Assembly: GCF_000187935.1 (NCBI RefSeq)
Contig: NZ_AEUT02000001.1
Coordinates: forward strand, 496,001 to 560,000
DNA: 64,000 nt
Origin: Streptococcus parauberis NCFD 2020
Lineage (GTDB): Bacteria; Bacillota; Bacilli; Lactobacillales; Streptococcaceae
Direction: 5' to 3'
Shown here: in pieces, positions 1-64,000 of the stretch
Layout of the letters: every line of letters begins with the position of its first letter
Position numbering within the stretch: position 1 is the stretch's first letter
The notes under the pieces: generated by a model
Databases searched by the model: none
Seen by the model: the letters and a program-made list of their open reading frames with translations, nothing else
What the model was told of the DNA's origin: nothing
Translations under genes and position numbers: made by a program

Positions 1-726
1 ATAACCAGTTTCACGGTCAAATATATGATGATAATCTTTGTCGTTGACTGTTAAGTGACGTTCGTAAACACCTGATGTCACAACTGATTGATTCTCAATT
101 TTGACTATGCCTAGATTAACACCTCGTTTTTTACCAGGATTTTGAATTCCAATATAGAAACGACCATCGGGTCTGTTTTTATTTTTACCATGAACTAAGA
201 CATTTCCACCTAGATTTAATAAGGCAGAATAAATGCCATCCTCAATTAGAAAATTCATAATTTTATCAGCTATATAACCCTTGGCTAAAGCTCCTAAGTC
301 AATTTTCATTCCTTCTTTAGTAAGAAAAACAGACTTAGTTTCAGGAAATAGCTGGATATTATTTGGATTAGTAAGTGCTAGGGCCTCTTGGATTTTATCA
401 TCTTCAGGTAAATTAGCATCGGAAAAACCAATTCGCCATGTTTGCACTAGTGGACCGATGGCAATATTGAGATTATTAGAATCGCCAAAACTGTTTTCTT
501 TTCCAATTTCAATTAGTTCATAGAGATTGGGATGGACAGAAACAGGTTCTTTACCGGCCGCATGATTAATTGCCATTAACTCCGAATCATCATCATTGGC
601 ACTAAAACGATTTTTGTAGGTCTCTAATAATTGACAGACAGTGACCATTTGTTGGTCAGCGTTTTGAGAATTAATTTCTATATCAATGATGGTTCCCATC
701 ATACGTAATTTTTCTTTGGCAATCAT
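1..726 (-). CDS. apbE: FAD:protein FMN transferase (ApbE), 3' end cut by window edge
   Basis: Translating the minus strand from the ATG at 726 gives 242 open residues running off the left edge. ApbE proteins transfer FMN from FAD onto a Ser/Thr of FMN-binding-domain proteins. Family motifs seen: DLGALAKG at residues 143-150, NLGGNVLVHG at 171-180, and HHIFDRETG at 233-241, matching the H-x-I-x-D-x-x-TG metal/flavin motif. There is no signal peptide or lipobox, so it is probably cytosolic, unlike lipoprotein ApbEs used in extracellular electron transfer. An AAAGGA-type ribosome binding site lies just upstream of the ATG. Typical length is about 300-350 residues, so roughly the last quarter is missing. 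A plausible client protein is at 51.8-54.2 kb. Confidence 0.9.
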   Translation of the reverse strand, partial: MIAKEKLRMMGTIIDIEINSQNADQQMVTVCQLLETYKNRFSANDDDSELMAINHAAGKEPVSVHPNLYELIEIGKENSFGDSNNLNIAIGPLVQTWRIGFSDANLPEDDKIQEALALTNPNNIQLFPETKSVFLTKEGMKIDLGALAKGYIADKIMNFLIEDGIYSALLNLGGNVLVHGKNKNRPDGRFYIGIQNPGKKRGVNLGIVKIENQSVVTSGVYERHLTVNDKDYHHIFDRETGY

Positions 727-762
727 TTGATATCCTTTCTAGTTTAAGTGGCCAGAATATAT

Positions 763-786
763 AAAAGGGGCATAGAAGCCCCCAAA
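763..786 (-). terminator. Intrinsic terminator of the tautomerase gene
   Basis: On the minus strand a GGGGC/GCCCC hairpin with a six-base loop is followed by TTTTAT. It sits between the tautomerase stop and the apbE start. Confidence 0.6.
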
Positions 787-790
787 AATT

Positions 791-976
791 TTAGTTTTTT
801 AATTTCATCTCACCAGCTGGGAAGTAAGTTCCTTCTGGCATATCATTAATCATAACATGAATATTTTCTTTTGGTGCTTTCGCAATACGAGAAACAACAT
901 CAGTGACTTCACGAGCTAATTGAATCTTTTGTTCTTGTGTACGACCTTCAAATAAATCAATAGTTACAAATGGCAT
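791..976 (-). CDS. 4-oxalocrotonate tautomerase family protein
   Basis: A 61-residue protein, the usual size of single-domain 4-oxalocrotonate tautomerases. After Met removal the N-terminal Pro (MPFVTIDLFEGRT) is the catalytic base that moves protons in enol/keto tautomerisation. The pattern P-x-V-x-I-x-x-x-x-G-R-T plus the K...LAREVTD helix is characteristic. The start is supported by GAAGGAGA upstream on the minus strand. It is divergent from tdk, the arrangement known in other pyogenic streptococci. The physiological substrate in streptococci is not known, and the degradation pathway that gave the family its name is not visible here. Confidence 0.88.
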   Translation of the reverse strand: MPFVTIDLFEGRTQEQKIQLAREVTDVVSRIAKAPKENIHVMINDMPEGTYFPAGEMKLKN

Positions 977-1066
977 TATTGTCTCCTTCTTTCTTTCTAT
1001 ATTTTACCATTTTCATATCCCATTGCCTAGTGATTTCAGCTTTTTATAGCTAAAAATGAAAAACAA

Positions 1067-1080
1067 TGTAAACGTTTTTA
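1067..1080 (+). promoter_or_regulatory. Candidate cre (CcpA) site
   Basis: TGTAAACGTTTTTA matches the cre consensus TGWAANCGNTNWCA at 13 of 14 positions (position 13 is T, not C). It lies in the divergent region between the tautomerase gene and tdk. Confidence 0.45.
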
Positions 1081-1125
1081 AATAATCATTTAAGGTCAAA
1101 GGCAATCGCCAAAAGACGACTTTTG

Positions 1126-1134
1126 TGATAAAAT
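1126..1134 (+). promoter_or_regulatory. Extended -10 element of the tdk promoter
   Basis: TGATAAAAT, an extended -10 hexamer, lies 35 bases upstream of the tdk TTG start. No clear -35 is seen. Confidence 0.45.
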
Positions 1135-1168
1135 AGTTTAGATAAATAAAGAAGGTAGGATCCTAAGT

Positions 1169-1750
1169 TTGGCTCAATTATACTACAAGTATGGGACAAT
1201 GAATTCTGGCAAGACGATTGAGATTTTAAAAGTAGCACACAATTATGAGGAGCAGGGCAAACCTGTTGTTATCATGACCAGTTCTTTAGATACAAGAGAT
1301 GGTTTTGGCATAGTTTCCAGTAGGATTGGTATGAAGCGCCAAGCAATTCCCATCAATGATCAAATGGATATCTATTCATATGTTGATGGTTTAGTTCAAA
1401 AACCATATTGTGTCTTGATTGATGAGTGCCAATTTTTGTCCAAAGGAAATGTTTATGATTTAGCCCGTGTGGTAGATGATTTAGGTGTTCCAGTTATGGC
1501 TTTTGGTCTTAAAAATGATTTCCAAAATGAGCTTTTTGAAGGATCGAAATATCTACTTCTTTTAGCTGATAAGATTGAGGAAATTAAGACAATTTGTCAA
1601 TATTGTAGTAAAAAGGCTATAATGCAACTTCGGATGAAAGATGGTGTTCCAGTCTATGCTGGGGAGCAAATTCAAATCGGTGGAAATGAAACTTATATAC
1701 CGGTTTGTCGTAAACATTATTTCCAACCACCAATGTTAAGAGAAGATTAA
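1169..1750 (+). CDS. tdk: Thymidine kinase
   Basis: A 193-residue type II thymidine kinase that phosphorylates thymidine to dTMP in the salvage pathway. The P-loop GTMNSGKT is at residues 9-16, the catalytic acid is Glu86 in IDECQF, and the structural zinc site is C143/C146 and C180/H183. The start codon is TTG, chosen because GAAGGTAGGA lies 9 bases upstream and the protein begins at the family's usual residue. It heads a run of plus-strand genes (prfA, prmC, sua5) with short spacers, an order typical of streptococci. Confidence 0.95.
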
Positions 1751-1780
1751 TAAAGAAAAGTAGAGGAGACACCCAAAAGT

Positions 1781-2860
1781 ATGAACATATATGATCAGTT
1801 ACAGGCTGTCGAAGATCGTTATGAAGAGTTAGGAGAATTGTTAAGTGACCCAGATGTGGTTTCTGACACCAAACGCTTCATGGAATTATCAAAAGAAGAA
1901 GCAGGCACACGTGAAACAGTCGATGTCTATCGTAAGTATAAAGATGTTATTCAGGCAATCGCTGACGCTGAAGAAATGATTAAAGATTCAGGTGGTGATT
2001 CTGACATCGAAGAGATGGCAAGAGAAGAACTAAAAGAATCAAAAGCGGCTAAAGAAACTTATGAAGAACAATTAAAAATTCTTTTACTTCCAAAAGACCC
2101 TAATGATGATAAAAATATCATCCTTGAAATTCGTGGTGCAGCTGGTGGTGATGAAGCTGCACTATTTGCTGGGGATTTGTTAACCATGTACCAGAAGTTT
2201 GCGGAAAGTCAAAACTGGCGTTTTGAAGTAATGGAAGCAACTTACAATGGTGTTGGTGGGATTAAAGAAGTAGTTGCAATGGTTTCTGGCCAATCAGTTT
2301 ACTCAAAATTGAAATATGAATCAGGCGCTCACCGTGTTCAACGTGTCCCTGTTACAGAGAGTCAAGGCCGTGTTCATACTTCAACTGCAACAGTTTTAAT
2401 CATGCCAGAAGTTGAAGAAGTGGATTACCAAATTGATCCCAAAGATTTGCGCGTAGATATTTACCATGCCTCAGGTGCCGGTGGACAGAACGTCAATAAA
2501 GTAGCAACTGCCGTTCGGATGGTCCATATTCCAACTAATATTAAAGTTGAAATGCAAGAAGAAAGAACCCAACAAAAGAATCGAGATAAAGCGATCAAGA
2601 TTATTCGCGCTCGTGTTGCTGACCACTTCGCGCAAATTGCCCAAGATGAGCAAGATGCTGAACGTAAATCAACAATTGGTACTGGTGACCGTTCAGAACG
2701 TATCCGTACTTATAATTTCCCACAAAATCGTGTTACAGATCACCGGATTGGTTTAACTCTCCAAAAATTAGACACCATTTTATCTGGGAAAATGGATGAG
2801 ATTGTTGATGCCTTAGTCCTTTATGATCAAACCCAAAAATTAGAAGATCTCAATAAATAA
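1781..2860 (+). CDS. prfA: Peptide chain release factor 1
   Basis: A 359-residue RF1 that reads UAA/UAG and triggers peptide release on the ribosome. The tripeptide PVT at 190-192 corresponds to the stop-codon-reading PxT motif, and GGQ at 234-236 is the peptidyl-tRNA hydrolysis motif. The length is normal. Its stop overlaps the start of prmC (TAATG at 2858-2862), so the two are probably translationally coupled; the prmC product methylates the GGQ glutamine. Confidence 0.97.
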
Positions 2861-3708
2861 TGAATTACGCACAAACCATTAGTCAACTCCAAAGTCAATT
2901 GGAAGCTGTCGGGGAAGATCCTGAAAATTTAATTTATGTCTTTAAAGAATTAAAAAAATGGTCAACTTTAGATTATTTACTTCATCAAAACAAAGAAGTT
3001 TCGACTGGGGATTTAGAACTCTTTCAGTCAATCATGACTCAATTAAAAACTCACCGTTCCCCTCAGTATATCACTGGCAATGCCTATTTCCGAGATTTGA
3101 TTCTGTCAGTTGATGAACGGGTGCTCATCCCTAGGCCGGAAACGGAGGAACTGGTTTCGCTCATTCTTGAGGAGCACTCGGACCAGTCTCTTCGCGTTCT
3201 TGATATCGGAACAGGCAGCGGAGCAATTGCCCTAGGCTTAAAAAAAGAGAGACCAAACTGGCAGATTGATGCTGCTGATATTTCATTAGATGCCTTAAGC
3301 TTGGCGCAGGAGAATGGACGAGCACTGGATTTAGAAATCAATTGGTTGCATTCTGATCTGTTTAGTAATATTTTAGATAAGTACGATATTATTGTATCTA
3401 ACCCACCTTATATTGCTTTTGAGGATAAGGATGAAGTTGGTTTAAATGTCTGGCATTCGGAGCCACATTTAGCTTTGTTTGCTGATGATAATGGTTTGGC
3501 AATTTATAGAGCTATTTTGGAGCAGGCTAGTCATTATTTGACAGAAGATGGTGCAATTTATTTTGAAATTGGCTATAAACAAGGTCAAGATTTGAAAGAA
3601 TTAGCAGAGGCGAATTTTCCACAATGCAGGGTTAGACTATTACAAGATTATTTTGGAAAAGATAGGATGGTAGTAATCAATCATGAAGGAACTGATAGAA
3701 CAAATTAA
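2860..3708 (+). CDS. prmC: Release factor glutamine methyltransferase PrmC (HemK)
   Basis: A 282-residue S-adenosylmethionine-dependent methyltransferase that modifies the GGQ glutamine of release factors. The SAM-binding motif DIGTGSGAIAL is at 115-125, and NPPY, typical of N-methylation of Gln/Asn/Ade, is at 181-184. The N-terminal helical substrate-binding domain spans about residues 1-80. Its first base is the last base of prfA, and its 3' end overlaps the next gene by 26 bases, indicating one coupled operon. Confidence 0.96.
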   Translation: MNYAQTISQLQSQLEAVGEDPENLIYVFKELKKWSTLDYLLHQNKEVSTGDLELFQSIMTQLKTHRSPQYITGNAYFRDLILSVDERVLIPRPETEELVSLILEEHSDQSLRVLDIGTGSGAIALGLKKERPNWQIDAADISLDALSLAQENGRALDLEINWLHSDLFSNILDKYDIIVSNPPYIAFEDKDEVGLNVWHSEPHLALFADDNGLAIYRAILEQASHYLTEDGAIYFEIGYKQGQDLKELAEANFPQCRVRLLQDYFGKDRMVVINHEGTDRTN

Positions 3709-4273
3709 AAATGGTCAAGCAGTCGTTTTACCAACTGAAACTGTCTATGGTATTTTTGCCAAAGCAATGGATGAAAATGCAGTTGATAATGTATATCAGC
3801 TGAAACAAAGGCCAAGAGATAAAGCAATGAACTTAAATATTGCTTCCTATCAAGATATTCTTGATTATTCTCAGGGTCAGCCAGCATACTTAGAAAAGCT
3901 AGTCAATGCCTTCTTGCCTGGTCCCTTGACTATTATTCTCAAGGCTAATCAGAAGGTTCCTGCATGGATTAATTCGGGTAAAACTACTGTTGGTTTTAGA
4001 ATGCCAAATCATCCTGTTACTTGTCAGATTATCAAAGAAACGGGTCCACTTATTGGACCCTCAGCAAACATTTCGGGCGATGACAGTGGCAAAACTTTTA
4101 AAGCAATTATGAAGGCATTTAATTATCAAGTAGATGGTTATTCTGACGATGCTGCTTTAACAGGGCAGGATTCGACTATAATTGACGTCTCTGGATTAAA
4201 AGCTAAGATTTTACGCCAAGGTTCAATTACTAAAGAAGAATTGTTAGATGTAGTTCCTGAATTAGAATTTTGA
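3683..4273 (+). CDS. L-threonylcarbamoyladenylate synthase (Sua5/YrdC/TsaC)
   Basis: A 196-residue protein of the YrdC fold that makes threonylcarbamoyl-AMP for the t6A modification at position 37 of ANN-decoding tRNAs. Characteristic motifs are LPTETVYGI (16-24), KQRPRDKAMN (41-50) and PSANISG (126-132). It lacks the C-terminal domain of long Sua5 proteins, so it is the short TsaC-like form. It overlaps prmC by 26 bases, so both are likely translated from the same message. Confidence 0.93.
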   Translation: MKELIEQIKNGQAVVLPTETVYGIFAKAMDENAVDNVYQLKQRPRDKAMNLNIASYQDILDYSQGQPAYLEKLVNAFLPGPLTIILKANQKVPAWINSGKTTVGFRMPNHPVTCQIIKETGPLIGPSANISGDDSGKTFKAIMKAFNYQVDGYSDDAALTGQDSTIIDVSGLKAKILRQGSITKEELLDVVPELEF

Positions 4274-4281
4274 GGTGATTG

Positions 4282-4716
4282 ATGATCAGACAACTTAGTG
4301 TTAAAGATGCACCACAGTTACAAGTAATCAATGAAAAGTCATTGGGATATGCCATTACTTTAGAGGAGTGTCAAAAACATTTAGAGGCTGTCTTAAAGAA
4401 TGATGACCATATCCTAATAGGTTACACTGATGAGATGACTGATTTAGTAATTGGTTATTGTCATATGCAACTTTACCAGACTACCTATGCACCTACGGTT
4501 TATAATATTCTAGGACTTGCTGTCTTACCAGACTATCAAAGACGAGGTATTGGGGGCCAATTAATGAGAGCAATTGAAGAAATTGCTAAAAAGAACAATA
4601 TTAACTATATTCGATTAAACTCAGGAAATAGCCGCAAAGAAGCACATGCTTTTTATCAGCATCTGGGTTATAAATCAGATAAAATACAAAAACGCTTTTT
4701 GAAAGAATTGAGGTAA
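4282..4716 (+). CDS. GNAT family N-acetyltransferase
   Basis: A 144-residue acetyltransferase of unknown substrate. Motif A for acetyl-CoA binding is visible as [17 protein letters not shown], and the C-terminal [10 protein letters not shown] matches motif B. I place the start at the ATG at 4282 (MIRQLSV) rather than the TTG three bases earlier, because GAGGTGA is closer to proper spacing from it. It lies between sua5 and glyA, a conserved streptococcal position. RimI-like protein acetylation is possible but not shown. Confidence 0.85.
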
Positions 4717-4720
4717 GGAA

Positions 4721-5980
4721 ATGATTTTTGATAAAGATAACTACCAAGAATTTGATAAAGTACTTTGGGATGCTATTCATGCCGAAGAAGATAGACAAGA
4801 ACACAACATTGAGTTAATTGCCTCAGAAAACGTTGTTTCAAAAGCAGTCATGAAAGCTCAAGGCTCAGTCTTGACTAACAAATACGCTGAAGGGTATCCA
4901 GGCAACCGTTATTATGGTGGTACTGAAAATGTTGACGTAGTTGAAAATTTAGCTATTGAACGTGCTAAAGAATTATTTGGTGCAAAATTTGCTAATGTCC
5001 AAGCTCACTCAGGAAGTCAAGCAAATGCTGCCGCTTATACAGCTTTAATTGAAGTAGGTGATACTGTCCTAGGCATGGATTTAGCCGCCGGTGGTCATTT
5101 AACTCATGGTTCACCAGTTAACTTCTCAGGTAAAACTTATAACTTTGTTGGCTATAATGTTGACAAAGAAACTGAAATGCTTGATTATGAAGCCATTTTA
5201 CAACAAGCTAAAGATGTTAATCCTAAATTAATTGTTGCTGGTGCTTCAGCTTATTCACGCACAATTGACTTTGCTAAATTTCGTCAAATTGCCGACCAAG
5301 TTGGTGCTTATTTAATGGTTGATATGGCTCATATTGCAGGATTAGTTGCCGCAGGCCTTCACCCAAGTCCCGTACCATATGCAGATATTACAACATCCAC
5401 AACGCATAAAACACTCAGAGGTCCCCGTGGTGGACTAATTCTTACCAACGATGAAGTGATTGCTAAAAGAATTAACTCTGCAGTCTTCCCTGGTATGCAA
5501 GGTGGTCCACTTGAGCATGTCATTGCTGCCAAAGCAGTATCATTCAAAGAAGCTCTTGATCCTGCATTTAAGGACTATGCCCAAGCTATCATTGATAACA
5601 CAGCAGCAATGGCATCAGTTTTCGAAGCTGATGACCGTTTCCGTGTGATTTCTGGTGGAACTGATAACCATGTCTTCTTAGTAGATGTGACAAAGGTTAT
5701 TGCTAATGGTAAATTAGCACAAAATCTTCTTGATGAAGTAAACATCACTCTTAATAAGAATTCAATTCCTTATGAAACTTTGTCACCATTCAAGACATCT
5801 GGAATTCGGATTGGTTGCGCTGCTATTACCAGTCGTGGTATGGATGTCAAAGCCTGTCAAGAAATTGCCCAATTAATCATCACTGCCCTTGTTAATCACG
5901 ATAAGCCAGAAGTTTTAGAACAAGTTCGTCAAGATGTTCGTGCACTTACGGATGCCTTCCCATTGTATGAAAACCTATAA
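4721..5980 (+). CDS. glyA: Serine hydroxymethyltransferase
   Basis: A 419-residue PLP enzyme that interconverts serine and glycine with transfer of a one-carbon unit to tetrahydrofolate. The PLP-binding lysine is K230 in [13 protein letters not shown]. The substrate-binding segments [10 protein letters not shown] (31-40) and [14 protein letters not shown] (54-67) are intact. The length is standard, and an AGGTAAGGA ribosome binding site is present. It is followed after two bases by the ndpA-type gene. Confidence 0.97.
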
Positions 5981-5982
5981 TC

Positions 5983-6960
5983 ATGTTAGATATATATATT
6001 AAAAAAATTACTATTCATCAATTCTCGCCAAATGATACGGAACTTTTTCTGTCAGAGGGTTTAGTTAATATCACACCAAGAATTGATGAGTATTTTCGTA
6101 AAAAGTTAGCTAAAGTTTTTTCAGATGATGCAAAGCGTGGTCAGTTTGAAAATGATAATATTTTTAGAGAGCTAATTACAGATGATTTTATCGACTCCAG
6201 TCAAAAAGTTGCTAAGCTTTGGAAAGAAGAGTTTGTGATTTCAGAAGACCAGAAAACAAATGATCTGGTCTTTCTTCAATTTGACAAAGAAGGTCAACCT
6301 TATTTTGCATTTTTAAGAATTGCATTGAAGGAAAGCTTTGCCCATATGGCTGAAAGCCAAGAGAATCCTTTTAGTATTACGCAAAACAACTTACCTTCTG
6401 CAGCTCAAGCACCAGATGAAGCTTTAGTCATCAATTTACAATCCAATACCTATTACTTGATTGAAAAAAGGGTTAAACATAATGGATCCTTTGAGAATTA
6501 TTTCTCAGAAAATTTGTTAAAAGTTAAACCTGAACAATCTGTTAAAAAATCAATCAAGACTCTAGAACAGACTGCGCAAAAGATTGCTGAAAACTTTAAT
6601 CAGGATGATTTTGCCTTTCAATCAAAAGTCAAATCAGCCATTTATAAAAATTTAGAAGAAGAAGCAGAGTTATCTCCTGAGAAATTGGCTGATCAACTCT
6701 TTGATAATAATTTGACTGCAAAGTTAACCTTTGTTGACCAAATTAAGGAGAGTATTCCAGAACCGATTCAGGTGAGTGATATTGATTCTTCCAGACAAAT
6801 AAAGAAATTTGAAAGTCAAAAACTGTCACTTTCAAATGGAATTGAACTGATTGTACCAAATACAGTTTATCAAGATGCAGATTCTGTTGAATTCATTATG
6901 AATGATGATGGAACTTATTCAATCTTGATTAAAAATATAGAGGATATCAAGAATAAATAA
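5983..6960 (+). CDS. Nucleoid-associated protein (NdpA/YejK family)
   Basis: A 325-residue protein resembling the 37-kDa nucleoid-associated family, recognisable from the N-terminal IKKITIHQFSPND segment and the predicted soluble alpha/beta architecture. Homologues sit immediately downstream of glyA in many streptococci. It starts two bases after the glyA stop and its stop abuts the next ATG at 6961, so glyA, this gene and the lysozyme-like gene look like one transcription unit. Its DNA-binding role here is inferred only from the family. Confidence 0.8.
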   Translation: MLDIYIKKITIHQFSPNDTELFLSEGLVNITPRIDEYFRKKLAKVFSDDAKRGQFENDNIFRELITDDFIDSSQKVAKLWKEEFVISEDQKTNDLVFLQFDKEGQPYFAFLRIALKESFAHMAESQENPFSITQNNLPSAAQAPDEALVINLQSNTYYLIEKRVKHNGSFENYFSENLLKVKPEQSVKKSIKTLEQTAQKIAENFNQDDFAFQSKVKSAIYKNLEEEAELSPEKLADQLFDNNLTAKLTFVDQIKESIPEPIQVSDIDSSRQIKKFESQKLSLSNGIELIVPNTVYQDADSVEFIMNDDGTYSILIKNIEDIKNK

Positions 6961-7563
6961 ATGTTGAAATTTTTCAAACGTGTTATTATTCTAGTCGTTT
7001 TCATTTTTTGTGTCTTTCAAGCATATATTACCTATAAGAATGTTCATAATGTGCTACAGTATAAAGATATGGTTGAGAAAACCTTGGCTGAGAATAATAC
7101 AAATACCAATGTCAACCTTGTTCTCGCCATGATTTACACCGAGACAAAGGGTGGCGAAGTAGATGTCATGCAAGCTAGTGAAAGTAGCAGTGGAAGGACA
7201 AATTCTATCACTGATAGTAAATCTAGTATTAACCATGGCATTAAACTCTTATCACATAATCTAGAATTAGCCGAGCAAGCCCAAGTCGATTCATGGACTG
7301 CTGTGCAAGCCTATAATTTTGGGACTGCTTATATTCATTATGTTGCCAATCATGGTGGTAAAAATACCATTCCTTTGGCCAAAACATATTCTAAAACTGT
7401 TGTAGCTCCAAGTTTAGGTAACACAAGTGGTGAAACTTATTTTTATTATCATCCCTTAGCATTAATTTCAGGTGGTCAATTATATAAAAATGGTGGGAAT
7501 ATCTATTATTCTCAAGAAGTCCATTTTAATTTGTATCTCATAGAATTCATGTCTTTATTTTAA
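6961..7563 (+). CDS. pvaA: Membrane-anchored lysozyme-like protein (PvaA family)
   Basis: A 200-residue protein with an N-terminal membrane segment (about residues 6-24) followed by an extracellular lysozyme-like domain. The signature NVNLVLAMIYTETKGGEVDVMQASES carries the probable catalytic glutamate, and the later YNFGTAYIHYVANHGG fits the bacteriophage-lysozyme-like fold of the pneumococcal PvaA family. It probably cleaves or binds peptidoglycan at the cell surface. The start codon directly follows the previous stop, and a clear terminator follows. Confidence 0.8.
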   Translation: MLKFFKRVIILVVFIFCVFQAYITYKNVHNVLQYKDMVEKTLAENNTNTNVNLVLAMIYTETKGGEVDVMQASESSSGRTNSITDSKSSINHGIKLLSHNLELAEQAQVDSWTAVQAYNFGTAYIHYVANHGGKNTIPLAKTYSKTVVAPSLGNTSGETYFYYHPLALISGGQLYKNGGNIYYSQEVHFNLYLIEFMSLF

Positions 7564-7578
7564 AAAATGGCAGAGCGA

Positions 7579-7614
7579 AAATGACAAATCTAAATTGATT
7601 TGTCATTTTTTTTA
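7579..7614 (+). terminator. Intrinsic terminator after pvaA
   Basis: A 12-bp stem (AAATGACAAATC / GATTTGTCATTT) with a six-base loop is followed by eight Ts. Confidence 0.85.
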
Positions 7615-7788
7615 TAAATTTTTGATAATTGATTTTCGGAACAAAATAAATATTTCTAATTCAAAATGTTAGGATATTCACAAAGTTTAACCAATATTTT
7701 TGTGTAAGAATTCACTTATTTCCGAATAATGCCTTGTAAAAGGGATTTTGTAATAATCTATTACTTGTGAAACGGTGAGCATATGTTT

Positions 7789-7816
7789 TTGTATGCGCTT
7801 TTTTCTATGCTATAAT
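7789..7816 (+). promoter_or_regulatory. Probable nox promoter
   Basis: TATAAT at 7811-7816, preceded at 16 bp by the weak -35 TTGTAT (7789-7794). A half-site-like TTGTGAA at 7765-7771 resembles half of a Rex operator, but no good second half is seen. An inverted pair TTCACAAA ... TTTTGTGTAA flanks about 7678-7706. Confidence 0.5.
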
Positions 7817-7857
7817 TTAGCCCTAAACTAAAAATTGTGAAAAGAGGAACAATATAT

Positions 7858-9225
7858 ATGGCAAAAATTATCGTTGTTGGAACCAACCATGCAGGAACAG
7901 CTTCCATTAAAACAATGTTAACAAATTACGGAAAAGAAAATGAAATTGTCACTTTTGACCAAAATTCTAATATTTCTTTCCTTGGTTGTGGGATGGCATT
8001 ATGGATTGGTGAACAGATTGATGGACCAGAAGGACTCTTTTATTCTGACAAGGAAGAATTGGAATCAATGGGTGCAAAAGTTTACATGGAATCACCAGTG
8101 TTAAACATTGATTTTGATCAAAAAGTGGTTACAGCCTTAGTAGATGGTCAAGAGCATCAGGAATCATATGATAAATTGATTTTAGCTACAGGATCACAAC
8201 CAATTATTCCACCAATCGAAGGAGTAGAATTAGTCAAAGATTCACTTGAATTCAAGGCTACTTTAGAAAACTTACAATTTGTTAAACTCTTCCAAAACTC
8301 TGCTGAAGTGATTGAGAAACTGGCTAAACCAGGACTTGATAAAATTGCTGTTGTTGGAGCTGGTTACATTGGTGTTGAACTAGCTGAGGCATTTCAACGC
8401 AAAGGTAAAGAAGTTGTTCTAGTTGACATCGCTGAAACATGTATGGGTGGTTATTACGATCGCGAGTTCACAGACCTCATGAGTAAGAACCTAGAGGACC
8501 ATGGCATTCAACTTGCCTTTGGCCACACCTTGAAGGCTGTGGAAGGCAATGGCAAAGTAGAACGCATTGTCACAGATAAAGCAAGCTTTGATGTCGACAT
8601 GGTCATTATGGCTGTTGGTTTTAAACCAAATACAGCACTTGGTCAAGGTAAATTAGCAACCTTACCAAATGGGGCTTGGATTGTCGATAAAAAACAAGAA
8701 ACAAGTATGAAAGACGTATTTGCCATTGGCGATTGTGCAACTATCTACGACAACGCCCGTCAAGATGTTAACTACATCGCCCTAGCATCAAATGCAGTTC
8801 GGACAGGTATTGTTGCTGCTCATAATGCTTGTGGTCATGAATTAGAGGGCGCAGGCGTACAAGGCTCAAATGGTATTTCGATTTATGGGTTGAACATGGT
8901 TTCGACTGGATTGACACTAGCCAAAGCTAAAGATGCAGGGTATAATGCATTAGAGACTGGTTTTAATGATTTACAGAAGCCAGAATTTATCAAACATGGT
9001 AACCACGAAGTGGCTATTAAAATTGTCTACGACAAAGATAGTCGTGTCGTATTAGGTTGTCAAATGGTTTCAAAAGAGGATATCTCTATGGGGATTCACA
9101 TGTTCTCATTAGCCATCCAAGAAAAAGTTACAATTGAAAAATTAGCCTTAATGGATATCTTCTTCCTACCACACTTTAATAAACCATACAACTACATTAC
9201 AATGGCGGCATTATCTGCTAAGTAA
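7858..9225 (+). CDS. nox: NADH oxidase, water-forming
   Basis: A 455-residue flavoprotein that oxidises NADH and reduces O2 to water, regenerating NAD+ in aerobically growing streptococci. Redox-active Cys44 lies in [10 protein letters not shown], which assigns it to the four-electron Nox/Npx family. The FAD-binding N-terminus is [13 protein letters not shown], and the NADH-binding Rossmann motif is [15 protein letters not shown]. The start is the ATG at 7858 (MAKIIVVG) with AGAGGAAC upstream, not the in-frame GTG at 7837. It is monocistronic or co-transcribed with the short reductase gene downstream. Confidence 0.95.
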
Positions 9226-9247
9226 TAGCCCTAGAAATGAGGAACAG

Positions 9248-9778
9248 ATGAGGCAATTAGTCTTAAATATCGCCATTAGCTTAGATGGTTATATTGCAAG
9301 AGAGGATGGGTCTTATGATTGGATTGAAGGGCATGGGACAGAACAATTTGATACCCCCTTGCAATTTGATAACTCAGGCTTTTTTGCCTCATGTGACACG
9401 ATTATAATGGGACGCAAAGCCTATGATGACTGCCCACTGGAAATGATCGACTATCATGAAATGAAACAATTTTATGTGGCAACTCATCAGCAAAGACTTT
9501 CGGACAGACCAAATCTTCACTTTACCTCATCTATTTTAGAAAATGTTAAAAGCCTGAAAGCAGAAGAAGGCGGACCAATTTGGTTATTTGGAGGCGCTGA
9601 TTTGGTCCAATTGATGATCGATCATGATATGATAGACCAGTACATTATTGGCATCATCCCAACAATCCTCGGAAAAGGCCGACCTTTATTCAAAGGTAAT
9701 GACCAAGAACACAAATTAAAACTGATAGAATCCACTGTCACTGATGGCATCGCCATGCTAAGGTATAACAGGAGATAA
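9248..9778 (+). CDS. RibD C-terminal-like (dihydrofolate-reductase-fold) reductase
   Basis: A 176-residue protein of the dihydrofolate reductase / RibD C-terminal superfamily. The N-terminus LNIAISLDGYIAREDGSYDWI, the central TIIMGRKAYDD and GGPIWLFGGADLVQLM are the NADPH- and substrate-binding elements of this family. Its substrate is unknown, and it is not a bona fide folA because the typical folate-binding segment is not evident. The ATG at 9248 has GAGGAACAG upstream. It follows nox by 22 bases and ends at a shared terminator with the convergent ldh. Confidence 0.8.
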   Translation: MRQLVLNIAISLDGYIAREDGSYDWIEGHGTEQFDTPLQFDNSGFFASCDTIIMGRKAYDDCPLEMIDYHEMKQFYVATHQQRLSDRPNLHFTSSILENVKSLKAEEGGPIWLFGGADLVQLMIDHDMIDQYIIGIIPTILGKGRPLFKGNDQEHKLKLIESTVTDGIAMLRYNRR

Positions 9779-9779
9779 A

Positions 9780-9813
9780 AAAAGAACGACAATTTTAATT
9801 GTCGTTCTTTTCT
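9780..9813. terminator. Bidirectional terminator between the RibD-like gene and ldh
   Basis: AAAGAACGACAAT / ATTGTCGTTCTTT forms a long perfect stem with A-rich and T-rich flanks on both sides, serving the two convergent genes. Confidence 0.9.
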
Positions 9814-9815
9814 AA

Positions 9816-10844
<1,029 letters not shown>

Positions 10845-10847
10845 TTA

Positions 10848-10876
10848 ATTTTAGCATTTTGAAAATTGTTTGTCAC
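10848..10876 (-). promoter_or_regulatory. ldh promoter
   Basis: On the minus strand, GTGACA (10871-10876), a 17-bp spacer and TAAAAT (10848-10853) preceded by TG give an extended -10 promoter. A 12-bp direct repeat TGAAAATTGTTT occurs at 10860-10871 and 10894-10905, overlapping and upstream of the promoter. Confidence 0.7.
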
Positions 10877-10943
10877 TTAAATCACGAAAAAAGTGAAAAT
10901 TGTTTTCTGAAAGGGGTTCCAATTCGCAAAAATATTGATTTTG

Positions 10944-10952
10944 TGCTATAAT
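10944..10952 (+). promoter_or_regulatory. gyrA promoter, extended -10
   Basis: TGCTATAAT, a consensus extended -10, lies 38 bases upstream of the gyrA ATG. The -35 is weak. Confidence 0.65.
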
Positions 10953-10989
10953 TAAATAGAGTTTGGACTAGAAAAGGAGCATTCCTTAG

Positions 10990-13518
10990 ATGCAAGATAG
11001 AAATTTAATTGACGTAAATCTGACAAAGGAAATGAAAACATCTTTCATTGACTATGCCATGAGTGTAATCGTGGCCAGAGCTTTGCCGGATGTGCGTGAT
11101 GGGTTGAAACCAGTTCATCGTCGTATTTTATACGGAATGAATGAACTAGGTGTAACACCGGATAAGCCCCATAAAAAATCGGCCCGTATCACCGGGGATG
11201 TAATGGGTAAATACCATCCACATGGCGATTCATCAATTTATGAAGCTATGGTCAGAATGGCCCAATGGTGGTCATACCGCCATATGCTTGTTGATGGCCA
11301 TGGAAATTTCGGTTCTATGGATGGTGATGGTGCCGCTGCGCAACGTTATACTGAAGCAAGAATGAGCAAAATTGCCCTTGAAATGCTTCGTGATATTAAT
11401 AAAAACACAGTAGACTTTCAAGAAAACTATGATGGTAGTGAACGTGAACCATTAGTTTTACCTGCTCGATTCCCTAACTTATTAGTTAATGGGGCAACTG
11501 GTATTGCTGTTGGGATGGCGACAAATATTCCTCCTCATAATTTGGGTGAGTCAATCGATGCCGTTAAATTAGTCATGGAAAATCCTGAAGTTACAACTCG
11601 TGACTTAATGGAAGTTATCCCTGGACCTGACTTCCCAACAGGAGCCATGGTAATGGGACGTTCTGGTATCCATAGAGCATATGATACTGGACGTGGTTCA
11701 ATTGTCCTGCGCTCTCGGACTGAAATTGAAACAACTAAAAATGGCCGTGAACGTATTGTGGTTACTGAATTCCCTTATGGGGTTAATAAAACAAAAGTTC
11801 ATGAGCACATTGTTCGTCTAGCTCAAGATAAACGTATCGAAGGGATTACAGCAGTCCGTGATGAATCTAACCGTGAGGGTGTCCGCTTCGTCATCGAAGT
11901 AAGGCGTGATGCGTCAGCTAATGTAATTTTAAATAACCTGTTTAAACTAACTAGTTTACAAACTAACTTTAGTTTCAACATGCTTGCGATTGAAAATGGC
12001 GTTCCTAAGATTTTATCACTTCGTCAGATTATCGACAATTACATTCTTCACCAAAAAGAAGTTATTACACGTCGAACTCAGTTTGATAAGGATAAGGCAG
12101 AAGCGCGAGCTCATATTTTAGAAGGTTTACTAATTGCCCTCGATCACTTGGATGAAGTCATTGCAATCATCCGTAAGAGTCAGACTGATGTGATTGCGCA
12201 AGCTGAGTTGATGCAACGTTTCGAACTTTCCGAGCGACAAAGTCAAGCGATACTAGACATGCGTCTGCGCCGTCTGACTGGTTTGGAACGTGATAAGATT
12301 CAATCTGAATACGATGCGCTGATTGCTTTAATTGCTGATTTGGCGGATATATTGTCCAAGCCAGAGCGAGTGCAAACCATTATAATCGAAGAGATGGATG
12401 AAGTTAAACGTAAGTATGCCGATGCTCGTCGTACGGAATTAATGGTTGGGGAAGTTCTCTCTTTAGAAGATGAAGATCTGATTGAAGAAGAAGACGTACT
12501 AATCACCTTGTCAAACATGGGCTACATCAAACGTCTCGCGCAAGATGAATTTAGAGCGCAAAAACGTGGTGGACGTGGCGTACAAGGTACTGGTGTAAAT
12601 GATGACGACTTTGTACGTGAATTAGTTTCGACAAGTACCCATGATACCCTGCTCTTCTTTACCAACAAGGGACGTGTTTATAGATTAAAAGCCTATGAAA
12701 TTCCTGAGTATGGTCGGACAGCAAAAGGCTTACCAATTGTCAATCTATTGAAGCTTGATGACGGTGAAACAATTCAAACCATTATCAATGCACGAAAAGT
12801 AGAAGTTGCCGACAAGTATTTCTTCTTCACCACAAAAGGTGGGGTTGTAAAACGTACTAGTGCTTCAGAATTTAATAATATCCGTCAAAATGGTTTAAGA
12901 GCCTTGAACTTGAAAGAAGACGACGAGTTAATCAATGTCTTATTAACTGATGGAACTGAAGATATCATTATTGGTACACGTTCAGGTTACTCAGTTCGTT
13001 TCAATGAATCATCAATCCGTAACATGGGTCGTTCAGCTACCGGCGTCCGTGGTGTTAAATTACGGGACGAAGATATGGTTGTTGGAGCTTCTCGAATCAC
13101 TGATGATCAAGAAGTATTAATCATTACTGAAAATGGTTATGGGAAACGTACTGCAGCCTCTGAGTACCCAACAAAGGGTCGTGGTGGTAAAGGGATTAAA
13201 ACAGCTAATATCACAGCTAAAAATGGTCCATTAGCTGGTTTAACCACTGTATCTGGTGACGAGGATATGATGATTATCACTAATAAAGGAGTTATCATTC
13301 GTACATCAATCTCAAATGTTTCCCAAACAGGTCGAGCTACCCTCGGTGTTAGAGTGATGAGATTAGACCAAGATTCTAAAATTGTAACCTTTGCCTTAGT
13401 TGAACCGGAACCTGAAGTAGAAGAAGTTAATTCAACAGAAGTATCAGTAGTTACTGATATAAATGAAACAAGTCCAACAAGTGCTGATGGAGATAATCAA
13501 GCACCAAGTGAGGAATAA
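10990..13518 (+). CDS. gyrA: DNA gyrase subunit A
   Basis: An 842-residue type IIA topoisomerase subunit that, with GyrB, negatively supercoils DNA. The catalytic tyrosine is Y120 ([12 protein letters not shown]). The quinolone-resistance-determining region [13 protein letters not shown] carries Ser81 and Glu85, the residues found in susceptible streptococci. The C-terminal beta-pinwheel with repeated GRG-type blades (for example [14 protein letters not shown]) marks it as GyrA rather than ParC. An acidic, low-complexity tail closes the protein. The downstream srtA starts two bases after its stop. Confidence 0.96.
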
Positions 13519-13520
13519 GC

Positions 13521-14264
13521 ATGAAAAATAATTATAAATCAAGTCTTGGAAATCGAGTACGAATAATTATAGCTACTATTTTAATGATAGTTGGATTGGG
13601 ATTATTATTTAATAAGCCAATTCGTAATACTATAATTGCTTGGAATTCAAATAAATACCAAGTTAGTCATGTTAGTAAAAAGACGATCAAGAAAAATAAA
13701 AAAGCTAAAGTAAGTTTTAAATTTGAAGATGTAAAAGCTGTAGATACACAAGCAGTTATTCAAGCTCAGATGGCGGCTCAGAAACTTCCTGTAATTGGTG
13801 GTATTGCAGTACCAGATGTCAGTATTAACCTACCGATTTTTAAAGGCCTAGGAAATGTGGAAATACTCTACGGAGCTGGTACCATGAAAGAGGGCCAAGT
13901 CATGGGTGGCGATAATAATTACTCTCTTTCAAGTCATCATGTTTTCGGTATGGCAGGTTCTTCAAAAATGTTGTTTTCTCCACTGGAAAACGCAAAAATT
14001 GGGATGCCTATCTATGTAACAGACAAAGAGAAAATTTATCGTTATGATATAAAATCAGTAGATCATGTGACACCTGATCGTGTTGATGTAATTGAAGATA
14101 CTCTAGGGGTCAAAGATATTACTTTAATTACTTGTACTGATGCAGAAGCTAAAGAGAGGATTGTAGTTAAAGGTATACTAAAAGAACAGATGAATTATAA
14201 AAATGCTTCCAAAAAAGTTCTTGGATACTTTAGTAAATCTTATAATCAAATAGCTATCGAATAA
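13521..14264 (+). CDS. srtA: Class A sortase
   Basis: A 247-residue membrane-anchored transpeptidase that attaches LPXTG surface proteins to the cell wall. An N-terminal membrane segment is at about 14-31. Catalytic residues are His140 (SLSSHHVFG), Cys205 (TLITCTDAE) and Arg213. gyrA-srtA linkage is typical of streptococci, so this is the housekeeping sortase. It starts two bases after gyrA, suggesting co-transcription. Confidence 0.95.
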   Translation: MKNNYKSSLGNRVRIIIATILMIVGLGLLFNKPIRNTIIAWNSNKYQVSHVSKKTIKKNKKAKVSFKFEDVKAVDTQAVIQAQMAAQKLPVIGGIAVPDVSINLPIFKGLGNVEILYGAGTMKEGQVMGGDNNYSLSSHHVFGMAGSSKMLFSPLENAKIGMPIYVTDKEKIYRYDIKSVDHVTPDRVDVIEDTLGVKDITLITCTDAEAKERIVVKGILKEQMNYKNASKKVLGYFSKSYNQIAIE

Positions 14265-14310
14265 TCAAATTTTTACTTTTAAAAATTACTTTTCTTATGT
14301 GGAGAGGGGC

Positions 14311-14357
14311 GGTATGGAATTCCATACCTAATAATTTAGACTAACATCTAAATTATT
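14311..14357. repeat. Paired dyads: 18-bp perfect palindrome and 11-bp hairpin
   Basis: GGTATGGAATTCCATACC at 14311-14328 is a perfect palindrome. AATAATTTAGA (14330-14340) and TCTAAATTATT (14347-14357) form an 11-bp stem with a six-base loop. No T-run follows, so it is not a standard terminator. Confidence 0.7.
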
Positions 14358-14476
14358 CCTATCATTGAAAACTTATTGTTTTAAATGATATCACCACTTT
14401 GAAAAGTATTTTTTATTTAATTCTTGATAGATTGCAAAAAATAGAAAATGTAAACTGAAAAGAGAGTAGAACTTTT

Positions 14477-14890
14477 ATGAAATTAACTGCTATTCATCAT
14501 GTGGCCATTATTGTTTCTGATTATGATAAATCTAAAGACTTTTATGTTAATAAGCTTGGTTTTGAGATTATCAGAGAAAATCATCGTCCTGAGCGTCATG
14601 ATTATAAATTGGACTTGAAATGTGGTGACATTGAATTAGAGATTTTTGGTAATTCAAAATCAGATCCTGAATTCACGGCGCCACCAAAACGAGTTGGTCG
14701 TCCGGAATTTGACCGCGAAGCCTGTGGCCTTAGACATTTAGCCTTTTATGTGAAAGATATTGAATCATATATAGAAGAGTTGAAAGTGCTAGCCATTCCT
14801 GTAGAGGAGCTACGTTATGATGACTATACTGGCAAGAAAATGACCTTTTTCTTTGATCCAGATGGCTTACCACTGGAATTACATGAATAA
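14477..14890 (+). CDS. VOC-family (glyoxalase/bleomycin-resistance fold) protein
   Basis: A 137-residue metalloenzyme-fold protein. The paired beta-alpha-beta-beta-beta modules are visible: IHHVAIIVSDYDKSKDFYVNKLGF at the start, LRHLAFYVKDIESYIEEL in the middle and FFFDPDGLPLELHE at the end. His and Glu at equivalent positions are candidate metal ligands. The closing DPDGxxxELHE is typical of glyoxalase-I-like proteins (GloA2/YwkD-type). The actual substrate is unknown. It has its own leader of about 210 bases after srtA and ends at a terminator. Confidence 0.82.
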   Translation: MKLTAIHHVAIIVSDYDKSKDFYVNKLGFEIIRENHRPERHDYKLDLKCGDIELEIFGNSKSDPEFTAPPKRVGRPEFDREACGLRHLAFYVKDIESYIEELKVLAIPVEELRYDDYTGKKMTFFFDPDGLPLELHE

Positions 14891-14892
14891 CA

Positions 14893-14917
14893 AACGCCCT
14901 ATGCTTAGGGCTTTTGT
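14893..14917 (+). terminator. Terminator after the VOC gene
   Basis: GCCCTA / TAGGGC with a short loop, followed by TTTTG. Confidence 0.7.
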
Positions 14918-15042
14918 TATGGGATTGACTCATTTTGTCATCTGGTAGTCGCAGGTTTTTAATCGTCTTCTAAATGGTAAGGTGATATAATAGTCACACG
15001 GGATTTTGATTAATTAGGAAATAACTCCAAAGGAGAAAAATA

Positions 15043-16017
15043 ATGAAAAAAAGTAAAAAACTAATGCTTGCAGGACTAGGTCTTGCTTTATCCTCGGCTA
15101 TTATTGCCACGCCAGTTTATGCGGCAACTAGTGATGTTCAGCAGGTTATCAATGAGGGCTATGTTCAGCCTGATTACGTGCTCGGCTATTCCCTTGATGA
15201 ATCACAAAAGCAAGAAACACTTAATCTCTTGAACTATGATAGTGCTAATGATAATCAGGTAAAAACATTGACAACGGCTGCCTATGCTAAAATCATGAAC
15301 GTAGCTGATGATGCTAGCATCCAACTTTATTCATCTGTTAAAATCAAGAAATTGGGTGCAAATGATGTGCTCAAAGTGGAAATTGTGACGCCTGATAAAA
15401 TTACCAAGGTAACTCAGGACATGTACCGTAATGCGGCTGTGACGCTCGGAATTGAGCATGCTGACATTAGTGTTGCAGCGCCGATTGCTGTTACGGGTGA
15501 ATCAGCTCTCGCGGGGATCTATTATTCTCTTGAAGAAAACGGAGCACAGATTCCACAAGAGAACAAAGAGCTGGCGCAGGATGAATTGAAGGCCTTATCA
15601 GACATCGATGCAGCGAACCAAGGTAAAGATGGTTACGACACTGATAAATTGAATGTTGCTTTGACAGATATTAAAGCGCAAGTAGCTAAAGGTGGGTCTG
15701 ATTTAACGAAAGAAGATGTTGAAAAGATTGTTACAGATACCCTTGCTAAATACAAATTAGATAATGTTATCTCACAAGACCAAATTACAATGATTAATAA
15801 TTTTGCCTTTAACTTATCAAACTCAGGTGTCATCACAAATGGTGACTTCACGAAGACATTGAATTCATTGAAGGATTCAATTGTTGCAAAATCGGGTAAT
15901 GCCTTTAAAGGAATCAACTTAGATAGTTTGAAAAATGTTGATACAACAAAAGCAGTAGAGACAGGAAAAAATATTTGGCAACAAATCGTTGATTTCTTTA
16001 GAAATTTAATTGGATAA
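15043..16017 (+). CDS. Secreted DUF1002 family protein
   Basis: A 324-residue exported protein. Residues 1-28 are a signal peptide (KKSKK, hydrophobic core, ATPVYAATS) with probable cleavage after VYA. The mature part matches the DUF1002 (YpuA-like) family, with the GYVQPDYVLGYSLDESQKQETLNLLNY opening and a middle ITKVTQDMYRNAAVTLGIEHADISVAAPIAVTGESALAGIY segment. Its function is unknown; it is probably cell-surface or released. AAAGGAGAAAAATAATG gives a strong start. It is monocistronic with a terminator directly after. Confidence 0.82.
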   Translation: MKKSKKLMLAGLGLALSSAIIATPVYAATSDVQQVINEGYVQPDYVLGYSLDESQKQETLNLLNYDSANDNQVKTLTTAAYAKIMNVADDASIQLYSSVKIKKLGANDVLKVEIVTPDKITKVTQDMYRNAAVTLGIEHADISVAAPIAVTGESALAGIYYSLEENGAQIPQENKELAQDELKALSDIDAANQGKDGYDTDKLNVALTDIKAQVAKGGSDLTKEDVEKIVTDTLAKYKLDNVISQDQITMINNFAFNLSNSGVITNGDFTKTLNSLKDSIVAKSGNAFKGINLDSLKNVDTTKAVETGKNIWQQIVDFFRNLIG

Positions 16018-16020
16018 CTA

Positions 16021-16052
16021 AAAAGAGGATAAGGAGACTTATCCTTTTTTTA
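16021..16052 (+). terminator. Terminator after the DUF1002 gene
   Basis: AGGATAAG / CTTATCCT with a four-base loop, followed by a T-run. Confidence 0.85.
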
Positions 16053-16125
16053 GTTCTTAAATTATTATTTTAAAAGATTAACTTTATTAGTAGCTTTACT
16101 TCAAAACATATTTTTATATAAGCAC

Positions 16126-16165
16126 TTGACTAAAATAAAATTACGTTATATACTTAACTGGTTAA
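16126..16165 (+). promoter_or_regulatory. Promoter with AdcR zinc-responsive operator
   Basis: TTGACT (16126-16131), a 17-bp spacer and TATACT (16149-16154) form a good promoter. TTAACTGGTTAA at 16154-16165 fits the AdcR consensus TTAACYRGTTAA exactly and overlaps the end of the -10, so zinc-bound AdcR would block transcription of the lmb-htpA pair. Confidence 0.85.
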
Positions 16166-16196
16166 GTTAAATTAGTAAATGTTGAAAGGAGAACAA

Positions 16197-17126
16197 TTGA
16201 AAATTAAAAAAATTTTTTATAGCTTATTATTTTGTATATTGTTACCGATTTGCTTAATACTTACTGGTTGTCACTCAGAAAAGCAAGAAAAGGTGGAAGG
16301 ATTAAAAATTGTAACTAGTTTTTATCCAATCTATGCCATGACCAAGTATGTCTCTGGTGATCTGAATAATATTAAAATGATTCATACAAATTCTGGTATT
16401 CATGGTTATGAACCTTCAGCCAATGACGTTGCTGCCATCTATGATGCCGATGTCTTTTTTTACCATTCACATACTTTGGAATCTTGGGCGGGCCAACTGG
16501 ATGCTAGCACCCACCACTCAAAGGTTAAAATTATAGAAGCATCAAAAGCATTGCCTTTAGACAAGGTACAAGGACTAGAAGATATGGAGGTGGGTAAGGG
16601 GATTGATCCAGCTACCCTTTATGATCCACATACCTGGTCTGATCCAATTATGGCAGCACAAGAAGTACATGATATTGCTGATAAGCTCTGCAAGTTGGAC
16701 CCTAAACATAAGGATGTCTATCAAAAAAACGCCAATAGCTTTACTGAAGAAGCGGAAGCGATTGCCAAAGACTATAAAGTAAAATTTAAGTCTTTGAAAA
16801 AGAAAACCTTTGTGACGCAACATACTGCTTTTTCATATTTAGCCAAACGCTTTGGTTTAGTCCAACTTGGCATTTCAGGAATTTCTCCTGAACAGGAACC
16901 AACTGCAAGACAACTTAAGGAAATCCGGGACTTTATCAAAACTTATAAGGTCAATACTATTTTTGTTGAGAAAAATGTGTCACAAAAAATGGCCAAAACA
17001 GTGGCTAAATCTACGGGTGCAAAACTGAAAGAATTGAGTCCTTTAGAAATTGATCCAGGAGAAAATAAAGCTTACTTGAACTATATTGAGCAAAATTTAG
17101 AAATTTTATATCAAGAATTAAAATAA
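16197..17126 (+). CDS. lmb: Zinc-binding lipoprotein AdcAII / laminin-binding protein Lmb
   Basis: A 309-residue metal-ABC substrate-binding lipoprotein that captures zinc for the AdcBC importer and was described as laminin-binding in group A and B streptococci. The lipobox LILTGC puts the lipidated Cys at residue 25. Metal-ligand histidines are recognisable in NSGIHGYEPSAND, YDPHTWSDP and TQHTAFSYLAKRFG, with an acidic ligand near the C-terminus. I prefer the TTG start at 16197 (MKIKKIFYS) because AAAGGAGA sits correctly upstream; the ATG at 16179 would include that ribosome binding site in the coding region. It is followed after 12 bases by the histidine-triad gene. Confidence 0.92.
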   Translation: MKIKKIFYSLLFCILLPICLILTGCHSEKQEKVEGLKIVTSFYPIYAMTKYVSGDLNNIKMIHTNSGIHGYEPSANDVAAIYDADVFFYHSHTLESWAGQLDASTHHSKVKIIEASKALPLDKVQGLEDMEVGKGIDPATLYDPHTWSDPIMAAQEVHDIADKLCKLDPKHKDVYQKNANSFTEEAEAIAKDYKVKFKSLKKKTFVTQHTAFSYLAKRFGLVQLGISGISPEQEPTARQLKEIRDFIKTYKVNTIFVEKNVSQKMAKTVAKSTGAKLKELSPLEIDPGENKAYLNYIEQNLEILYQELK

Positions 17127-17138
17127 TAGGAGTAAAAA

Positions 17139-19586
17139 ATGAATAAGAAGAAAATGATTGGCACCGGTGCTGTTCTTGCTTTGTTATTTAGTGCTTGCGG
17201 CTATGAACTTGGTCAATTCCAAGCTCAACATGTTAAAGAAAATTCAGTGTCTTATGTTGACGCTGATAAAGCAAGTAAAAATTACAAAATCAAGCAAGCT
17301 GCAGATAAGAGTCCAGATGATATCAGTAAAGAAGAAGGAATTTCAGCTGAACAGATTGTCGTTAAAATTACGGATAAGGGCTATGTCACTTCTCATGGTG
17401 ATCATTATCATTATTACAACGGAAAAGTGCCATATAATGCTATTATCAGTGAAGAGTTGCTGATGAAAGACCCAAACTATGTTTTCAATAAAGCAGACGT
17501 TGTAAACGAAGTTAAAGATGGCTATATTATAAAAGTAGATGGAAAATATTACTTGTACCTGAAGGAAGGAAGTAAGAAGGAAAATATTAGAAGTAAGGAA
17601 CAAATAGCAGAACAATCTAGAAAAGGAAGAAAAGAAGCAGAAAAAAATGGTTACGGATCAGCTTCAGAAAATGCTTCTAAGTCTGGTGGACATGTTGCAG
17701 CCTCTAGACAAGAGATTAAAGCTGCTAAAAGCCAAGGGCGCTACACCACTGATGATGGGTATATCTTTAATCCAAATGATGTTTTGGAAGATACTGGCGA
17801 TGCTTACATTGTGCCTCACGGAAATCACTTCCACTATATTCCCAAAGCAGAATTATCTGCAAGTGAATTAGGTGCAGCTCAAGCCGTTTGGGCTGCTAAA
17901 TCAGGAAAAGGAGCAGGTCATAAGGCTGGTACAGGCGGTGCATCAATACCAATTCCTGTATCAAACGGTGGCAACTGGGCTCCCGCTCCAAGTGGTGGAG
18001 GCCATTCAAATGCCCCTATCTACTACCCAATCGTTCCTAACTCACCAATTCCAGCCCCACACCATACTGGCGGTGATGATCATCGTCACAAACCAAATCA
18101 GCCAGCTCCAGTAGTTGATAAGAATCATGTATCTTATCATGAGCTCTTGCAGAAACTCTACAAACAACCTGCAAATAAACGTCACCGTGAAGACGATGGT
18201 TTAGTATTTGACCCAAATCAAGTCACTAAATTAACCAGTCGTGGTTATGTAATTCCACATGGTAATCATTGGCACGTAGTACCAGAGAGTCAATTATCAC
18301 CGCTTGAAATCTACTTGGCAAGGATGCACCTTGCCGGTCAAAGCCAGGTGGACAAAGCGACAGCTGAGAAACTTCTTGGGCTTGAAACTCCAAAAAAACC
18401 TGAATCACCAAAACCTGTTGACCACAAGCCTGAATTACCAAAAGGTAAGGACGGCAAGATTAATCTAGTGAATGGCTCTATTAAGAAAACCAAACAAGGA
18501 AATGACGGCAAACCATATACGACTGATGATGGTTATCAATTTTCTGTTGATTCAATTAAATCATATGATGAAGAAGGGATTATAGCAGATCATGAAGGGC
18601 ATGAACATTATATTCCTTATAGTGAACTTGAAGACAGTGAGTTAAAACAAGTTCAAGATAGCATTAATGCTAAGAATAGTAAGATTGAAAAAATTGAAGC
18701 TGGTCACTATAGCAAAGAAGAAATTGCCAAAAAATTACAATTCCTCTCACTGCAAACTAATGTACCAATTGATAAGTTTAAGGTAACCGGAGATAAGATT
18801 ATTATTCCCCATGGTAATCACACTCATACTGCTGAAATGAAAAATGTGCCATCGGCAATAAATCCAGATCAGTTTGACGATCAAGAAGAATATAAGACAA
18901 CCCTCTTGCAACTTAAAATGGGCAAAGCAAAATTGGATTATCAAACAGAAGATGTCATTCGATCTGGCTCTGATTTAATCATTTATTTAAAAGACGGATC
19001 CCAAAAAACCATCTCTTTAAATGATATTAAATTACCAATAGACTACAAAGAAGTAGACTTTGTTGAAATACATAATCAAAAACAATTAGAGCAAAAAAAA
19101 TACGACTATATTGCTCAACAGTATCATGTAAGCTTAAGAGATTTACATGTTTCAGGAGATGTCGTCAGTGTTGCTAATAAACCGACGGTATCTCTCAAGC
19201 TTGTCAATATAAATGATCCTATCATTTACACATTAAAAGACGTTGCTCAGCCAATGCCTGAAAATAAGGAAGGTAAAGAAACCTCATTACCAAGTCAGCC
19301 AGAAGAAACATCACCACAAGAGACTCAAGATGTTCCAATAGCTGATCCAGCTGATAAAGCTGAAGTAGCGGAGGAGAAAGTTGACATCGATAATTATGAT
19401 GCGCAGATGCAAGCATTAGCTAGTCGGTATGGAATAGATCAAGCAACTTTCCAAAATCGACTCACTCAACTAGCCTTTAAATATGGTGTTAGCATAGGAA
19501 ATATTCAATTTAGCCAATATTTATTATTTAATTCAAATGGTAGAGCAGTTACATATGATATAATTAATCAACAAGAAGTACAATAA
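17139..19586 (+). CDS. htpA: Histidine triad surface lipoprotein (Pht/HtpA family)
   Basis: An 815-residue surface lipoprotein with lipobox Cys20 (ALLFSAC). Five histidine triads (HxxHxH) are present at about residues 86, 227, 374, 485 and 558 (HGDHYH, HGNHFH, HGNHWH, HEGHEH, HGNHTH); these bind zinc and in pneumococcus pass it to AdcAII. A Pro/Gly/Ser-rich linker lies at about 260-330 and an acidic Pro/Glu-rich segment at about 705-750. There are no leucine-rich repeats, unlike Slr-type proteins. It lies downstream of lmb under the same AdcR operator, the arrangement known in S. pyogenes and S. agalactiae. Confidence 0.92.
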   Translation: MNKKKMIGTGAVLALLFSACGYELGQFQAQHVKENSVSYVDADKASKNYKIKQAADKSPDDISKEEGISAEQIVVKITDKGYVTSHGDHYHYYNGKVPYNAIISEELLMKDPNYVFNKADVVNEVKDGYIIKVDGKYYLYLKEGSKKENIRSKEQIAEQSRKGRKEAEKNGYGSASENASKSGGHVAASRQEIKAAKSQGRYTTDDGYIFNPNDVLEDTGDAYIVPHGNHFHYIPKAELSASELGAAQAVWAAKSGKGAGHKAGTGGASIPIPVSNGGNWAPAPSGGGHSNAPIYYPIVPNSPIPAPHHTGGDDHRHKPNQPAPVVDKNHVSYHELLQKLYKQPANKRHREDDGLVFDPNQVTKLTSRGYVIPHGNHWHVVPESQLSPLEIYLARMHLAGQSQVDKATAEKLLGLETPKKPESPKPVDHKPELPKGKDGKINLVNGSIKKTKQGNDGKPYTTDDGYQFSVDSIKSYDEEGIIADHEGHEHYIPYSELEDSELKQVQDSINAKNSKIEKIEAGHYSKEEIAKKLQFLSLQTNVPIDKFKVTGDKIIIPHGNHTHTAEMKNVPSAINPDQFDDQEEYKTTLLQLKMGKAKLDYQTEDVIRSGSDLIIYLKDGSQKTISLNDIKLPIDYKEVDFVEIHNQKQLEQKKYDYIAQQYHVSLRDLHVSGDVVSVANKPTVSLKLVNINDPIIYTLKDVAQPMPENKEGKETSLPSQPEETSPQETQDVPIADPADKAEVAEEKVDIDNYDAQMQALASRYGIDQATFQNRLTQLAFKYGVSIGNIQFSQYLLFNSNGRAVTYDIINQQEVQ

Positions 19587-19631
19587 TTCAGTTAACTATA
19601 TCAAAAAATCTTATCATAGATAATATTATAT

Positions 19632-19672
19632 TCCCCTTCATTAGATAGAAGATCTAATGAAGGGGATTTTTA
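19632..19672 (+). terminator. Terminator after htpA
   Basis: A 15-bp stem (TCCCCTTCATTAGAT and its complement) with a five-base loop, followed by TTTTTAAT. Confidence 0.9.
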
Positions 19673-19782
19673 ATAGATTATAGCAATAAAATGATAACCT
19701 CTCAATCAAATAGCGGTATATCAGATTTGATTAGTCATTTCATAGAATTCATTTATTAGCGACATAAGATAATCAATCAAAG

Positions 19783-19827
19783 AAAAAGGATTAAGTTCTG
19801 TACTGAGTAGAACTTAATCCTTTTTTT
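19783..19827. terminator. Second, bidirectional terminator-like hairpin before the DUF554 gene
   Basis: AAAAAGGATTAAGTTCT (19783-19799) pairs with its complement at 19809-19825. The T-run on one strand and A-run on the other let it stop transcripts from either side. Between 19587 and 19882 nothing else is seen. Confidence 0.8.
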
Positions 19828-19882
19828 GTAAATATAAAAATCGACTTATTTGAAACAGTACATAAATGGTATTTCACTTGAT

Positions 19883-20596
19883 TTAAAAGTATGCAACAGA
19901 TGCTGCGAAGACTAAGGCTGGTAGCATATTTGCTACACGTATTCGTTTGCCAAAGACAATATTCAACCCAACACAAAAGATAAGGATTGAGCCGACCAGT
20001 GAGATATTGGCTAGTGCTCCGTCAGTCATAATAGGTTTTAAAATATGAGCAAAAGCAGTAATAGCACCTTGGATGATGAGGACTGGAAAGGCTGAAAAAA
20101 CGGCACCTTTTCCAAGCGATGATGATAAGACTATAACAATGATAAAATCTAAGACACTCTTGGTTAAGAGTAAACTGATATCGCCACTGATACCATCTTG
20201 AAGCGGTCCGATAACAGCCATAGCACCAATGCAAACTGTCAAAGTCGCCACAACAAAGGCGTTTACAAAATCAGGATCCTTGGAATTGCCACTTTTGACT
20301 TTCAGCCATTGACCAAATTTCTCAAAGGCGCCTTCAATATTAATGACTTCACCAATCAGAGCGCCCAATGCTAAGCAAGCAACAACTAACATGCTACCAC
20401 CACTAATTAAAGACTCTTTAGACATCTGCAACATACCCGACATAGCACCAGAAATGCCAATGAAGAGGACACTGACACCAGTAGCCATACTCAAGCTTTC
20501 TTGATGGCGCTCATTGAGTTGTCGTCCAAAATATTTACCAACAATCCCTGCAAATAAAATTGCAGATGCATCAATTAATGTTCCTAAGGCAAACAT
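19883..20596 (-). CDS. DUF554 family membrane protein
   Basis: A 237-residue polytopic membrane protein (YdfK/YqgA type) of unknown function. Several hydrophobic segments are separated by short loops; typical features are the N-terminal LGTLIDASAILFAGIVGKYFGRQLNERHQESLSMATGVSVLFIGISGAM and the ALGALIGE motif. The start is the ATG at 20596, which has AAAAGGAGAAAAC upstream; an in-frame upstream ATG at 20641 would place that site inside the protein. It is monocistronic. Confidence 0.85.
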   Translation of the reverse strand: MFALGTLIDASAILFAGIVGKYFGRQLNERHQESLSMATGVSVLFIGISGAMSGMLQMSKESLISGGSMLVVACLALGALIGEVINIEGAFEKFGQWLKVKSGNSKDPDFVNAFVVATLTVCIGAMAVIGPLQDGISGDISLLLTKSVLDFIIVIVLSSSLGKGAVFSAFPVLIIQGAITAFAHILKPIMTDGALANISLVGSILIFCVGLNIVFGKRIRVANMLPALVFAASVAYF

Positions 20597-21078
20597 GTTT
20601 TCTCCTTTTATAAGGTTATTCCCAAGCTTTATTATATCCATAAAGAAAGCGCTGTCAAGGGCTTTTGGTAAAGTGTTATGATAGAGAAAATTCAGATTAT
20701 TAAATATCCTATAATAAGTATGCGTTTATACATTTTGTTATTAAAAAATGAGAAGTAAAATTGATGTGAATTGACAGAAAATCAAATGAATAGCACCTAT
20801 AAACATTGATAAAAAGGAATTGTCAAAATCTTTCAATCAATTTGTCAAACTATTTTAAATTATCATAAATGTATAAGTATTCTATACAAAAAAATGAAAA
20901 AATATTTATAGAAATTATGAAATCATACCTTTTTTAGACTTGAATGAAATATATTATAATTTCATTTCATACTTTTCATAAAACTGGTAACAAACTATTA
21001 TATTTAGCTTCGTATCGGATTTATAGTTGTTAAATAATCCAAACTATTAAATGATATAATGGAGTAGAGGTAATTGAA
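20597..21078. other. AT-rich intergenic region
   Basis: About 480 bases without a supportable gene. It contains an ATGAAAT ... ATTTCAT dyad around 20944-20965 and, at its end, TGATATAAT (21052-21060), an extended -10 for the lipoprotein remnant that follows. Confidence 0.5.
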
Positions 21079-21196
21079 ATGAAAAGAAGTCATTGATCAT
21101 TTTATCGGCTCTTGTATTTTAACAACTTGTTCTAACAATAATAAAGAATTGGCAAAATCTACTTTAGATAATAATGATAAAAATGTAAAAAAATAA
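21079..21196 (+). pseudogene. Frameshifted remnant of a small lipoprotein gene
   Basis: An ATG with GGAGTAGAGG upstream opens a frame that stops after five codons. Reading across two frame changes recovers a lipoprotein-like peptide: a basic start (KKS), a hydrophobic core (LIILSALVF), a lipobox-like LTTC, then SNNNKELAKSTLDNNDKNVKK and a stop. A promoter and a terminator bracket it, so this looks like a once-functional gene of about 40 codons. Original function unknown. Confidence 0.55.
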
Positions 21197-21220
21197 CTCT
21201 CCAAAATGGAGAGTTATTTT
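21192..21220. terminator. Terminator shared by the lipoprotein remnant and the DUF4230 gene
   Basis: TAACTCTCC / GGAGAGTTA with a short loop, followed by TTTT. It lies between the two convergent units. Confidence 0.75.
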
Positions 21221-21917
21221 AGTTTTTCTTGTCTTTAATTTTGAAGTGCAAGTCGTCTTCTGCTAGTTGGACTTTGATTTTCTTTTCGGAATTGATATTT
21301 AGGATGGAAGTTAGGGCTTTTTCTGAGGCTTTGATAACGTCCTCTTTTTTATCACTGAGGACAAATCTAGATGTGTTATAGACGGTTTCGTCTGTTTTTT
21401 CTGCTAAAAATTCTTGGGCTTTGACACTTGAGGTTGCTAGGTCAACTGCTTTATCGACTAAGCCACTGGATTGGTTTTTGATTTTTATTTTGCCACTTTG
21501 TTGGGAGTCAACATAAACGGTTAGTGGTTTTTTGAAGGTCACTGTATTATCTTTAATCAGGATATCATTTTTGCCGATTCCGGCTAAGTCAATTTTGAAT
21601 TCAGTGGTAACTGGGATCAAAACTTCCATATCTCGACCAATAAAGAATCTGGTGATGGTTTCTGTCCAGCTCGGCCATTCTGTTAAATTGTCGTTTTGAA
21701 AGGTTTGCTTACGGGTAGTATCAGTCTCGGCGTCAGCGACAACCAACTGGACTTGCTTGTCAAATCGTTTGAGGACGTAATTGTAATCAGCGGTTGTTGT
21801 GCCGCCGAAGAGGTGGGTGAGTTGATCACGGAAAAAGAAGCCGAGGCCACAGGCAAGAGCGACAAGCACCAGTAGTGGCACCAAGACTTTAGTAAGACGG
21901 TTGTGAATTTGTTTCAT
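21219..21917 (-). CDS. DUF4230 domain protein, membrane-anchored
   Basis: A 232-residue protein with one N-terminal membrane segment (about residues 11-30) and an extracytoplasmic domain fitting DUF4230 (FRDQLTHLFGG ... FIGRDMEVLIPVTTEFKIDLAGI ... KPLTVYVDSQQ). Function unknown. The first residues, MKQIHNRLTKV, are basic as expected for an inside-positive signal anchor. It appears monocistronic, with a ribosome binding site (TAGGAGATTTG) upstream of the ATG at 21917. Confidence 0.78.
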   Translation of the reverse strand: MKQIHNRLTKVLVPLLVLVALACGLGFFFRDQLTHLFGGTTTADYNYVLKRFDKQVQLVVADAETDTTRKQTFQNDNLTEWPSWTETITRFFIGRDMEVLIPVTTEFKIDLAGIGKNDILIKDNTVTFKKPLTVYVDSQQSGKIKIKNQSSGLVDKAVDLATSSVKAQEFLAEKTDETVYNTSRFVLSDKKEDVIKASEKALTSILNINSEKKIKVQLAEDDLHFKIKDKKN

Positions 21918-22073
21918 ATCAAATCTCCTATTTAATTTGTTATTAAGAGCATTGTAATTTTTGGGATACTTTCATTATACAGGAAAGGGGTAGAATACTC
22001 TTAGATAGACACTTTTAAAAGAAAAAAGATTTGACTATATTGGGGAATAATTGAAATTTCAGACTATTAAATG

Positions 22074-22140
22074 TGGTATAATAGGTATATTAAGCGCTTT
22101 TATCAGTTGTAAAAAAAGCAGACCTGGTCTGTTTTTTTTG
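22074..22140 (+). ncRNA. Possible tiny transcription unit (extended -10 plus terminator, no ORF)
   Basis: TGGTATAAT at 22074-22082 is followed about 30 bases later by CAGACC-T-GGTCTG and eight Ts (terminator, about 22113-22139). A transcript would be about 50 bases with no reading frame. A separate extended -10 for gpo follows at 22170-22178. Confidence 0.35.
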
Positions 22141-22169
22141 AGAACAATTCTGAACAGCTTATTTCTATA

Positions 22170-22178
22170 TTATGTTAT
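22170..22178 (+). promoter_or_regulatory. Extended -10 of the gpo promoter
   Basis: TGTTATAAT about 30 bases upstream of the gpo ATG, followed by the AAAGGAGGG ribosome binding site. Confidence 0.55.
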
Positions 22179-22207
22179 AATGCAAGCACAGCCTAAAGGA
22201 GGGATAT

Positions 22208-22690
22208 ATGACATCACTTTATGATTTTACAGTTAAAGACCAACATGGAGAGGACATTTCCCTTAGTCAGTTTCAAGGTAAGGTACTTCTCATCGTCAAT
22301 ACAGCAACGGGCTGTGGTTTGACTCCCCAATACCAAGGTCTCCAGGAACTTTACGATCAGTATGTCGACAAAGGTTTTGTGATTTTAGACTTTCCTTGTA
22401 ATCAATTTGCTGGGCAAGCACCTGGTAATGCCGAAGAAATTAATGACTTTTGTAGTCTCAATTACCAAACAACTTTTCCTAGATTCGCTAAGGTAAATGT
22501 GAATGGTAAAGAAGCAGACCAAATGTATGTCTGGTTAAAAGCTCAAAAGAAGGGGCTACTAGGTAAAGCAATTGAATGGAACTTCGCCAAATTTCTGATT
22601 GACAAATACGGCCAAGTCGTAAAACGTTATTCCTCTAAGACCGCCCCTCAAGAGATTCGTCAGGATTTAGAAATTTTATTAAAGGACTAG
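22208..22690 (+). CDS. gpo: Glutathione peroxidase
   Basis: A 160-residue thiol peroxidase that reduces hydrogen or lipid peroxides with glutathione or thioredoxin. The peroxidatic residue is Cys36 (NTATGCGLTPQ), where selenocysteine occurs in mammalian forms. The conserved Gln (NQFAGQAPG) and Trp (EWNFAKFLID) complete the catalytic triad. The length is normal, with an AAAGGAGGG ribosome binding site. It faces the XRE gene convergently. Confidence 0.94.
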   Translation: MTSLYDFTVKDQHGEDISLSQFQGKVLLIVNTATGCGLTPQYQGLQELYDQYVDKGFVILDFPCNQFAGQAPGNAEEINDFCSLNYQTTFPRFAKVNVNGKEADQMYVWLKAQKKGLLGKAIEWNFAKFLIDKYGQVVKRYSSKTAPQEIRQDLEILLKD

Positions 22691-22720
22691 TTTTAGTAAA
22701 AAAATCAATAGATATATTAA

Positions 22721-22755
22721 AAAACACCTAGTATTTCAATACTAAGTGTTTTGTT
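22721..22755. terminator. Bidirectional terminator between gpo and the XRE gene
   Basis: AACACCTAGTAT / ATACTAAGTGTT with a small internal mismatch and A/T tracts on both sides. Confidence 0.8.
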
Positions 22756-23184
22756 TTAATTCCCAAAATAAAACTCTTCAAAACTCTGGCCTGCTAATTC
22801 AGCCATTTCCTTTAGGATAGTTACATTTGGTTTTGAGCGACCAATTTCCCAGTGACTAACAGAGGATAAGGAGATGTTAAATCGTTCAGCAAACTGACGA
22901 TCTGTTTCGCCAAGTTCCATTCTTAAGTTGAAGATTCGATTATTAAGTTTTGATGGATCGCGTCTTTCTTTTATTTCAAAAATTGGGCCAGGACTCAACT
23001 CGAATCCTTGAGTTACTTTTTCCAGGGCCTCGTCGCGTGAGATATTCAAACGATTAGCCACTGTAATGACTTTCTTCGGTGTTGCATTTAGCTCCCGACA
23101 AGCTGCAGTGAAATTAGAATAAAGTTTCCCTAAAACTCTCACTTCACGGGACTTAGTTGGAGATGTCTCTCTCTTGCTTGGCAT
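22756..23184 (-). CDS. XRE-type helix-turn-helix regulator
   Basis: A 142-residue protein with a C-terminal HTH (about 85-135): LRMELGETDRQFAERFNISLSSVSHWEIGRSKPNVTILKEMAELAG. The N-terminal half is basic and includes VLGKLYSNFTAACRELNATPKKVITVANRLNISRDEALEKV, which looks like a second DNA-binding segment of the kind seen in phage or plasmid nuclease-associated domains. Target unknown. AGGAGG lies upstream of the ATG at 23184. It is isolated, with about 280 bases before the divergent gntR. Confidence 0.75.
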   Translation of the reverse strand: MPSKRETSPTKSREVRVLGKLYSNFTAACRELNATPKKVITVANRLNISRDEALEKVTQGFELSPGPIFEIKERRDPSKLNNRIFNLRMELGETDRQFAERFNISLSSVSHWEIGRSKPNVTILKEMAELAGQSFEEFYFGN

Positions 23185-23339
23185 CTACACATCCTCCTAA
23201 TTATCAAATAGTTCTCCTTAACTATATCGTAATTAAATAATCATTTCAAGCAAAAGTCGGATATTTATGAAAACAATGACTTAAAACGTTCATATAAAGG
23301 AGAAGTTAGTTTTTAGTGAAATAGCATATCTAAGCATAT

Positions 23340-23355
23340 TTTATCATTTGATAAA
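23340..23355. promoter_or_regulatory. Candidate operator between the XRE gene and the GntR gene
   Basis: TTTATCA-TT-TGATAAA, with perfect 7-bp arms, lies in the divergent region of about 280 bases. No other recognisable element was seen there apart from the gntR ribosome binding site (AGGGGTGAC). Confidence 0.35.
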
Positions 23356-23464
23356 TGAGTATGATGAGAGACAGAATGACTTAGTCGGAAAAGGTTTACA
23401 AATTAATTGGATGATGATAATGTAATCATATTAGGTGATAGTTTAATTTAAATAGGGGTGACAA

Positions 23465-24178
23465 ATGACACAGTATGAAAAGATTGCTAACGATATTCGG
23501 AAACAGATATTGAATGAAAGCTATAAAAAAGATTGTCTTATTCCGGACCAGTTTGAATTAGCCAACCATTATCAGGTCAGTCGAATGACGATTCAAAAAG
23601 CTATTAATCTGCTTAAGATTGAAGGTTTTTTGTATACCAAAAGAGGTAAGGGAACCTATGTAACCTTTCCACCGTTACAGCAAGATAAGTATGGTACTGA
23701 TGTCGGAACGATCGTAGGCACATCAAGCTATTATTCCAATCAAGGTAATATGACAAGTAAAGTGATATCTTTTGAAACACGTTTACCAGTCCCTGAAGAA
23801 ATGGATAAGTTAAAACTCTTATCAAATCAAACAGTCTTTGATATTATCAGATTAAGGTATTTAAATAATGAACCATTTCATTTAGAATATTCTATTTATC
23901 CATGTCATATAATTCCTGGATTAAATGGTCACATACTAGATCAATCTATTTACAGATACATTATTGAAGAATTAGATTTACAAATTGGCTCAGGCATTCG
24001 ACAGATTAGAGCAGATAAACCCGATAATTTTGATCAGATATATTTAGAATGTGCCAAGGATGATCCTGTATTAGAAATCGAACAAGTTGTCTTTCTCAAA
24101 GATGGCAGGCCCTTTGAATATTCCCAAACACGCGCAAAATATACCAAAGCATCAGTAAACTATATTGATTTCAGATAG
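23465..24178 (+). CDS. GntR/HutC-family regulator with UTRA domain
   Basis: A 237-residue regulator. The N-terminal winged HTH (about 1-65) contains IPDQFELANHYQVSRMTIQKAINLLKIEGFLYTKRGKGTYV. The C-terminal UTRA domain (about 90-235) would bind a phosphosugar effector and includes FDIIRLRYLNNEPFHLEYSIYP and EIEQVVFLKDGRPFEYSQTRAKYTK. It is followed after 11 bases by the ADP-ribosylglycohydrolase gene and then the beta-glucoside PTS operon, so it most likely controls that locus, sensing a phosphorylated beta-glucoside. Confidence 0.88.
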   Translation: MTQYEKIANDIRKQILNESYKKDCLIPDQFELANHYQVSRMTIQKAINLLKIEGFLYTKRGKGTYVTFPPLQQDKYGTDVGTIVGTSSYYSNQGNMTSKVISFETRLPVPEEMDKLKLLSNQTVFDIIRLRYLNNEPFHLEYSIYPCHIIPGLNGHILDQSIYRYIIEELDLQIGSGIRQIRADKPDNFDQIYLECAKDDPVLEIEQVVFLKDGRPFEYSQTRAKYTKASVNYIDFR

Positions 24179-24189
24179 AAGGAGAAAAA

Positions 24190-24981
24190 ATGTTAGGAGC
24201 AGTTGTAGGTGATGTGATTGGTTCACGTTTTGAATGGAACAATCACAAATCAAAAGATTTTCAACTATTTACAGAAGATTGCCATCTAACTGATGATAGT
24301 CTGATGACGCTAGCAGTTGCTGAGGCACTAATGAAGAGCAAAGAGGACTTTTCGGATTTATCAGAAGTAGTCATTCATTCGATGCAAAAACTAGGTCGAA
24401 AATATCCTCACGCCGGATTTGGTTCACGATTTTATCAATGGTTAAATGAACAGAATCCTCAACCTTATGGCAGTTTTGGTAATGGTGCAGCAATGAGAAT
24501 TTCTCCTGTAGCTCTGGCTGCCTCTTCCTTAGAAGAAGCTATCATTCTGTCGAAAGAAGTAACAAAGGTCAGCCATAATCATCCTGAGGCAATTAAAGGG
24601 GCAGAGGCAGTAACTGCCGCAGTCTATCTAGCAAAAGCAGGAAAATCGAAAGAAGATATTTTAGAATACACTTTGGATCATTACTATCAGATTGATTTTA
24701 GTTTAGATGAAATTAGAGAGACTTATGGCTTTGATGTATCCTGTCAAGGCTCTGTCCCACAAGCATTACAAGCCTTTTATGAATCCACTGATTTTGAAGA
24801 CTCTATCAGAAATGCAATCTCGATAGGAGGAGACTCTGATACAATTGCAGCCATCACGGGATCAATTTCTGGAGTCTATTATGGAATACCTGATCAGTTA
24901 ATTAGTCAAACTGAAACTAATCTTGACTCCTGCTTAGGGCATATAATGAAGCAGTTTGATGCTTATATTGCGACTATGTAA
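24190..24981 (+). CDS. ADP-ribosylglycohydrolase (DraG-like) family protein
   Basis: A 263-residue all-helical hydrolase of the family that removes ADP-ribose from proteins or small molecules with a binuclear magnesium centre. Expected metal motifs are LTDDSLMT at 33-40 and GGDSDTIAAITGSISG near the C-terminus; GNGAAMRISPVALA is also typical. It sits between the GntR regulator and the PTS/GH1 genes, apparently in one unit with gntR (11-base spacer). Such genes recur in sugar or nucleoside loci, so a small-molecule glycosidic substrate is as plausible as a protein. Confidence 0.85.
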   Translation: MLGAVVGDVIGSRFEWNNHKSKDFQLFTEDCHLTDDSLMTLAVAEALMKSKEDFSDLSEVVIHSMQKLGRKYPHAGFGSRFYQWLNEQNPQPYGSFGNGAAMRISPVALAASSLEEAIILSKEVTKVSHNHPEAIKGAEAVTAAVYLAKAGKSKEDILEYTLDHYYQIDFSLDEIRETYGFDVSCQGSVPQALQAFYESTDFEDSIRNAISIGGDSDTIAAITGSISGVYYGIPDQLISQTETNLDSCLGHIMKQFDAYIATM

Positions 24982-24999
24982 ACTGAAAACTGTACATGA

Positions 25000-25033
25000 G
25001 AAGCTAAGGCTATATACAAGCCTAGCTTCTTTT
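25000..25033 (+). terminator. Terminator after the ADP-ribosylglycohydrolase gene
   Basis: GAAGCTAAGGCT / AGCCTAGCTTC (one-base bulge), followed by TTTTATT. It separates gntR and its neighbour from the PTS operon. Confidence 0.7.
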
Positions 25034-25035
25034 AT

Positions 25036-25060
25036 TATACTGTAAATGTAAACGATTTCA
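25036..25060 (+). promoter_or_regulatory. PTS/GH1 operon promoter region with cre site
   Basis: TATACT at 25036-25041 is a likely -10. TGTAAACGATTTCA at 25047-25060 matches the cre consensus TGWAANCGNTNWCA at all 14 positions just downstream, predicting CcpA-dependent glucose repression. Confidence 0.85.
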
Positions 25061-25074
25061 AAAAGGAGTATGAC

Positions 25075-26442
25075 ATGGAAAAATTCTTTTGGGGTAACTC
25101 AGTTTCAAGTATGCAAACTGAAGGTGGATGGAATCAAGGTGGCAAGAGTTTATCTGTCTATGATATTCGAGAAGCTACTGATCAATTAAGTGATTGGCAT
25201 TGTGCCAATGACAACTATAATAATTACATTGAAGATTTTGACTACATGAAAGAACTTGGTATGAATATGTATCGATTCCAAATTTCTTGGTCACGTGTGG
25301 TTAAAGAAGGTGATGGTGAATTTAACGAGGAGGGGATTGCATATTATTCTCAGTTTATAGATGACTTACTTGCGCGTGGAATTGAACCGATGATTTGTCT
25401 CTATCATTTTGATATGCCATTACATTTAGCTAAAGATTACAATGGTTTTATGTCTAAATATGTAAAAGATGCATTCATCAGATATGGTAAAGAAATGGTC
25501 GATCGTTTTGGGGACAGGGTTAAGTATTGGATTACTTTTAACGAACAAAACATCTTCCATTTTAGAGAAGGCTTTCACATTTCTGGATATGATCAAGGTG
25601 ATGAATCTATTCAGGATCTTTACCAAATTGCTCATAATGTCATGATTTGTCATGCTGAAATAGCCAATTATATCCACGAAACTACAGATGCTAAAATAGG
25701 TGGCATGTTAGCTTATTCTGAGGTGTACCCAGCTTCGCCTCGTCCAGAAGATATCAAGGTAGCAAGGGAATGGGATGAATTTGTTAATCAGACTTTAATT
25801 GAATGTTATGTCAATGGGAACTATTCTCGTCAGCATTTGGCCTATGCCAAAGCAAATGCTATTGATTTAGGTATTATCGACGGCGAAATGGAGAGTCTGG
25901 CTAAACTTAAGAGTGATTTCATGAGTTTTTCTTATTATAGTTCTACAACGATAAGTGCTAAGAATATCCCTGAAGGGACACCGCCAAACTTTTATCTGGA
26001 CTTTGGTAAGGAGGCTAACCCTTATATTGAGTCTACAGAATGGGAATGGCAAATTGATCCACTTGGTTTCAGAGATGTCCTCAATAAACTCTATCAAAGA
26101 TATAAAGTACCAGTTTTCCCAATTGAAAATGGGATTGGGGTTCGTGAAACTTGGGATGGTGAAAATCCAATTCAAGATGATTATCGTATTGATTATCACA
26201 AAGATCATATCAAAGCTATGTTTGATTCAATGACGGAAGATGGTGTCGAGGTAATTGGTTACCTTGGTTGGGGCTTGATTGATATTTTAAGTTCTAAAGG
26301 TGATATGGAAAAACGCTATGGCTTAGTTTATGTTAACCGTAGCAACCATGATTTAAAAGATATGAAACGAGTTCCTAAGAAGAGTTTTGATTGGTTCAAG
26401 AATATGATTGCTAGTAATGGCTCTTCAGTTTTTGAAGATTAA
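25075..26442 (+). CDS. 6-phospho-beta-glucosidase (GH1)
   Basis: A 455-residue glycoside hydrolase family 1 enzyme that would split phosphorylated beta-glucosides delivered by the adjacent PTS. The acid/base is Glu157 in TFNEQN and the nucleophile Glu351 in PIENGIG. The N-terminal FFWGNSVSSMQTEGGW barrel entry is typical. It is the first gene of an operon with PTS IIC (12-base spacer) and IIB. Activity on phospho-cellobiose versus aryl- or other beta-glucosides cannot be told from sequence. Confidence 0.92.
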   Translation: MEKFFWGNSVSSMQTEGGWNQGGKSLSVYDIREATDQLSDWHCANDNYNNYIEDFDYMKELGMNMYRFQISWSRVVKEGDGEFNEEGIAYYSQFIDDLLARGIEPMICLYHFDMPLHLAKDYNGFMSKYVKDAFIRYGKEMVDRFGDRVKYWITFNEQNIFHFREGFHISGYDQGDESIQDLYQIAHNVMICHAEIANYIHETTDAKIGGMLAYSEVYPASPRPEDIKVAREWDEFVNQTLIECYVNGNYSRQHLAYAKANAIDLGIIDGEMESLAKLKSDFMSFSYYSSTTISAKNIPEGTPPNFYLDFGKEANPYIESTEWEWQIDPLGFRDVLNKLYQRYKVPVFPIENGIGVRETWDGENPIQDDYRIDYHKDHIKAMFDSMTEDGVEVIGYLGWGLIDILSSKGDMEKRYGLVYVNRSNHDLKDMKRVPKKSFDWFKNMIASNGSSVFED

Positions 26443-26454
26443 AGGAGTAGTGTT

Positions 26455-27780
26455 ATGGAAGAAAGTAAATGGGGAAATTTTTTAGAAAAATTTGCTGAGT
26501 TCTCTGCAAGATTAGGGAATCAAATTCATCTAAGAACCTTACGTGATGCTTTTACAACTATTATGCCACTGTTTATTTTGGCTGGTTTAGCTGTTCTTTT
26601 AAATAATGTCGTGTTTACTGCCTTATTTAATGGAGATGTTTTAGCTAAATTTCAAACCTATGGGAACATGTTAACAAATGGCTCCCTAAACATTGCTGGT
26701 TTATTAATTACACCAGTTATTGCTTACTTTTTGTCACAACATCGTGATTTTGATAAGCCAATCAGTTCATCAGTTGTAGCGATATCATCATTATTTGTCA
26801 TGTTGCCAATGATTAAAGAAGTGATTCCAAATGGAGCTGAAAAAGCAATTGAGGTTTCCGGGCTTGTCACTTTTAAAGAAATCGGAACAACTGGATTGTT
26901 TGCCGGTATTATTATTGGGATGCTAGCAACTGAAATGTTTATCAAATTAACCAAAAATAAACATTTGCGTATTAGACTAGGCGACGATGTTCCACCTGCA
27001 GTCGGTGAATCATTTTCAACAATGATTCCTTTGATGTTGACTGTTTCATTCTTTGCTTTAATCTCCGCATTGCTATTGAATTTGTTCAACACTGATATGG
27101 TGACCTTGATTACTAATTTGGTTCAAGAGCCGCTGCGCCGTGTCAATACTTCCTTATTTGGTTACTTATTAATATACTCTACTGGTAATTTCCTTTTCAC
27201 CTTGGGGATTCACCAATCAGTAATCAATGCTACATTAACTGAACCCTTAATGCTTCTGAACATGAATGAAAATATGGCTGCTGTTCAGGCTGGTAAGGAA
27301 GCTCCGCACATTTTAAATTCTGCATTCCAAACATGTTATGCTCAAATGGGTGGTACAGGTGGAACTTTTGCATTGGTCATATTAGTCATGTTGTTTATCA
27401 AATATAAACCATTTAAAGATATCATTAAATTATCTGTTGGCCCAGGCTTATTTGAAATTAATGAACCAATCATATTTGGTTTCCCAATTGTCTTCAACCT
27501 TCCAATGATGATTCCTTTTGTTCTTAGTCCTGTTATTGGTGCTTTAATTGGTTATTTTGCAACTGTGGTAGGATTTGTGAAACCTTTAACGGTAATGGTT
27601 CCTTGGACTACACCACCATTAATCAGTGGTTTCCTCGCATCGCAAGGTGATATTAAAGTTGTTCTTGTGCAAATCATTATTTTAATTGTTACAGCATTAT
27701 TTTACTGGCCATTTGTCATTGTTGCTCAAAAAGCAGCTAAAAAACAAGCTGAAATAGAAGGAATTGTGGAGGAAATCTAA
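26455..27780 (+). CDS. PTS lactose/cellobiose-family EIIC permease
   Basis: A 441-residue integral membrane protein of the lactose/cellobiose (CelB-type) EIIC family, with about 8-10 hydrophobic segments. Signature regions include IHLRTLRDAFTTIMPLFILAGLAVLLNN near the start and PGLFEINEPIIFGFPIVFNLPMMIPFVLSPVIGALIGY, containing the conserved Glu-rich substrate loop. It transports and, with IIB, phosphorylates a beta-glucoside. The stop overlaps the EIIB start by one base (TAATG at 27778-27782). No EIIA gene is seen nearby. Confidence 0.92.
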   Translation: MEESKWGNFLEKFAEFSARLGNQIHLRTLRDAFTTIMPLFILAGLAVLLNNVVFTALFNGDVLAKFQTYGNMLTNGSLNIAGLLITPVIAYFLSQHRDFDKPISSSVVAISSLFVMLPMIKEVIPNGAEKAIEVSGLVTFKEIGTTGLFAGIIIGMLATEMFIKLTKNKHLRIRLGDDVPPAVGESFSTMIPLMLTVSFFALISALLLNLFNTDMVTLITNLVQEPLRRVNTSLFGYLLIYSTGNFLFTLGIHQSVINATLTEPLMLLNMNENMAAVQAGKEAPHILNSAFQTCYAQMGGTGGTFALVILVMLFIKYKPFKDIIKLSVGPGLFEINEPIIFGFPIVFNLPMMIPFVLSPVIGALIGYFATVVGFVKPLTVMVPWTTPPLISGFLASQGDIKVVLVQIIILIVTALFYWPFVIVAQKAAKKQAEIEGIVEEI

Positions 27781-28097
27781 TGAAAAAAGTAATGATATTT
27801 TGTAATGCCGGAATGTCGTCATCTTTGATGGCTAAGAAAGCAAGTGATTTATTAAAAGTAAAGGGAAAAGATATTCATGTTGATGCTACAACAACAAGTG
27901 ATTCAAAAAATATAGTGAATAAGGATGAATACGACTTATATTTGGTTAGTCCTCAAACCAAAATGTATTTCAAACCAATCACGGAATATGCTAAGCTTCA
28001 TCATAAACCAGTCGATAATATTCCATTTAATGCCTATATACCAACACCAGCTGGTTTAGAAAAGCTAACAGGAATTATTCTTTCTCATATTGATTAA
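27780..28097 (+). CDS. PTS lactose/cellobiose-family EIIB
   Basis: A 105-residue cytosolic phosphocarrier. The phosphorylated cysteine is C8 in FCNAGMSSSLMAKK, the P-loop of lactose/cellobiose EIIB proteins. It is translationally coupled to the EIIC gene, and an intrinsic terminator follows. Confidence 0.93.
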   Translation: MKKVMIFCNAGMSSSLMAKKASDLLKVKGKDIHVDATTTSDSKNIVNKDEYDLYLVSPQTKMYFKPITEYAKLHHKPVDNIPFNAYIPTPAGLEKLTGIILSHID

Positions 28098-28103
28098 GAC
28101 AGA

Positions 28104-28134
28104 AAAGCTATAACACCAAATGTTATAGCTTTAA
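28104..28134 (+). terminator. Terminator of the PTS operon
   Basis: AAAGCTATAACA / TGTTATAGCTTT, a 12-bp stem with a five-base loop. Confidence 0.85.
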
Positions 28135-28139
28135 AATTA

Positions 28140-28871
28140 TGTGGCTCTTAGTCCGTTCCACTCCAAAGGTGTGAAGCAATTAACTACCCGCTATGCGGGT
28201 GCGCATTGAAGGTTATACCCAAAAAACTCCTAACACGATACAATAAGGGTGTTCAAGCCAATTGTATTGCGAAAGGAGTTAGAGTATGTACAGAAAGGCA
28301 TATAGCTTATCACACACAAAGTGGATGTGTAAGTATCACATTGTGTTCACCCCTAGGTATAGACGAAAAATAATCTATAATCAATATAGAAGCAGTCTTG
28401 GTGAAATTTTTCAGAGATTGTGTAGCTAAAAAGGCGTAGAAATAATTGAAGGACATTTGATGCTGGATCATGTCCATATGTTGGTGAGTATTCCACCAAG
28501 GCTTAGTGTCTCAAATTTTATGGGATATATAAAAGATAAAAGTGCACTCTTGATGTTTGATAAACACGCCAATCTCAAATCTAAGTTTGCTAATCGACGT
28601 TTTGGGGCGGAAGGATATTATGTAAGTACTGTAGGAGTATACGAAGCCACAATAAAAAAACACATACAATATTAGGATAAACATGATATCGCACTGGATA
28701 AATTAAGTGCAAAAAAATGTGAAGGTCCCTTTAGGATAGTGGCAAATATGAATGGCCTGTGACTATTCAAGAGCAATGAAGTTTGAACAAAGTGAAAGCC
28801 AGCGTCTAAAGGCGCTGGCTTGTATTCTGGGCTTATAGCTCTTGTTCGAACCACCCGTTATACGGATGGTT
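28140..28871. mobile_element. Degenerate IS200/IS605-type element
   Basis: The segment between the PTS operon and dtpT carries a Y1-transposase remnant flanked by hairpins: ACCCGC-TAT-GCGGGT near 28187-28201 on the left, and AAGCCAGCG/CGCTGGCTT near 28797-28821 plus ACCCGT-TAT-ACGGAT near 28853-28868 on the right. IS200/IS605 elements have such subterminal hairpins instead of inverted repeats. Exact ends are not determined. Confidence 0.75.
28286..28762 (+). pseudogene. tnpA: IS200-family transposase TnpA, broken by two in-frame stops
   Basis: Reading from the ATG at 28286 (AAAGGAG upstream) gives MYRKAYSLSHTKWMCKYHIVFTPRYRRKIIY, the standard IS200 TnpA opening. It meets TAA at 28427-28429, continues in the same frame through GHLMLDHVHMLVSIPPRLSVS with the HUH metal-binding His-x-His, and meets TAG at 28673-28675. 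A further in-frame stretch ends at 28762. The catalytic Tyr region (EGYYVSTVG) is present, but the protein cannot be made whole. Confidence 0.9.
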
Positions 28872-28872
28872 A

Positions 28873-30345
28873 TTATTCATTAATTAAGTTATCAATTTTT
28901 GGTACATAAAATAGTAATAAGAAACCAAATAGGATGGTTATACCACCAACTATTGCAAAATAGGCTATCTCAGTGTGATCTGTATAGAATTTAACGAATT
29001 GAGCATTAAGGGCCTGAGCTGATGCATTACTCAAGAACCAAATCGACATCATCTGAGCTTTAAATGCTTTAGGCGCTAGCTTATTTGTAACTGACAAGCC
29101 AATTGGTGAGATAAGCATTTCACCGACAATAACAATTGCCCAACTCATAATTAACCACATTGGACTAACTCTGGCTTGGCTTCCAAAGAGCATAACTGGA
29201 ATTGCCATCCAAACAAATGATAAGCCTGAGGCCATTAAACCAAAAGAGAACTTTTTGGCTGATGAGGGTTGTTTGCTTCCAAGTTTAGCCCACATCCACG
29301 CAAAAATTGGCACGTAGAGCATAATAAAGAGTGGGTTGATACTTTGGAAGTATGAAGATGGGAAGTTGATGTGGTGGCCAAAGAAGGTGAAGTAGAGGCG
29401 AGTTTGTTCATCAGCGAATAGGGCTAAGACAACGGCGCCTTGCTCTTCAATTGACCAAAAGAGAATTGAGGCAATAAAGAGTGGAATGTAGGCAAAGACG
29501 TGTGAACGCTCTTCACTTGTAATTTTCTTACTTTTGAGAATTGACACGAAATAATAAATTGGAATGACAATTGCGACAATAGTAAAGAAATTGATGACTA
29601 AATCAACTGACAATAAACCAGTCACTTGAAGTAGAAGTAGAACAAGTGTAATAGCAACCAGAGCAGCAACTGCTTTCTTGATTAAGGAAGATTTCTCAGT
29701 TGCTGATAAAGGGTCACTTGGGACCAAACTGTCTGGTGATAGGTATTTATTGCCATCACGGACGTACTGGATGAGACCAAGTAACATCCCAACGGCTGCT
29801 AGTGAAAAGCCAAGGTGGAAGTTAACTTCTTGCCCAAGATAACCAACTAATGCAGGAGCAATAAAAGCGCCTAAGTTAATTCCAAAAACAAAGATACTGA
29901 AACCAGCATCACGACGCAAATCCTTTTCGGCGTATAGACTCCCCACCATATCTGAAACGTTTGGCTTAAGTAAACCAGTCCCAAAAATGATTAAGGCAAT
30001 TGAAAAGAAAAGGGCAGTTTTGCCGAATGGCGTTGCAAGGGCTATGTGACCAAGCATAATTAAAATTCCACCATATAAAACAGTTTTACGACTACCTAAA
30101 ATACGGTCACTAATATAGCCGCCCAAAACTGAGGATAGGTAAACAAGTGAGCCATAAATAGCCATAATCGATGCTGCGGTCGCTTTATCAAATCCTAACC
30201 CACCATCCGCAACACTGTAGTACATGTAATAAAGCAAAATTGCTCGCATACCATAGTAAGAAAATCTTTCCCACATTTCAGTGAAAAAAAGAGTGGACAA
30301 ACCACGAGGGTGTCCAAAAAATGTTTTTGTATCTGTCTGATTCAT
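28873..30345 (-). CDS. dtpT: POT-family di/tripeptide:H+ symporter
   Basis: A 490-residue transporter with about 12-14 membrane segments that imports di- and tripeptides with protons. The start MNQTDTKTFFGHPRGLSTLFFTEMWERFSYYGMRAILLYYM carries the family ExxER-type motif (TEMWERFSYYG), and FSIFVFGINLGAFIAPALVGYLG is the PTR2 signature region. AAAGGAGAG lies upstream of the ATG at 30345. It is monocistronic. Confidence 0.93.
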   Translation of the reverse strand: MNQTDTKTFFGHPRGLSTLFFTEMWERFSYYGMRAILLYYMYYSVADGGLGFDKATAASIMAIYGSLVYLSSVLGGYISDRILGSRKTVLYGGILIMLGHIALATPFGKTALFFSIALIIFGTGLLKPNVSDMVGSLYAEKDLRRDAGFSIFVFGINLGAFIAPALVGYLGQEVNFHLGFSLAAVGMLLGLIQYVRDGNKYLSPDSLVPSDPLSATEKSSLIKKAVAALVAITLVLLLLQVTGLLSVDLVINFFTIVAIVIPIYYFVSILKSKKITSEERSHVFAYIPLFIASILFWSIEEQGAVVLALFADEQTRLYFTFFGHHINFPSSYFQSINPLFIMLYVPIFAWMWAKLGSKQPSSAKKFSFGLMASGLSFVWMAIPVMLFGSQARVSPMWLIMSWAIVIVGEMLISPIGLSVTNKLAPKAFKAQMMSIWFLSNASAQALNAQFVKFYTDHTEIAYFAIVGGITILFGFLLLFYVPKIDNLINE

Positions 30346-30373
30346 TGAACTCTCCTTTTAATAACTATTTATT

Positions 30374-30402
30374 AGAATACATTAATATATCAGACATGTC
30401 AA
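30374..30402 (-). promoter_or_regulatory. dtpT promoter
   Basis: On the minus strand, TTGACA (30397-30402), 17 bp, TATTCT (30374-30379). Confidence 0.7.
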
Positions 30403-30443
30403 TAAGATTAGAATATAAAATCAGATAATAATACCATAAACTG

Positions 30444-30464
30444 TGTATAAATCAATTTTATACA
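30444..30464. promoter_or_regulatory. Dyad upstream of the dtpT promoter
   Basis: TGTATAAA-TCAAT-TTTATACA, with perfect 8-bp arms, about 40 bp upstream of the -35. A candidate regulator-binding site with no regulator assigned. Confidence 0.4.
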
Positions 30465-30538
30465 TGTATAGATAATGACAAAGTACTCTTCATTAATTAG
30501 ACCAAGGCTACTAGTGAATTCTTTCTGTGAAAAATGTA

Positions 30539-30561
30539 GTAAAAAAAGCCCTTAGGCTTTC
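30539..30561 (-). terminator. Terminator embracing the antiporter stop codon
   Basis: On the minus strand AAAGCC-TAA-GGGCTTTTTTT: the stop codon forms the loop of the terminator hairpin. Confidence 0.75.
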
Positions 30562-31700
30562 TTTGTTTTAAAGGATTGCTTCAGTATAAATGGTGCAATA
30601 ATTGTAGAGAGGATGACTACAATGACCAGTTCTGAATAGGTGTGGCTTGAAATCAGTTTGTCAGCTAAGCCAATTTGTACAATAATCAAAGCCATTTCTC
30701 CTCGGCTGACCATCCCTCCACCAATTGTTAGAGCATCCATTTTCGAAAATTTAAAGGAACGCCCAACCATATAGCAGGGAATCAGTTTAGTTGCGACGGC
30801 CAGGACTGTGAAGAGGACGATTATCGGTAAGTTGCTAATGATGCCGTCTAGTTTTAATGGCAGAGCAATTGAGGCGAAGAAAATCGGAATGAAAAAGATG
30901 TAGGCAAAAATTGAGGTTTCGTGCTCAATCTCAGTAGCATATTTAGTCTGTCCGATGGCAAGTCCCGCGAAGAAAGAACCAATAACTGCAGACATGCCAA
31001 CGATATTAGCAAGTAGTGCCGTAGTAAAACAGAGGAGTAAGGCTAAGAAAGTATTTTTCTCAAAGTTATCAAACTTGTTTACAAATTTAAAAATGGCTGG
31101 AACGATGTATTTGACCAAGGCAATTAGAAATAAAAGAAAAGCAAGTTGTCCTAGTACTTCAAAAATCAGTTGATTTGATGATCCAGAATCGGATTTACTA
31201 CTTGAGATAAAGAAGCTAAGAAGTAGCACTGCAATGATATCATCTGCCACAGCAGCACCTAAAATAACTGCCCCTGTATTGGTCTTGACTTTGTTATATT
31301 CTTGAAGAACTTCCACAGTGATAGAAACACTGGTCGCCGCAAATACAATACCGTAAAATATTGCAGTATGTGCTTGATAACCCATTGCTAAAGTTACCAA
31401 GTAAAAGGCTGCAACAGGTATGATTACACCGGAGATAGCTACAACAAGACTTGGCTTGAGGTATCTTTTAAGTAATTCTAAGTTAGCCTCCATCCCAGCC
31501 AGAAACATCAGTAAGATAACACCTAATTCAGATAGAAAATGAATTAATTCCCCTTGATGGACAAGATTGAGCACAGCGGGACTAATCAGAATGCCAACAA
31601 GTAATTGCCCTACAACGGCAGGAATACCGATTCGACCTGAGAATTGGGTCGCTAGGAGACTAGCAAATAAAATAATCGTAATATGTAAAAGTTCTTGCAT
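30552..31700 (-). CDS. Monovalent cation:proton antiporter (CPA2/NapA type)
   Basis: A 382-residue membrane protein with about 12 membrane segments. ILLMFLAGMEANLELLKRYLKPSLVVAISGVIIPV, GAAVADDIIAVLLLSFF (the paired acidic residues of the ion site) and MVSRGEMALIIVQIGLA are signatures of KefB/NapA-type exchangers. It lacks the C-terminal TrkA-N domain of Kef proteins, so Na+/H+ exchange is more likely. The ATG at 31700 has CGGAGGAATA upstream. Confidence 0.9.
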   Translation of the reverse strand: MQELLHITIILFASLLATQFSGRIGIPAVVGQLLVGILISPAVLNLVHQGELIHFLSELGVILLMFLAGMEANLELLKRYLKPSLVVAISGVIIPVAAFYLVTLAMGYQAHTAIFYGIVFAATSVSITVEVLQEYNKVKTNTGAVILGAAVADDIIAVLLLSFFISSSKSDSGSSNQLIFEVLGQLAFLLFLIALVKYIVPAIFKFVNKFDNFEKNTFLALLLCFTTALLANIVGMSAVIGSFFAGLAIGQTKYATEIEHETSIFAYIFFIPIFFASIALPLKLDGIISNLPIIVLFTVLAVATKLIPCYMVGRSFKFSKMDALTIGGGMVSRGEMALIIVQIGLADKLISSHTYSELVIVVILSTIIAPFILKQSFKTKKA

Positions 31701-31794
31701 TATTCCTCCGAGATAAAAAATTTGAGTATCGATAATATTATAGCATGATTATGGTGATACTTGAAGAGATTCATTTGTAAAGGTCCACTGGCAA

Positions 31795-31820
31795 AAAAAG
31801 AAGCCTTTCGGCTTCTTTTT
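31795..31820. terminator. Terminator-like hairpin upstream of the antiporter gene
   Basis: AAAAAGAAGCC / GGCTTCTTTTT with a four-base loop. Symmetrical, and on the minus strand it would stop read-through from guaA. Confidence 0.8.
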
Positions 31821-31924
31821 ATATTTCTTGGCGAGAGGCTCAAAGAGTCAGGGGAGTGAGTCTTTGAGGTTAGAAATAAGGAACTGTGAAACAGTTCTAC
31901 TAATATAAAGGTGCCCCAGATATA

Positions 31925-31956
31925 AGAAAAAGGAAACATTACTGTTTCCTTTTGTT
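31925..31956. terminator. Terminator downstream of guaA
   Basis: AAAGGAAACA / TGTTTCCTTT with a short loop and T-runs on both strands. Confidence 0.8.
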
Positions 31957-32011
31957 ATTCCCCTCGCTTTTCAGTTTTAGGGCTCGGGCTAAACAAGTCC
32001 ACCGGACTTGT

Positions 32012-33574
32012 TTATTCCCATTCAACCGTTGCTGGTGGTTTGCTTGTGATGTCATAGACGATGCGGTTGACGTGGTCAACTTCGTTTACGATGCGGACTG
32101 AAATCTTTTTAAGAACATCCCATGGTAGTTGTGCGAAGTCTGCTGTCATGCCGTCGATTGAAGTGATAGCACGGATAGCAATAGTATAGTCATATGTACG
32201 ACCGTCTCCCATAACACCAACCGAACGAACGCCAGTATTAACAGTGAAGTATTGCCATACATCGCGGTCAAGTCCAGCTGCGGCGATCTCTTCGCGCAAG
32301 ATGGCATCTGATTCACGGACTATTTCCAATTTTTCTTCAGTGATAGCACCCATGACGCGAATGGCTAAGCCTGGGCCAGGGAATGGCTGACGCCAAACGA
32401 TATGTTCTGGCATTCCAAGAGCGATACCAAGCGCACGCACTTCATCCTTAAACAAAGTATTTAAAGGTTCAATCAATTCAAATTGCATATCTTCTGGAAG
32501 ACCACCGACATTATGGTGTGATTTGATTGTTTGGGCTGTTTCTGTGCCAGATTCGATGATATCAGTATACAGTGTTCCTTGTGCAAGGAAGTCTACACCT
32601 TTCAATTTGCTAGCTTCATCGTCAAAGACGTAAACAAATTCATTACCGATAATCTTACGTTTTTTCTCAGGATCATCAACACCAGCTAGTAAATCTAAGA
32701 ATCTATTTTTAGCATCCACACGGATGATATTAAGACCAAATTTACCACCAAGCATTCCCATAACTTGGTCACCCTCATCTTTACGAAGAAGACCGTGATC
32801 AACAAAAATACATGTTAATTGGTCGCCAATAGCTTTTTGTAAAAGAACGCCAACAACTGAAGAGTCAACACCACCTGATAAACCAAGAAGGACTTTTTTG
32901 TCACCAACTTGCTTGCGAATATTATCAATTTGCATATCAATGAAGTTATCCATTGACCAGTCACCACGCGCTCCACAGATAGAAACAGCGAAGTTTTTAA
33001 GGATATCGTTACCATATACAGAATGTCTTACTTCTGGGTGGAACTGGATGCCATAAAAGTTACGTTCAGTATTTTCAATAGCTGCATAAGGGCAATCGTT
33101 TGAATCTCCCACAAGGTAGAAACCTTCTGGAATTTCTGTAACAGCATCACCATGACTCATTAATACTAGTTGTTCTTCAGGAGTACCTGCAAAAAGTTTT
33201 GACTCAGCACGTAAGCGAAGAGTTGATTGTCCATACTCACGGTTACCAGCTTGACCTGCAGGAACAACTTTACCACCCAACGTGTGAGTAATTAATTGCA
33301 TACCGTAACAGATTCCGAGGATTGGAATACCAAGTTCAAAAATTTCTGGGTCAATAGCAAAAGCATTCTCAGCATAAACGGAATTAGGCCCACCAGATAG
33401 GACAATACCGATTGGATTAATCTCTTTAAGTTCTTTAGCAGTGATTTTATGGCTCTTTAATTCAGAAAACACACCAAATTCACGAATACGTCGTGCAATT
33501 AATTGGTTGTACTGACTACCATAATCAAGAACAATAATTTTTTGAATATCATTCAAAATTGAAATTTCAGTCAT
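32012..33574 (-). CDS. guaA: GMP synthase (glutamine-hydrolysing)
   Basis: A 520-residue enzyme converting XMP to GMP using glutamine and ATP. The N-terminal class I amidotransferase domain has catalytic Cys89 (GICYGMQ) and the His-Glu pair in QFHPEVRHS. The ATP-pyrophosphatase domain carries [10 protein letters not shown] near residue 235, and the C-terminal dimerisation domain ends in KPPATVEWE. The length is full. GAAAGGATTACA precedes the ATG at 33574. In most streptococci guaA is directly divergent from a gntR gene; here another gene lies between them. Confidence 0.97.
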
Positions 33575-33591
33575 TGTAATCCTTTCATTTA

Positions 33592-33610
33592 TCTTAACGA
33601 TCTGTTAAGA
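33592..33610. promoter_or_regulatory. Dyad in the guaA 5' leader
   Basis: TCTTAAC-GATCT-GTTAAGA, with perfect 7-bp arms, between the putative -10 (TACAAT on the minus strand) and the guaA ribosome binding site. A candidate operator or leader hairpin. Confidence 0.45.
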
Positions 33611-33841
33611 GTTTTACATCTCATTGTAGCATATTTTTTTCAAATATTCATTATAAATTTTCCATTTTTTCTCGTTAAAGCCTAACATTCTGATGCATTT
33701 ATTAAAATATGTACGTAGATTTAAACCGTATTTATATCCAGTGTTTTAAGTTAATTGTAAGTTACGAATGTAATGCTACTTTAATAAGTAAAAGGAAAAT
33801 TTTAATTTCATTAAGTTATTTATTTGTTGAAAGAGGCTCAT

Positions 33842-35239
33842 ATGATTAGTAATAAGAAAAAGAGGGCAGTATTATTTTTAGTTTTCTTCATTTGCGTGCT
33901 TTCTTTTTGCCTAAAACCAAACAATTTTTATCAGTCAATTAAAATTAAGAATATACCGACCAAAATAAAACAAAGCTATTCTGTAGGTGATAAAGTTACA
34001 TTTAATTTTAAAAACTCCTCTCCTAAATTGGGTACAATTTATAAGATTAGACGTGCGCATAGAAAAATTCATTATTCTATATTTTATAGAACTGGCATGC
34101 ACATTGTTGAAACTGAGGTGGAACAAAGTCATATTAAAAATTTAACTGGTCATTCAGCATTCAAAAAAAATGAGTTAGTAACTATTAAGGATAAAGCAGT
34201 AATAAATGATGGTAAAATAAGTTATTTTAGCTCTCATCAACTATACAAAATTAAGAATGTGCAAATATTTCTTAAACAAGGTAAAGTTTATACAACTTAT
34301 CATTTGCTTGCTAAAAATAATAAAAAAACAAAAGTAATAGATGAAGAACAACTCTGTAAAACCTATTTTGTTCACTTCCATTCTAAAACTAATCAAAAAG
34401 CAAATAATAAAATACTAAATAAAGCTTTTTCATATGCAAATAAACATAAACAAACAGATATATTTCTACCAATGGGTGAGTATATGATAGGTAGTAAGTA
34501 TCCAAAAAAAGATTATTTTATTTTACCATCAAATTCTTCCATAATCGGAAATCATACTCAACTCATCATTGATAATTTCTCCTACTGGTTTGGATTGGCA
34601 ACAGGTCCTTCTCCACGAGATGGGGTTAGTAATTTTGAACTGTCACATATTCAATTTAGGGCTAACAATCTGAAGCTTGGAGCTCAGTTGTTAATTATGG
34701 CCGACCATGGAAATAACTGGTATATTCACCATAATACTTTTAAATTGGTCCAAAAGAAAGGAAATCATATTTTTGATTTAGGCTCTCTTCAAAATTCAAT
34801 TTTTGAATATAATCAATTTGTTGGCTACGCCCCAGAGTTAACCTCAATAGCAAAAATAACAGCAGATAAGAATCTTCATGACTACTATGCTGAAGCTATC
34901 CAGCTTGATGCTGCTGAAAAAAATGGTATTTGGGATGCTGGATTAATAAAAGCTATTGAACCCAACTACAGCATATATAATAATTTTAGATTCCTTAGTG
35001 ATCATATAGTTATTAAAAATAATCAATTTTTACCATTCATTAATCATCAGGGCAAACTGATTGCATATGGAGCATCAATCGGTCAGCATTCTTCAAAGGT
35101 TGGTCATGTAGTAATTGAAGGAAATTATTTCCATAAGAGCTTAGTTAATGGTTTTGCTCATAAACAAACCTGGGTATTAGAACCAATCCATTTTCCTCCA
35201 TCAGCGAATAGCTTGGTAAATAATAATGTTATTGATTAA
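33842..35239 (+). CDS. Putative secreted or anchored right-handed beta-helix protein
   Basis: A 465-residue protein I cannot name. A basic N-terminus plus a hydrophobic segment (about 8-24, AVLFLVFFICVLSFCLK) suggest export or membrane anchoring. Residues about 45-180 look like a small-beta accessory region (VGDKVTFNF, KNELVTIKDKAVIND). From about 190 the sequence resembles pectate-lyase-like parallel beta-helices: KANNKILNKAFSYANKHKQTDIFLPMGEYMIGS is the classic opening, then N-rich rungs (NWYIHHNTFK, SIFEYNQFVG, HIVIKNNQFL, HVVIEGNYFHK). A polysaccharide lyase, hydrolase or phage-depolymerase-like role is possible but unproven. The start is the ATG at 33842 after AAAGAGG, not the upstream TTG. 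Confidence 0.7.
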   Translation: MISNKKKRAVLFLVFFICVLSFCLKPNNFYQSIKIKNIPTKIKQSYSVGDKVTFNFKNSSPKLGTIYKIRRAHRKIHYSIFYRTGMHIVETEVEQSHIKNLTGHSAFKKNELVTIKDKAVINDGKISYFSSHQLYKIKNVQIFLKQGKVYTTYHLLAKNNKKTKVIDEEQLCKTYFVHFHSKTNQKANNKILNKAFSYANKHKQTDIFLPMGEYMIGSKYPKKDYFILPSNSSIIGNHTQLIIDNFSYWFGLATGPSPRDGVSNFELSHIQFRANNLKLGAQLLIMADHGNNWYIHHNTFKLVQKKGNHIFDLGSLQNSIFEYNQFVGYAPELTSIAKITADKNLHDYYAEAIQLDAAEKNGIWDAGLIKAIEPNYSIYNNFRFLSDHIVIKNNQFLPFINHQGKLIAYGASIGQHSSKVGHVVIEGNYFHKSLVNGFAHKQTWVLEPIHFPPSANSLVNNNVID

Positions 35240-35352
35240 ATACAAAAAACTAGTTCCAATTATATTTAGTATTCTTTCATTTTATTTCTCATCCAAAATT
35301 GTCAGAATTATGTTAAAATAGAGTCAATAAAAGTCTTGAGGAGAATGGGATC

Positions 35353-36051
35353 ATGCTACCAGCCTATATAAAAATCCATGATACAATAAAAAAAGATATT
35401 GATGACGGCATTTGGCCCATTGGTGATCGTTTACCAAGTGAACGGACGCTAGCTGAAAAATTTGCAGTCAGTCGAATGACCTTAAGACAAGCTATTACTT
35501 TACTAGTTGAGGAAGGTATCTTGGAAAGACGGATTGGCAGTGGAACTTATGTTGCCAGTCAACGTGTACAAGATAAAATGCGCGGAACGACCAGTTTCAC
35601 GGAAATTGTTAACTCTCAAGGGAAAAAGCCGTCTTCAAAACTGATTTCCTATCAAAAGCAACTTGCCAGTGATACTGAAATTAAAGAATTGCAATTGGAA
35701 TCGACAGATCACGTGATTCGAATGGAACGGATTCGCTTTGCTGATAACGTTCCCCTCGTTTACGAAGTGGCCTCTATTCCAGAGAAGTACATCCGTAATT
35801 TTCGACGTGAAGATATTACTGAGCATTTCTTCAAAACCTTGGAGACCAATGGTTTTGAAATTGGCAAAAGCCGACAAATCATTTATGCTAGATCAGCAAG
35901 TGAACGTGTTGCATCCTATTTAGGCGTTAGCAGAGGCCACGCTATTCTTGCTATGACCCAAGTATCATATTTCACCAGCGGGAATCCATTTGAATATGTG
36001 CGTAGCCAGTATGTGGGCGACCGTTTTGAATTCTATCTAGAAAACAATTAA
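35353..36051 (+). CDS. GntR/HutC-family regulator with UTRA domain
   Basis: A 232-residue regulator with an N-terminal winged HTH (LPSERTLAEKFAVSRMTLRQAITLLVEEGILERRIGSGTYVASQ, about 25-70) and a UTRA effector domain (about 85-230). In streptococci this regulator usually stands next to guaA, so a link to purine or amino-sugar metabolism is often assumed; nothing here shows its ligand. GGAGAATGGGATC precedes the ATG. The promoter includes the extended -10 TGTTAAAAT near 35313-35321. Confidence 0.87.
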   Translation: MLPAYIKIHDTIKKDIDDGIWPIGDRLPSERTLAEKFAVSRMTLRQAITLLVEEGILERRIGSGTYVASQRVQDKMRGTTSFTEIVNSQGKKPSSKLISYQKQLASDTEIKELQLESTDHVIRMERIRFADNVPLVYEVASIPEKYIRNFRREDITEHFFKTLETNGFEIGKSRQIIYARSASERVASYLGVSRGHAILAMTQVSYFTSGNPFEYVRSQYVGDRFEFYLENN

Positions 36052-36057
36052 GTTAAA

Positions 36058-36090
36058 AAAGGCTTGCTTATTAGTGGTAACCTTTTTCTT
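36058..36090 (+). terminator. Weak terminator candidate after gntR
   Basis: AAAAAGG ... CCTTTTT with a loop of about 18 bases. The stem is short, so support is limited. Confidence 0.3.
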
Positions 36091-36169
36091 TTCTGCTCAA
36101 TTTGGTTTTAAGGCCACAATCGTGATTAAGTATTGTTATTATCCCTGATTATATGGTAAAATTAAGGTT

Positions 36170-36502
36170 ATGGAAATTGAAAAAACAAATCGGATGAACG
36201 CTCTATTTGAGTTTTACGCAGCACTTTTAACAGATAAGCAAATGAACTACATTGAGCTGTACTATGCAGATGATTATAGTCTTGCTGAGATTGCCGAAGA
36301 ATTTGGTGTTAGCCGTCAAGCCGTTTATGATAATATTAAGCGAACTGAAAAAATTCTTGAGACCTATGAAATGAAATTACATATGTATTCAGACTATATC
36401 GTTCGTAGTGAAATCTTCGATGCCATTACGGCAAAGTATCCGGAAGATGCTTTTATTACAGAGCAAATTTCCATTTTAACAAGCATTGATAATAGAGATT
36501 AA
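36170..36502 (+). CDS. ylxM: YlxM family HTH protein (SRP-associated)
   Basis: A 110-residue sigma-70 region-4-like HTH protein. The motif [45 protein letters not shown] is diagnostic for YlxM/p13. It lies 11 bases upstream of ffh, its conserved position; the family has been reported to bind signal recognition particle components and modulate Ffh GTPase activity. Confidence 0.93.
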
Positions 36503-36513
36503 GAGGAGTAGTT

Positions 36514-38088
36514 ATGGCATTTGAGAGTTTAACAGAGCGCCTACAAGGTGTCTTTAAAAATATCCGAGGTAAAAAAAAGTTATCTGATAAAGATGTTCAA
36601 GAGGTAACAAAAGAGATTCGTCTGGCTTTACTTGAAGCCGACGTTGCTTTACCTGTTGTTAAAACTTTTATCAAACGTATTCGTGAACGCGCTGTTGGTC
36701 ATGAAATCATTGATACCTTAGACCCAACACAACAAATTTTAAAAATTGTTAATGAAGAATTAACTGCAATTTTAGGGTCTGAAACATCTGAAATCGTTAA
36801 ATCACCAAAAATTCCAACTATTATTATGATGGTTGGTTTACAAGGGGCTGGTAAAACAACCTTTGCTGGTAAATTGGCTAACAAATTAATCAAAGAAGAA
36901 AATGCTCGTCCTTTGATGATTGCTGCCGATATCTACCGTCCGGCTGCCATTGATCAATTAAAGACTTTAGGTCAACAAATTAATGTTCCTGTCTTTGATA
37001 TGGGAACTGACCACTCTGCAGTAGAAATCGTCACAAAAGGGTTAGAACAAGCTCGTGAAAATCGTAATGATTATGTCTTGATTGATACGGCCGGTCGTCT
37101 ACAAATTGATGAAAAATTAATGGGCGAGTTGCGCGATGTTAAGGCTCTTGCACAACCAAATGAAATCTTACTGGTTATTGACAGTATGATTGGTCAAGAA
37201 GCAGCTAACGTTGCTGATGAGTTCAACAAACAATTAGAAATCACTGGTGTTGTTCTTACCAAGATTGATGGTGATACTCGTGGTGGTGCAGCCTTATCAG
37301 TTCGTGAAATCACTGGTCGTCCAATTAAATTCACTGGTACTGGTGAAAAAATCACTGATATTGAGACTTTCCACCCTGATCGTATGTCCAGTCGTATCTT
37401 GGGTATGGGTGACCTCTTAACACTGATTGAAAAAGCTAGTCAAGATTATGACCAACAAAAATCATTAGAGTTAGCTGAAAAAATGCGTGAGAACACATTT
37501 GACTTCAATGACTTTATTGCCCAATTAGACCAAGTTCAAAATATGGGACCAATGGAAGATCTCTTGAAGATGATTCCTGGAATGGCTGGTAATCCTGCCT
37601 TAGCAAACATCAAAGTTGATGAAAAACAAATTGCTCGTAAACGTGCCATTGTCTCATCAATGACGCCTACTGAACGTGAAAATCCAGAACTCTTAAATCC
37701 AAGTCGCCGTCGTCGTATTGCCTCAGGATCTGGTAATACCTTTGTCGAGGTTAATAAATTTATCAAAGACTTTAACCAAGCTAAAACAATGATGCAAGGT
37801 ATGATGTCTGGTGATATGAATAAAGCTATGAAACAGATGGGTATCAATCCAAATAACATGCCAAAAAATATGCCTAATATGGGTGGTAGTGGTATGCCGG
37901 ATATGTCAGCCTTGGAAGGCATGATGGGCCAAGGTGGTATGCCTGACATGTCGGCATTTGGTGGTGATATGGATATGAGCCAAATGTTTGGTGGCGGCCT
38001 TAAAGGTAAAGTTGGTGAGTTTGCAATGAAGCAATCAATGAAACGCCAAGTTAACAAACTTAAAAAAGCCAAGAAAAAACGTAAATAA
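36514..38088 (+). CDS. ffh: Signal recognition particle protein Ffh
   Basis: A 524-residue SRP54 homologue that, with 4.5S/scRNA, delivers nascent membrane proteins to FtsY. The G1 motif GLQGAGKTT is at 108-116, DTAGR and TKIDGDTRGGAA follow, and the Met-rich M domain (from about 330) includes the RNA-binding NPSRRRRIASGSG helix-turn. A Gly/Met/Pro-rich tail with repeated NMP/GMPDMS units ends in a basic segment KKAKKKRK. ylxM is 11 bases upstream in the same unit. Confidence 0.97.
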   Translation: MAFESLTERLQGVFKNIRGKKKLSDKDVQEVTKEIRLALLEADVALPVVKTFIKRIRERAVGHEIIDTLDPTQQILKIVNEELTAILGSETSEIVKSPKIPTIIMMVGLQGAGKTTFAGKLANKLIKEENARPLMIAADIYRPAAIDQLKTLGQQINVPVFDMGTDHSAVEIVTKGLEQARENRNDYVLIDTAGRLQIDEKLMGELRDVKALAQPNEILLVIDSMIGQEAANVADEFNKQLEITGVVLTKIDGDTRGGAALSVREITGRPIKFTGTGEKITDIETFHPDRMSSRILGMGDLLTLIEKASQDYDQQKSLELAEKMRENTFDFNDFIAQLDQVQNMGPMEDLLKMIPGMAGNPALANIKVDEKQIARKRAIVSSMTPTERENPELLNPSRRRRIASGSGNTFVEVNKFIKDFNQAKTMMQGMMSGDMNKAMKQMGINPNNMPKNMPNMGGSGMPDMSALEGMMGQGGMPDMSAFGGDMDMSQMFGGGLKGKVGEFAMKQSMKRQVNKLKKAKKKRK

Positions 38089-38106
38089 TAACAAAGCGCA
38101 AATAGA

Positions 38107-38147
38107 AAAAGCTAGTTGGTTCATATGAACCAACTAGCTTTTTTGAG
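38107..38147. terminator. Bidirectional terminator between ffh and the HigA-like gene
   Basis: An 18-bp perfect stem (AAAAGCTAGTTGGTTCAT and complement), essentially without a loop, with A and T tracts on both sides. Confidence 0.9.
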
Positions 38148-38151
38148 TTTT

Positions 38152-38427
38152 TTAACCAAAATGAATTTTTAATTCTTGATTTACGGCAACAGCAATTTTA
38201 CTCATGGTTTCAATACTGGTATTATGTCCCCTTTCAATTCTTGCTATTGTTGATTGAGGAACATGTGATAATTCTGCTAATTGTCTTTGACTTAATCCAG
38301 CATTAGATCTCGCCTTAGATACTGCTAGAGCAATTTCTAAGATTGCTTTTTCTGTTTGAAACTCTTGTCTGAAGTTTTCATTCTGAAGTTCTTCTTTTAA
38401 AAAATGATCAAAAGAAACATTAGTCAT
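38152..38427 (-). CDS. XRE/HigA-like antitoxin-type regulator
   Basis: A 91-residue protein with a HTH_3 domain at about 38-88 (RSNAGLSQRQLAELSHVPQSTIARIERGHNTSIETMSKIAVAVNQEL) and a short helical N-terminus FDHFLKEELQNENFRQEFQTEKAILEIALAV typical of HigA/RelB-paired regulators. AGGAGGAGAAAAAC precedes the ATG. No RelE/HigB-like toxin is found on either side, so it is orphaned or its toxin gene has decayed. Confidence 0.82.
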   Translation of the reverse strand: MTNVSFDHFLKEELQNENFRQEFQTEKAILEIALAVSKARSNAGLSQRQLAELSHVPQSTIARIERGHNTSIETMSKIAVAVNQELKIHFG

Positions 38428-38838
38428 TGTTTTTCTCCTCCTGAATGGATTCTTTCTTCTTACAATTTCATTTTTAATCCAGAAATTCTATCTTCTATTT
38501 TATATGCTTTCTAGATTCTTTCAAGTTTTTATTTTGAGGAAGCGCTTTTTAATTTTTTGTCATTTATTATTTGCTTTAATAATTATCTGACTTTCTTTTT
38601 ATTGGTATTTTTTTAATTATCTGACTTTCCATTATTTTTTATTAAAATTTTTGTCTTTTTAGTTTTATTTAAGACATTTGCTTTATTCTTATTTATAATC
38701 AATCTAAAGAGGGAAAATACATAAAAAAATTTTGGGAATTGGAGTCCGATTTCACTTAATTTATCACTAAAGAAGGACTTTCGGGTCTCATTTGCCACCA
38801 AGAAGATTTGATTATCTTTAACAAAGGGGAAATCCATT
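38428..38838. other. AT-rich intergenic region upstream of the HigA-like and NOX-like genes
   Basis: No supportable gene in about 410 bases. A 16-bp direct repeat TAATTATCTGACTTTC begins near 38580 and 38615, 35 bp apart. AGTCC near 38742 and GGACT near 38775 could pair in the leader of the NOX-like gene. AAGGGGAAA is that gene's ribosome binding site. Confidence 0.5.
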
Positions 38839-40122
38839 ATGCTTAATAAACTGACTAGTAGAACTGGCTTATCTTGGCTCGTCATTCTATTTATTTTACC
38901 GTTACCTTTTTTGTATACCTTAAAAACAGGATTAACAGGAGTTCATGCTAATAGTAGTCTTGGCATTTCACTAGGTGTCTTAGCTTATGTTTGGATGCTG
39001 ACCTCAACCTATATTGCCACTAAACCCAAATGGATTGACCGTTGGCTTGGTTTACCAAGTGCTTATATGATCCATGGAATGATTAGTCTGCTAGCCATTT
39101 TTTTAGCTTTTTTACATAAAGAATTGGACCCGTCAAATGGTTTAATCAAAAATACTGGTGATATTGCCTTTGTTATTTTCTTAGGCTTGGCCGCTTACTC
39201 CATGATTTTCATGGCTGGTTGGTTAACCAGTCGTTTTCAAATCTTGGAAACCATCAAAAAGCTTTTGGAAAGTGTCTTTAAGCACGAAATCTCAGTTTGG
39301 TTACACCGTCTCAATGTCTTAGCAACCTTGTTGATTTTTATTCACATCCAACTGATCGATTTCATTGTCTCTAATAAGGCTTTTATGCTCCTCATTTGGC
39401 TTTATTCCATCTTTGTCTTCCTAGCCTACCTCTGGTTCCATTTCAAACCAGCAGCCCACGGAATCCAAGCAATCCTCATATCCAATTTCGAGATAGCTCC
39501 CAATATTCGCGAATTACAAGTTCAACTTCCAAGACGGTCACGGCTCAAATTCCATCCTGGTGATTTTGCCTTTATTTCTTTTCCTCAGCTTAAAGGAATG
39601 GCAGAGCCTCACCCCTTTTCCCTAGTCAATGCACCGGGGCGAGAGGGAGTCTTAACCTTTGCTATCCGCGGGGACGGTGATTTCACCAGACAACTAGCTC
39701 AGGTCCCCAATAATTCACCTATCCGAGTAGATGGCGGCTTCGGCAAATACCAGTCCTTGATTAAGAGCTTTAAGCCTAAAGAAACTATCATCATTGCTGG
39801 AGGTATCGGAGTTGTGCCCTTGCTATCAGTAGTAGAAGGTAACCCACATATACCAACTCAATTCTTTTACACCGTAAAAAGTCCAGAGCAGTTTATCTAC
39901 CAAGACCGCCTCATGCAGTGGCAAGAAAATCCGAATTTCAAATCCTATTGCCAAGTAGGACGTTATACCGACCAAGAAATTTTAGGGCAGTTACCAGAAA
40001 ATCGTGACGATTGTATTGTTCTCTTAGGGGGACCAATAGCCATGGGACGCCATTGGCAAAAAGTGATGCAAGAAGCTGGCATGGATCCGGAACGTGTTTA
40101 TTTTGAAGAGTTTTCTTGGTAA
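38839..40122 (+). CDS. Bacterial NADPH oxidase-like ferric reductase (SpNOX family)
   Basis: A 427-residue membrane flavocytochrome. The N-terminal six-helix ferric-reductase domain (about 12-200) carries two bis-His haem pairs: His79/His93 on one helix and His156/His169 on another. The C-terminal FNR-like module has the FAD motif HPFSLVNAP at 258-266, the NAD(P)-binding GGIGVVPLLS at 321-330, a LLGGP segment and an aromatic C-terminus FEEFSW. This architecture matches the pneumococcal NOX homologue SpNOX, which moves electrons from NAD(P)H across the membrane to oxygen. Ferric or other acceptor reduction is the alternative. No EF-hand or regulatory domain is present. Confidence 0.9.
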   Translation: MLNKLTSRTGLSWLVILFILPLPFLYTLKTGLTGVHANSSLGISLGVLAYVWMLTSTYIATKPKWIDRWLGLPSAYMIHGMISLLAIFLAFLHKELDPSNGLIKNTGDIAFVIFLGLAAYSMIFMAGWLTSRFQILETIKKLLESVFKHEISVWLHRLNVLATLLIFIHIQLIDFIVSNKAFMLLIWLYSIFVFLAYLWFHFKPAAHGIQAILISNFEIAPNIRELQVQLPRRSRLKFHPGDFAFISFPQLKGMAEPHPFSLVNAPGREGVLTFAIRGDGDFTRQLAQVPNNSPIRVDGGFGKYQSLIKSFKPKETIIIAGGIGVVPLLSVVEGNPHIPTQFFYTVKSPEQFIYQDRLMQWQENPNFKSYCQVGRYTDQEILGQLPENRDDCIVLLGGPIAMGRHWQKVMQEAGMDPERVYFEEFSW

Positions 40123-40213
40123 ATGAGTAATCCAGGTCTTCAGTCCTATTTTCCTAAAGGGTAAAGATTCGATAGTCTACGATAAACTCCTTTAACATCT
40201 TATAGAATCATAT

Positions 40214-40249
40214 TAAAAAGTCTTCACAATTTGTGTGAAGACTTTTTCT
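40214..40249. terminator. Bidirectional terminator after the NOX-like gene
   Basis: AAAAAGTCTTCACA / TGTGAAGACTTTTT with a four-base loop. Confidence 0.9.
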
Positions 40250-40294
40250 TAAGTCAGAAAACTTCATAAATAACAGTAAAGCTTTTTCTGAATA

Positions 40295-40624
40295 TTAAGC
40301 CATTTTTTCTTTAGTTAATAAATCGACCCCTTGATAGGCATAAAACTTCACTTCCGGATGCTTAGGATGTTCCGTCAGCTTAAAATAGAAGTAGTGGTCC
40401 TTTTGATCAATGGCATTTTCTTTATTGAGTTTAAAGAAGGTCGACTGTGACCGATTTAAGGTCAGTAGAATATCATCTGTTAAGAAGGTTAGGGGAATGC
40501 GCAGGGCAGAGTACTTGTAAAAATCCGTTTCAAACAAGCGGTAATCCTTACTAAAAAAATCAAACTGATAATTATTTTGGTTATAAGAGTGAATGGTCAT
40601 GGTCGGTCGACTCCTCTTGTTCAA
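40295..40624 (-). CDS. DUF5960-like protein of the umuC cassette
   Basis: A 109-residue protein, the last gene of the hdiR-umuC-yolD cassette. It starts 44 bases inside the upstream reading frame (overlapping). The region YNQNNYQFDFFSKDYRLFETDFYKYSALRIPLTFLTDDILL and TFFKLNKENAIDQKDHYFYFKL is recognisable as a small streptococcal family that accompanies umuC. Role unknown; involvement in the UV/SOS mutagenesis response is inferred from operon context. The exact start is uncertain because alternative in-frame ATGs exist (for example MTIHSYNQ). Confidence 0.65.
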   Translation of the reverse strand: MNKRSRPTMTIHSYNQNNYQFDFFSKDYRLFETDFYKYSALRIPLTFLTDDILLTLNRSQSTFFKLNKENAIDQKDHYFYFKLTEHPKHPEVKFYAYQGVDLLTKEKMA

Positions 40625-40955
40625 TGGAAATTAAAAGTTCTATGGGAAAGCTGTAGTAGACTGCCTTGCATTTGATTTGAAAATCATCACGACTAGCTCG
40701 GCTAATCTTCCCAAAATAAGTTTTAAATTGATTATCTTCAAAAATACGGACCTTAACAGGCAATTGCTGACTATAGGCCTGACTCAAAAGTAATTGTTTT
40801 TCCTCTAGAGCTAGTAGACTAAAAACATTTTTACGTTGCCGGTCTTCCTCTAGCGAATGGTTGTGCTCTGACAGAAAGAAGCCCATCCATTTAGCCATTT
40901 TACGATCGTAATAAGACCGGGCAGAAGCAAAGGGTAAATAAGAACGATCAATCAT
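40581..40955 (-). CDS. YolD-like protein
   Basis: A 124-residue protein with the YolD-like N-terminal pattern MIDRSYLPFASARSYYDRKMAKWMGFFLSEHNHSLEED. YolD-like proteins are encoded next to Y-family polymerase genes in Firmicutes and are thought to act like UmuD as polymerase partners. I place the start at the ATG at 40955, which overlaps the umuC stop by eight bases (ATGATTGA), indicating translational coupling. The upstream extension MVAIQLVLIEKGKSS seen in the longer frame lies within umuC and is unlikely. Confidence 0.78.
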   Translation of the reverse strand: MIDRSYLPFASARSYYDRKMAKWMGFFLSEHNHSLEEDRQRKNVFSLLALEEKQLLLSQAYSQQLPVKVRIFEDNQFKTYFGKISRASRDDFQIKCKAVYYSFPIELLISIEQEESTDHDHSLL

Positions 40956-42375
40956 GGAGCTTTTTCCTTTCTCTATCAATACTAGCTGAATGGCCACCAA
41001 TTAGTTGGCTACGTTCAGCAACACGCGAAGCTTCCAATAAAGAAGAACCCTTTTGTAAAGCCATAGTGCCGAAGCGGTCACGGATTTGGTCAATAGTGGC
41101 CTCTAAATGATTTTCTTTTTCCTTTTTTTCAAAGTCGTCAAACAAAGAGAAAACCTCAATAGAGGAATCGACCAAGCCATCACACCTGACAGCAATCTGC
41201 CGAACCACACCCCCTACATAATGTTTGCGAAACAAGAAGATAACGGCCTGACGAATCACCTTATTGCTATAAGCAGGATCAATGGTCATTTGACTATTGA
41301 TGGGCTTTTGTTCCTGTCCTTTAGAAAAGCTCACATAAATAGAGACCACACTAGCTTTCTTTTCCTTACGCCGCAAACGTCTGGCCACGTGTTCAGCCAT
41401 TTCTCCTAAAACAAGTTCAATGTCAGCTTGATGATAATAGTCTCTAGGCAGAATCTGCGAGTTCCCCACACCTTTACTGACAGGCTTGTAAGGTTTATGA
41501 ACCTTGCTTTCGTCCACCCCATTAGCATGAAACCAGAGTTGAAGACCGATGACCCCGAATTCTTTTTTTAAGATATCCGGATTAGCATTAGCCAATTCCT
41601 TAATGGAAAAGATACCTAGCTTATGCATCCTTTTTTCTGTTCTGACACCAATTCCCCAAAAGTCCGTCATCTTTTTAATCTGCCAGACTTTATTTTCCAC
41701 ATCCTCATAGGACCAATTACTACGCATGGAATCGCTATGCTTGGCCTCATTATCCAAGGCTAACTTGGCTAAGAGGGGATTGGCATTGCTGAGGCCAACA
41801 GTTGAATAAACCCCCGTTTCTTTCCAAATTCGGTATTGAATACGACTAGCTAGCGCATCTAATTTTTCCTTACGGTTTAAATCATTATGAGGAATAAAAT
41901 AATTTAAGGAAGAGGTTAAATCCAAAAAGCCTTCATCAATCGAATAGGTTAAGATGTCCTGCGGTGAAGCGAACTCTTGAAAAATATGTTGAATCTGAAT
42001 ATTTTTTTCAATGTAACGGTCCATGCGAGGAGGAACCACTAACGTATGCTTAGCCCAGGCTTCAATATAGGCGACAAGAGCAGGGCTTACTGTCCAGCCT
42101 TTTCTTTGGGCAACTTGATAGTTAAAACGTCTTGTTTGGATATTAAAAGGCAAATCATAGGAACGACCTACATTCGATTTGCCAAAAACACGTTTAAAAG
42201 TAGGAGAAGAAGCCAGAATAAGTCCATTGCTATTATCTGCTCGACTCATGACACAGAGTGAGGTGCGTAAAGGGTTTAAGCCTCGATCAACACACTCAAC
42301 ACTGGCATAAAAAGATTTCATATCCACAAAGGCAATGTCTGACCTGGGTTCACGTGAATAATCAATGTAAGACAT
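40948..42375 (-). CDS. umuC: Y-family (error-prone) DNA polymerase, UmuC/ImpB type
   Basis: A 475-residue translesion polymerase. Catalytic carboxylates are Asp18 (FVDMKSFYASVE) and Asp147/Glu148 (YSIDEGF). The little-finger region lies in the C-terminal half (about 290-420). It is the second gene of the hdiR-led cassette; the upstream hdiR ends eight bases before its start. In S. uberis a homologous cassette was shown to mediate UV-induced mutagenesis in an organism without LexA. The length is normal and all catalytic motifs are intact. Confidence 0.93.
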   Translation of the reverse strand: MSYIDYSREPRSDIAFVDMKSFYASVECVDRGLNPLRTSLCVMSRADNSNGLILASSPTFKRVFGKSNVGRSYDLPFNIQTRRFNYQVAQRKGWTVSPALVAYIEAWAKHTLVVPPRMDRYIEKNIQIQHIFQEFASPQDILTYSIDEGFLDLTSSLNYFIPHNDLNRKEKLDALASRIQYRIWKETGVYSTVGLSNANPLLAKLALDNEAKHSDSMRSNWSYEDVENKVWQIKKMTDFWGIGVRTEKRMHKLGIFSIKELANANPDILKKEFGVIGLQLWFHANGVDESKVHKPYKPVSKGVGNSQILPRDYYHQADIELVLGEMAEHVARRLRRKEKKASVVSIYVSFSKGQEQKPINSQMTIDPAYSNKVIRQAVIFLFRKHYVGGVVRQIAVRCDGLVDSSIEVFSLFDDFEKKEKENHLEATIDQIRDRFGTMALQKGSSLLEASRVAERSQLIGGHSASIDRERKKLHD

Positions 42376-42383
42376 GGTAAGCC

Positions 42384-43076
42384 TTAAACTTCCAGAGGCA
42401 TAAAGTTAGCAATGATTTTACCGATGATGCGTGGATTCTCATCGAAAGGCGCAAACTTATCTGAATACTTCTTATTTAAAGAAACCAGACGTAAGCCTTC
42501 CTCTTCACGATAAACCTTCTTAATATAGGTCTGTCCGTCCCACTCGACAGCATAGATAGCCCCATCATAATCAAAACCTTCTTGTTTGATCAAAACAACT
42601 TCACCATTGAGGTAGGTTGGTTCCATAGAATCCCCAAAGACCCATGAAGCAAAGTCATAATCCATTTGTTCATCATAGAAAACCACATCATAGTTGCCAT
42701 CACCGAAGTAAGAGTAACCAGTACCAGCAGATAAACTTTCATAAACACGATAAGAAAATAGTTCCTTTTTCTTAGTCGGCAAGGTAATAATTTTACTTTC
42801 TTGTGCTAGTAATTTCTCTGAATAGGTCACAACCTTAGATTGATTTTGTTTAGTTAGTTGTTTGTAGGGAATGATAATCTCTTGATAGTGATTGAAGTAG
42901 TCTTGATCTGTCTCAAAAATAGAGACTAAAGCATTTAAATGCTTTTGATTAGGACTGTTCTTATCCTTTTCCCAGTTGGAAATAGTCATCTTGTTTACTC
43001 CAAGTTCCTGACCTAATTGCTCTTGACTCATCTTGTGTTGTTGACGAATTTTTTTTAATTGTTTACCTGAAAACAT
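42384..43076 (-). CDS. hdiR: HdiR-like self-cleaving repressor (XRE HTH plus S24 peptidase)
   Basis: A 230-residue LexA-like repressor. The XRE HTH (residues 5-60) contains QLGQELGVNKMTISNWEKDKNSPNQKHLNAL. A linker bears the predicted Ala117-Gly118 cleavage site (ESLSAGTGYS), and the C-terminal S24 domain has nucleophile Ser150 (GDSMEPT) and general base Lys186 or Lys187 (YIKKV). RecA filaments would stimulate self-cleavage after DNA damage, releasing the umuC operon. A 26-bp palindromic operator lies 12 bases upstream of the ATG, supporting autoregulation. Confidence 0.93.
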   Translation of the reverse strand: MFSGKQLKKIRQQHKMSQEQLGQELGVNKMTISNWEKDKNSPNQKHLNALVSIFETDQDYFNHYQEIIIPYKQLTKQNQSKVVTYSEKLLAQESKIITLPTKKKELFSYRVYESLSAGTGYSYFGDGNYDVVFYDEQMDYDFASWVFGDSMEPTYLNGEVVLIKQEGFDYDGAIYAVEWDGQTYIKKVYREEEGLRLVSLNKKYSDKFAPFDENPRIIGKIIANFMPLEV

Positions 43077-43087
43077 ACCTTAGCTCC

Positions 43088-43141
43088 TTTAGTAAAGTTA
43101 TAACTTTACTAAATTATAACAAATCCATTTGACAAATTCAA
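43088..43141 (-). promoter_or_regulatory. hdiR promoter and palindromic operator
   Basis: A perfect 26-bp palindrome at 43088-43113 (half-site TTTAGTAAAGTTA) abuts the minus-strand -10 TATAAT (43113-43118, extended by TG). The -35 TTGAAT is at 43136-43141 with 17-bp spacing. The position predicts that HdiR represses its own operon by blocking the promoter. Confidence 0.85.
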
Positions 43142-43170
43142 GATTTTTGTCATGAAAATTATTAGATTTT

Positions 43171-43250
43171 TTGACATTTTTCATCAGATAGCGTATCATT
43201 GATTTGGCTTTAAATTGTAAAAATATTCATTTTTTGAATATATACAATTT
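43171..43250 (+). promoter_or_regulatory. Promoter and leader hairpin of the Gfo/Idh/MocA gene
   Basis: TTGACA (43171-43176), 17 bp, TATCAT (43194-43199) is a near-consensus promoter. In the leader, AAATTGTA (43212-43219) pairs with TACAATTT (43243-43250), with an inner ATATTCA/TGAATAT pairing, forming a long hairpin upstream of the ribosome binding site. Confidence 0.6.
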
Positions 43251-43277
43251 GCCAATAAAACTCTAGGAGATGTAACC

Positions 43278-44300
43278 ATGTTAACTATTGCATATATAGG
43301 AAATGGAAAAAGTGCTAACCGCTACCACATTCCATTTGTTAACCAATTGGATGATATTAAAATAAAAACAATCTATTCACCAGTACCAAGTCCTTGGGAG
43401 CCAATTGAAGGGGTTATTTATACTAATGATATTGCTGATGTATTGGAAGATCCAGAAATCCAATTAATTGTTCTATCCATTCCTCCATCAGCTCATTACT
43501 CAGTTGCTAAACAATGTTTACTTGCTGGCAAGAATACCCTAGTTGAAAAACCATTTACAGAGACGGCAACAGAAGCCAGAGAATTATTTGCTATTGCTAA
43601 AGAAAAAGGCGTTTTTGTTCAAGCTTATCAAAACCGTCGTTTTGACTCAGACTTCCTAACTGTTCAAAAAGTAATTAACAGTGGTGTTTTAGGGGATATC
43701 CTAGAAGTGGAAATGCACTTTGATTATTTCCGTCCGGAAATCCCTGAAAGTATTGATGAGTACTCTATCAATACAAGTTACCTCTATGGCCACGCTTGTC
43801 ACACAATTGACCAAGTCATTTCATATTTTGGCATGCCAGAATCAGTTCACTATGACGTGCGCCAGCTATTAGGCAAAGGACGCATGAATGACTACTTTGA
43901 TTTAGACTTCTATTATGGTGCTAAGAAAGTCTCTATTAAATCAAGTTATTTCCGTATCAAGGAACGCCCAAGTTTTGTCATATACGGCAAAAAAGGGATG
44001 TTCGTGAAAGAAACTAAAGACCGTCAAGAAGATGACTTAAAACGCTTCTATATGCCAGATAATGCTGATTTTGGTGTAGATAGTCCAGAACACTATGGTA
44101 CGTTGACTTATATGGATGACAATGGTCAATATCACGAAGAAAAAGTCATTTCTGAAAAAGGAAGCTATGCCCGTATGTACCAAGCTATCCACGATAGTAT
44201 CATCTTAGGTAAAGAAAAAGTCGTTAAAGACGAAGAAACCATTCGCCAAATCGAAATCATCGAAGAAGGCATCCGCCAAATGGAAGCATGGCAAGGATAA
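43278..44300 (+). CDS. Gfo/Idh/MocA family oxidoreductase
   Basis: A 340-residue NAD(P)-dependent oxidoreductase. The Rossmann start MLTIAYIGNGKSANRYHIPF and the family motif GKNTLVEKPFTETATEARELF (the EKP lysine is catalytic) are clear; YLYGHACHTIDQVISYFG supplies a substrate-site His. The C-terminal alpha/beta domain is of normal size. Substrate unknown; YP-type homologues (YvaA/ScyllO-like, YhhX) act on sugars or inositols. It has its own promoter and terminator. Confidence 0.88.
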   Translation: MLTIAYIGNGKSANRYHIPFVNQLDDIKIKTIYSPVPSPWEPIEGVIYTNDIADVLEDPEIQLIVLSIPPSAHYSVAKQCLLAGKNTLVEKPFTETATEARELFAIAKEKGVFVQAYQNRRFDSDFLTVQKVINSGVLGDILEVEMHFDYFRPEIPESIDEYSINTSYLYGHACHTIDQVISYFGMPESVHYDVRQLLGKGRMNDYFDLDFYYGAKKVSIKSSYFRIKERPSFVIYGKKGMFVKETKDRQEDDLKRFYMPDNADFGVDSPEHYGTLTYMDDNGQYHEEKVISEKGSYARMYQAIHDSIILGKEKVVKDEETIRQIEIIEEGIRQMEAWQG

Positions 44301-44317
44301 TTAACGGTTATTTCGAT

Positions 44318-44354
44318 ACTAAAAAGTCCATCATTTACGATGGGCTTTTTAGTA
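44318..44354. terminator. Terminator after the Gfo/Idh/MocA gene
   Basis: ACTAAAAAGTCCATC / GATGGGCTTTTTAGT with a six-base loop. Confidence 0.85.
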
Positions 44355-44404
44355 ATTGTTAGACAAGTCTAACCTTTTTTCAGGACTTTTAATGCCCTTA
44401 CCGT

Positions 44405-44410
44405 TATAAT
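44405..44410 (+). promoter_or_regulatory. -10 element upstream of the DUF1801 gene
   Basis: TATAAT 29 bases before the ATG. No convincing -35. Confidence 0.45.
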
Positions 44411-44438
44411 ATGAGTAAACAGTAAAGGAGACAAGACC

Positions 44439-44891
44439 ATGCAATATCAAGTAGACAGTATCGAAGATTATTTACAGGCCTTGCCTGATGACCGTAGGGA
44501 CGTAATCAATCAGTTGAGACAAGTTATCAAAGATAATTTGCCGGATAAATATGAAGAAAAATTACAGTATCAGATGATTTCCTATGTAGTTCCTCACGAT
44601 GTTTTCCCAGAGGGCTATCATTGTAATCCTGAAGATAATCTTTCCTTCATTACCATCGGTTCTCAGAAGAATCATATTGCTATCTATCATAATGGCATTT
44701 ATATGTTTGACCATGTTAAAGAATGGTTCTTGACCCAATACCCACTCTATATGAAGACAAAGCCGGATATGGGGAAATCATGTATTCGTTTTAAAAATAT
44801 GAAGACAATTCCTTATGAGTTAATAGGTAAACTTTGCCAACAGGTCAGTCAAGATGACTTCCTGAAAGCCTACCAAAAGACACTTAAATAG
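44439..44891 (+). CDS. DUF1801 family protein
   Basis: A 150-residue protein of the DUF1801 (YdhG/frataxin-like fold) family: SIEDYLQALPDDRRDVINQLRQVIKDNLPDKYEEKLQYQMISYVVP and the later MGKSCIRFKNMKTIPYELIGKLCQQ are characteristic. Some family members have been linked to iron handling; the role here is unknown. AAAGGAGACAAGACC precedes the ATG. It is the first of four closely spaced genes (DUF1232, HAD, PPOX). Confidence 0.85.
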   Translation: MQYQVDSIEDYLQALPDDRRDVINQLRQVIKDNLPDKYEEKLQYQMISYVVPHDVFPEGYHCNPEDNLSFITIGSQKNHIAIYHNGIYMFDHVKEWFLTQYPLYMKTKPDMGKSCIRFKNMKTIPYELIGKLCQQVSQDDFLKAYQKTLK

Positions 44892-44899
44892 GAGACTAT

Positions 44900-45301
44900 T
44901 TGTTTAAGAAAAAACCTAGTAAATTTAAATTAGTTAGACGCTTCAAACATTTGAAAAAAGATTTACCAGCCGTCTTTTTGGCTATGAAGAATCCTAATAC
45001 ACCAATTTTAGCCAAGTTAATGGCTCTAATTATTGTGGTTTACGCTTTGTCACCAATTGATTTGATTCCAGATTTCATTCCATTTCTGGGATATCTTGAT
45101 GATATCTTTATTTTACCAGCACTCATGTATCTTTTGATTAAAATGATCCCAGAAGATATTTGGCTAGAATCACAAAAACAATCAGAGAATATGTGGATTA
45201 ATGGTAAACCTAAGAAATGGTATTATGCTTTACCAATTGTTATTTTTTGGATACTAATTATCATCTTTATTATTCATTTTATTCGTATGCAACAATCATA
45301 G
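44900..45301 (+). CDS. DUF1232 (YkvA-type) membrane protein
   Basis: A 133-residue protein starting at TTG (44900), chosen because GGAGACTA precedes it. The DUF1232 signature YALSPIDLIPDFIPFLGYLDD lies at about 48-68, with hydrophobic segments around 40-60 and 70-85 and a C-terminal membrane helix (about 112-129). Function unknown. It is eight bases after the DUF1801 gene and ten bases before the HAD gene, so probably one transcript. Confidence 0.82.
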   Translation: MFKKKPSKFKLVRRFKHLKKDLPAVFLAMKNPNTPILAKLMALIIVVYALSPIDLIPDFIPFLGYLDDIFILPALMYLLIKMIPEDIWLESQKQSENMWINGKPKKWYYALPIVIFWILIIIFIIHFIRMQQS

Positions 45302-45311
45302 AGGAAAAATC

Positions 45312-46148
45312 ATGTTAGCACACAAACTTATCTTTATGGACCTTGATGGGACCTTGCTTAATTCAGAGAAAAAAATTAGTCCTAAGACACACTATGCCTT
45401 GATTGCTGCGCAGCAAGAAGGAGCCAAATTAGTTCTAGCATCTGGTCGCCCTCTTCCCGGAATCTTACCACTGGCCAAAGCTTTGCAGATGGACATTTAT
45501 GAAGGTTTTTTGATCTCATTTAATGGTGCCCAGGTCATGGACTGCAAGACCGGCCAAGTCCTATACAACAAAACAATGACAGTTGAAGAGGGTCAAGCCA
45601 TTTTACAGCATGTGGAGAATTTTGATGTGATTCCGATGGTGGTCAAAGATGACTATACTTATGTCAAAAACGTTTTTGCAGGGCATTTAGACTTGGCGGG
45701 CACTGATTTTAATGTCATTGATTATGAGGCGCATAGTAATGGCTATAAATTATGTGAAGTGGATAATATGGCTGTTTTTGCTGATTTCCCGCTCAATAAA
45801 ATTTTGTTGGCAGGTCAGCCGGAATACTTGGACCAGCACTATCAAGAAATTTCAGCACCTTTTGGCGATGAGGTCAATGCCATGTTTACGGCACCTTTCT
45901 ATTATGAATTTACGGCTAAGGGCATTGATAAAGCCAAAGCTATTGATACCATCTTTAAGCCAATGGGCTATCAGCCTGAGGATATGATTGCCTTTGGTGA
46001 TGGTCAAAATGATGCAACTATGGTTGCTTATGTTGGATTAGGATTTGCTATGGAAAATGCTGTCGATATGCTCAAAGAAATTGCCGACAAAGAGACAAAA
46101 TCCAACGATCAAGATGGCATTGCTTACGCACTAGAAAATTTAATTTAA
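45312..46148 (+). CDS. HAD superfamily, Cof-type sugar phosphatase
   Basis: A 278-residue haloacid-dehalogenase hydrolase. Motif I DLDGTLLNSEKKIS (residues 10-23) holds the nucleophile Asp, motif II is LASGRP, and the C-terminal GDGQNDATMV is motif IV. The large C2 cap domain between motifs II and III places it in the Cof/YidA subfamily, which dephosphorylates sugar phosphates. Substrate not predictable. AGAGGAAAAATC precedes the ATG. Confidence 0.9.
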   Translation: MLAHKLIFMDLDGTLLNSEKKISPKTHYALIAAQQEGAKLVLASGRPLPGILPLAKALQMDIYEGFLISFNGAQVMDCKTGQVLYNKTMTVEEGQAILQHVENFDVIPMVVKDDYTYVKNVFAGHLDLAGTDFNVIDYEAHSNGYKLCEVDNMAVFADFPLNKILLAGQPEYLDQHYQEISAPFGDEVNAMFTAPFYYEFTAKGIDKAKAIDTIFKPMGYQPEDMIAFGDGQNDATMVAYVGLGFAMENAVDMLKEIADKETKSNDQDGIAYALENLI

Positions 46149-46157
46149 GGAGAACCT

Positions 46158-46532
46158 ATGTTCACAGAGACATTTTATGAAGTTTTAAAACACGAAGGAC
46201 CAGTTTCTATCACCAGCTGGGGTAATGAGGAGCCGCACGTCACCTGTACATGGAATTCCTACCTAGTTCCTAAAGACGATGACATTATTCTAATCCCAGT
46301 GGCAGGTATGCATTCTACACAAGAGGACATTGCTGTCAACAATCAGTTAATCCTGACCTTAGCTGCGCGTCAGGTTGAAGGATTTAATGGCTATCAAGGG
46401 ACAGGTTTTAGAATCAACGGCAGTGGTAGTTTTCTATCTGAGGGAGACTGGTTTGATGAAATGAAGGAAAAGTACCCATTTATCAGAGAAGTTCTCCAAG
46501 TAAAAGTCAATGAATCAATACAATTGCTTTAA
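46158..46532 (+). CDS. Pyridoxamine 5'-phosphate oxidase-like FMN-binding protein
   Basis: A 124-residue split-barrel flavoprotein: ETFYEVLKHEGPVSITSWGNEEPHVTCTWNSYLVPKDDDIILIPVAGM and YQGTGFRINGSGSFL fit PPOX-family flavin-binding barrels. Not a true PdxH, being too short. It lies in an apparent operon after the HAD gene with AAGGAGAACC. A broken flavodoxin gene follows directly. Confidence 0.82.
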   Translation: MFTETFYEVLKHEGPVSITSWGNEEPHVTCTWNSYLVPKDDDIILIPVAGMHSTQEDIAVNNQLILTLAARQVEGFNGYQGTGFRINGSGSFLSEGDWFDEMKEKYPFIREVLQVKVNESIQLL

Positions 46533-46785
46533 AAACTCCTTTTGTAGTCTATTAGACATTGAAGCAATCGACTTTCACAAGTTTGATAAAAGCAAAACCT
46601 ATCAAACTATTATTTATATTGGTTCGCTCTATGCTTTTGGTATTAAAGGTCTGACCCATGCACTAGGAAAGATGAATTCTTTCCAGTATAGCCACTTACT
46701 CGTCGCAACAGTTGGTTTATCAGACCCAAATGTTCCAGTCAATAAAGAAAAGCGAACAGAAAATATCAGATACTCCAGTTATTAA
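46510..46785 (+). pseudogene. Truncated flavodoxin-domain protein
   Basis: An open frame of 91 codons overlaps the end of the PPOX-like gene. From about residue 13, LLDIEAIDFHKFDKSKTYQTIIYIGSLYAFGIKGL matches the middle of long-chain flavodoxin-domain proteins (the YIGSxYAF region after beta-strand 3), and VATVGLSDPNVPVN the next strand. The N-terminal FMN-phosphate loop (SxxGxT) is absent and the C-terminus is short, so it is probably a remnant that cannot bind FMN. Confidence 0.6.
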
Positions 46786-46811
46786 GAGATATCAAGAAAT
46801 TACAAACAAGT

Positions 46812-46843
46812 AAAAGAACCTATTAAAAATAGGTTCTTTTTTT
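46812..46843. terminator. Bidirectional terminator before the RpiR gene
   Basis: AAAAGAACCTATT / AATAGGTTCTTTT with a four-base A loop. Confidence 0.85.
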
Positions 46844-47693
46844 AACGATCATGTTCGAGAGAGGTGGAAAGGTTGATTTTTCGAACATAGTTTCTGAAAT
46901 AATCTTGTTTGAAATAGAGGGCGTAAATTGTATTGAGAATAAAAAGGATTGATTCTTCTGTGGAGAAGTTTCCGATTTTCTTTTGTTTATCTTCTCTGGT
47001 ACAAATAGTAAAGTAAGCATCAGCTTGTTCTTGTAAATAGCGCCCTTTTTCACTGGTTAAACCAATAATATTAACTTTTTGTTGATGTAATTGCTCTAAA
47101 TGGCGTAGAGCATCATTCTTTTTTGATTTACCAGAATAGGAAATAATTAAAGCGACATCATTTTCGGTTAAAGAGTTAGCCATCAAACCAAATTCACTAC
47201 TGCTAGCAATCTCGATACTTTTACCAATAGTTAACATATTACGCTTGAAAAGATGAGCGATATAATCATTAGGACTGAGTCCAAATACAACAACACGTTT
47301 AGCTTTTCTGAGGAAAGTAACGGCTTTATTTAATTCATTCTCAGACAACTTATCAGCTGTATCTTGAATACTTTCTTTCTCAATTGTAGCTATTTTTTGA
47401 ATGATATCACTGGCGCTGTCTTCTTCATTAAAAGGAAGGCTGTGATCAATATCAGAATAGTGGGTCTCAGAATAATAGCGTTCAGATAAAAGAACTGGTA
47501 AAAAATCTGTCCAACCTTTATAACCCAGAGCTTGCGCAAAACGCACAATACTAGACTTAGAACTAAAGCTAATTCGAGCAATATCATCAAGGGATAGTTG
47601 TTCAATAGTACCAAGGTTATCAAGAATCGATTGAGCTATTGTAGCTTTAGACGATTTCCCCATCTGCGCCAATTCATTTATATCATCCAGCAT
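46842..47693 (-). CDS. RpiR/MurR family regulator with SIS domain
   Basis: A 283-residue regulator. The N-terminal HTH_6 domain (1-77) includes LGTIEQLSLDDIARISFSSKSSIVRFAQALGYKGWTDFLPVL. The SIS phosphosugar-binding domain (about 105-235) has VVVFGLSPNDYIAHLFKRNML and DVALIISYSGKSKKNDALRHLEQ. The ATG at 47693 is preferred over a GTG at 47714, which has no ribosome binding site. It is divergent from a GH1 phospho-beta-glucosidase gene, its likely target; the effector would be a phosphorylated beta-glucoside. Confidence 0.9.
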   Translation of the reverse strand: MLDDINELAQMGKSSKATIAQSILDNLGTIEQLSLDDIARISFSSKSSIVRFAQALGYKGWTDFLPVLLSERYYSETHYSDIDHSLPFNEEDSASDIIQKIATIEKESIQDTADKLSENELNKAVTFLRKAKRVVVFGLSPNDYIAHLFKRNMLTIGKSIEIASSSEFGLMANSLTENDVALIISYSGKSKKNDALRHLEQLHQQKVNIIGLTSEKGRYLQEQADAYFTICTREDKQKKIGNFSTEESILFILNTIYALYFKQDYFRNYVRKINLSTSLEHDR

Positions 47694-47737
47694 AAGTTTA
47701 TTTATCCTTTTCACTCTATTTCATTTTTGAAGAGAAG

Positions 47738-49274
<1,537 letters not shown>

Positions 49275-49343
49275 TAAAATAGAGTTCTAACAAGGTTGAA
49301 ACTGTTTATAATTCGTCAGATATTTTTACTATTATACAAATAA

Positions 49344-49376
49344 TGGTATAATTGCAATAGTTAGTATACTAACTAT
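49344..49376 (+). promoter_or_regulatory. Extended -10 and 20-bp palindromic operator of the MDR oxidoreductase gene
   Basis: TGGTATAAT at 49344-49352 is followed by the perfect palindrome ATAGTTAGTATACTAACTAT at 49357-49376, placed where a repressor would block initiation. Confidence 0.75.
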
Positions 49377-49436
49377 AAGTCTAATATAATTTTTAATAAA
49401 ACAAGTTAAAGCTTACACTAATAGGGGAGAGAAACT

Positions 49437-50441
49437 ATGAAAGCAGCACAATTAATATCCTATACAAAGCAAGCTTCCTATTTACAAATTAATACTGTTG
49501 AGAAACCGACAATTCGTGATTATGAGGTCTTAGTAAAAGTCGCCTATGCAGGAATAAATCCTGTTGATAATATGATTGCAGAAGGAAAAGTGAAAATTAT
49601 TTTGCCCTACAAACTTCCAATTATTGCTGGTCAGGAATTATCTGGTGTAGTTGAAGCAGTTGGCGAAAAAGTCAAACAATTTGCAGTTGGTGATAAGGTT
49701 TATACTAAAACACCTCTTGATCAAGCAGGTGCTTTCGCTGAATTTATTGCTTTGCCAGAGATTGATTTAGCACTTATTCCTGAGAATTTAACCTTGGAAG
49801 AAGCTGCAACTATACCTTTAACTGGCCTTACAGCTATGCAAGCCTTCGAAAAATTACGGGTTGAAAAAGATAAAACAATTTTTATTTCAGGCGCAAGTGG
49901 CAGTTTTGGTGCGCTAGCCATTCCCCTAGCTAAAGCAAAGGGTTTAACAGTTATTGCCAGTGGTAATGGTAAAAGTGAAGAACGCTTGAAATCACTTGGC
50001 TTGGACTGCTTTATTGACTATAAAAAAGAAGACTATAGTAAAGTGGTCTCCAATGTCGATTATGTTATTGATACCTTAGGTGGAAAAGAGATTGAAAAAC
50101 AATTTTCGATTTTAAAACGAGGCGGAAAGTTGGTCAGTCTAAAAGGGCTACCTAATCGAGAATTTGCCAAAAGTATGTTGCATTCACCAATTAAACGATT
50201 TTTGTTTACATTAACCGGTCTACACTTAAATCGCCAAGCTGCAAAAAATAATCAATCCTATGATTTTATCTTTGTTGGCGCAAATGGAAAGCAATTAAAG
50301 GAAATTACTGATATCTATCAAGAAAAGCCCTTCCCAATTTCTCTAGATCAAGTTTATGATTTTGAAGATATTAATTTAGCGCTTGAGAAAGTAAAAAAAG
50401 GCTATTCTGTCGGAAAAACACTAGTCAAAATATCCTCTTAA
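49437..50441 (+). CDS. Zinc-independent MDR (quinone oxidoreductase-like) NADP-dependent oxidoreductase
   Basis: A 334-residue medium-chain dehydrogenase/reductase. The GroES-like domain (YEVLVKVAYAGINPVDNMIAEG ... AGQELSGVVEAVGEKVKQFAVGDKVY) and the nucleotide-binding AASG-type motif TIFISGASGSFGALAIPLAKAKG are clear; catalytic zinc ligands of alcohol dehydrogenases are absent, as in quinone oxidoreductases. Likely reduces quinones or enals. The palindrome next to its -10 suggests control by a redox- or electrophile-sensing repressor that is not encoded beside it. Confidence 0.88.
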   Translation: MKAAQLISYTKQASYLQINTVEKPTIRDYEVLVKVAYAGINPVDNMIAEGKVKIILPYKLPIIAGQELSGVVEAVGEKVKQFAVGDKVYTKTPLDQAGAFAEFIALPEIDLALIPENLTLEEAATIPLTGLTAMQAFEKLRVEKDKTIFISGASGSFGALAIPLAKAKGLTVIASGNGKSEERLKSLGLDCFIDYKKEDYSKVVSNVDYVIDTLGGKEIEKQFSILKRGGKLVSLKGLPNREFAKSMLHSPIKRFLFTLTGLHLNRQAAKNNQSYDFIFVGANGKQLKEITDIYQEKPFPISLDQVYDFEDINLALEKVKKGYSVGKTLVKISS

Positions 50442-50467
50442 GCTCTCTGATTGGAGAGCTTTTTTCA
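50441..50467 (+). terminator. Terminator after the MDR gene
   Basis: AGCTCTC / GAGAGCT with a six-base loop, then TTTTTT; it begins at the stop codon. Confidence 0.85.
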
Positions 50468-50506
50468 TCTTTAAAAAAACGGTAGATAATAATCTTTTTC
50501 TTTGCT

Positions 50507-50568
50507 TTGTAAACGGTTTTATGTTATTACTATAGTATAGATTAATTAATTAGAATTAGTCTAATTAA
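50507..50568 (+). promoter_or_regulatory. Cupin gene promoter with cre-like site and dyad
   Basis: TTGTAA (50507-50512) and TATAGT (50531-50536) form the promoter. TGTAAACGGTTTTA at 50509-50522 matches cre at 13 of 14 positions over the -35. TTAATTAG (50546-50553) and CTAATTAA (50561-50568) form an 8-bp dyad downstream. Confidence 0.55.
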
Positions 50569-50587
50569 GAACAAGGAGGACTTTCTA

Positions 50588-51010
50588 ATGACATTCGATT
50601 ATAAAGATCATGGCAAAGAAAAATTTATCGTTAACATTGAGGATTATACCAAAGAAAACGAGAATTACCGTACAACAATTTGGACTGGTGAAAAACTTCA
50701 GGTTACATTAATGGCTATTGAACCCGGTGACGATATTGGTTTAGAAGTACACATGGGTATCGATCAATTCCTCCGTATCGAAGAAGGTAAAGGTTTATGC
50801 CAAATGGGAGATGACGAAGATAATCTTACATTTGAACAAGAAGTTTCAGATGATGATGTAATTTTAGTACCTGCTGATACTTGGCATAATGTAACCAATA
50901 TTGGTGACAAACCTCTGAAAATTTACTCAATTTATGCAGGTCCTGATCATGTCCCTGGTACAGTACATAAAACGCATGAGGAAGCTAAAAATGATCCTAA
51001 TGAAGACTAA
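50588..51010 (+). CDS. Cupin domain protein
   Basis: A 140-residue single-domain cupin. The two cupin motifs are G-x5-H-x-H-like PGDDIGLEVHMGIDQFLRIEEGKG (about 56-79) and PADTWHNVTNIGDKPLKIYSIY (about 99-120), giving candidate metal-binding His residues. The N-terminus has no export signal. Role unknown; single cupins may be sugar-binding, isomerase-like or sensor proteins. AAGGAGGAC is a strong ribosome binding site. Monocistronic. Confidence 0.85.
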   Translation: MTFDYKDHGKEKFIVNIEDYTKENENYRTTIWTGEKLQVTLMAIEPGDDIGLEVHMGIDQFLRIEEGKGLCQMGDDEDNLTFEQEVSDDDVILVPADTWHNVTNIGDKPLKIYSIYAGPDHVPGTVHKTHEEAKNDPNED

Positions 51011-51021
51011 TTTTAGTTATT

Positions 51022-51054
51022 TAAAAGCGCACTCAACTGAGTGTGCTTTTAAAA
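51022..51054 (+). terminator. Terminator after the cupin gene
   Basis: AAAAGCGCACTC / GAGTGTGCTTTT with a four-base loop. Confidence 0.85.
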
Positions 51055-51169
51055 TTTCTACATTTAGAAAAGGCTTTCACAAAAGAACTTAAACTTTATG
51101 AAAATTATTGCAATTTATTAGAATTTGGATTATAGTTAAGATGTAAAAATCTTTGGGAGGAAAATCACA

Positions 51170-51772
51170 ATGAAAATAGTTGCAGTTGTCGGAACTAATT
51201 CTGACCGTTCTACCAATCGGAAATTGCTTTATTTTATGAAGGAGCATTTCAAGGATAAAGCAGATATTAGTATTTTGGAAATCAAAGATTTACCAGCTTT
51301 TAATGAGCCAGAGGATAAATTGGCACCAACAGCTGTAGCTCAGTACTCTGAAAAAATTAGTCAAGCAGATGCTGTTATTATTGCAACTCCCGAGTATAAT
51401 CATACTATTCCAGCACCTTTATCTAGTGCCTTAGAATGGATTGCTTATACTAGTCGTGCTTTAATTAATAAACCGACGATGATTGTGGGAGCGTCTTTAG
51501 GTTCTTTAGGGTCATCACGCGCGCAAGCTCACTTGCGACAAATCTTAAATGCTCCAGAATTGAAAGCTCGTTTAATGCCAGGGACAGAATTCTTGCTTGG
51601 CCATTCTGAACAAGCTTTTGATGCGGAAAACAAGTTGTTGTATCCTGAAAAAGTTACTGAACTTGAAGATGTCTTTGCAGAATTTCTTGAGTTCTCTCAA
51701 CTGGTCATTCAATTAGTCAATCAATCAGATACTGAACGAAAAAGACAGTTTGCTTGGGAAAAAGTAGAATAG
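51170..51772 (+). CDS. NADPH-dependent FMN reductase family protein
   Basis: A 200-residue flavodoxin-fold reductase. KIVAVVGTNSDRSTNRKLLYFM is the FMN-phosphate-binding loop region, ATPEYNHTIPAPLSSALEWI is the family signature (PEYNxxxPxxLKNAIDW), and GASLGSLGSSRAQAHLRQIL follows. It probably reduces FMN or quinone-like acceptors with NAD(P)H. It is 15 bases upstream of a large fusion protein whose N-terminal domain is its paralogue, so the pair is probably one operon. Confidence 0.9.
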   Translation: MKIVAVVGTNSDRSTNRKLLYFMKEHFKDKADISILEIKDLPAFNEPEDKLAPTAVAQYSEKISQADAVIIATPEYNHTIPAPLSSALEWIAYTSRALINKPTMIVGASLGSLGSSRAQAHLRQILNAPELKARLMPGTEFLLGHSEQAFDAENKLLYPEKVTELEDVFAEFLEFSQLVIQLVNQSDTERKRQFAWEKVE

Positions 51773-51787
51773 AGAGGTGATATCATT

Positions 51788-54199
51788 ATGAAATTTGTTG
51801 GAATTATTGGGACTAATGCAAAAACATCCTATAATCGTCAGTTATTAACTTTCATGAAAAAACATTTTGAGGACCAAGCATCAATTGAATTGCTTGAAAT
51901 TGATCAAGTCCCGATGTTTAATGAAAGTGATGATCAAACCCATAGTCAAATTATTCAAGATATTACTAAAACAATTGAATCTTCTGATGGAGTTATTATT
52001 GCAACCCCAGAACATAATCATTCTATCCCATCCTCTTTAAATAGCTTAATTGAATGGCTATCATTTAATGTTCATCCATTAGCTGGTAAGCCGGTTATGA
52101 TTGTTGGAGCTTCATATAGTGAGCAAGGCTCTTCACGCGCACAATTACATCTTCGTCAGATTTTAGATGCTCCAGGTGTAAATGCAACTGTTATGCCAGG
52201 CAGTGAATTCTTATTAGGTAATGTTCATCAAGCTTTTGATCAAGATGGCAATATTAAGGATAGCAAAACAGTTGATTTCTTAGAATCTTGTTTCTACCGT
52301 TTTGCTCGTTTTGCAACCATCGCAAATCAACTTAACCAAGATGAAGAAATATTCTACGAACCGGGTACCTATCAAGTGACAACTGTTGGCCATAATGGTG
52401 ACCTGCCAATGGCAGTTACTTTCTCACAAGATCGGATTGAAAAAATTGATATTGATTCTTCAGGTGAAACTGGTGGTATAGCTGATGTGGTCTTCACACG
52501 TATCCCAAATGAAATCATTGAAGGTCAAACCTTAAATGTTGATTCAGTTTCAGGAGCCTCAGTAACATCTAATGGTGTACTAGATGGTGTATCTAAAGCC
52601 ATTAAAAAAGCAGGAGCAAACCCAGCGGCACTAAGAAGTCGTGCTAAAGCACCGTCAGCATTAGACCATGAAGATAAAATCTATCAAGCTGATTTGGTTA
52701 TCGTCGGTGGTGGTGGTGCTGGATTAGCAGCAGCTGCACGAGCCTTGCAAGAGGATAAGAAAGTTATTGTGGTTGAAAAATTCCCATCAGTAGGTGGGAA
52801 TACCGTTCGTGCAGGTGGGCCTATGAATGCACCTGATCCGGATTGGCAAAAAACTTTTGCAGCCAATCCTGGCGAAGCACATAATCTAGAAGGTTTAATG
52901 AATATGGATGATAGTCAAATAGATGCTGAATATTTAGACGATTTCCATGCTTTGAAACTTGAATTGGAAGATTATCTAAAACAACCAACTTATTTATTTG
53001 ATTCTAAACTGTTGTACCGGATTCAAACTTATATCGGTGGTAAACGTAAAGACTTACAAGGTAATGAAATTCATGGCGACTATAATCTCGTAAAAATCAT
53101 GACAGAACGTGCTTTAGAGTCTGTTCGTTGGTTAGAGGATGTTGGAGTAGAGTTTGACCACAGTGATGTCACAATGCCAGTTGGTGCACTTTGGCGTCGT
53201 GGGCACAAACCATTTATGCCAATGGGGGTTGCTTTCATTTCAGTTCTTAATAAATATGTCCTTGAACATGGTGGAATAATCTTAACAGATAGTCCAGTTA
53301 AAGAATTAATTGTTGAGGCAGGTCGAGTAAAGGGCGTAATAGCAAGAGGACGTAATGGTCAAACACTAACAATTAATGCCAATGCTGTTATTCTTGCTTC
53401 CGGTGGCTTTGGGGCAAATACCAAGATGTTGCAACAATATAACACCTACTGGACAGAAATTGCTGACGATATCAAGACTTCAAATACACCAGCTGTGACA
53501 GGTGATGGTATCCTATTAGGTCAAAGTGTAGATGCTGATTTAGTTGGAATGGGCTTCACCCAAATGATGCCAGTTTCAGATCCAGAAACAGGTGCATTAT
53601 TCTCAGGTCTACAAGTACCACCAGCTAACTTCATTATGGTCAATACTGAAGGCAAACGTTTTGTTAATGAGTATGGCAGTCGTGACCAGCTCTCACAAGC
53701 AGCAATTGATAATGGTGGTTTATTCTACCTCATTGCTGATGATCTGATTAAAGAAACCGCCTATAACACTAGTCAAGAAAAAATAGATGCTCAGGTAAAA
53801 GCAGGTACACTTTACAGAGATGATACTATTGAAGGACTAGCTGTTCAACTTGGTATGGAACCATCAGTTCTTGCTGAAACAATTGCTAACTATAACAAAT
53901 ATGCCGATCAAGGATTTGACCCAGAGTTCAATAAGGGTGCCTTTGATTTGAAAGTTGTGAAAGCTCCATTTTATGCAACTCCTCGTAAACCAGCAGTTCA
54001 CCATACTATGGGTGGTATAAAAATTGATACACAAGCCCATGTTCTTGATACTAAGGGACAAATTATCAATGGTCTCTACGCAGCCGGAGAAGTTGCAGGT
54101 GGCTTACATGCCGGTAACCGATTAGGAGGTAACTCACTAACTGATATCTTTACCTTTGGTCGAATTGCGACTGAAACAGCAATCAAAGAACATTGCTAA
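51788..54199 (+). CDS. Three-domain flavoprotein: FMN reductase, FMN-binding domain and fumarate-reductase-like flavoprotein
   Basis: An 803-residue fusion with no signal peptide. Residues 1-180 are an NADPH-dependent FMN reductase domain ([19 protein letters not shown]). Residues about 187-275 are an FMN_bind domain with the ApbE target pattern D252-SVSGA-S258, predicting covalent FMN on Ser258. Residues about 300-803 are a FAD-dependent fumarate reductase/flavocytochrome c module ([14 protein letters not shown] at 304-317; [10 protein letters not shown] and [21 protein letters not shown] near the C-terminus). It should pass electrons from NAD(P)H through FMN to FAD and reduce fumarate or a related enoate in the cytosol. 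Similar covalent-FMN cytosolic reductases are known in Klebsiella and Vibrio. Confidence 0.9.
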
Positions 54200-54216
54200 A
54201 AGAGAAATTACTATAT

Positions 54217-54247
54217 AAAAAGGTGAGTATCTTACTCATCTTTTTAT
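54217..54247 (+). terminator. Terminator after the flavoprotein operon
   Basis: AAAAAGGTGAGT / ACTCATCTTTTT with one mismatch and a short loop. Confidence 0.8.
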
Positions 54248-54356
54248 GTTTAAAAAAATATAGAAAAGAGATAACGATTTTAAGCCTCGACAACTGAAAA
54301 TAAGAAATAAATGATATACTAGATATTAAGATTAGACTGGGTAAAGGAGAGTAATA

Positions 54357-55577
54357 ATGGCAATAAAAGAGATATTAGAATCCTTAGAGGAAATCAAAGA
54401 CTGGCAAGAAGAAACATATAAACATTTGCACAGTCATCCCGAATTATCAATGCAAGAAGTGGAGACTGCCCAATTTATCTTTAAAACACTAGAATCTTAT
54501 GGTTACCAAACTCAAAAAATTGGTGGCGGAGTAGTTGGTATCTTGGAGAATGGTCAGGGTCCCAAAATCCTCTTTCGCGCTGATATTGATGCCTTACCGG
54601 TCAAAGAAGAAAGTGGCTTAGATTATGCATCGACAGTTGTGATGGAAGATTTAGAAGGCAACCAGGTCCCTGTAATGCACGCCTGTGGACATGATATGCA
54701 TATCACAGCAGGACTAGGAGCAGCTTGGGCACTTGCACAACATCAAGACAAGTGGTCAGGAACTTACATTGCCCTTTTTCAACCAGGTGAAGAAACTGCT
54801 CAAGGTGCCAAAGCCATGCTTGCTGATGGACTGCTAGACAAAATTCCCCACCCTGAAATTGCGCTCGCTCAACACGTTTTAACTGAACCAGTAGCTGGAC
54901 AGGTTGGCACTATGTCTGGACCATTTTTATCCACGGCAGCTTCAATTAAAATTATCATCAAAGGCAAGGGTGCCCATGGCTCAATGCCTCATTTAAGTAT
55001 AGACCCGATTGTTATTGGTTCAGCAATCGTCTCACGGCTTCAAACAATAGTTGCACGCGAAGTCGATCCCTTTCAATTTGCCGTTGTCAGTGTTGGCGCT
55101 TTTCAGTCTGGTTTGAAAGCAAATATTATCCCAGATACGACGACTTTACTGCTCAATGTCCGAGCTTACAGTGATCAAATCAAAGACCAACTGATCAAGG
55201 CCATCAAACGTATAGCAGAAGCGGAGTGCCAAGCAGGTGGTTGTCAAGAAAAACCTGACTTTGAAGTCTATGATATCTTCCCTTTGACGGATAATGATGG
55301 TAAAATAGCAGAGCAGGTTAGTCAATCCTTTAAAACATATTTAGGGGAAGAACGCACTAATTCTTATCACCAAATGACTGCCTCCGAGGATTTTTCCTAT
55401 ATCCCAAGAGAGCTTGGTATTCCGTATTTTTACTGGGGATTTGGTGGCTTTACAGAGGATCAAACGGTTTATGCCAATCACAATCCAAAGTTTGCACCAG
55501 CCATTCAGCCGAGCTTAACAACAGGTACCCAAGCAGCAGTAGTTGCTATCTTAACATATTTAGGTAATGAACATTAA
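54357..55577 (+). CDS. M20 family amidohydrolase
   Basis: A 406-residue metallo-amidohydrolase of the IAA-amino-acid hydrolase / N-acyl-amino-acid deacetylase group. The metal-binding core is visible as ADIDALPVKEE, MHACGHDMHITAGLGAAWAL, FQPGEETAQGAKAML and the C-terminal MTASEDFSYI. It should release free amino acids from N-acyl or similar conjugates. Its stop overlaps the start of the ThrE-type gene by one base (TAATG at 55575-55579), linking hydrolysis to amino acid export. Confidence 0.9.
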   Translation: MAIKEILESLEEIKDWQEETYKHLHSHPELSMQEVETAQFIFKTLESYGYQTQKIGGGVVGILENGQGPKILFRADIDALPVKEESGLDYASTVVMEDLEGNQVPVMHACGHDMHITAGLGAAWALAQHQDKWSGTYIALFQPGEETAQGAKAMLADGLLDKIPHPEIALAQHVLTEPVAGQVGTMSGPFLSTAASIKIIIKGKGAHGSMPHLSIDPIVIGSAIVSRLQTIVAREVDPFQFAVVSVGAFQSGLKANIIPDTTTLLLNVRAYSDQIKDQLIKAIKRIAEAECQAGGCQEKPDFEVYDIFPLTDNDGKIAEQVSQSFKTYLGEERTNSYHQMTASEDFSYIPRELGIPYFYWGFGGFTEDQTVYANHNPKFAPAIQPSLTTGTQAAVVAILTYLGNEH

Positions 55578-56359
55578 TGACAGAGAATTATAACAAGTAT
55601 ATCGTAAAGGTTGCCATGCAAGCAGGCATTGAGATGTTAGAATCCAATGCCGAATGCTACCGCGTTGAAAATACCGTCCAACGGATGCTTCAAGTTAGTG
55701 AACAACCAATTACAGAGGTCTTCGCCAATACAACAGGGCTTTTTATCACCTTAGACGGTCCTGACTTAGACGAGCCAATAACACTGATTAAACGAATTAC
55801 TAAGCGTGATACCAATTTACGGAAGATTCATATCGTTAATCAGATTTCGCGTGATTTGACTTCGAATAAGATTACCTTTGAAGAAGCCTATGCCAAATTA
55901 ATGCGCATGGATAAGAAGAATTACTCCAAGAATGTAGTCGGCGTATCGACCATCCTTTTAGTGATTTCATTTGCCATCCTGCTTGGTGGTGATATGAATG
56001 AAATCCTCCTTTCTGTAATTGCGGCCTTTCTTTTACTTTTTTCCTATAAATTAAAGGACTTCTTAGCTTTAAATGATTTCATTTTCGGAACGGTCGCAAC
56101 ACTCTTAGTAGCAACCATCATTCCTGTCATTATTCATCTCTCGCGAATGCCTAATCCGTCATTTGACATCGTCGTCATTTCTGTTTTGATGCCTCTATTC
56201 CCGGGGACAGCCTTTACCAATGGTTTTCGTGATTCTTTCAAAGGAGATTATGGATCAGGGATTACGAAAATTGTTGAAGCGTTGATTATTGCCGTTAGTT
56301 TAGGTGTAGGTGTTGCCTTAGGCCTCTTTATTGCGAAAGGAATTATCACATGGGTATGA
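55577..56359 (+). CDS. Threonine/serine exporter ThrE, N-terminal (DUF1212) part
   Basis: A 260-residue protein with a cytosolic N-terminal domain (about 1-120, YIVKVAMQAGIEMLESNAECYRVENTVQRML and VFANTTGLFITL are DUF1212 hallmarks) and five hydrophobic segments in the C-terminal half. It works with the next, smaller membrane protein as a split ThrE-like exporter. It overlaps the upstream amidohydrolase gene by one base and the downstream gene by ten bases. Confidence 0.88.
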   Translation: MTENYNKYIVKVAMQAGIEMLESNAECYRVENTVQRMLQVSEQPITEVFANTTGLFITLDGPDLDEPITLIKRITKRDTNLRKIHIVNQISRDLTSNKITFEEAYAKLMRMDKKNYSKNVVGVSTILLVISFAILLGGDMNEILLSVIAAFLLLFSYKLKDFLALNDFIFGTVATLLVATIIPVIIHLSRMPNPSFDIVVISVLMPLFPGTAFTNGFRDSFKGDYGSGITKIVEALIIAVSLGVGVALGLFIAKGIITWV

Positions 56360-56799
56360 TTTTACAAATAATTGGTGCCTATGTCGCAACAGTGACTTCA
56401 GGCGTCCTTCTCGAAACTCCCCGACACGTTGCCTACCAAACTGGATTCATCGGTGCAGCAGGTTACTGGATTTATCTACTCGTCTTACCTCATACACAGA
56501 TTGGATTAGCAACATTATGTGGCGGCATTGTGATTGCTTTTATGTCGCAAATCGCTGCGCGTATACTTAAGTCACCAGTCACAGTCTTCTATATACCAAG
56601 TTATTTTCCTTTAGTTCCTGGAGCAGGGGTTTACCGCATTGCATATTACTATATCCAAGGAAATCCTAGTCTGTCAGGAAAATATTTTATTGAATCAATC
56701 TTCGTTTCAGGTGCCATTGCTTTATCAGTATTCTTAGTTGATTCCTTCCTGGAGATCTATAATTTCGTCAAGAAAGAAAAATTACATATTAATCATTAG
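56350..56799 (+). CDS. Threonine/serine exporter, C-terminal (ThrE2/DUF3815) part
   Basis: A 149-residue polytopic membrane protein with about four hydrophobic segments; IPSYFPLVPGAGVYRIAYYYIQG is the conserved motif of the DUF3815/ThrE2 family. The ATG at 56350 has AAAGG nine bases upstream; an ATG at 56356 is also possible. Its 3' end overlaps the convergent FemAB-type gene by 11 bases. Confidence 0.88.
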   Translation: MGMILQIIGAYVATVTSGVLLETPRHVAYQTGFIGAAGYWIYLLVLPHTQIGLATLCGGIVIAFMSQIAARILKSPVTVFYIPSYFPLVPGAGVYRIAYYYIQGNPSLSGKYFIESIFVSGAIALSVFLVDSFLEIYNFVKKEKLHINH

Positions 56800-58054
56800 A
56801 CTTACTGTTGGTAAGTCTTTTTATTTTTATCCAGACAGCTAGATTACCGACTCTTGTTAATCCTTTAGTGTAGGAACCCCAGTATTGGCAAAGTTGACCA
56901 CCAAATTGCTTTTTATAATTAAAATTACCTATGCCGTCTTTACTTTTATCCGTTTCAATGGTTCCACCAAAATTGAAGTAGTCAATTCTATGGTCGACTG
57001 CATAGGTCAACATTTCGATATTAATCATGGTAGCACCGCCAAAGACAAGATATTCTACTAGATTACCTCCAAAATATGAGAGCAGTTGGTTGCCATGTTC
57101 AATGAAGAGATAGGAAGACAGTGGCAAAATATCTGAGTTTATCTGAAAGGAATGAAAATCTTGTAATCGTTTGTGATAACTATTTAATTTTTGTTTGGTG
57201 TTTTTGATAGCCACATTCCGCTTTTTAGAGTCTGGTTTTTGCTTTAGCTCTGCAATTCTCTTAGTAAAATCAACAATTTGATCATTTAGGCTTTTTTCGT
57301 AAGGTTTGCACTCGAGATAGGCAAACATAAATTTGGCGCGTGAACCAAAATTTGTCTTTAATTGTTGAAAAAACTGTTTATCTGGAATTGAGAAGTTTCT
57401 TCGTTTGGCGGTTTTGGCAAGTATTTGATAAAAATGGTATATTTCAGATTCATCTAGTTCTCTTACTTTTACATAGGCTTCCTTACTTTTCTTGATATTT
57501 CGTATTAAGACGGGCGAGAATGAGTCCACTAACTCTTTGTAAGAATTGTAGGACCTCAAGTCTTTGATGAAGTTTTGATTATCACCTTCTAAAAGAAAGT
57601 CGGTATCATAATAGTTCAAGTAACCCTTATCTAAAAGAAACTTGTTAATGTAAGCATGATTGTTCTGACTGATCACTTGTAGATTTTCATTATTGTGCGT
57701 GCGAATTTGATTAGGATGTATCATTAATGAAAGTGCCTTTTTGGTGCGGACATGCTCTTCTATGAGTTTTATAGCTTGCTGATACCGCTGCTCACTATTA
57801 CCATTTTTAAGAAGAGGACCATGGATTAGAAGAGCCTGCTTAAAGTAGCGCCATTTTTTTGCATAATTTATTACTGCAAGACCGACGACTTCCTCATTTT
57901 CGACCAATGCTAGACGTTCACAGAACAAGTAATTATTTCTAGAGACTTGCAACTCATAGATTTCGTTTGATTGTAGAAAATTTGACCATTTAAATTCTTC
58001 TTGTAAATTTATAAATATTTCTTTCTTACAGTTTATTAGTTTCATAAATCTCAT
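56789..58054 (-). CDS. FemAB/MurM-type peptidoglycan bridge aminoacyltransferase
   Basis: A protein of about 421 residues of the Fem family, which transfers amino acids from tRNA to the lysine of lipid II to build interpeptide bridges. Typical features are the paired GNAT-like domains, a coiled-coil arm at about 255-305 (FTKRIAELKQKPDSKKRNVAIKNTKQKLNSYHKRLQDF) and the C-terminal DYFNFGGTIETDKSKDGIGNFNYKKQFGG motif. A longer frame extends to 58120, but its start MWIYYLLPTAIAF has no ribosome binding site; the ATGs at 58054 or 58045 follow AAAGGA. Which amino acid is added is unknown. Confidence 0.85.
   Translation of the reverse strand: MRFMKLINCKKEIFINLQEEFKWSNFLQSNEIYELQVSRNNYLFCERLALVENEEVVGLAVINYAKKWRYFKQALLIHGPLLKNGNSEQRYQQAIKLIEEHVRTKKALSLMIHPNQIRTHNNENLQVISQNNHAYINKFLLDKGYLNYYDTDFLLEGDNQNFIKDLRSYNSYKELVDSFSPVLIRNIKKSKEAYVKVRELDESEIYHFYQILAKTAKRRNFSIPDKQFFQQLKTNFGSRAKFMFAYLECKPYEKSLNDQIVDFTKRIAELKQKPDSKKRNVAIKNTKQKLNSYHKRLQDFHSFQINSDILPLSSYLFIEHGNQLLSYFGGNLVEYLVFGGATMINIEMLTYAVDHRIDYFNFGGTIETDKSKDGIGNFNYKKQFGGQLCQYWGSYTKGLTRVGNLAVWIKIKRLTNSKSND
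56797..56823 (+). terminator. Terminator of the ThrE operon inside the fem gene 3' end
   Basis: AGACTTAC / GTAAGTCT with a five-base loop, then TTTTTATTTTT, lying in the last codons of the convergent fem gene. Confidence 0.75.
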
Positions 58055-58342
58055 TATTCCTTTTTTTAGTGTGCAGTAAAAGAAAGCAATAGCAGTAGGT
58101 AGTAAGTAATAAATCCACATAACTAGAGCTCATTAGACTATTAAATAATTTAGATTACGTAATCATTTCTCATTGTTACGATTATATTACAACTATATTT
58201 CTAATATGTCAATGATGAAATTTAATAATTTTAATTAAATCAACATATAAATTATTACTTACTAGGTTTTTTGACAGCCAAGGTCAAAAAGATTTAAATT
58301 TTGTTATAATATATAGACAAAGAAAGTTCGATGAGGAAGATT

Positions 58343-58561
58343 ATGAATTTATTAGATAGATTGAAAAAAGCAAATGATAAAAAAAGTAAAAATAGAGAGA
58401 TCTATATTGAAAAAAATCGTAATTCTTATTTAGAGGAGTTACAAGAGTTACAAGCTAATATTAATCAACTGAAGGTTGCAAAAAATCCAAGCACGACTCG
58501 CTTATCAATCCTTAAAAAAAGAAAAGATCGAGTTGAAAATATTCTAAATCATGATATCTAA
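58343..58561 (+). CDS. Small basic coiled-coil protein, unknown function
   Basis: A 72-residue, Lys/Asn-rich protein (MNLLDRLKKANDKKSKNREIYIEKNRNS...) with a heptad-like stretch YLEELQELQANINQLKVA predicted to be helical. GAGGAAGA lies five bases before the ATG at 58343, so I prefer it to the ATG at 58331. No family recognised. It precedes a 27-codon frame and a DUF697 gene, all on the plus strand, just left of dif. Confidence 0.55.
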   Translation: MNLLDRLKKANDKKSKNREIYIEKNRNSYLEELQELQANINQLKVAKNPSTTRLSILKKRKDRVENILNHDI

Positions 58562-58582
58562 TACGTAACATGAGGACTAATT

Positions 58583-58666
58583 ATGAACACTGATAATATG
58601 GATTTACCTATAAACTTGTCACGTGTTAAAAAAGAAAAACATAGTATAGTAAAATTAATTACATAA
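58583..58666 (+). CDS. Possible 27-residue peptide gene
   Basis: MNTDNMDLPINLSRVKKEKHSIVKLIT follows GAGGACTAATT. It may be a real micro-gene or the truncated start of a lost gene; the basic middle and absence of a membrane segment give no functional clue. Confidence 0.3.
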   Translation: MNTDNMDLPINLSRVKKEKHSIVKLIT

Positions 58667-58740
58667 TTTGTTTATTTATGAACTTTTAAAAAATGCTTTC
58701 TTATAGAAATATAGTATAATGCTATTCAGGAGGAGATTAT

Positions 58741-59163
58741 ATGACAATTGTACAAAAAGAAACAGCCATGAAGGCTGTGCATACTGCATCCGTAGCTGCT
58801 GCCGGAGTGGCTTTAAGCCCAATTCCATTTTCGGATGCCATGTTATTGGTTCCTATTCAAACAATGATGATTACTAATATATTCAAAGCATATGGGCAAA
58901 GCACTACACGAGGACTTGTATCTGGGGTTGTTCAAGCTACAACAGCAACAACATTAGGAAGAACTGCAGTTACAAGTATCATCAAATTTGTCCCTGGAAT
59001 TGGTACTGTAGTTGGCGCCCTTATTGGTTCTGGTGTAGCTGTTGCCATCACAGAATCGATTGGCCAAAAACTAATTAATCAATTTGAAGAACATGGTTCA
59101 GTTGATACAGAGAGTTTGAAATCAATTATCAAAACAGTTATTTTAAAGAAAATAAGAAAATAG
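58741..59163 (+). CDS. Orphan DUF697-type membrane-associated domain protein
   Basis: A 140-residue protein resembling the C-terminal DUF697 domain found behind Era-like GTPase domains: ALSPIPFSDAMLLVPIQTMMITNIFKAYG, then ATTATTLGRTAVTSIIKFVPGIGTVVGALIGSGVAVAITESIGQKLI. Here no GTPase domain precedes it. Hydrophobic Ala/Gly/Val-rich helices (about 15-35, 65-105) suggest membrane insertion. AGGAGGAGATTAT gives a strong ribosome binding site, and a TATAAT-like -10 lies just upstream near 58715. Function unknown. Confidence 0.72.
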   Translation: MTIVQKETAMKAVHTASVAAAGVALSPIPFSDAMLLVPIQTMMITNIFKAYGQSTTRGLVSGVVQATTATTLGRTAVTSIIKFVPGIGTVVGALIGSGVAVAITESIGQKLINQFEEHGSVDTESLKSIIKTVILKKIRK

Positions 59164-59181
59164 GATTTTATATCGTGAAAC

Positions 59182-59212
59182 AAAAAGAAGACAAGCCCTT
59201 GTCTTCTTTTTG
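59182..59212. terminator. Terminator after the DUF697 gene
   Basis: AAAAAGAAGACAA / TTGTCTTCTTTTT with a four-base loop. Confidence 0.9.
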
Positions 59213-59827
59213 TATTTGAAAAAGGTGGACATTTATTAAAGTTAATCCATAATTTCTAGCCAAGGGAAAAATTTAAATCATTTATATACAAGAGCAATGC
59301 TATGGTAGGATATATCTAGAAATTTTTTGTTCATTATTTTTTTAAATCGAAGAACGATATAAATTATCATAATTATATTTATGTAAAATATCAAATAATT
59401 TATTTCAATATATACAATAATCATCTTTAGAATTATCGTTATTATTCGGCAATGCTGAGATTGCCATTCTGAGACATTTTCAAGTGATTTCACCTATCAG
59501 TGTAAGCACAAACAAGGTAAATATAAATTATGGCAAATTAGCTTAAATAGTAAATCAATAGAAATGAGCTAAACAATTCTAAATGGAATAGGTTCATATC
59601 AGAAGCAATTTAAATTTCATTAGTAAAGAGCATCTTAGTTAAAGATAATTGGTGATGCTCAAATCAAATTCAATTTAGGTCAAAGAACAATACGGGAGCT
59701 ATTCAGCTATTCGAAAAAAATATAAAAGCTAAAAGTGGGTAAGAATTTTCATAAAGTAGATGTTTGCTGATTTGTTCAATAATAATAAGGTATTGGAATA
59801 AAAACATTCCCATATATTCCCGATAAC
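59213..59827. other. Long AT-rich intergenic region upstream of dif
   Basis: About 615 bases with no supportable gene. A 71-codon minus-strand frame at 59278-59493 is Ile/Tyr-rich with a GTG start and no good ribosome binding site, and is rejected. Low gene density next to dif is usual for a terminus. Confidence 0.55.
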
Positions 59828-59858
59828 ATCTTTCCGAAAAACTGTAATTTTCTTGAAA
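59828..59858. other. dif: Chromosome dimer resolution site dif (dif_SL type)
   Basis: A 31-bp sequence with 11-bp arms ATCTTTCCGAA and TTTTCTTGAAA around a 9-bp centre AAACTGTAA matches, as I recall it, the atypical streptococcal/lactococcal dif_SL site, and it lies 83 bp upstream of xerS as in those genomes. XerS alone acts on it to resolve chromosome dimers. Confidence 0.92.
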
Positions 59859-59941
59859 AACATATAAGGTTATGTTATACTTCTATTATAGACAATATAG
59901 AAAAAGGCCTTATGAAAAAAGGCAAATTAAGGTAAATATTA

Positions 59942-61012
59942 ATGAGACGTGAATTACTTTTAAAAAAAATTGAAGACTATAAATCAATTATGCCTTGGTA
60001 TGTTTTAGATTATTATCAATCTAAATTGTCAGTGCCTTATAGTTTTACAACCTTATATGAATATCTTAAGGAATATAAACGTTTCTTTGAATGGTTAATT
60101 GATGCTGACATCTCAAATGTTACTAAAATTGCTGATATTGATTTATCTACTTTGGAACATTTGACTAAGAAAGATATGGAGGCTTTTGTTCTTTATTTAC
60201 GTGAACGTCCTTCTCTTAATACATACTCAACTAAGTCTGGTGTCTCACAAACGACCATTAACAGAACTTTGTCTGCCTTATCCAGTCTCTACAAGTATTT
60301 GACTGAGGAGGTTGAAAATGACCAAGGGGAACCTTATTTCTACAGAAATGTCATGAAAAAGGTCTCTACTAAGAAAAAAAAAGAAACTTTAGCCTCACGG
60401 GCTGAAAATATTAAGCAAAAACTCTTCTTAGGTGACGAAACCATGGAATTTCTGGAGTATGTTGATAATGAGTACGAAAATTTACTGTCAAATCGAGCTA
60501 AATCATCTTTCCGAAAAAATAAGGAACGTGATCTTGCTATTATTGCGCTTCTTCTTGCTTCTGGCGTTCGACTCTCAGAAGCTGTCAACCTTGATGTAAA
60601 AGACTTGAATCTAAAAATGATGGTCATCGAGGTAACGCGTAAGGGTGGAAAACGTGATTCTGTCAACGTTGCTGGCTTTGCCAAACCATATATCGAGAAT
60701 TATTTAGCCATTCGCAAGAACCGGTACAAGGCGGAAAAACAAGATCTTGCTTTCTTTCTAACTGAGTATCGCGGTGTTCCTAATCGAATTGATGCCTCTT
60801 CTATAGAAAAAATGGTTGCTAAGTACTCACAAGATTTCAAAATCCGGGTTACGCCCCATAAATTACGCCATACACTGGCTACCAGACTTTATGATGCAAC
60901 CAAGTCTCAGGTCTTAGTTAGTCACCAATTAGGCCATGCCTCTACACAGGTTACTGACCTTTATACCCATATCGTCAATGACGAACAAAAAAATGCCTTG
61001 GATAAATTATAA
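59942..61012 (+). CDS. xerS: Tyrosine recombinase XerS
   Basis: A 356-residue tyrosine recombinase, the single Xer protein of streptococci and lactococci. The N-terminal SAM-like core-binding domain covers about 15-125. Catalytic residues are Arg210 ([10 protein letters not shown]), a Lys in the beta-hairpin (VTRKGGKRD), His306/Arg309 ([10 protein letters not shown]), His332 (LGHAS) and nucleophile Tyr341 (VTDLYTHI). It acts on the dif site just upstream, with FtsK providing activation at division. Confidence 0.95.
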
Positions 61013-61047
61013 CATAATTATATTTATGTAAACTACTCTAATGTTTT

Positions 61048-61078
61048 AAAAGTGAACTGTCAATAGTTCACTTTTTTT
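61048..61078. terminator. Terminator between xerS and the OYE gene
   Basis: AAAAGTGAAC / GTTCACTTTT with a seven-base loop and a T-run; the convergent OYE gene ends at 61085. Confidence 0.8.
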
Positions 61079-61084
61079 CTGGCT

Positions 61085-62233
61085 TTATTTGATACTTTCA
61101 CCATTAGGTAATGGTGGTAAGCTTGTTCCTTCAGGTGCTGTATAGACATTTTTTAATCCTTGTGTCCAGGATACTTTTTTCAATTGTTCAGGACTTATCT
61201 CATGGATAATGGTATTACCTCTGCCCTCTGAGATTTTTTTACCAAACTCTGGATCGACTAAGGTACCACGTCCTACTGCTACTAAATCAGTATAGTTTTC
61301 AATGGCATTTTGAGCACCTTTTTCATCAAACACGCCACCGACTAAAATTAATTTTGTCTGATCATCTAGGATTTCTTTATAATACTCACCAAAACTTTTT
61401 TCTCCACCAGTTGGTACTGTTGCGTAGCCATTCCAAAGGGAAAGGTGAATGTAGTCTATTTCGCGTTTAATAACTTCTTTAATTAATTCGAGTCCTTCCA
61501 GATATGTATAGCCTACTGTTTCGCCATGGATTTCTTCAGGGCTGAATCGATAACCAAGTATAAAGTTTTCGGGTGCTGATTCGGCAATGACACGTTTCAC
61601 TTCATCAACTACAGCTAGTGGAAAAGCCATTCTTTTTTCTAGGCTACCGCCCCATTTGTCTTCTCGCTGATTTGAAATTGCTGAAAAGAACTGTTGTAAT
61701 CCATAATGGTTAGCACCATGAATCTCAACCCCATCAAAGCCAGCTGTAATGGCACGTTTTGTTGCACGACCAAAATCTTTAATGATTTCTTCAATTTCTT
61801 CATTAGTCATTTCCCGAACAGGATAATCTAAAAAGTCAAAATCGATTGCTGATGGTGCTAAGACTTCCTTGCCTTTTGCAGCTCGTCCCATGGCTTCACG
61901 TCCACCATGATGGATTTGTAAGATTGCTTTATTGCCGTCTTTCTTTAGAGCCTTAGCAATATTTGTGATTGACTCTAGGTGGTCATCGTCATAGATTCCT
62001 AATTGTTCTGGTACACCAGCTTTTGTACAAGGTCCACCATTTTCGGAAACATAATGAAATTCAACAATCATCATGCCTGCAGCTTGAGATCTTGCATTAT
62101 AGTATTTTAGTGTGTCTTCAGAAGCGAAACCACCTTCTAAACCTGAAAAAGTTAGCATTGGCGGCATGACAATACGATTAGTAACACTTGCTCCATGTCT
62201 GAAAGTTACTTTATCTGTTAATTTATTAGTCAT
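61085..62233 (-). CDS. NADH:flavin oxidoreductase (Old Yellow Enzyme family)
   Basis: A 382-residue FMN enzyme with a TIM barrel. MPPMLTFSG near the start, ILQIHHGGREAMG, FDGVEIHGANHYGLQQFFSAISNQREDKWGGSLEKRMAFPL and LVGGVFDEKGAQNAIENYTDLVAVGRGTLVDPEF are diagnostic of YqjM/YqiG-type OYEs that reduce activated alkenes. It lacks the extra FAD/NAD domains of 2,4-dienoyl-CoA reductase. AAAGGAGTTTCTT precedes the ATG at 62233. Monocistronic. Confidence 0.92.
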   Translation of the reverse strand: MTNKLTDKVTFRHGASVTNRIVMPPMLTFSGLEGGFASEDTLKYYNARSQAAGMMIVEFHYVSENGGPCTKAGVPEQLGIYDDDHLESITNIAKALKKDGNKAILQIHHGGREAMGRAAKGKEVLAPSAIDFDFLDYPVREMTNEEIEEIIKDFGRATKRAITAGFDGVEIHGANHYGLQQFFSAISNQREDKWGGSLEKRMAFPLAVVDEVKRVIAESAPENFILGYRFSPEEIHGETVGYTYLEGLELIKEVIKREIDYIHLSLWNGYATVPTGGEKSFGEYYKEILDDQTKLILVGGVFDEKGAQNAIENYTDLVAVGRGTLVDPEFGKKISEGRGNTIIHEISPEQLKKVSWTQGLKNVYTAPEGTSLPPLPNGESIK

Positions 62234-62288
62234 AAGAAACTCCTTTGTAATTTTCTTTCATTTTAACATATTGGACAAAGTCACGCTA

Positions 62289-62322
62289 ATAAAAAAAGCA
62301 ATCCTATTGGATTACTTTTTAA
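62289..62322 (-). terminator. Terminator downstream of the ParB-like gene
   Basis: On the minus strand AAAAAGTAATCC-AATA-GGATTGCTTTTTTT: a hairpin with one mismatch and a T-run. Confidence 0.7.
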
Positions 62323-62344
62323 AATAATCAGTGCAATAATCAAT

Positions 62345-62661
62345 CTATTTGCTTTGATAATCTGCATGGGATAAAACTGACATATCACTAATTGATTCTA
62401 TCTGCCGGCTTTTTGCTTCTTGAACAAAATCGAAAATATAAGCATCGGCTTGGTTCTCATAGACTTTTACTGTTGAAATTCCCTTGTCAAGGGCAACTTT
62501 TAAGCGACTGTGTCCATCTAAAGATATATAGCGACCCTGACTGTCTTTAATAACTGGAACAATGACATCATTAGATGTATTGATAAATGAGGCTACAGCC
62601 AAATATTTATTCGGGAATCTTGATATGTGTTTTGTCTTGAAACTTCTATATTATAAGTCAT
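62345..62661 (-). pseudogene. ParB/Srx-domain-like gene with a frameshift
   Basis: The ATG at 62661 overlaps the upstream stop (TAATG), typical of translational coupling, and begins MTYNIEVSRQ. That frame soon closes; a neighbouring frame continues KHISRFPNKYLAVASFINTSNDVIVPVIKDSQGRYISLDGHSRLKVALDKGISTVKVYENQ, containing the ParB-like LDGHSRLxxA motif. The two parts join near 62630 by a one-base shift. Unless the shift is a sequencing error, the gene is inactive. ParB-fold proteins of this small size are not chromosome-segregation ParB; their role is unknown. Confidence 0.65.
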
Positions 62662-62996
62662 TATTTTGTTTTTTCTTTTTGAATATAGTTAATTAAATTC
62701 TCAGTTCTTCCATATTTTAATGAAGCACTTTTATCTTTTTCAAGAATTACTGACTCTAAATCAATATTATTAATGGATGCAATTGCAAAAGCATAATGTA
62801 TTATATCAGCTAATTCCTGAGATAGAGCTTCGTCGATATTTATGTCTGCTTGTTTTCTACCTTCTTTAATATTGAGAACTTGAGCTACTTCTCCAACTTC
62901 TTCAACTAGTTTCATAAAAAGACCTTGGTCACCCTGATGACTTTTATAAATGTTTTTCATATAATCTTGATAAGTAATTATTGCTAATTTATTCAA
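62661..62996 (-). CDS. MazG-like nucleotide pyrophosphohydrolase
   Basis: A 111-residue protein with the MazG pattern LFMKLVEEVGEVAQVLN (E-E-x-x-E) and ELADIIHYAFAIA (E-x-x-D), the metal-binding helices of all-alpha NTP pyrophosphatases, which remove damaged or excess nucleotides. I prefer the TTG at 62996 (MNKLAIITYQDYMKN) because AGGAGA lies eight bases upstream; a longer frame reaching 63074 begins with MPQYSLVRQ and lacks a ribosome binding site. It is coupled to the ParB-like gene. Confidence 0.8.
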   Translation of the reverse strand: MNKLAIITYQDYMKNIYKSHQGDQGLFMKLVEEVGEVAQVLNIKEGRKQADINIDEALSQELADIIHYAFAIASINNIDLESVILEKDKSASLKYGRTENLINYIQKEKTK

Positions 62997-63009
62997 TTTC
63001 AAGTTCTCC

Positions 63010-63105
63010 TTATTTGACTTCAATTTCTTTACGACCGACCTCTTCTCCTGCCTTACTAAAGAGTATTGAGGCATTTACATAATTTTGTATAGCTTTATTT
63101 GTTTT
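63010..63105 (-). pseudogene. Unidentified C-terminal gene fragment
   Basis: After the stop at 63106 the same frame stays open for 31 codons (KTNKAIQNYVNASILFSKAGEEVGRKEIEVK) and ends just before the MazG ribosome binding site. Its protein-like composition suggests a gene tail, but I cannot assign it. Confidence 0.3.
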
Positions 63106-63236
63106 TCATGAAGATTTGTAAATATCACCTATGCCCATTTTTTGAGCTTTTTCAACAATTACTTGGGCTGTTACATATCTAAAACTGCTGACCAACACTC
63201 TTAAAGACTGTGATGTCATTTTCCGATTGTCGGTCA
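63106..63236 (-). pseudogene. Remnant of an ornithine cyclodeaminase/mu-crystallin family gene
   Basis: Minus-strand translation in three successive frames gives ENDITVFKSVG, then AVLDM, then VTAQVIVEKAQKMGIGDIYKSS and a stop. This reproduces the conserved C-terminal FKSVGxAxxDxxTAxxVxEKAxxxGIG stretch of ornithine cyclodeaminase-like dehydrogenases, with two small deletions. Alternatively, an ATG at 63238 overlapping the Nudix stop (ATGA) opens a single 43-codon frame through the last segment. I favour a decayed tail. Confidence 0.5.
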
Positions 63237-63812
63237 TGGATTTGTCCTATCTTTTGGCAGTTCTAACATTTCTGGTGTATAGGCACCGATACCATTAACG
63301 TGTGCTCCATATTGACCAAGCATGTCAAAACAGAGTTGAATTTTCCCTAGATGATATGGAATAAAACTTCCTTCTGTCATCATCTTGAAAATTTCTTGAC
63401 GACTTGCCCATTTGGCATCTTGTACTTCTTCTTCTTGTAAGGTTAAACTATTCAGATTTACATCTGCAATGACTAGAAAGGTGTCATCAAATCCTTGATC
63501 AAAATTGATTGTAAACTGTGGACGGATTTGCGAGAGGTCTATGCAGATACCTAATTCTTCCAGAGTTTCTCTCATGACGGCTTGCTGAGGTGTTTCACCT
63601 GCTAAGGCACTGCCACCGACGGAGATATCCCACATGTTTGGAAAGCCTTCTTTATCCTTTTGTCGTTGTTGTATTAAGAGTTCACCATTAGTATTAAAGA
63701 TACAAAGATGGACAACTAAGTGGAGGTCGCCTTCTTTAAAATTACTGCCACGTTCCATTGTACGACCAGTTTTATTGCGGTAGATATCATAGATATCCCA
63801 AATTTCTGCCAT
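63234..63812 (-). CDS. Nudix hydrolase
   Basis: A 192-residue Nudix protein. The Nudix box is G67-x5-E73-x7-R81-E82-x2-E85-E86-x-G88, fully conserved. The N-terminal MAEIWDIYDIYRNKTGRTMERGSNFKEGDLHLVVHLCIFN resembles the YfcD/isopentenyl-diphosphate isomerase-like subgroup, so the substrate may be a nucleoside diphosphate derivative or related pyrophosphate. The ATG at 63812 has AGGAGATTAATA upstream and is preferred to the longer frame starting at 63845. Confidence 0.9.
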   Translation of the reverse strand: MAEIWDIYDIYRNKTGRTMERGSNFKEGDLHLVVHLCIFNTNGELLIQQRQKDKEGFPNMWDISVGGSALAGETPQQAVMRETLEELGICIDLSQIRPQFTINFDQGFDDTFLVIADVNLNSLTLQEEEVQDAKWASRQEIFKMMTEGSFIPYHLGKIQLCFDMLGQYGAHVNGIGAYTPEMLELPKDRTNP

Positions 63813-64000
63813 TATTAATCTCCTATCACAAGTTATACGCCTCATTAATTAAAAAGGGTAATTGCCTATCTATTTCTTTTCTAGTGTGCAGTCTGAAATT
63901 GTTATGATAACAATTTTTTGAAACATGCTCAACTTTTGTTAAGATTGGCTGCTATCTTCTACTTACCTCTTTAACCTTGTGATTTTAACTTGTGTACCTT
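63813..64000. other. Right-edge region
   Basis: About 190 AT-rich bases upstream of the Nudix gene, presumably with its promoter. No gene or clear element was recognised. Confidence 0.4.

Follow-up and report, generated by a model that had tools for sequence, protein, structure and literature searches.

A candidate NADH-dependent aryl-acrylate reductase predicted to carry covalent FMN in Streptococcus parauberis

The reductase gene pair and its neighbourhood

The window analysed here, a stretch of 64,000 nucleotides from the genome of Streptococcus parauberis NCFD 2020, contains two contiguous forward-strand genes for flavin-domain proteins, 15 bases apart, and at its first letters part of a gene for an ApbE flavin transferase:

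1..726, minus strand: ApbE flavin transferase, first 242 of its 311 codons (N-terminal part), the gene continuing beyond the window edge
51170..51772, plus strand: 200-residue FMN_red protein, candidate small (A) partner (ORF, Pfam)
51788..54199, plus strand: 803-residue reductase, candidate large (B) subunit with the order FMN_red, FMN_bind, FAD_binding_2 (ORF, Pfam)
51788..52228, plus strand: FMN_red domain, residues 1-147, where electrons from NAD(P)H are predicted to enter (Pfam)
52388..52606, plus strand: FMN_bind domain, residues 201-273 (Pfam)
52541..52561, plus strand: flavinylation motif DSVSGAS, residues 252-258, with FMN predicted on Ser258
52691..54139, plus strand: FAD module, residues 302-784, of the flavocytochrome c / UrdA / fumarate reductase superfamily

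The larger protein scored 120 bits for FMN_red, 53 bits for FMN_bind and 238 bits for FAD_binding_2, the latter over two stretches (best at residues 429-784), while other FAD Rossmann models started at residue 302. TIGR01813 (flavocytochrome c) was the one NCBIfam model above its cut-off among the 25 listed. No signal peptide or lipobox was seen by eye at the N-termini of either the fusion or ApbE. The open reading frame, the Pfam domains and the motif at residues 252-258 thus bear out the initial annotation, in which the gene had been described as a soluble-looking fusion of these three domains carrying an ApbE motif. Among the best 80 of 98 relatives, the closest named ones belong to S. penaeicida and S. 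bovimastitidis (83%), and a search of plasmids returned partial relatives only, the best of them 63% identical over residues 180-801. At the Rfam gathering score the window had no match, and a promoter and terminator scan gave counts near those of shuffles.

The small FMN_red gene at 51170-51772 is a partner that the initial annotation had missed. Neighbourhoods were counted in the window and in 79 of the 80 relatives fetched (the best 80 of 98), after dropping L083 (33% identity), and a small FMN_red gene lies upstream of the reductase in 68 of these 80 loci, window included. The 12 loci in which it is missing include four fusions to other N-terminal parts (L065, L066, L068, L069) and five forms without an FMN_red domain (L071-L075). 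Outside the window, a LysR-type gene was found near the reductase in 58 of the 79 relatives, and apbE within about 3 kb of it in 56.

In the window, no relative of the LysR protein of locus L010 is encoded within 6 kb of the pair, and no apbE stands beside it; a LysR gene in this position is a regulatory feature, not a catalytic one. Likewise, neither an apbE gene within about 6 kb nor a LysR gene was found in seven other streptococcal loci (L004-L008, L043, L076), several of which are ended by contig edges, with less than 6 kb of upstream sequence in L006, L007 and L008 and almost nothing downstream in L043. Upstream of the pair, positions 46842-51010 hold genes for an RpiR regulator, a 6-phospho-beta-glucosidase, a zinc alcohol dehydrogenase and a cupin, and genes of the RpiR, glucosidase and cupin types are found around the pair in S. 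penaeicida and S. bovimastitidis as well; these neighbours might hint at the use of aryl-glucosides.

Predicted flavinylation of Ser258

The ApbE protein scored 240 bits against PF02424 and was the sole match in the single-contig genome of 2,164,480 bases, so that the expected apbE is indeed present in the window, although just codons 1-242 of its 311 lie there, and the suggested search for further copies returned none. Its presence in the window stands, but the distance of 51 kb, which had been taken to tie it to the reductase, means little as evidence, because apbE was not found near the pair in the seven other streptococcal loci, several of them cut short, because ApbE occurs in 192 of 197 sampled genomes of the genus and FMN_bind in only 84, and because further clients are predicted for the same ApbE. 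It is thus the gene neighbourhoods of the relatives that tie ApbE to this enzyme.

Flavinylation of the 803-residue protein is nevertheless a well-supported prediction, since apbE lies close to the reductase gene in most relatives and serine is the family norm at the acceptor position. The ApbE motif has been described as D-x-x-[S/T]-G-A-[S/T], attachment of FMN to serine has been reported, and replacement of the threonine by serine lowered flavinylation by 10 to 55% (PMC12052999). In 203 aligned rows, mutually related and including some near-copies, the acceptor was Ser in 197 and Thr in five, with a gap in one, so the serine that had been singled out as worth noting is not unusual. These rows comprise 83 locus or window proteins and 120 listed homologues, and the second FMN_bind protein of this genome is counted in them twice (L002, L085).

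Other predicted ApbE clients in the genome

When the whole genome was searched with codon degeneracy for D-x-x-[ST]-G-A-[ST], 12 DNA matches were obtained, four of which are in frame within an open reading frame of at least 40 residues. They fall in three proteins, all with flavin domains, and a chance occurrence of the motif was rejected on this ground. In addition to DSVSGAS of the 803-residue reductase, they are DAVSGAS in a fusion of OYE, FMN_bind and FAD domains, and DASSGAS together with DANSGAS in the tail of an FMN_red-PAS_10 protein:

G000:C1 about 1059055-1066275 (locus L085 9055-16275): 968-residue OYE-FMN_bind-FAD protein and its gene cluster
G000:C1:2156398-2157657 (locus L111 8398-9657), minus strand: 419-residue FMN_red-PAS_10 protein with two tail motifs

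A single ApbE is thus predicted to serve three soluble-looking clients with four flavinylation sites. The search for other FMN_bind proteins proposed in the initial annotation yielded the 968-residue fusion; a second FMN_bind protein does exist, as had been considered, but it is not the only candidate client, given that both carry the motif.

The cluster of the 968-residue protein also holds genes for a type I dehydroquinase (DHquinase I), a DcuC/CitMHS-like permease, an alpha/beta hydrolase and a shikimate dehydrogenase, and the alignment shows the protein to be without the carboxylate-binding Arg/His residues. In Lactiplantibacillus plajomi (L153), an FMN_bind-FAD-FMN_red protein has a similar site, and apbE, DHquinase I and shikimate dehydrogenase genes are its neighbours. 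The protein is perhaps a flavinylated reductase acting in the quinate/shikimate route.

The gene of the 419-residue protein is preceded by a small FMN_red gene. FRedA/B of L. johnsonii is a heterodimer with two FMN sites that makes H2O2, and fusions were noted in other Lactobacillaceae (PMC4500961), which makes the tail-motif protein a relative of a published kind. Lactococcus FMN_red proteins with flavinylated C-terminal tails (PMC11334425) resemble the 803-residue reductase in that FMN_red is linked to the motif, but in them the motif is part of an unstructured tail, and the available account describes neither an FMN_bind nor an FAD module; the closer match to them in this genome is the 419-residue protein.

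Among 54 FMN_red domains placed in a tree, the small partners of the reductase and tail-motif systems form one group and the large-subunit domains of both systems another (100/100), while monophyly of the reductase-type large domains was unsupported (19/0). Four long-branch rows were left out of this tree, in which long branches still meet. The topology suggests a single ancestral FMN_red pair, the large subunit of which would later have gained different output modules.

ApbE and its clients across the genus

All 84 FMN_bind-positive genomes of the 197-genome sample have ApbE, but its far wider occurrence means that the presence of ApbE alone says little about the 803-residue enzyme. With a frame length of 803-829 codons as a proxy, a fusion of this type was counted in 39 of the 197 genomes. 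The PAS-tail part gave a strong match (E 1e-47 or better) in 162, the genomes counted as being without it comprising 25 with E-values of 6e-11 to 6e-4 and 10 without a match. ApbE was found in 186 of the 187 genomes with either client and in six of the 10 with neither, one of these six having it split (Fisher p 2e-5, a value that ignores shared ancestry).

The single client-bearing genome without an ApbE match (G160) has a disrupted FMN_red-PAS-tail gene, with a stop and a frame change between two pieces (contig C10, 26828-28058), a disruption that is real unless it stems from a sequencing error. In a genome without any predicted client (G154), apbE lies in two separated pieces (C1 1141158-1143429), which fits co-loss. 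Five genomes (G044, G087, G155, G158, G159) have an intact-looking apbE and neither an FMN_bind nor a strong tail-type match, and no motif-bearing protein was found in their apbE neighbourhoods. In 20 hand-chosen apbE neighbourhoods, 15 of them from genomes without FMN_bind, a small FMN_red gene and a tail protein stand beside apbE in 18. The motif was checked in the tail proteins of these 18 relatives and in that of S. parauberis; all 18 relatives have it, 16 of them twice.

Active site of the FAD module

The catalytic and substrate-side residues of the FAD module were located by alignment to UrdA and Fcc3:

53567..53614, plus strand: Met594 (position of Fcc3 His365 / UrdA Tyr373) to Gln609 (position of UrdA Asp388), non-fumarate signature
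53681..53683, plus strand: Arg632, predicted proton donor (Fcc3 Arg402 / UrdA Arg411)
54002..54004, plus strand: His739, predicted carboxylate ligand (UrdA His520)
54119..54121, plus strand: Arg778, predicted carboxylate ligand (UrdA Arg560)

The roles of the equivalent residues as proton donor and carboxylate ligands have been described for UrdA (PMC7921117). Arg632, His739 and Arg778, each kept in 200 of the 203 rows, match Fcc3 Arg402, His504 and Arg544, but are common to UrdA and hence not specific to fumarate reductases. Fcc3 His365, Glu378 and Arg381 are all replaced in the 803-residue protein, and the UrdA Phe391 lid position is Pro. The signature is nearly constant in the family, with Met at the position of Met594 in 199 of the 203 rows and Gln at that of Gln609 in 195.

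As a control, the OYE-FMN_bind-FAD protein of Klebsiella indica retains the fumarate-type His/Glu/Arg set, and it aligned to Fcc3 with 403 bits against 221 for the 803-residue protein. The K. indica genome carries this fumarate-type protein together with a Met-signature relative, as would be expected if the two do different jobs. With the fumarate residues replaced here and intact in the control, fumarate is an unlikely acceptor, and the substrate is more likely to be a monocarboxylate whose far end is less polar.

The probable electron acceptor

Taken together, the two genes at 51170-51772 and 51788-54199 probably encode the subunits of a soluble NADH-dependent aryl-acrylate reductase of the HcrAB/CrdAB type, for which hydroxycinnamates or cinnamate would be the likeliest acceptors. 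FMN in the paired FMN_red domains would accept electrons from NADH and pass them to the ApbE-attached FMN on Ser258, from which they would reach FAD; a hydride from FAD would then be transferred to the double bond of the substrate, with Arg632 giving the proton and Arg778 and His739 gripping the carboxylate. Our best guess for its physiology is an electron sink that would regenerate NAD+. Aryl- or heteroaryl-acrylates are the likeliest acceptor class, so the initial hedge that the acceptor might be acrylate- or urocanate-like was a fair one.

The Vibrio ruber DSM 16370 homologue (L045), 65% identical over residues 1-801, shares the FMN_red, FMN_bind and FAD_binding_2 domains, the partner gene, the Met/Gln signature and the Ser acceptor. 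We take it to be the published NADH:cinnamate reductase CrdAB. The gene order there is apbE, lysR (both on the minus strand), small FMN_red and large fusion, with the neighbours confirmed by profiles; apbE and the LysR gene thus adjoin the pair, unlike in S. parauberis, where apbE is 51 kb away.

A second likeness, drawn by comparing descriptions, is to the hydroxycinnamate reductase of Lactiplantibacillus plantarum, in which HcrB has a COG0431 (FMN reductase) domain and adjoins HcrA, also of COG0431 (PMC10295242), just as a small FMN_red protein is here encoded contiguously with a large one. HcrB uses NADH and FMN and reduces p-coumaric, caffeic, ferulic and related acids, HcrA alone is inactive, and cinnamic acid was an inducer in L. 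plantarum but no substrate of HcrB (PMC10295242). HcrAB is under a LysR-type regulator whose gene lies downstream of hcrB (PMC10295242), in contrast to the LysR gene upstream in the relatives of the present pair and its absence beside the pair in the window. The available part of that description makes no mention of covalent FMN (PMC10295242), and the sequence of the L. plantarum enzyme was not found among the matches listed. Most likely, the kind of enzyme has already been described and the 803-residue protein is its streptococcal member.

Hydroxycinnamates are favoured over urocanate, but urocanate, or both, is a serious alternative. An enzyme of the same architecture and flavinylation might mainly be an NADH-dependent urocanate reductase that turns histidine-derived urocanate into imidazole propionate, a reading we consider rather unlikely on balance. 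According to a review, bacteria that carry a 'Y'- or 'M'-type UrdA homologue, with Streptococcus mutans listed as one of them, produce imidazole propionate from urocanate (PMC11872695), and the 803-residue protein has Met594 at the UrdA Tyr373 position. Moreover, reads without His373 were counted as true UrdA in a cohort study (PMC7676231), and the UrdA Asp388 position, Gln609 here, may vary among Asp, Asn and Gln in gut UrdAs (PMC7921117). The names given to relatives in their source records are often 'urocanate reductase'. Genes for hutH, urocanase, formiminotransferase and an amidohydrolase are grouped in this genome, so urocanate could be made inside the cell, but the three-domain urocanase would compete for it, and the neighbours of the pair in the window include no hut gene. 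UrdA of Shewanella oneidensis shares the FAD/clamp module, the covalent-FMN domain and the equivalents of Arg411, His520 and Arg560, yet differs in Tyr373, Asp388 and the lid residue Phe391 (Met, Gln and Pro here), and the present protein has an FMN_red domain fused on. Hydroxycinnamates are the substrates of HcrB, whose make-up as described is similar (PMC10295242).

It is very unlikely that the main reaction is with oxygen, the protein being an H2O2-forming NADH oxidase or flavin reductase like FRedA/B of L. johnsonii and its FAD module secondary. In the tail-motif system of the same genome, the FMN_red pair is homologous to this N-terminal domain and small partner (54% and 53%), and FRedA/B is likewise a two-FMN heterodimer with H2O2 as product (PMC4500961), but the catalytic Arg and both carboxylate ligands of the FAD module are almost invariant in the aligned rows, which would be unexpected if that module were idle. 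The organism itself had been assumed to lack respiration, a statement that is doubtful and should be dropped because of a gene for cytochrome bd subunit I that matches over its whole length and with which S. parauberis may respire oxygen when cofactors are supplied:

G000:C1:1837607-1838947: cydA, cytochrome bd subunit I gene, full-length match

Least probable of all is the soluble NADH:fumarate reductase originally proposed. In its favour, the solved structures closest in sequence are those of UrdA (228 bits) and, at 227 bits or below, flavocytochrome c fumarate reductases, the proton-donor Arg and carboxylate His/Arg are retained, and the soluble fumarate reductase of Klebsiella pneumoniae is flavinylated by a cytoplasmic ApbE (PMC12052999). 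The proposal is nevertheless rejected on the active-site residues, by the Met/Gln signature in place of His365, Glu378 and Arg381 and by the K. indica control, which keeps the fumarate set, aligns far better to Fcc3 and coexists with a Met-signature relative. The Klebsiella type does share FMN_bind and an FAD module, and apbE adjoins the K. indica homologue, but it has OYE instead of FMN_red at the N-terminus, the full fumarate-type site and a Thr acceptor. The observation from which the initial annotation set out is therefore sound and its reading partly supported, with fumarate as the weak point.

Implications for Met-signature reductases and for ApbE in streptococci

The aryl-acrylate reading corrects a common annotation, that of fumarate or urocanate reductase, and proposes, for a streptococcus, a route of electrons from NADH to an acceptor other than fumarate that can be put to the test; in addition, one ApbE would serve four predicted flavinylation sites, spread over three soluble-looking proteins. 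Tentatively, and as a possibility rather than an expectation, we suggest a joint reading in which reductases with the Met/Gln signature, found in streptococci, clostridia, paenibacilli and vibrios and frequently labelled 'urocanate reductase', would be soluble enzymes acting mainly on aryl-acrylates (cinnamate), so that surveys equating non-His373 with UrdA would overcount, and in which the streptococcal ApbE is shared with the two-site FMN_red-PAS tail protein, it being this protein, and not the FMN_bind enzymes, that would keep apbE in almost the whole genus. Two points deserve to be followed, the sharing of ApbE and the ambiguity of the name 'M-type UrdA', and if the Met-signature group does consist of cinnamate reductases, gene-based estimates of imidazole propionate would need revision.
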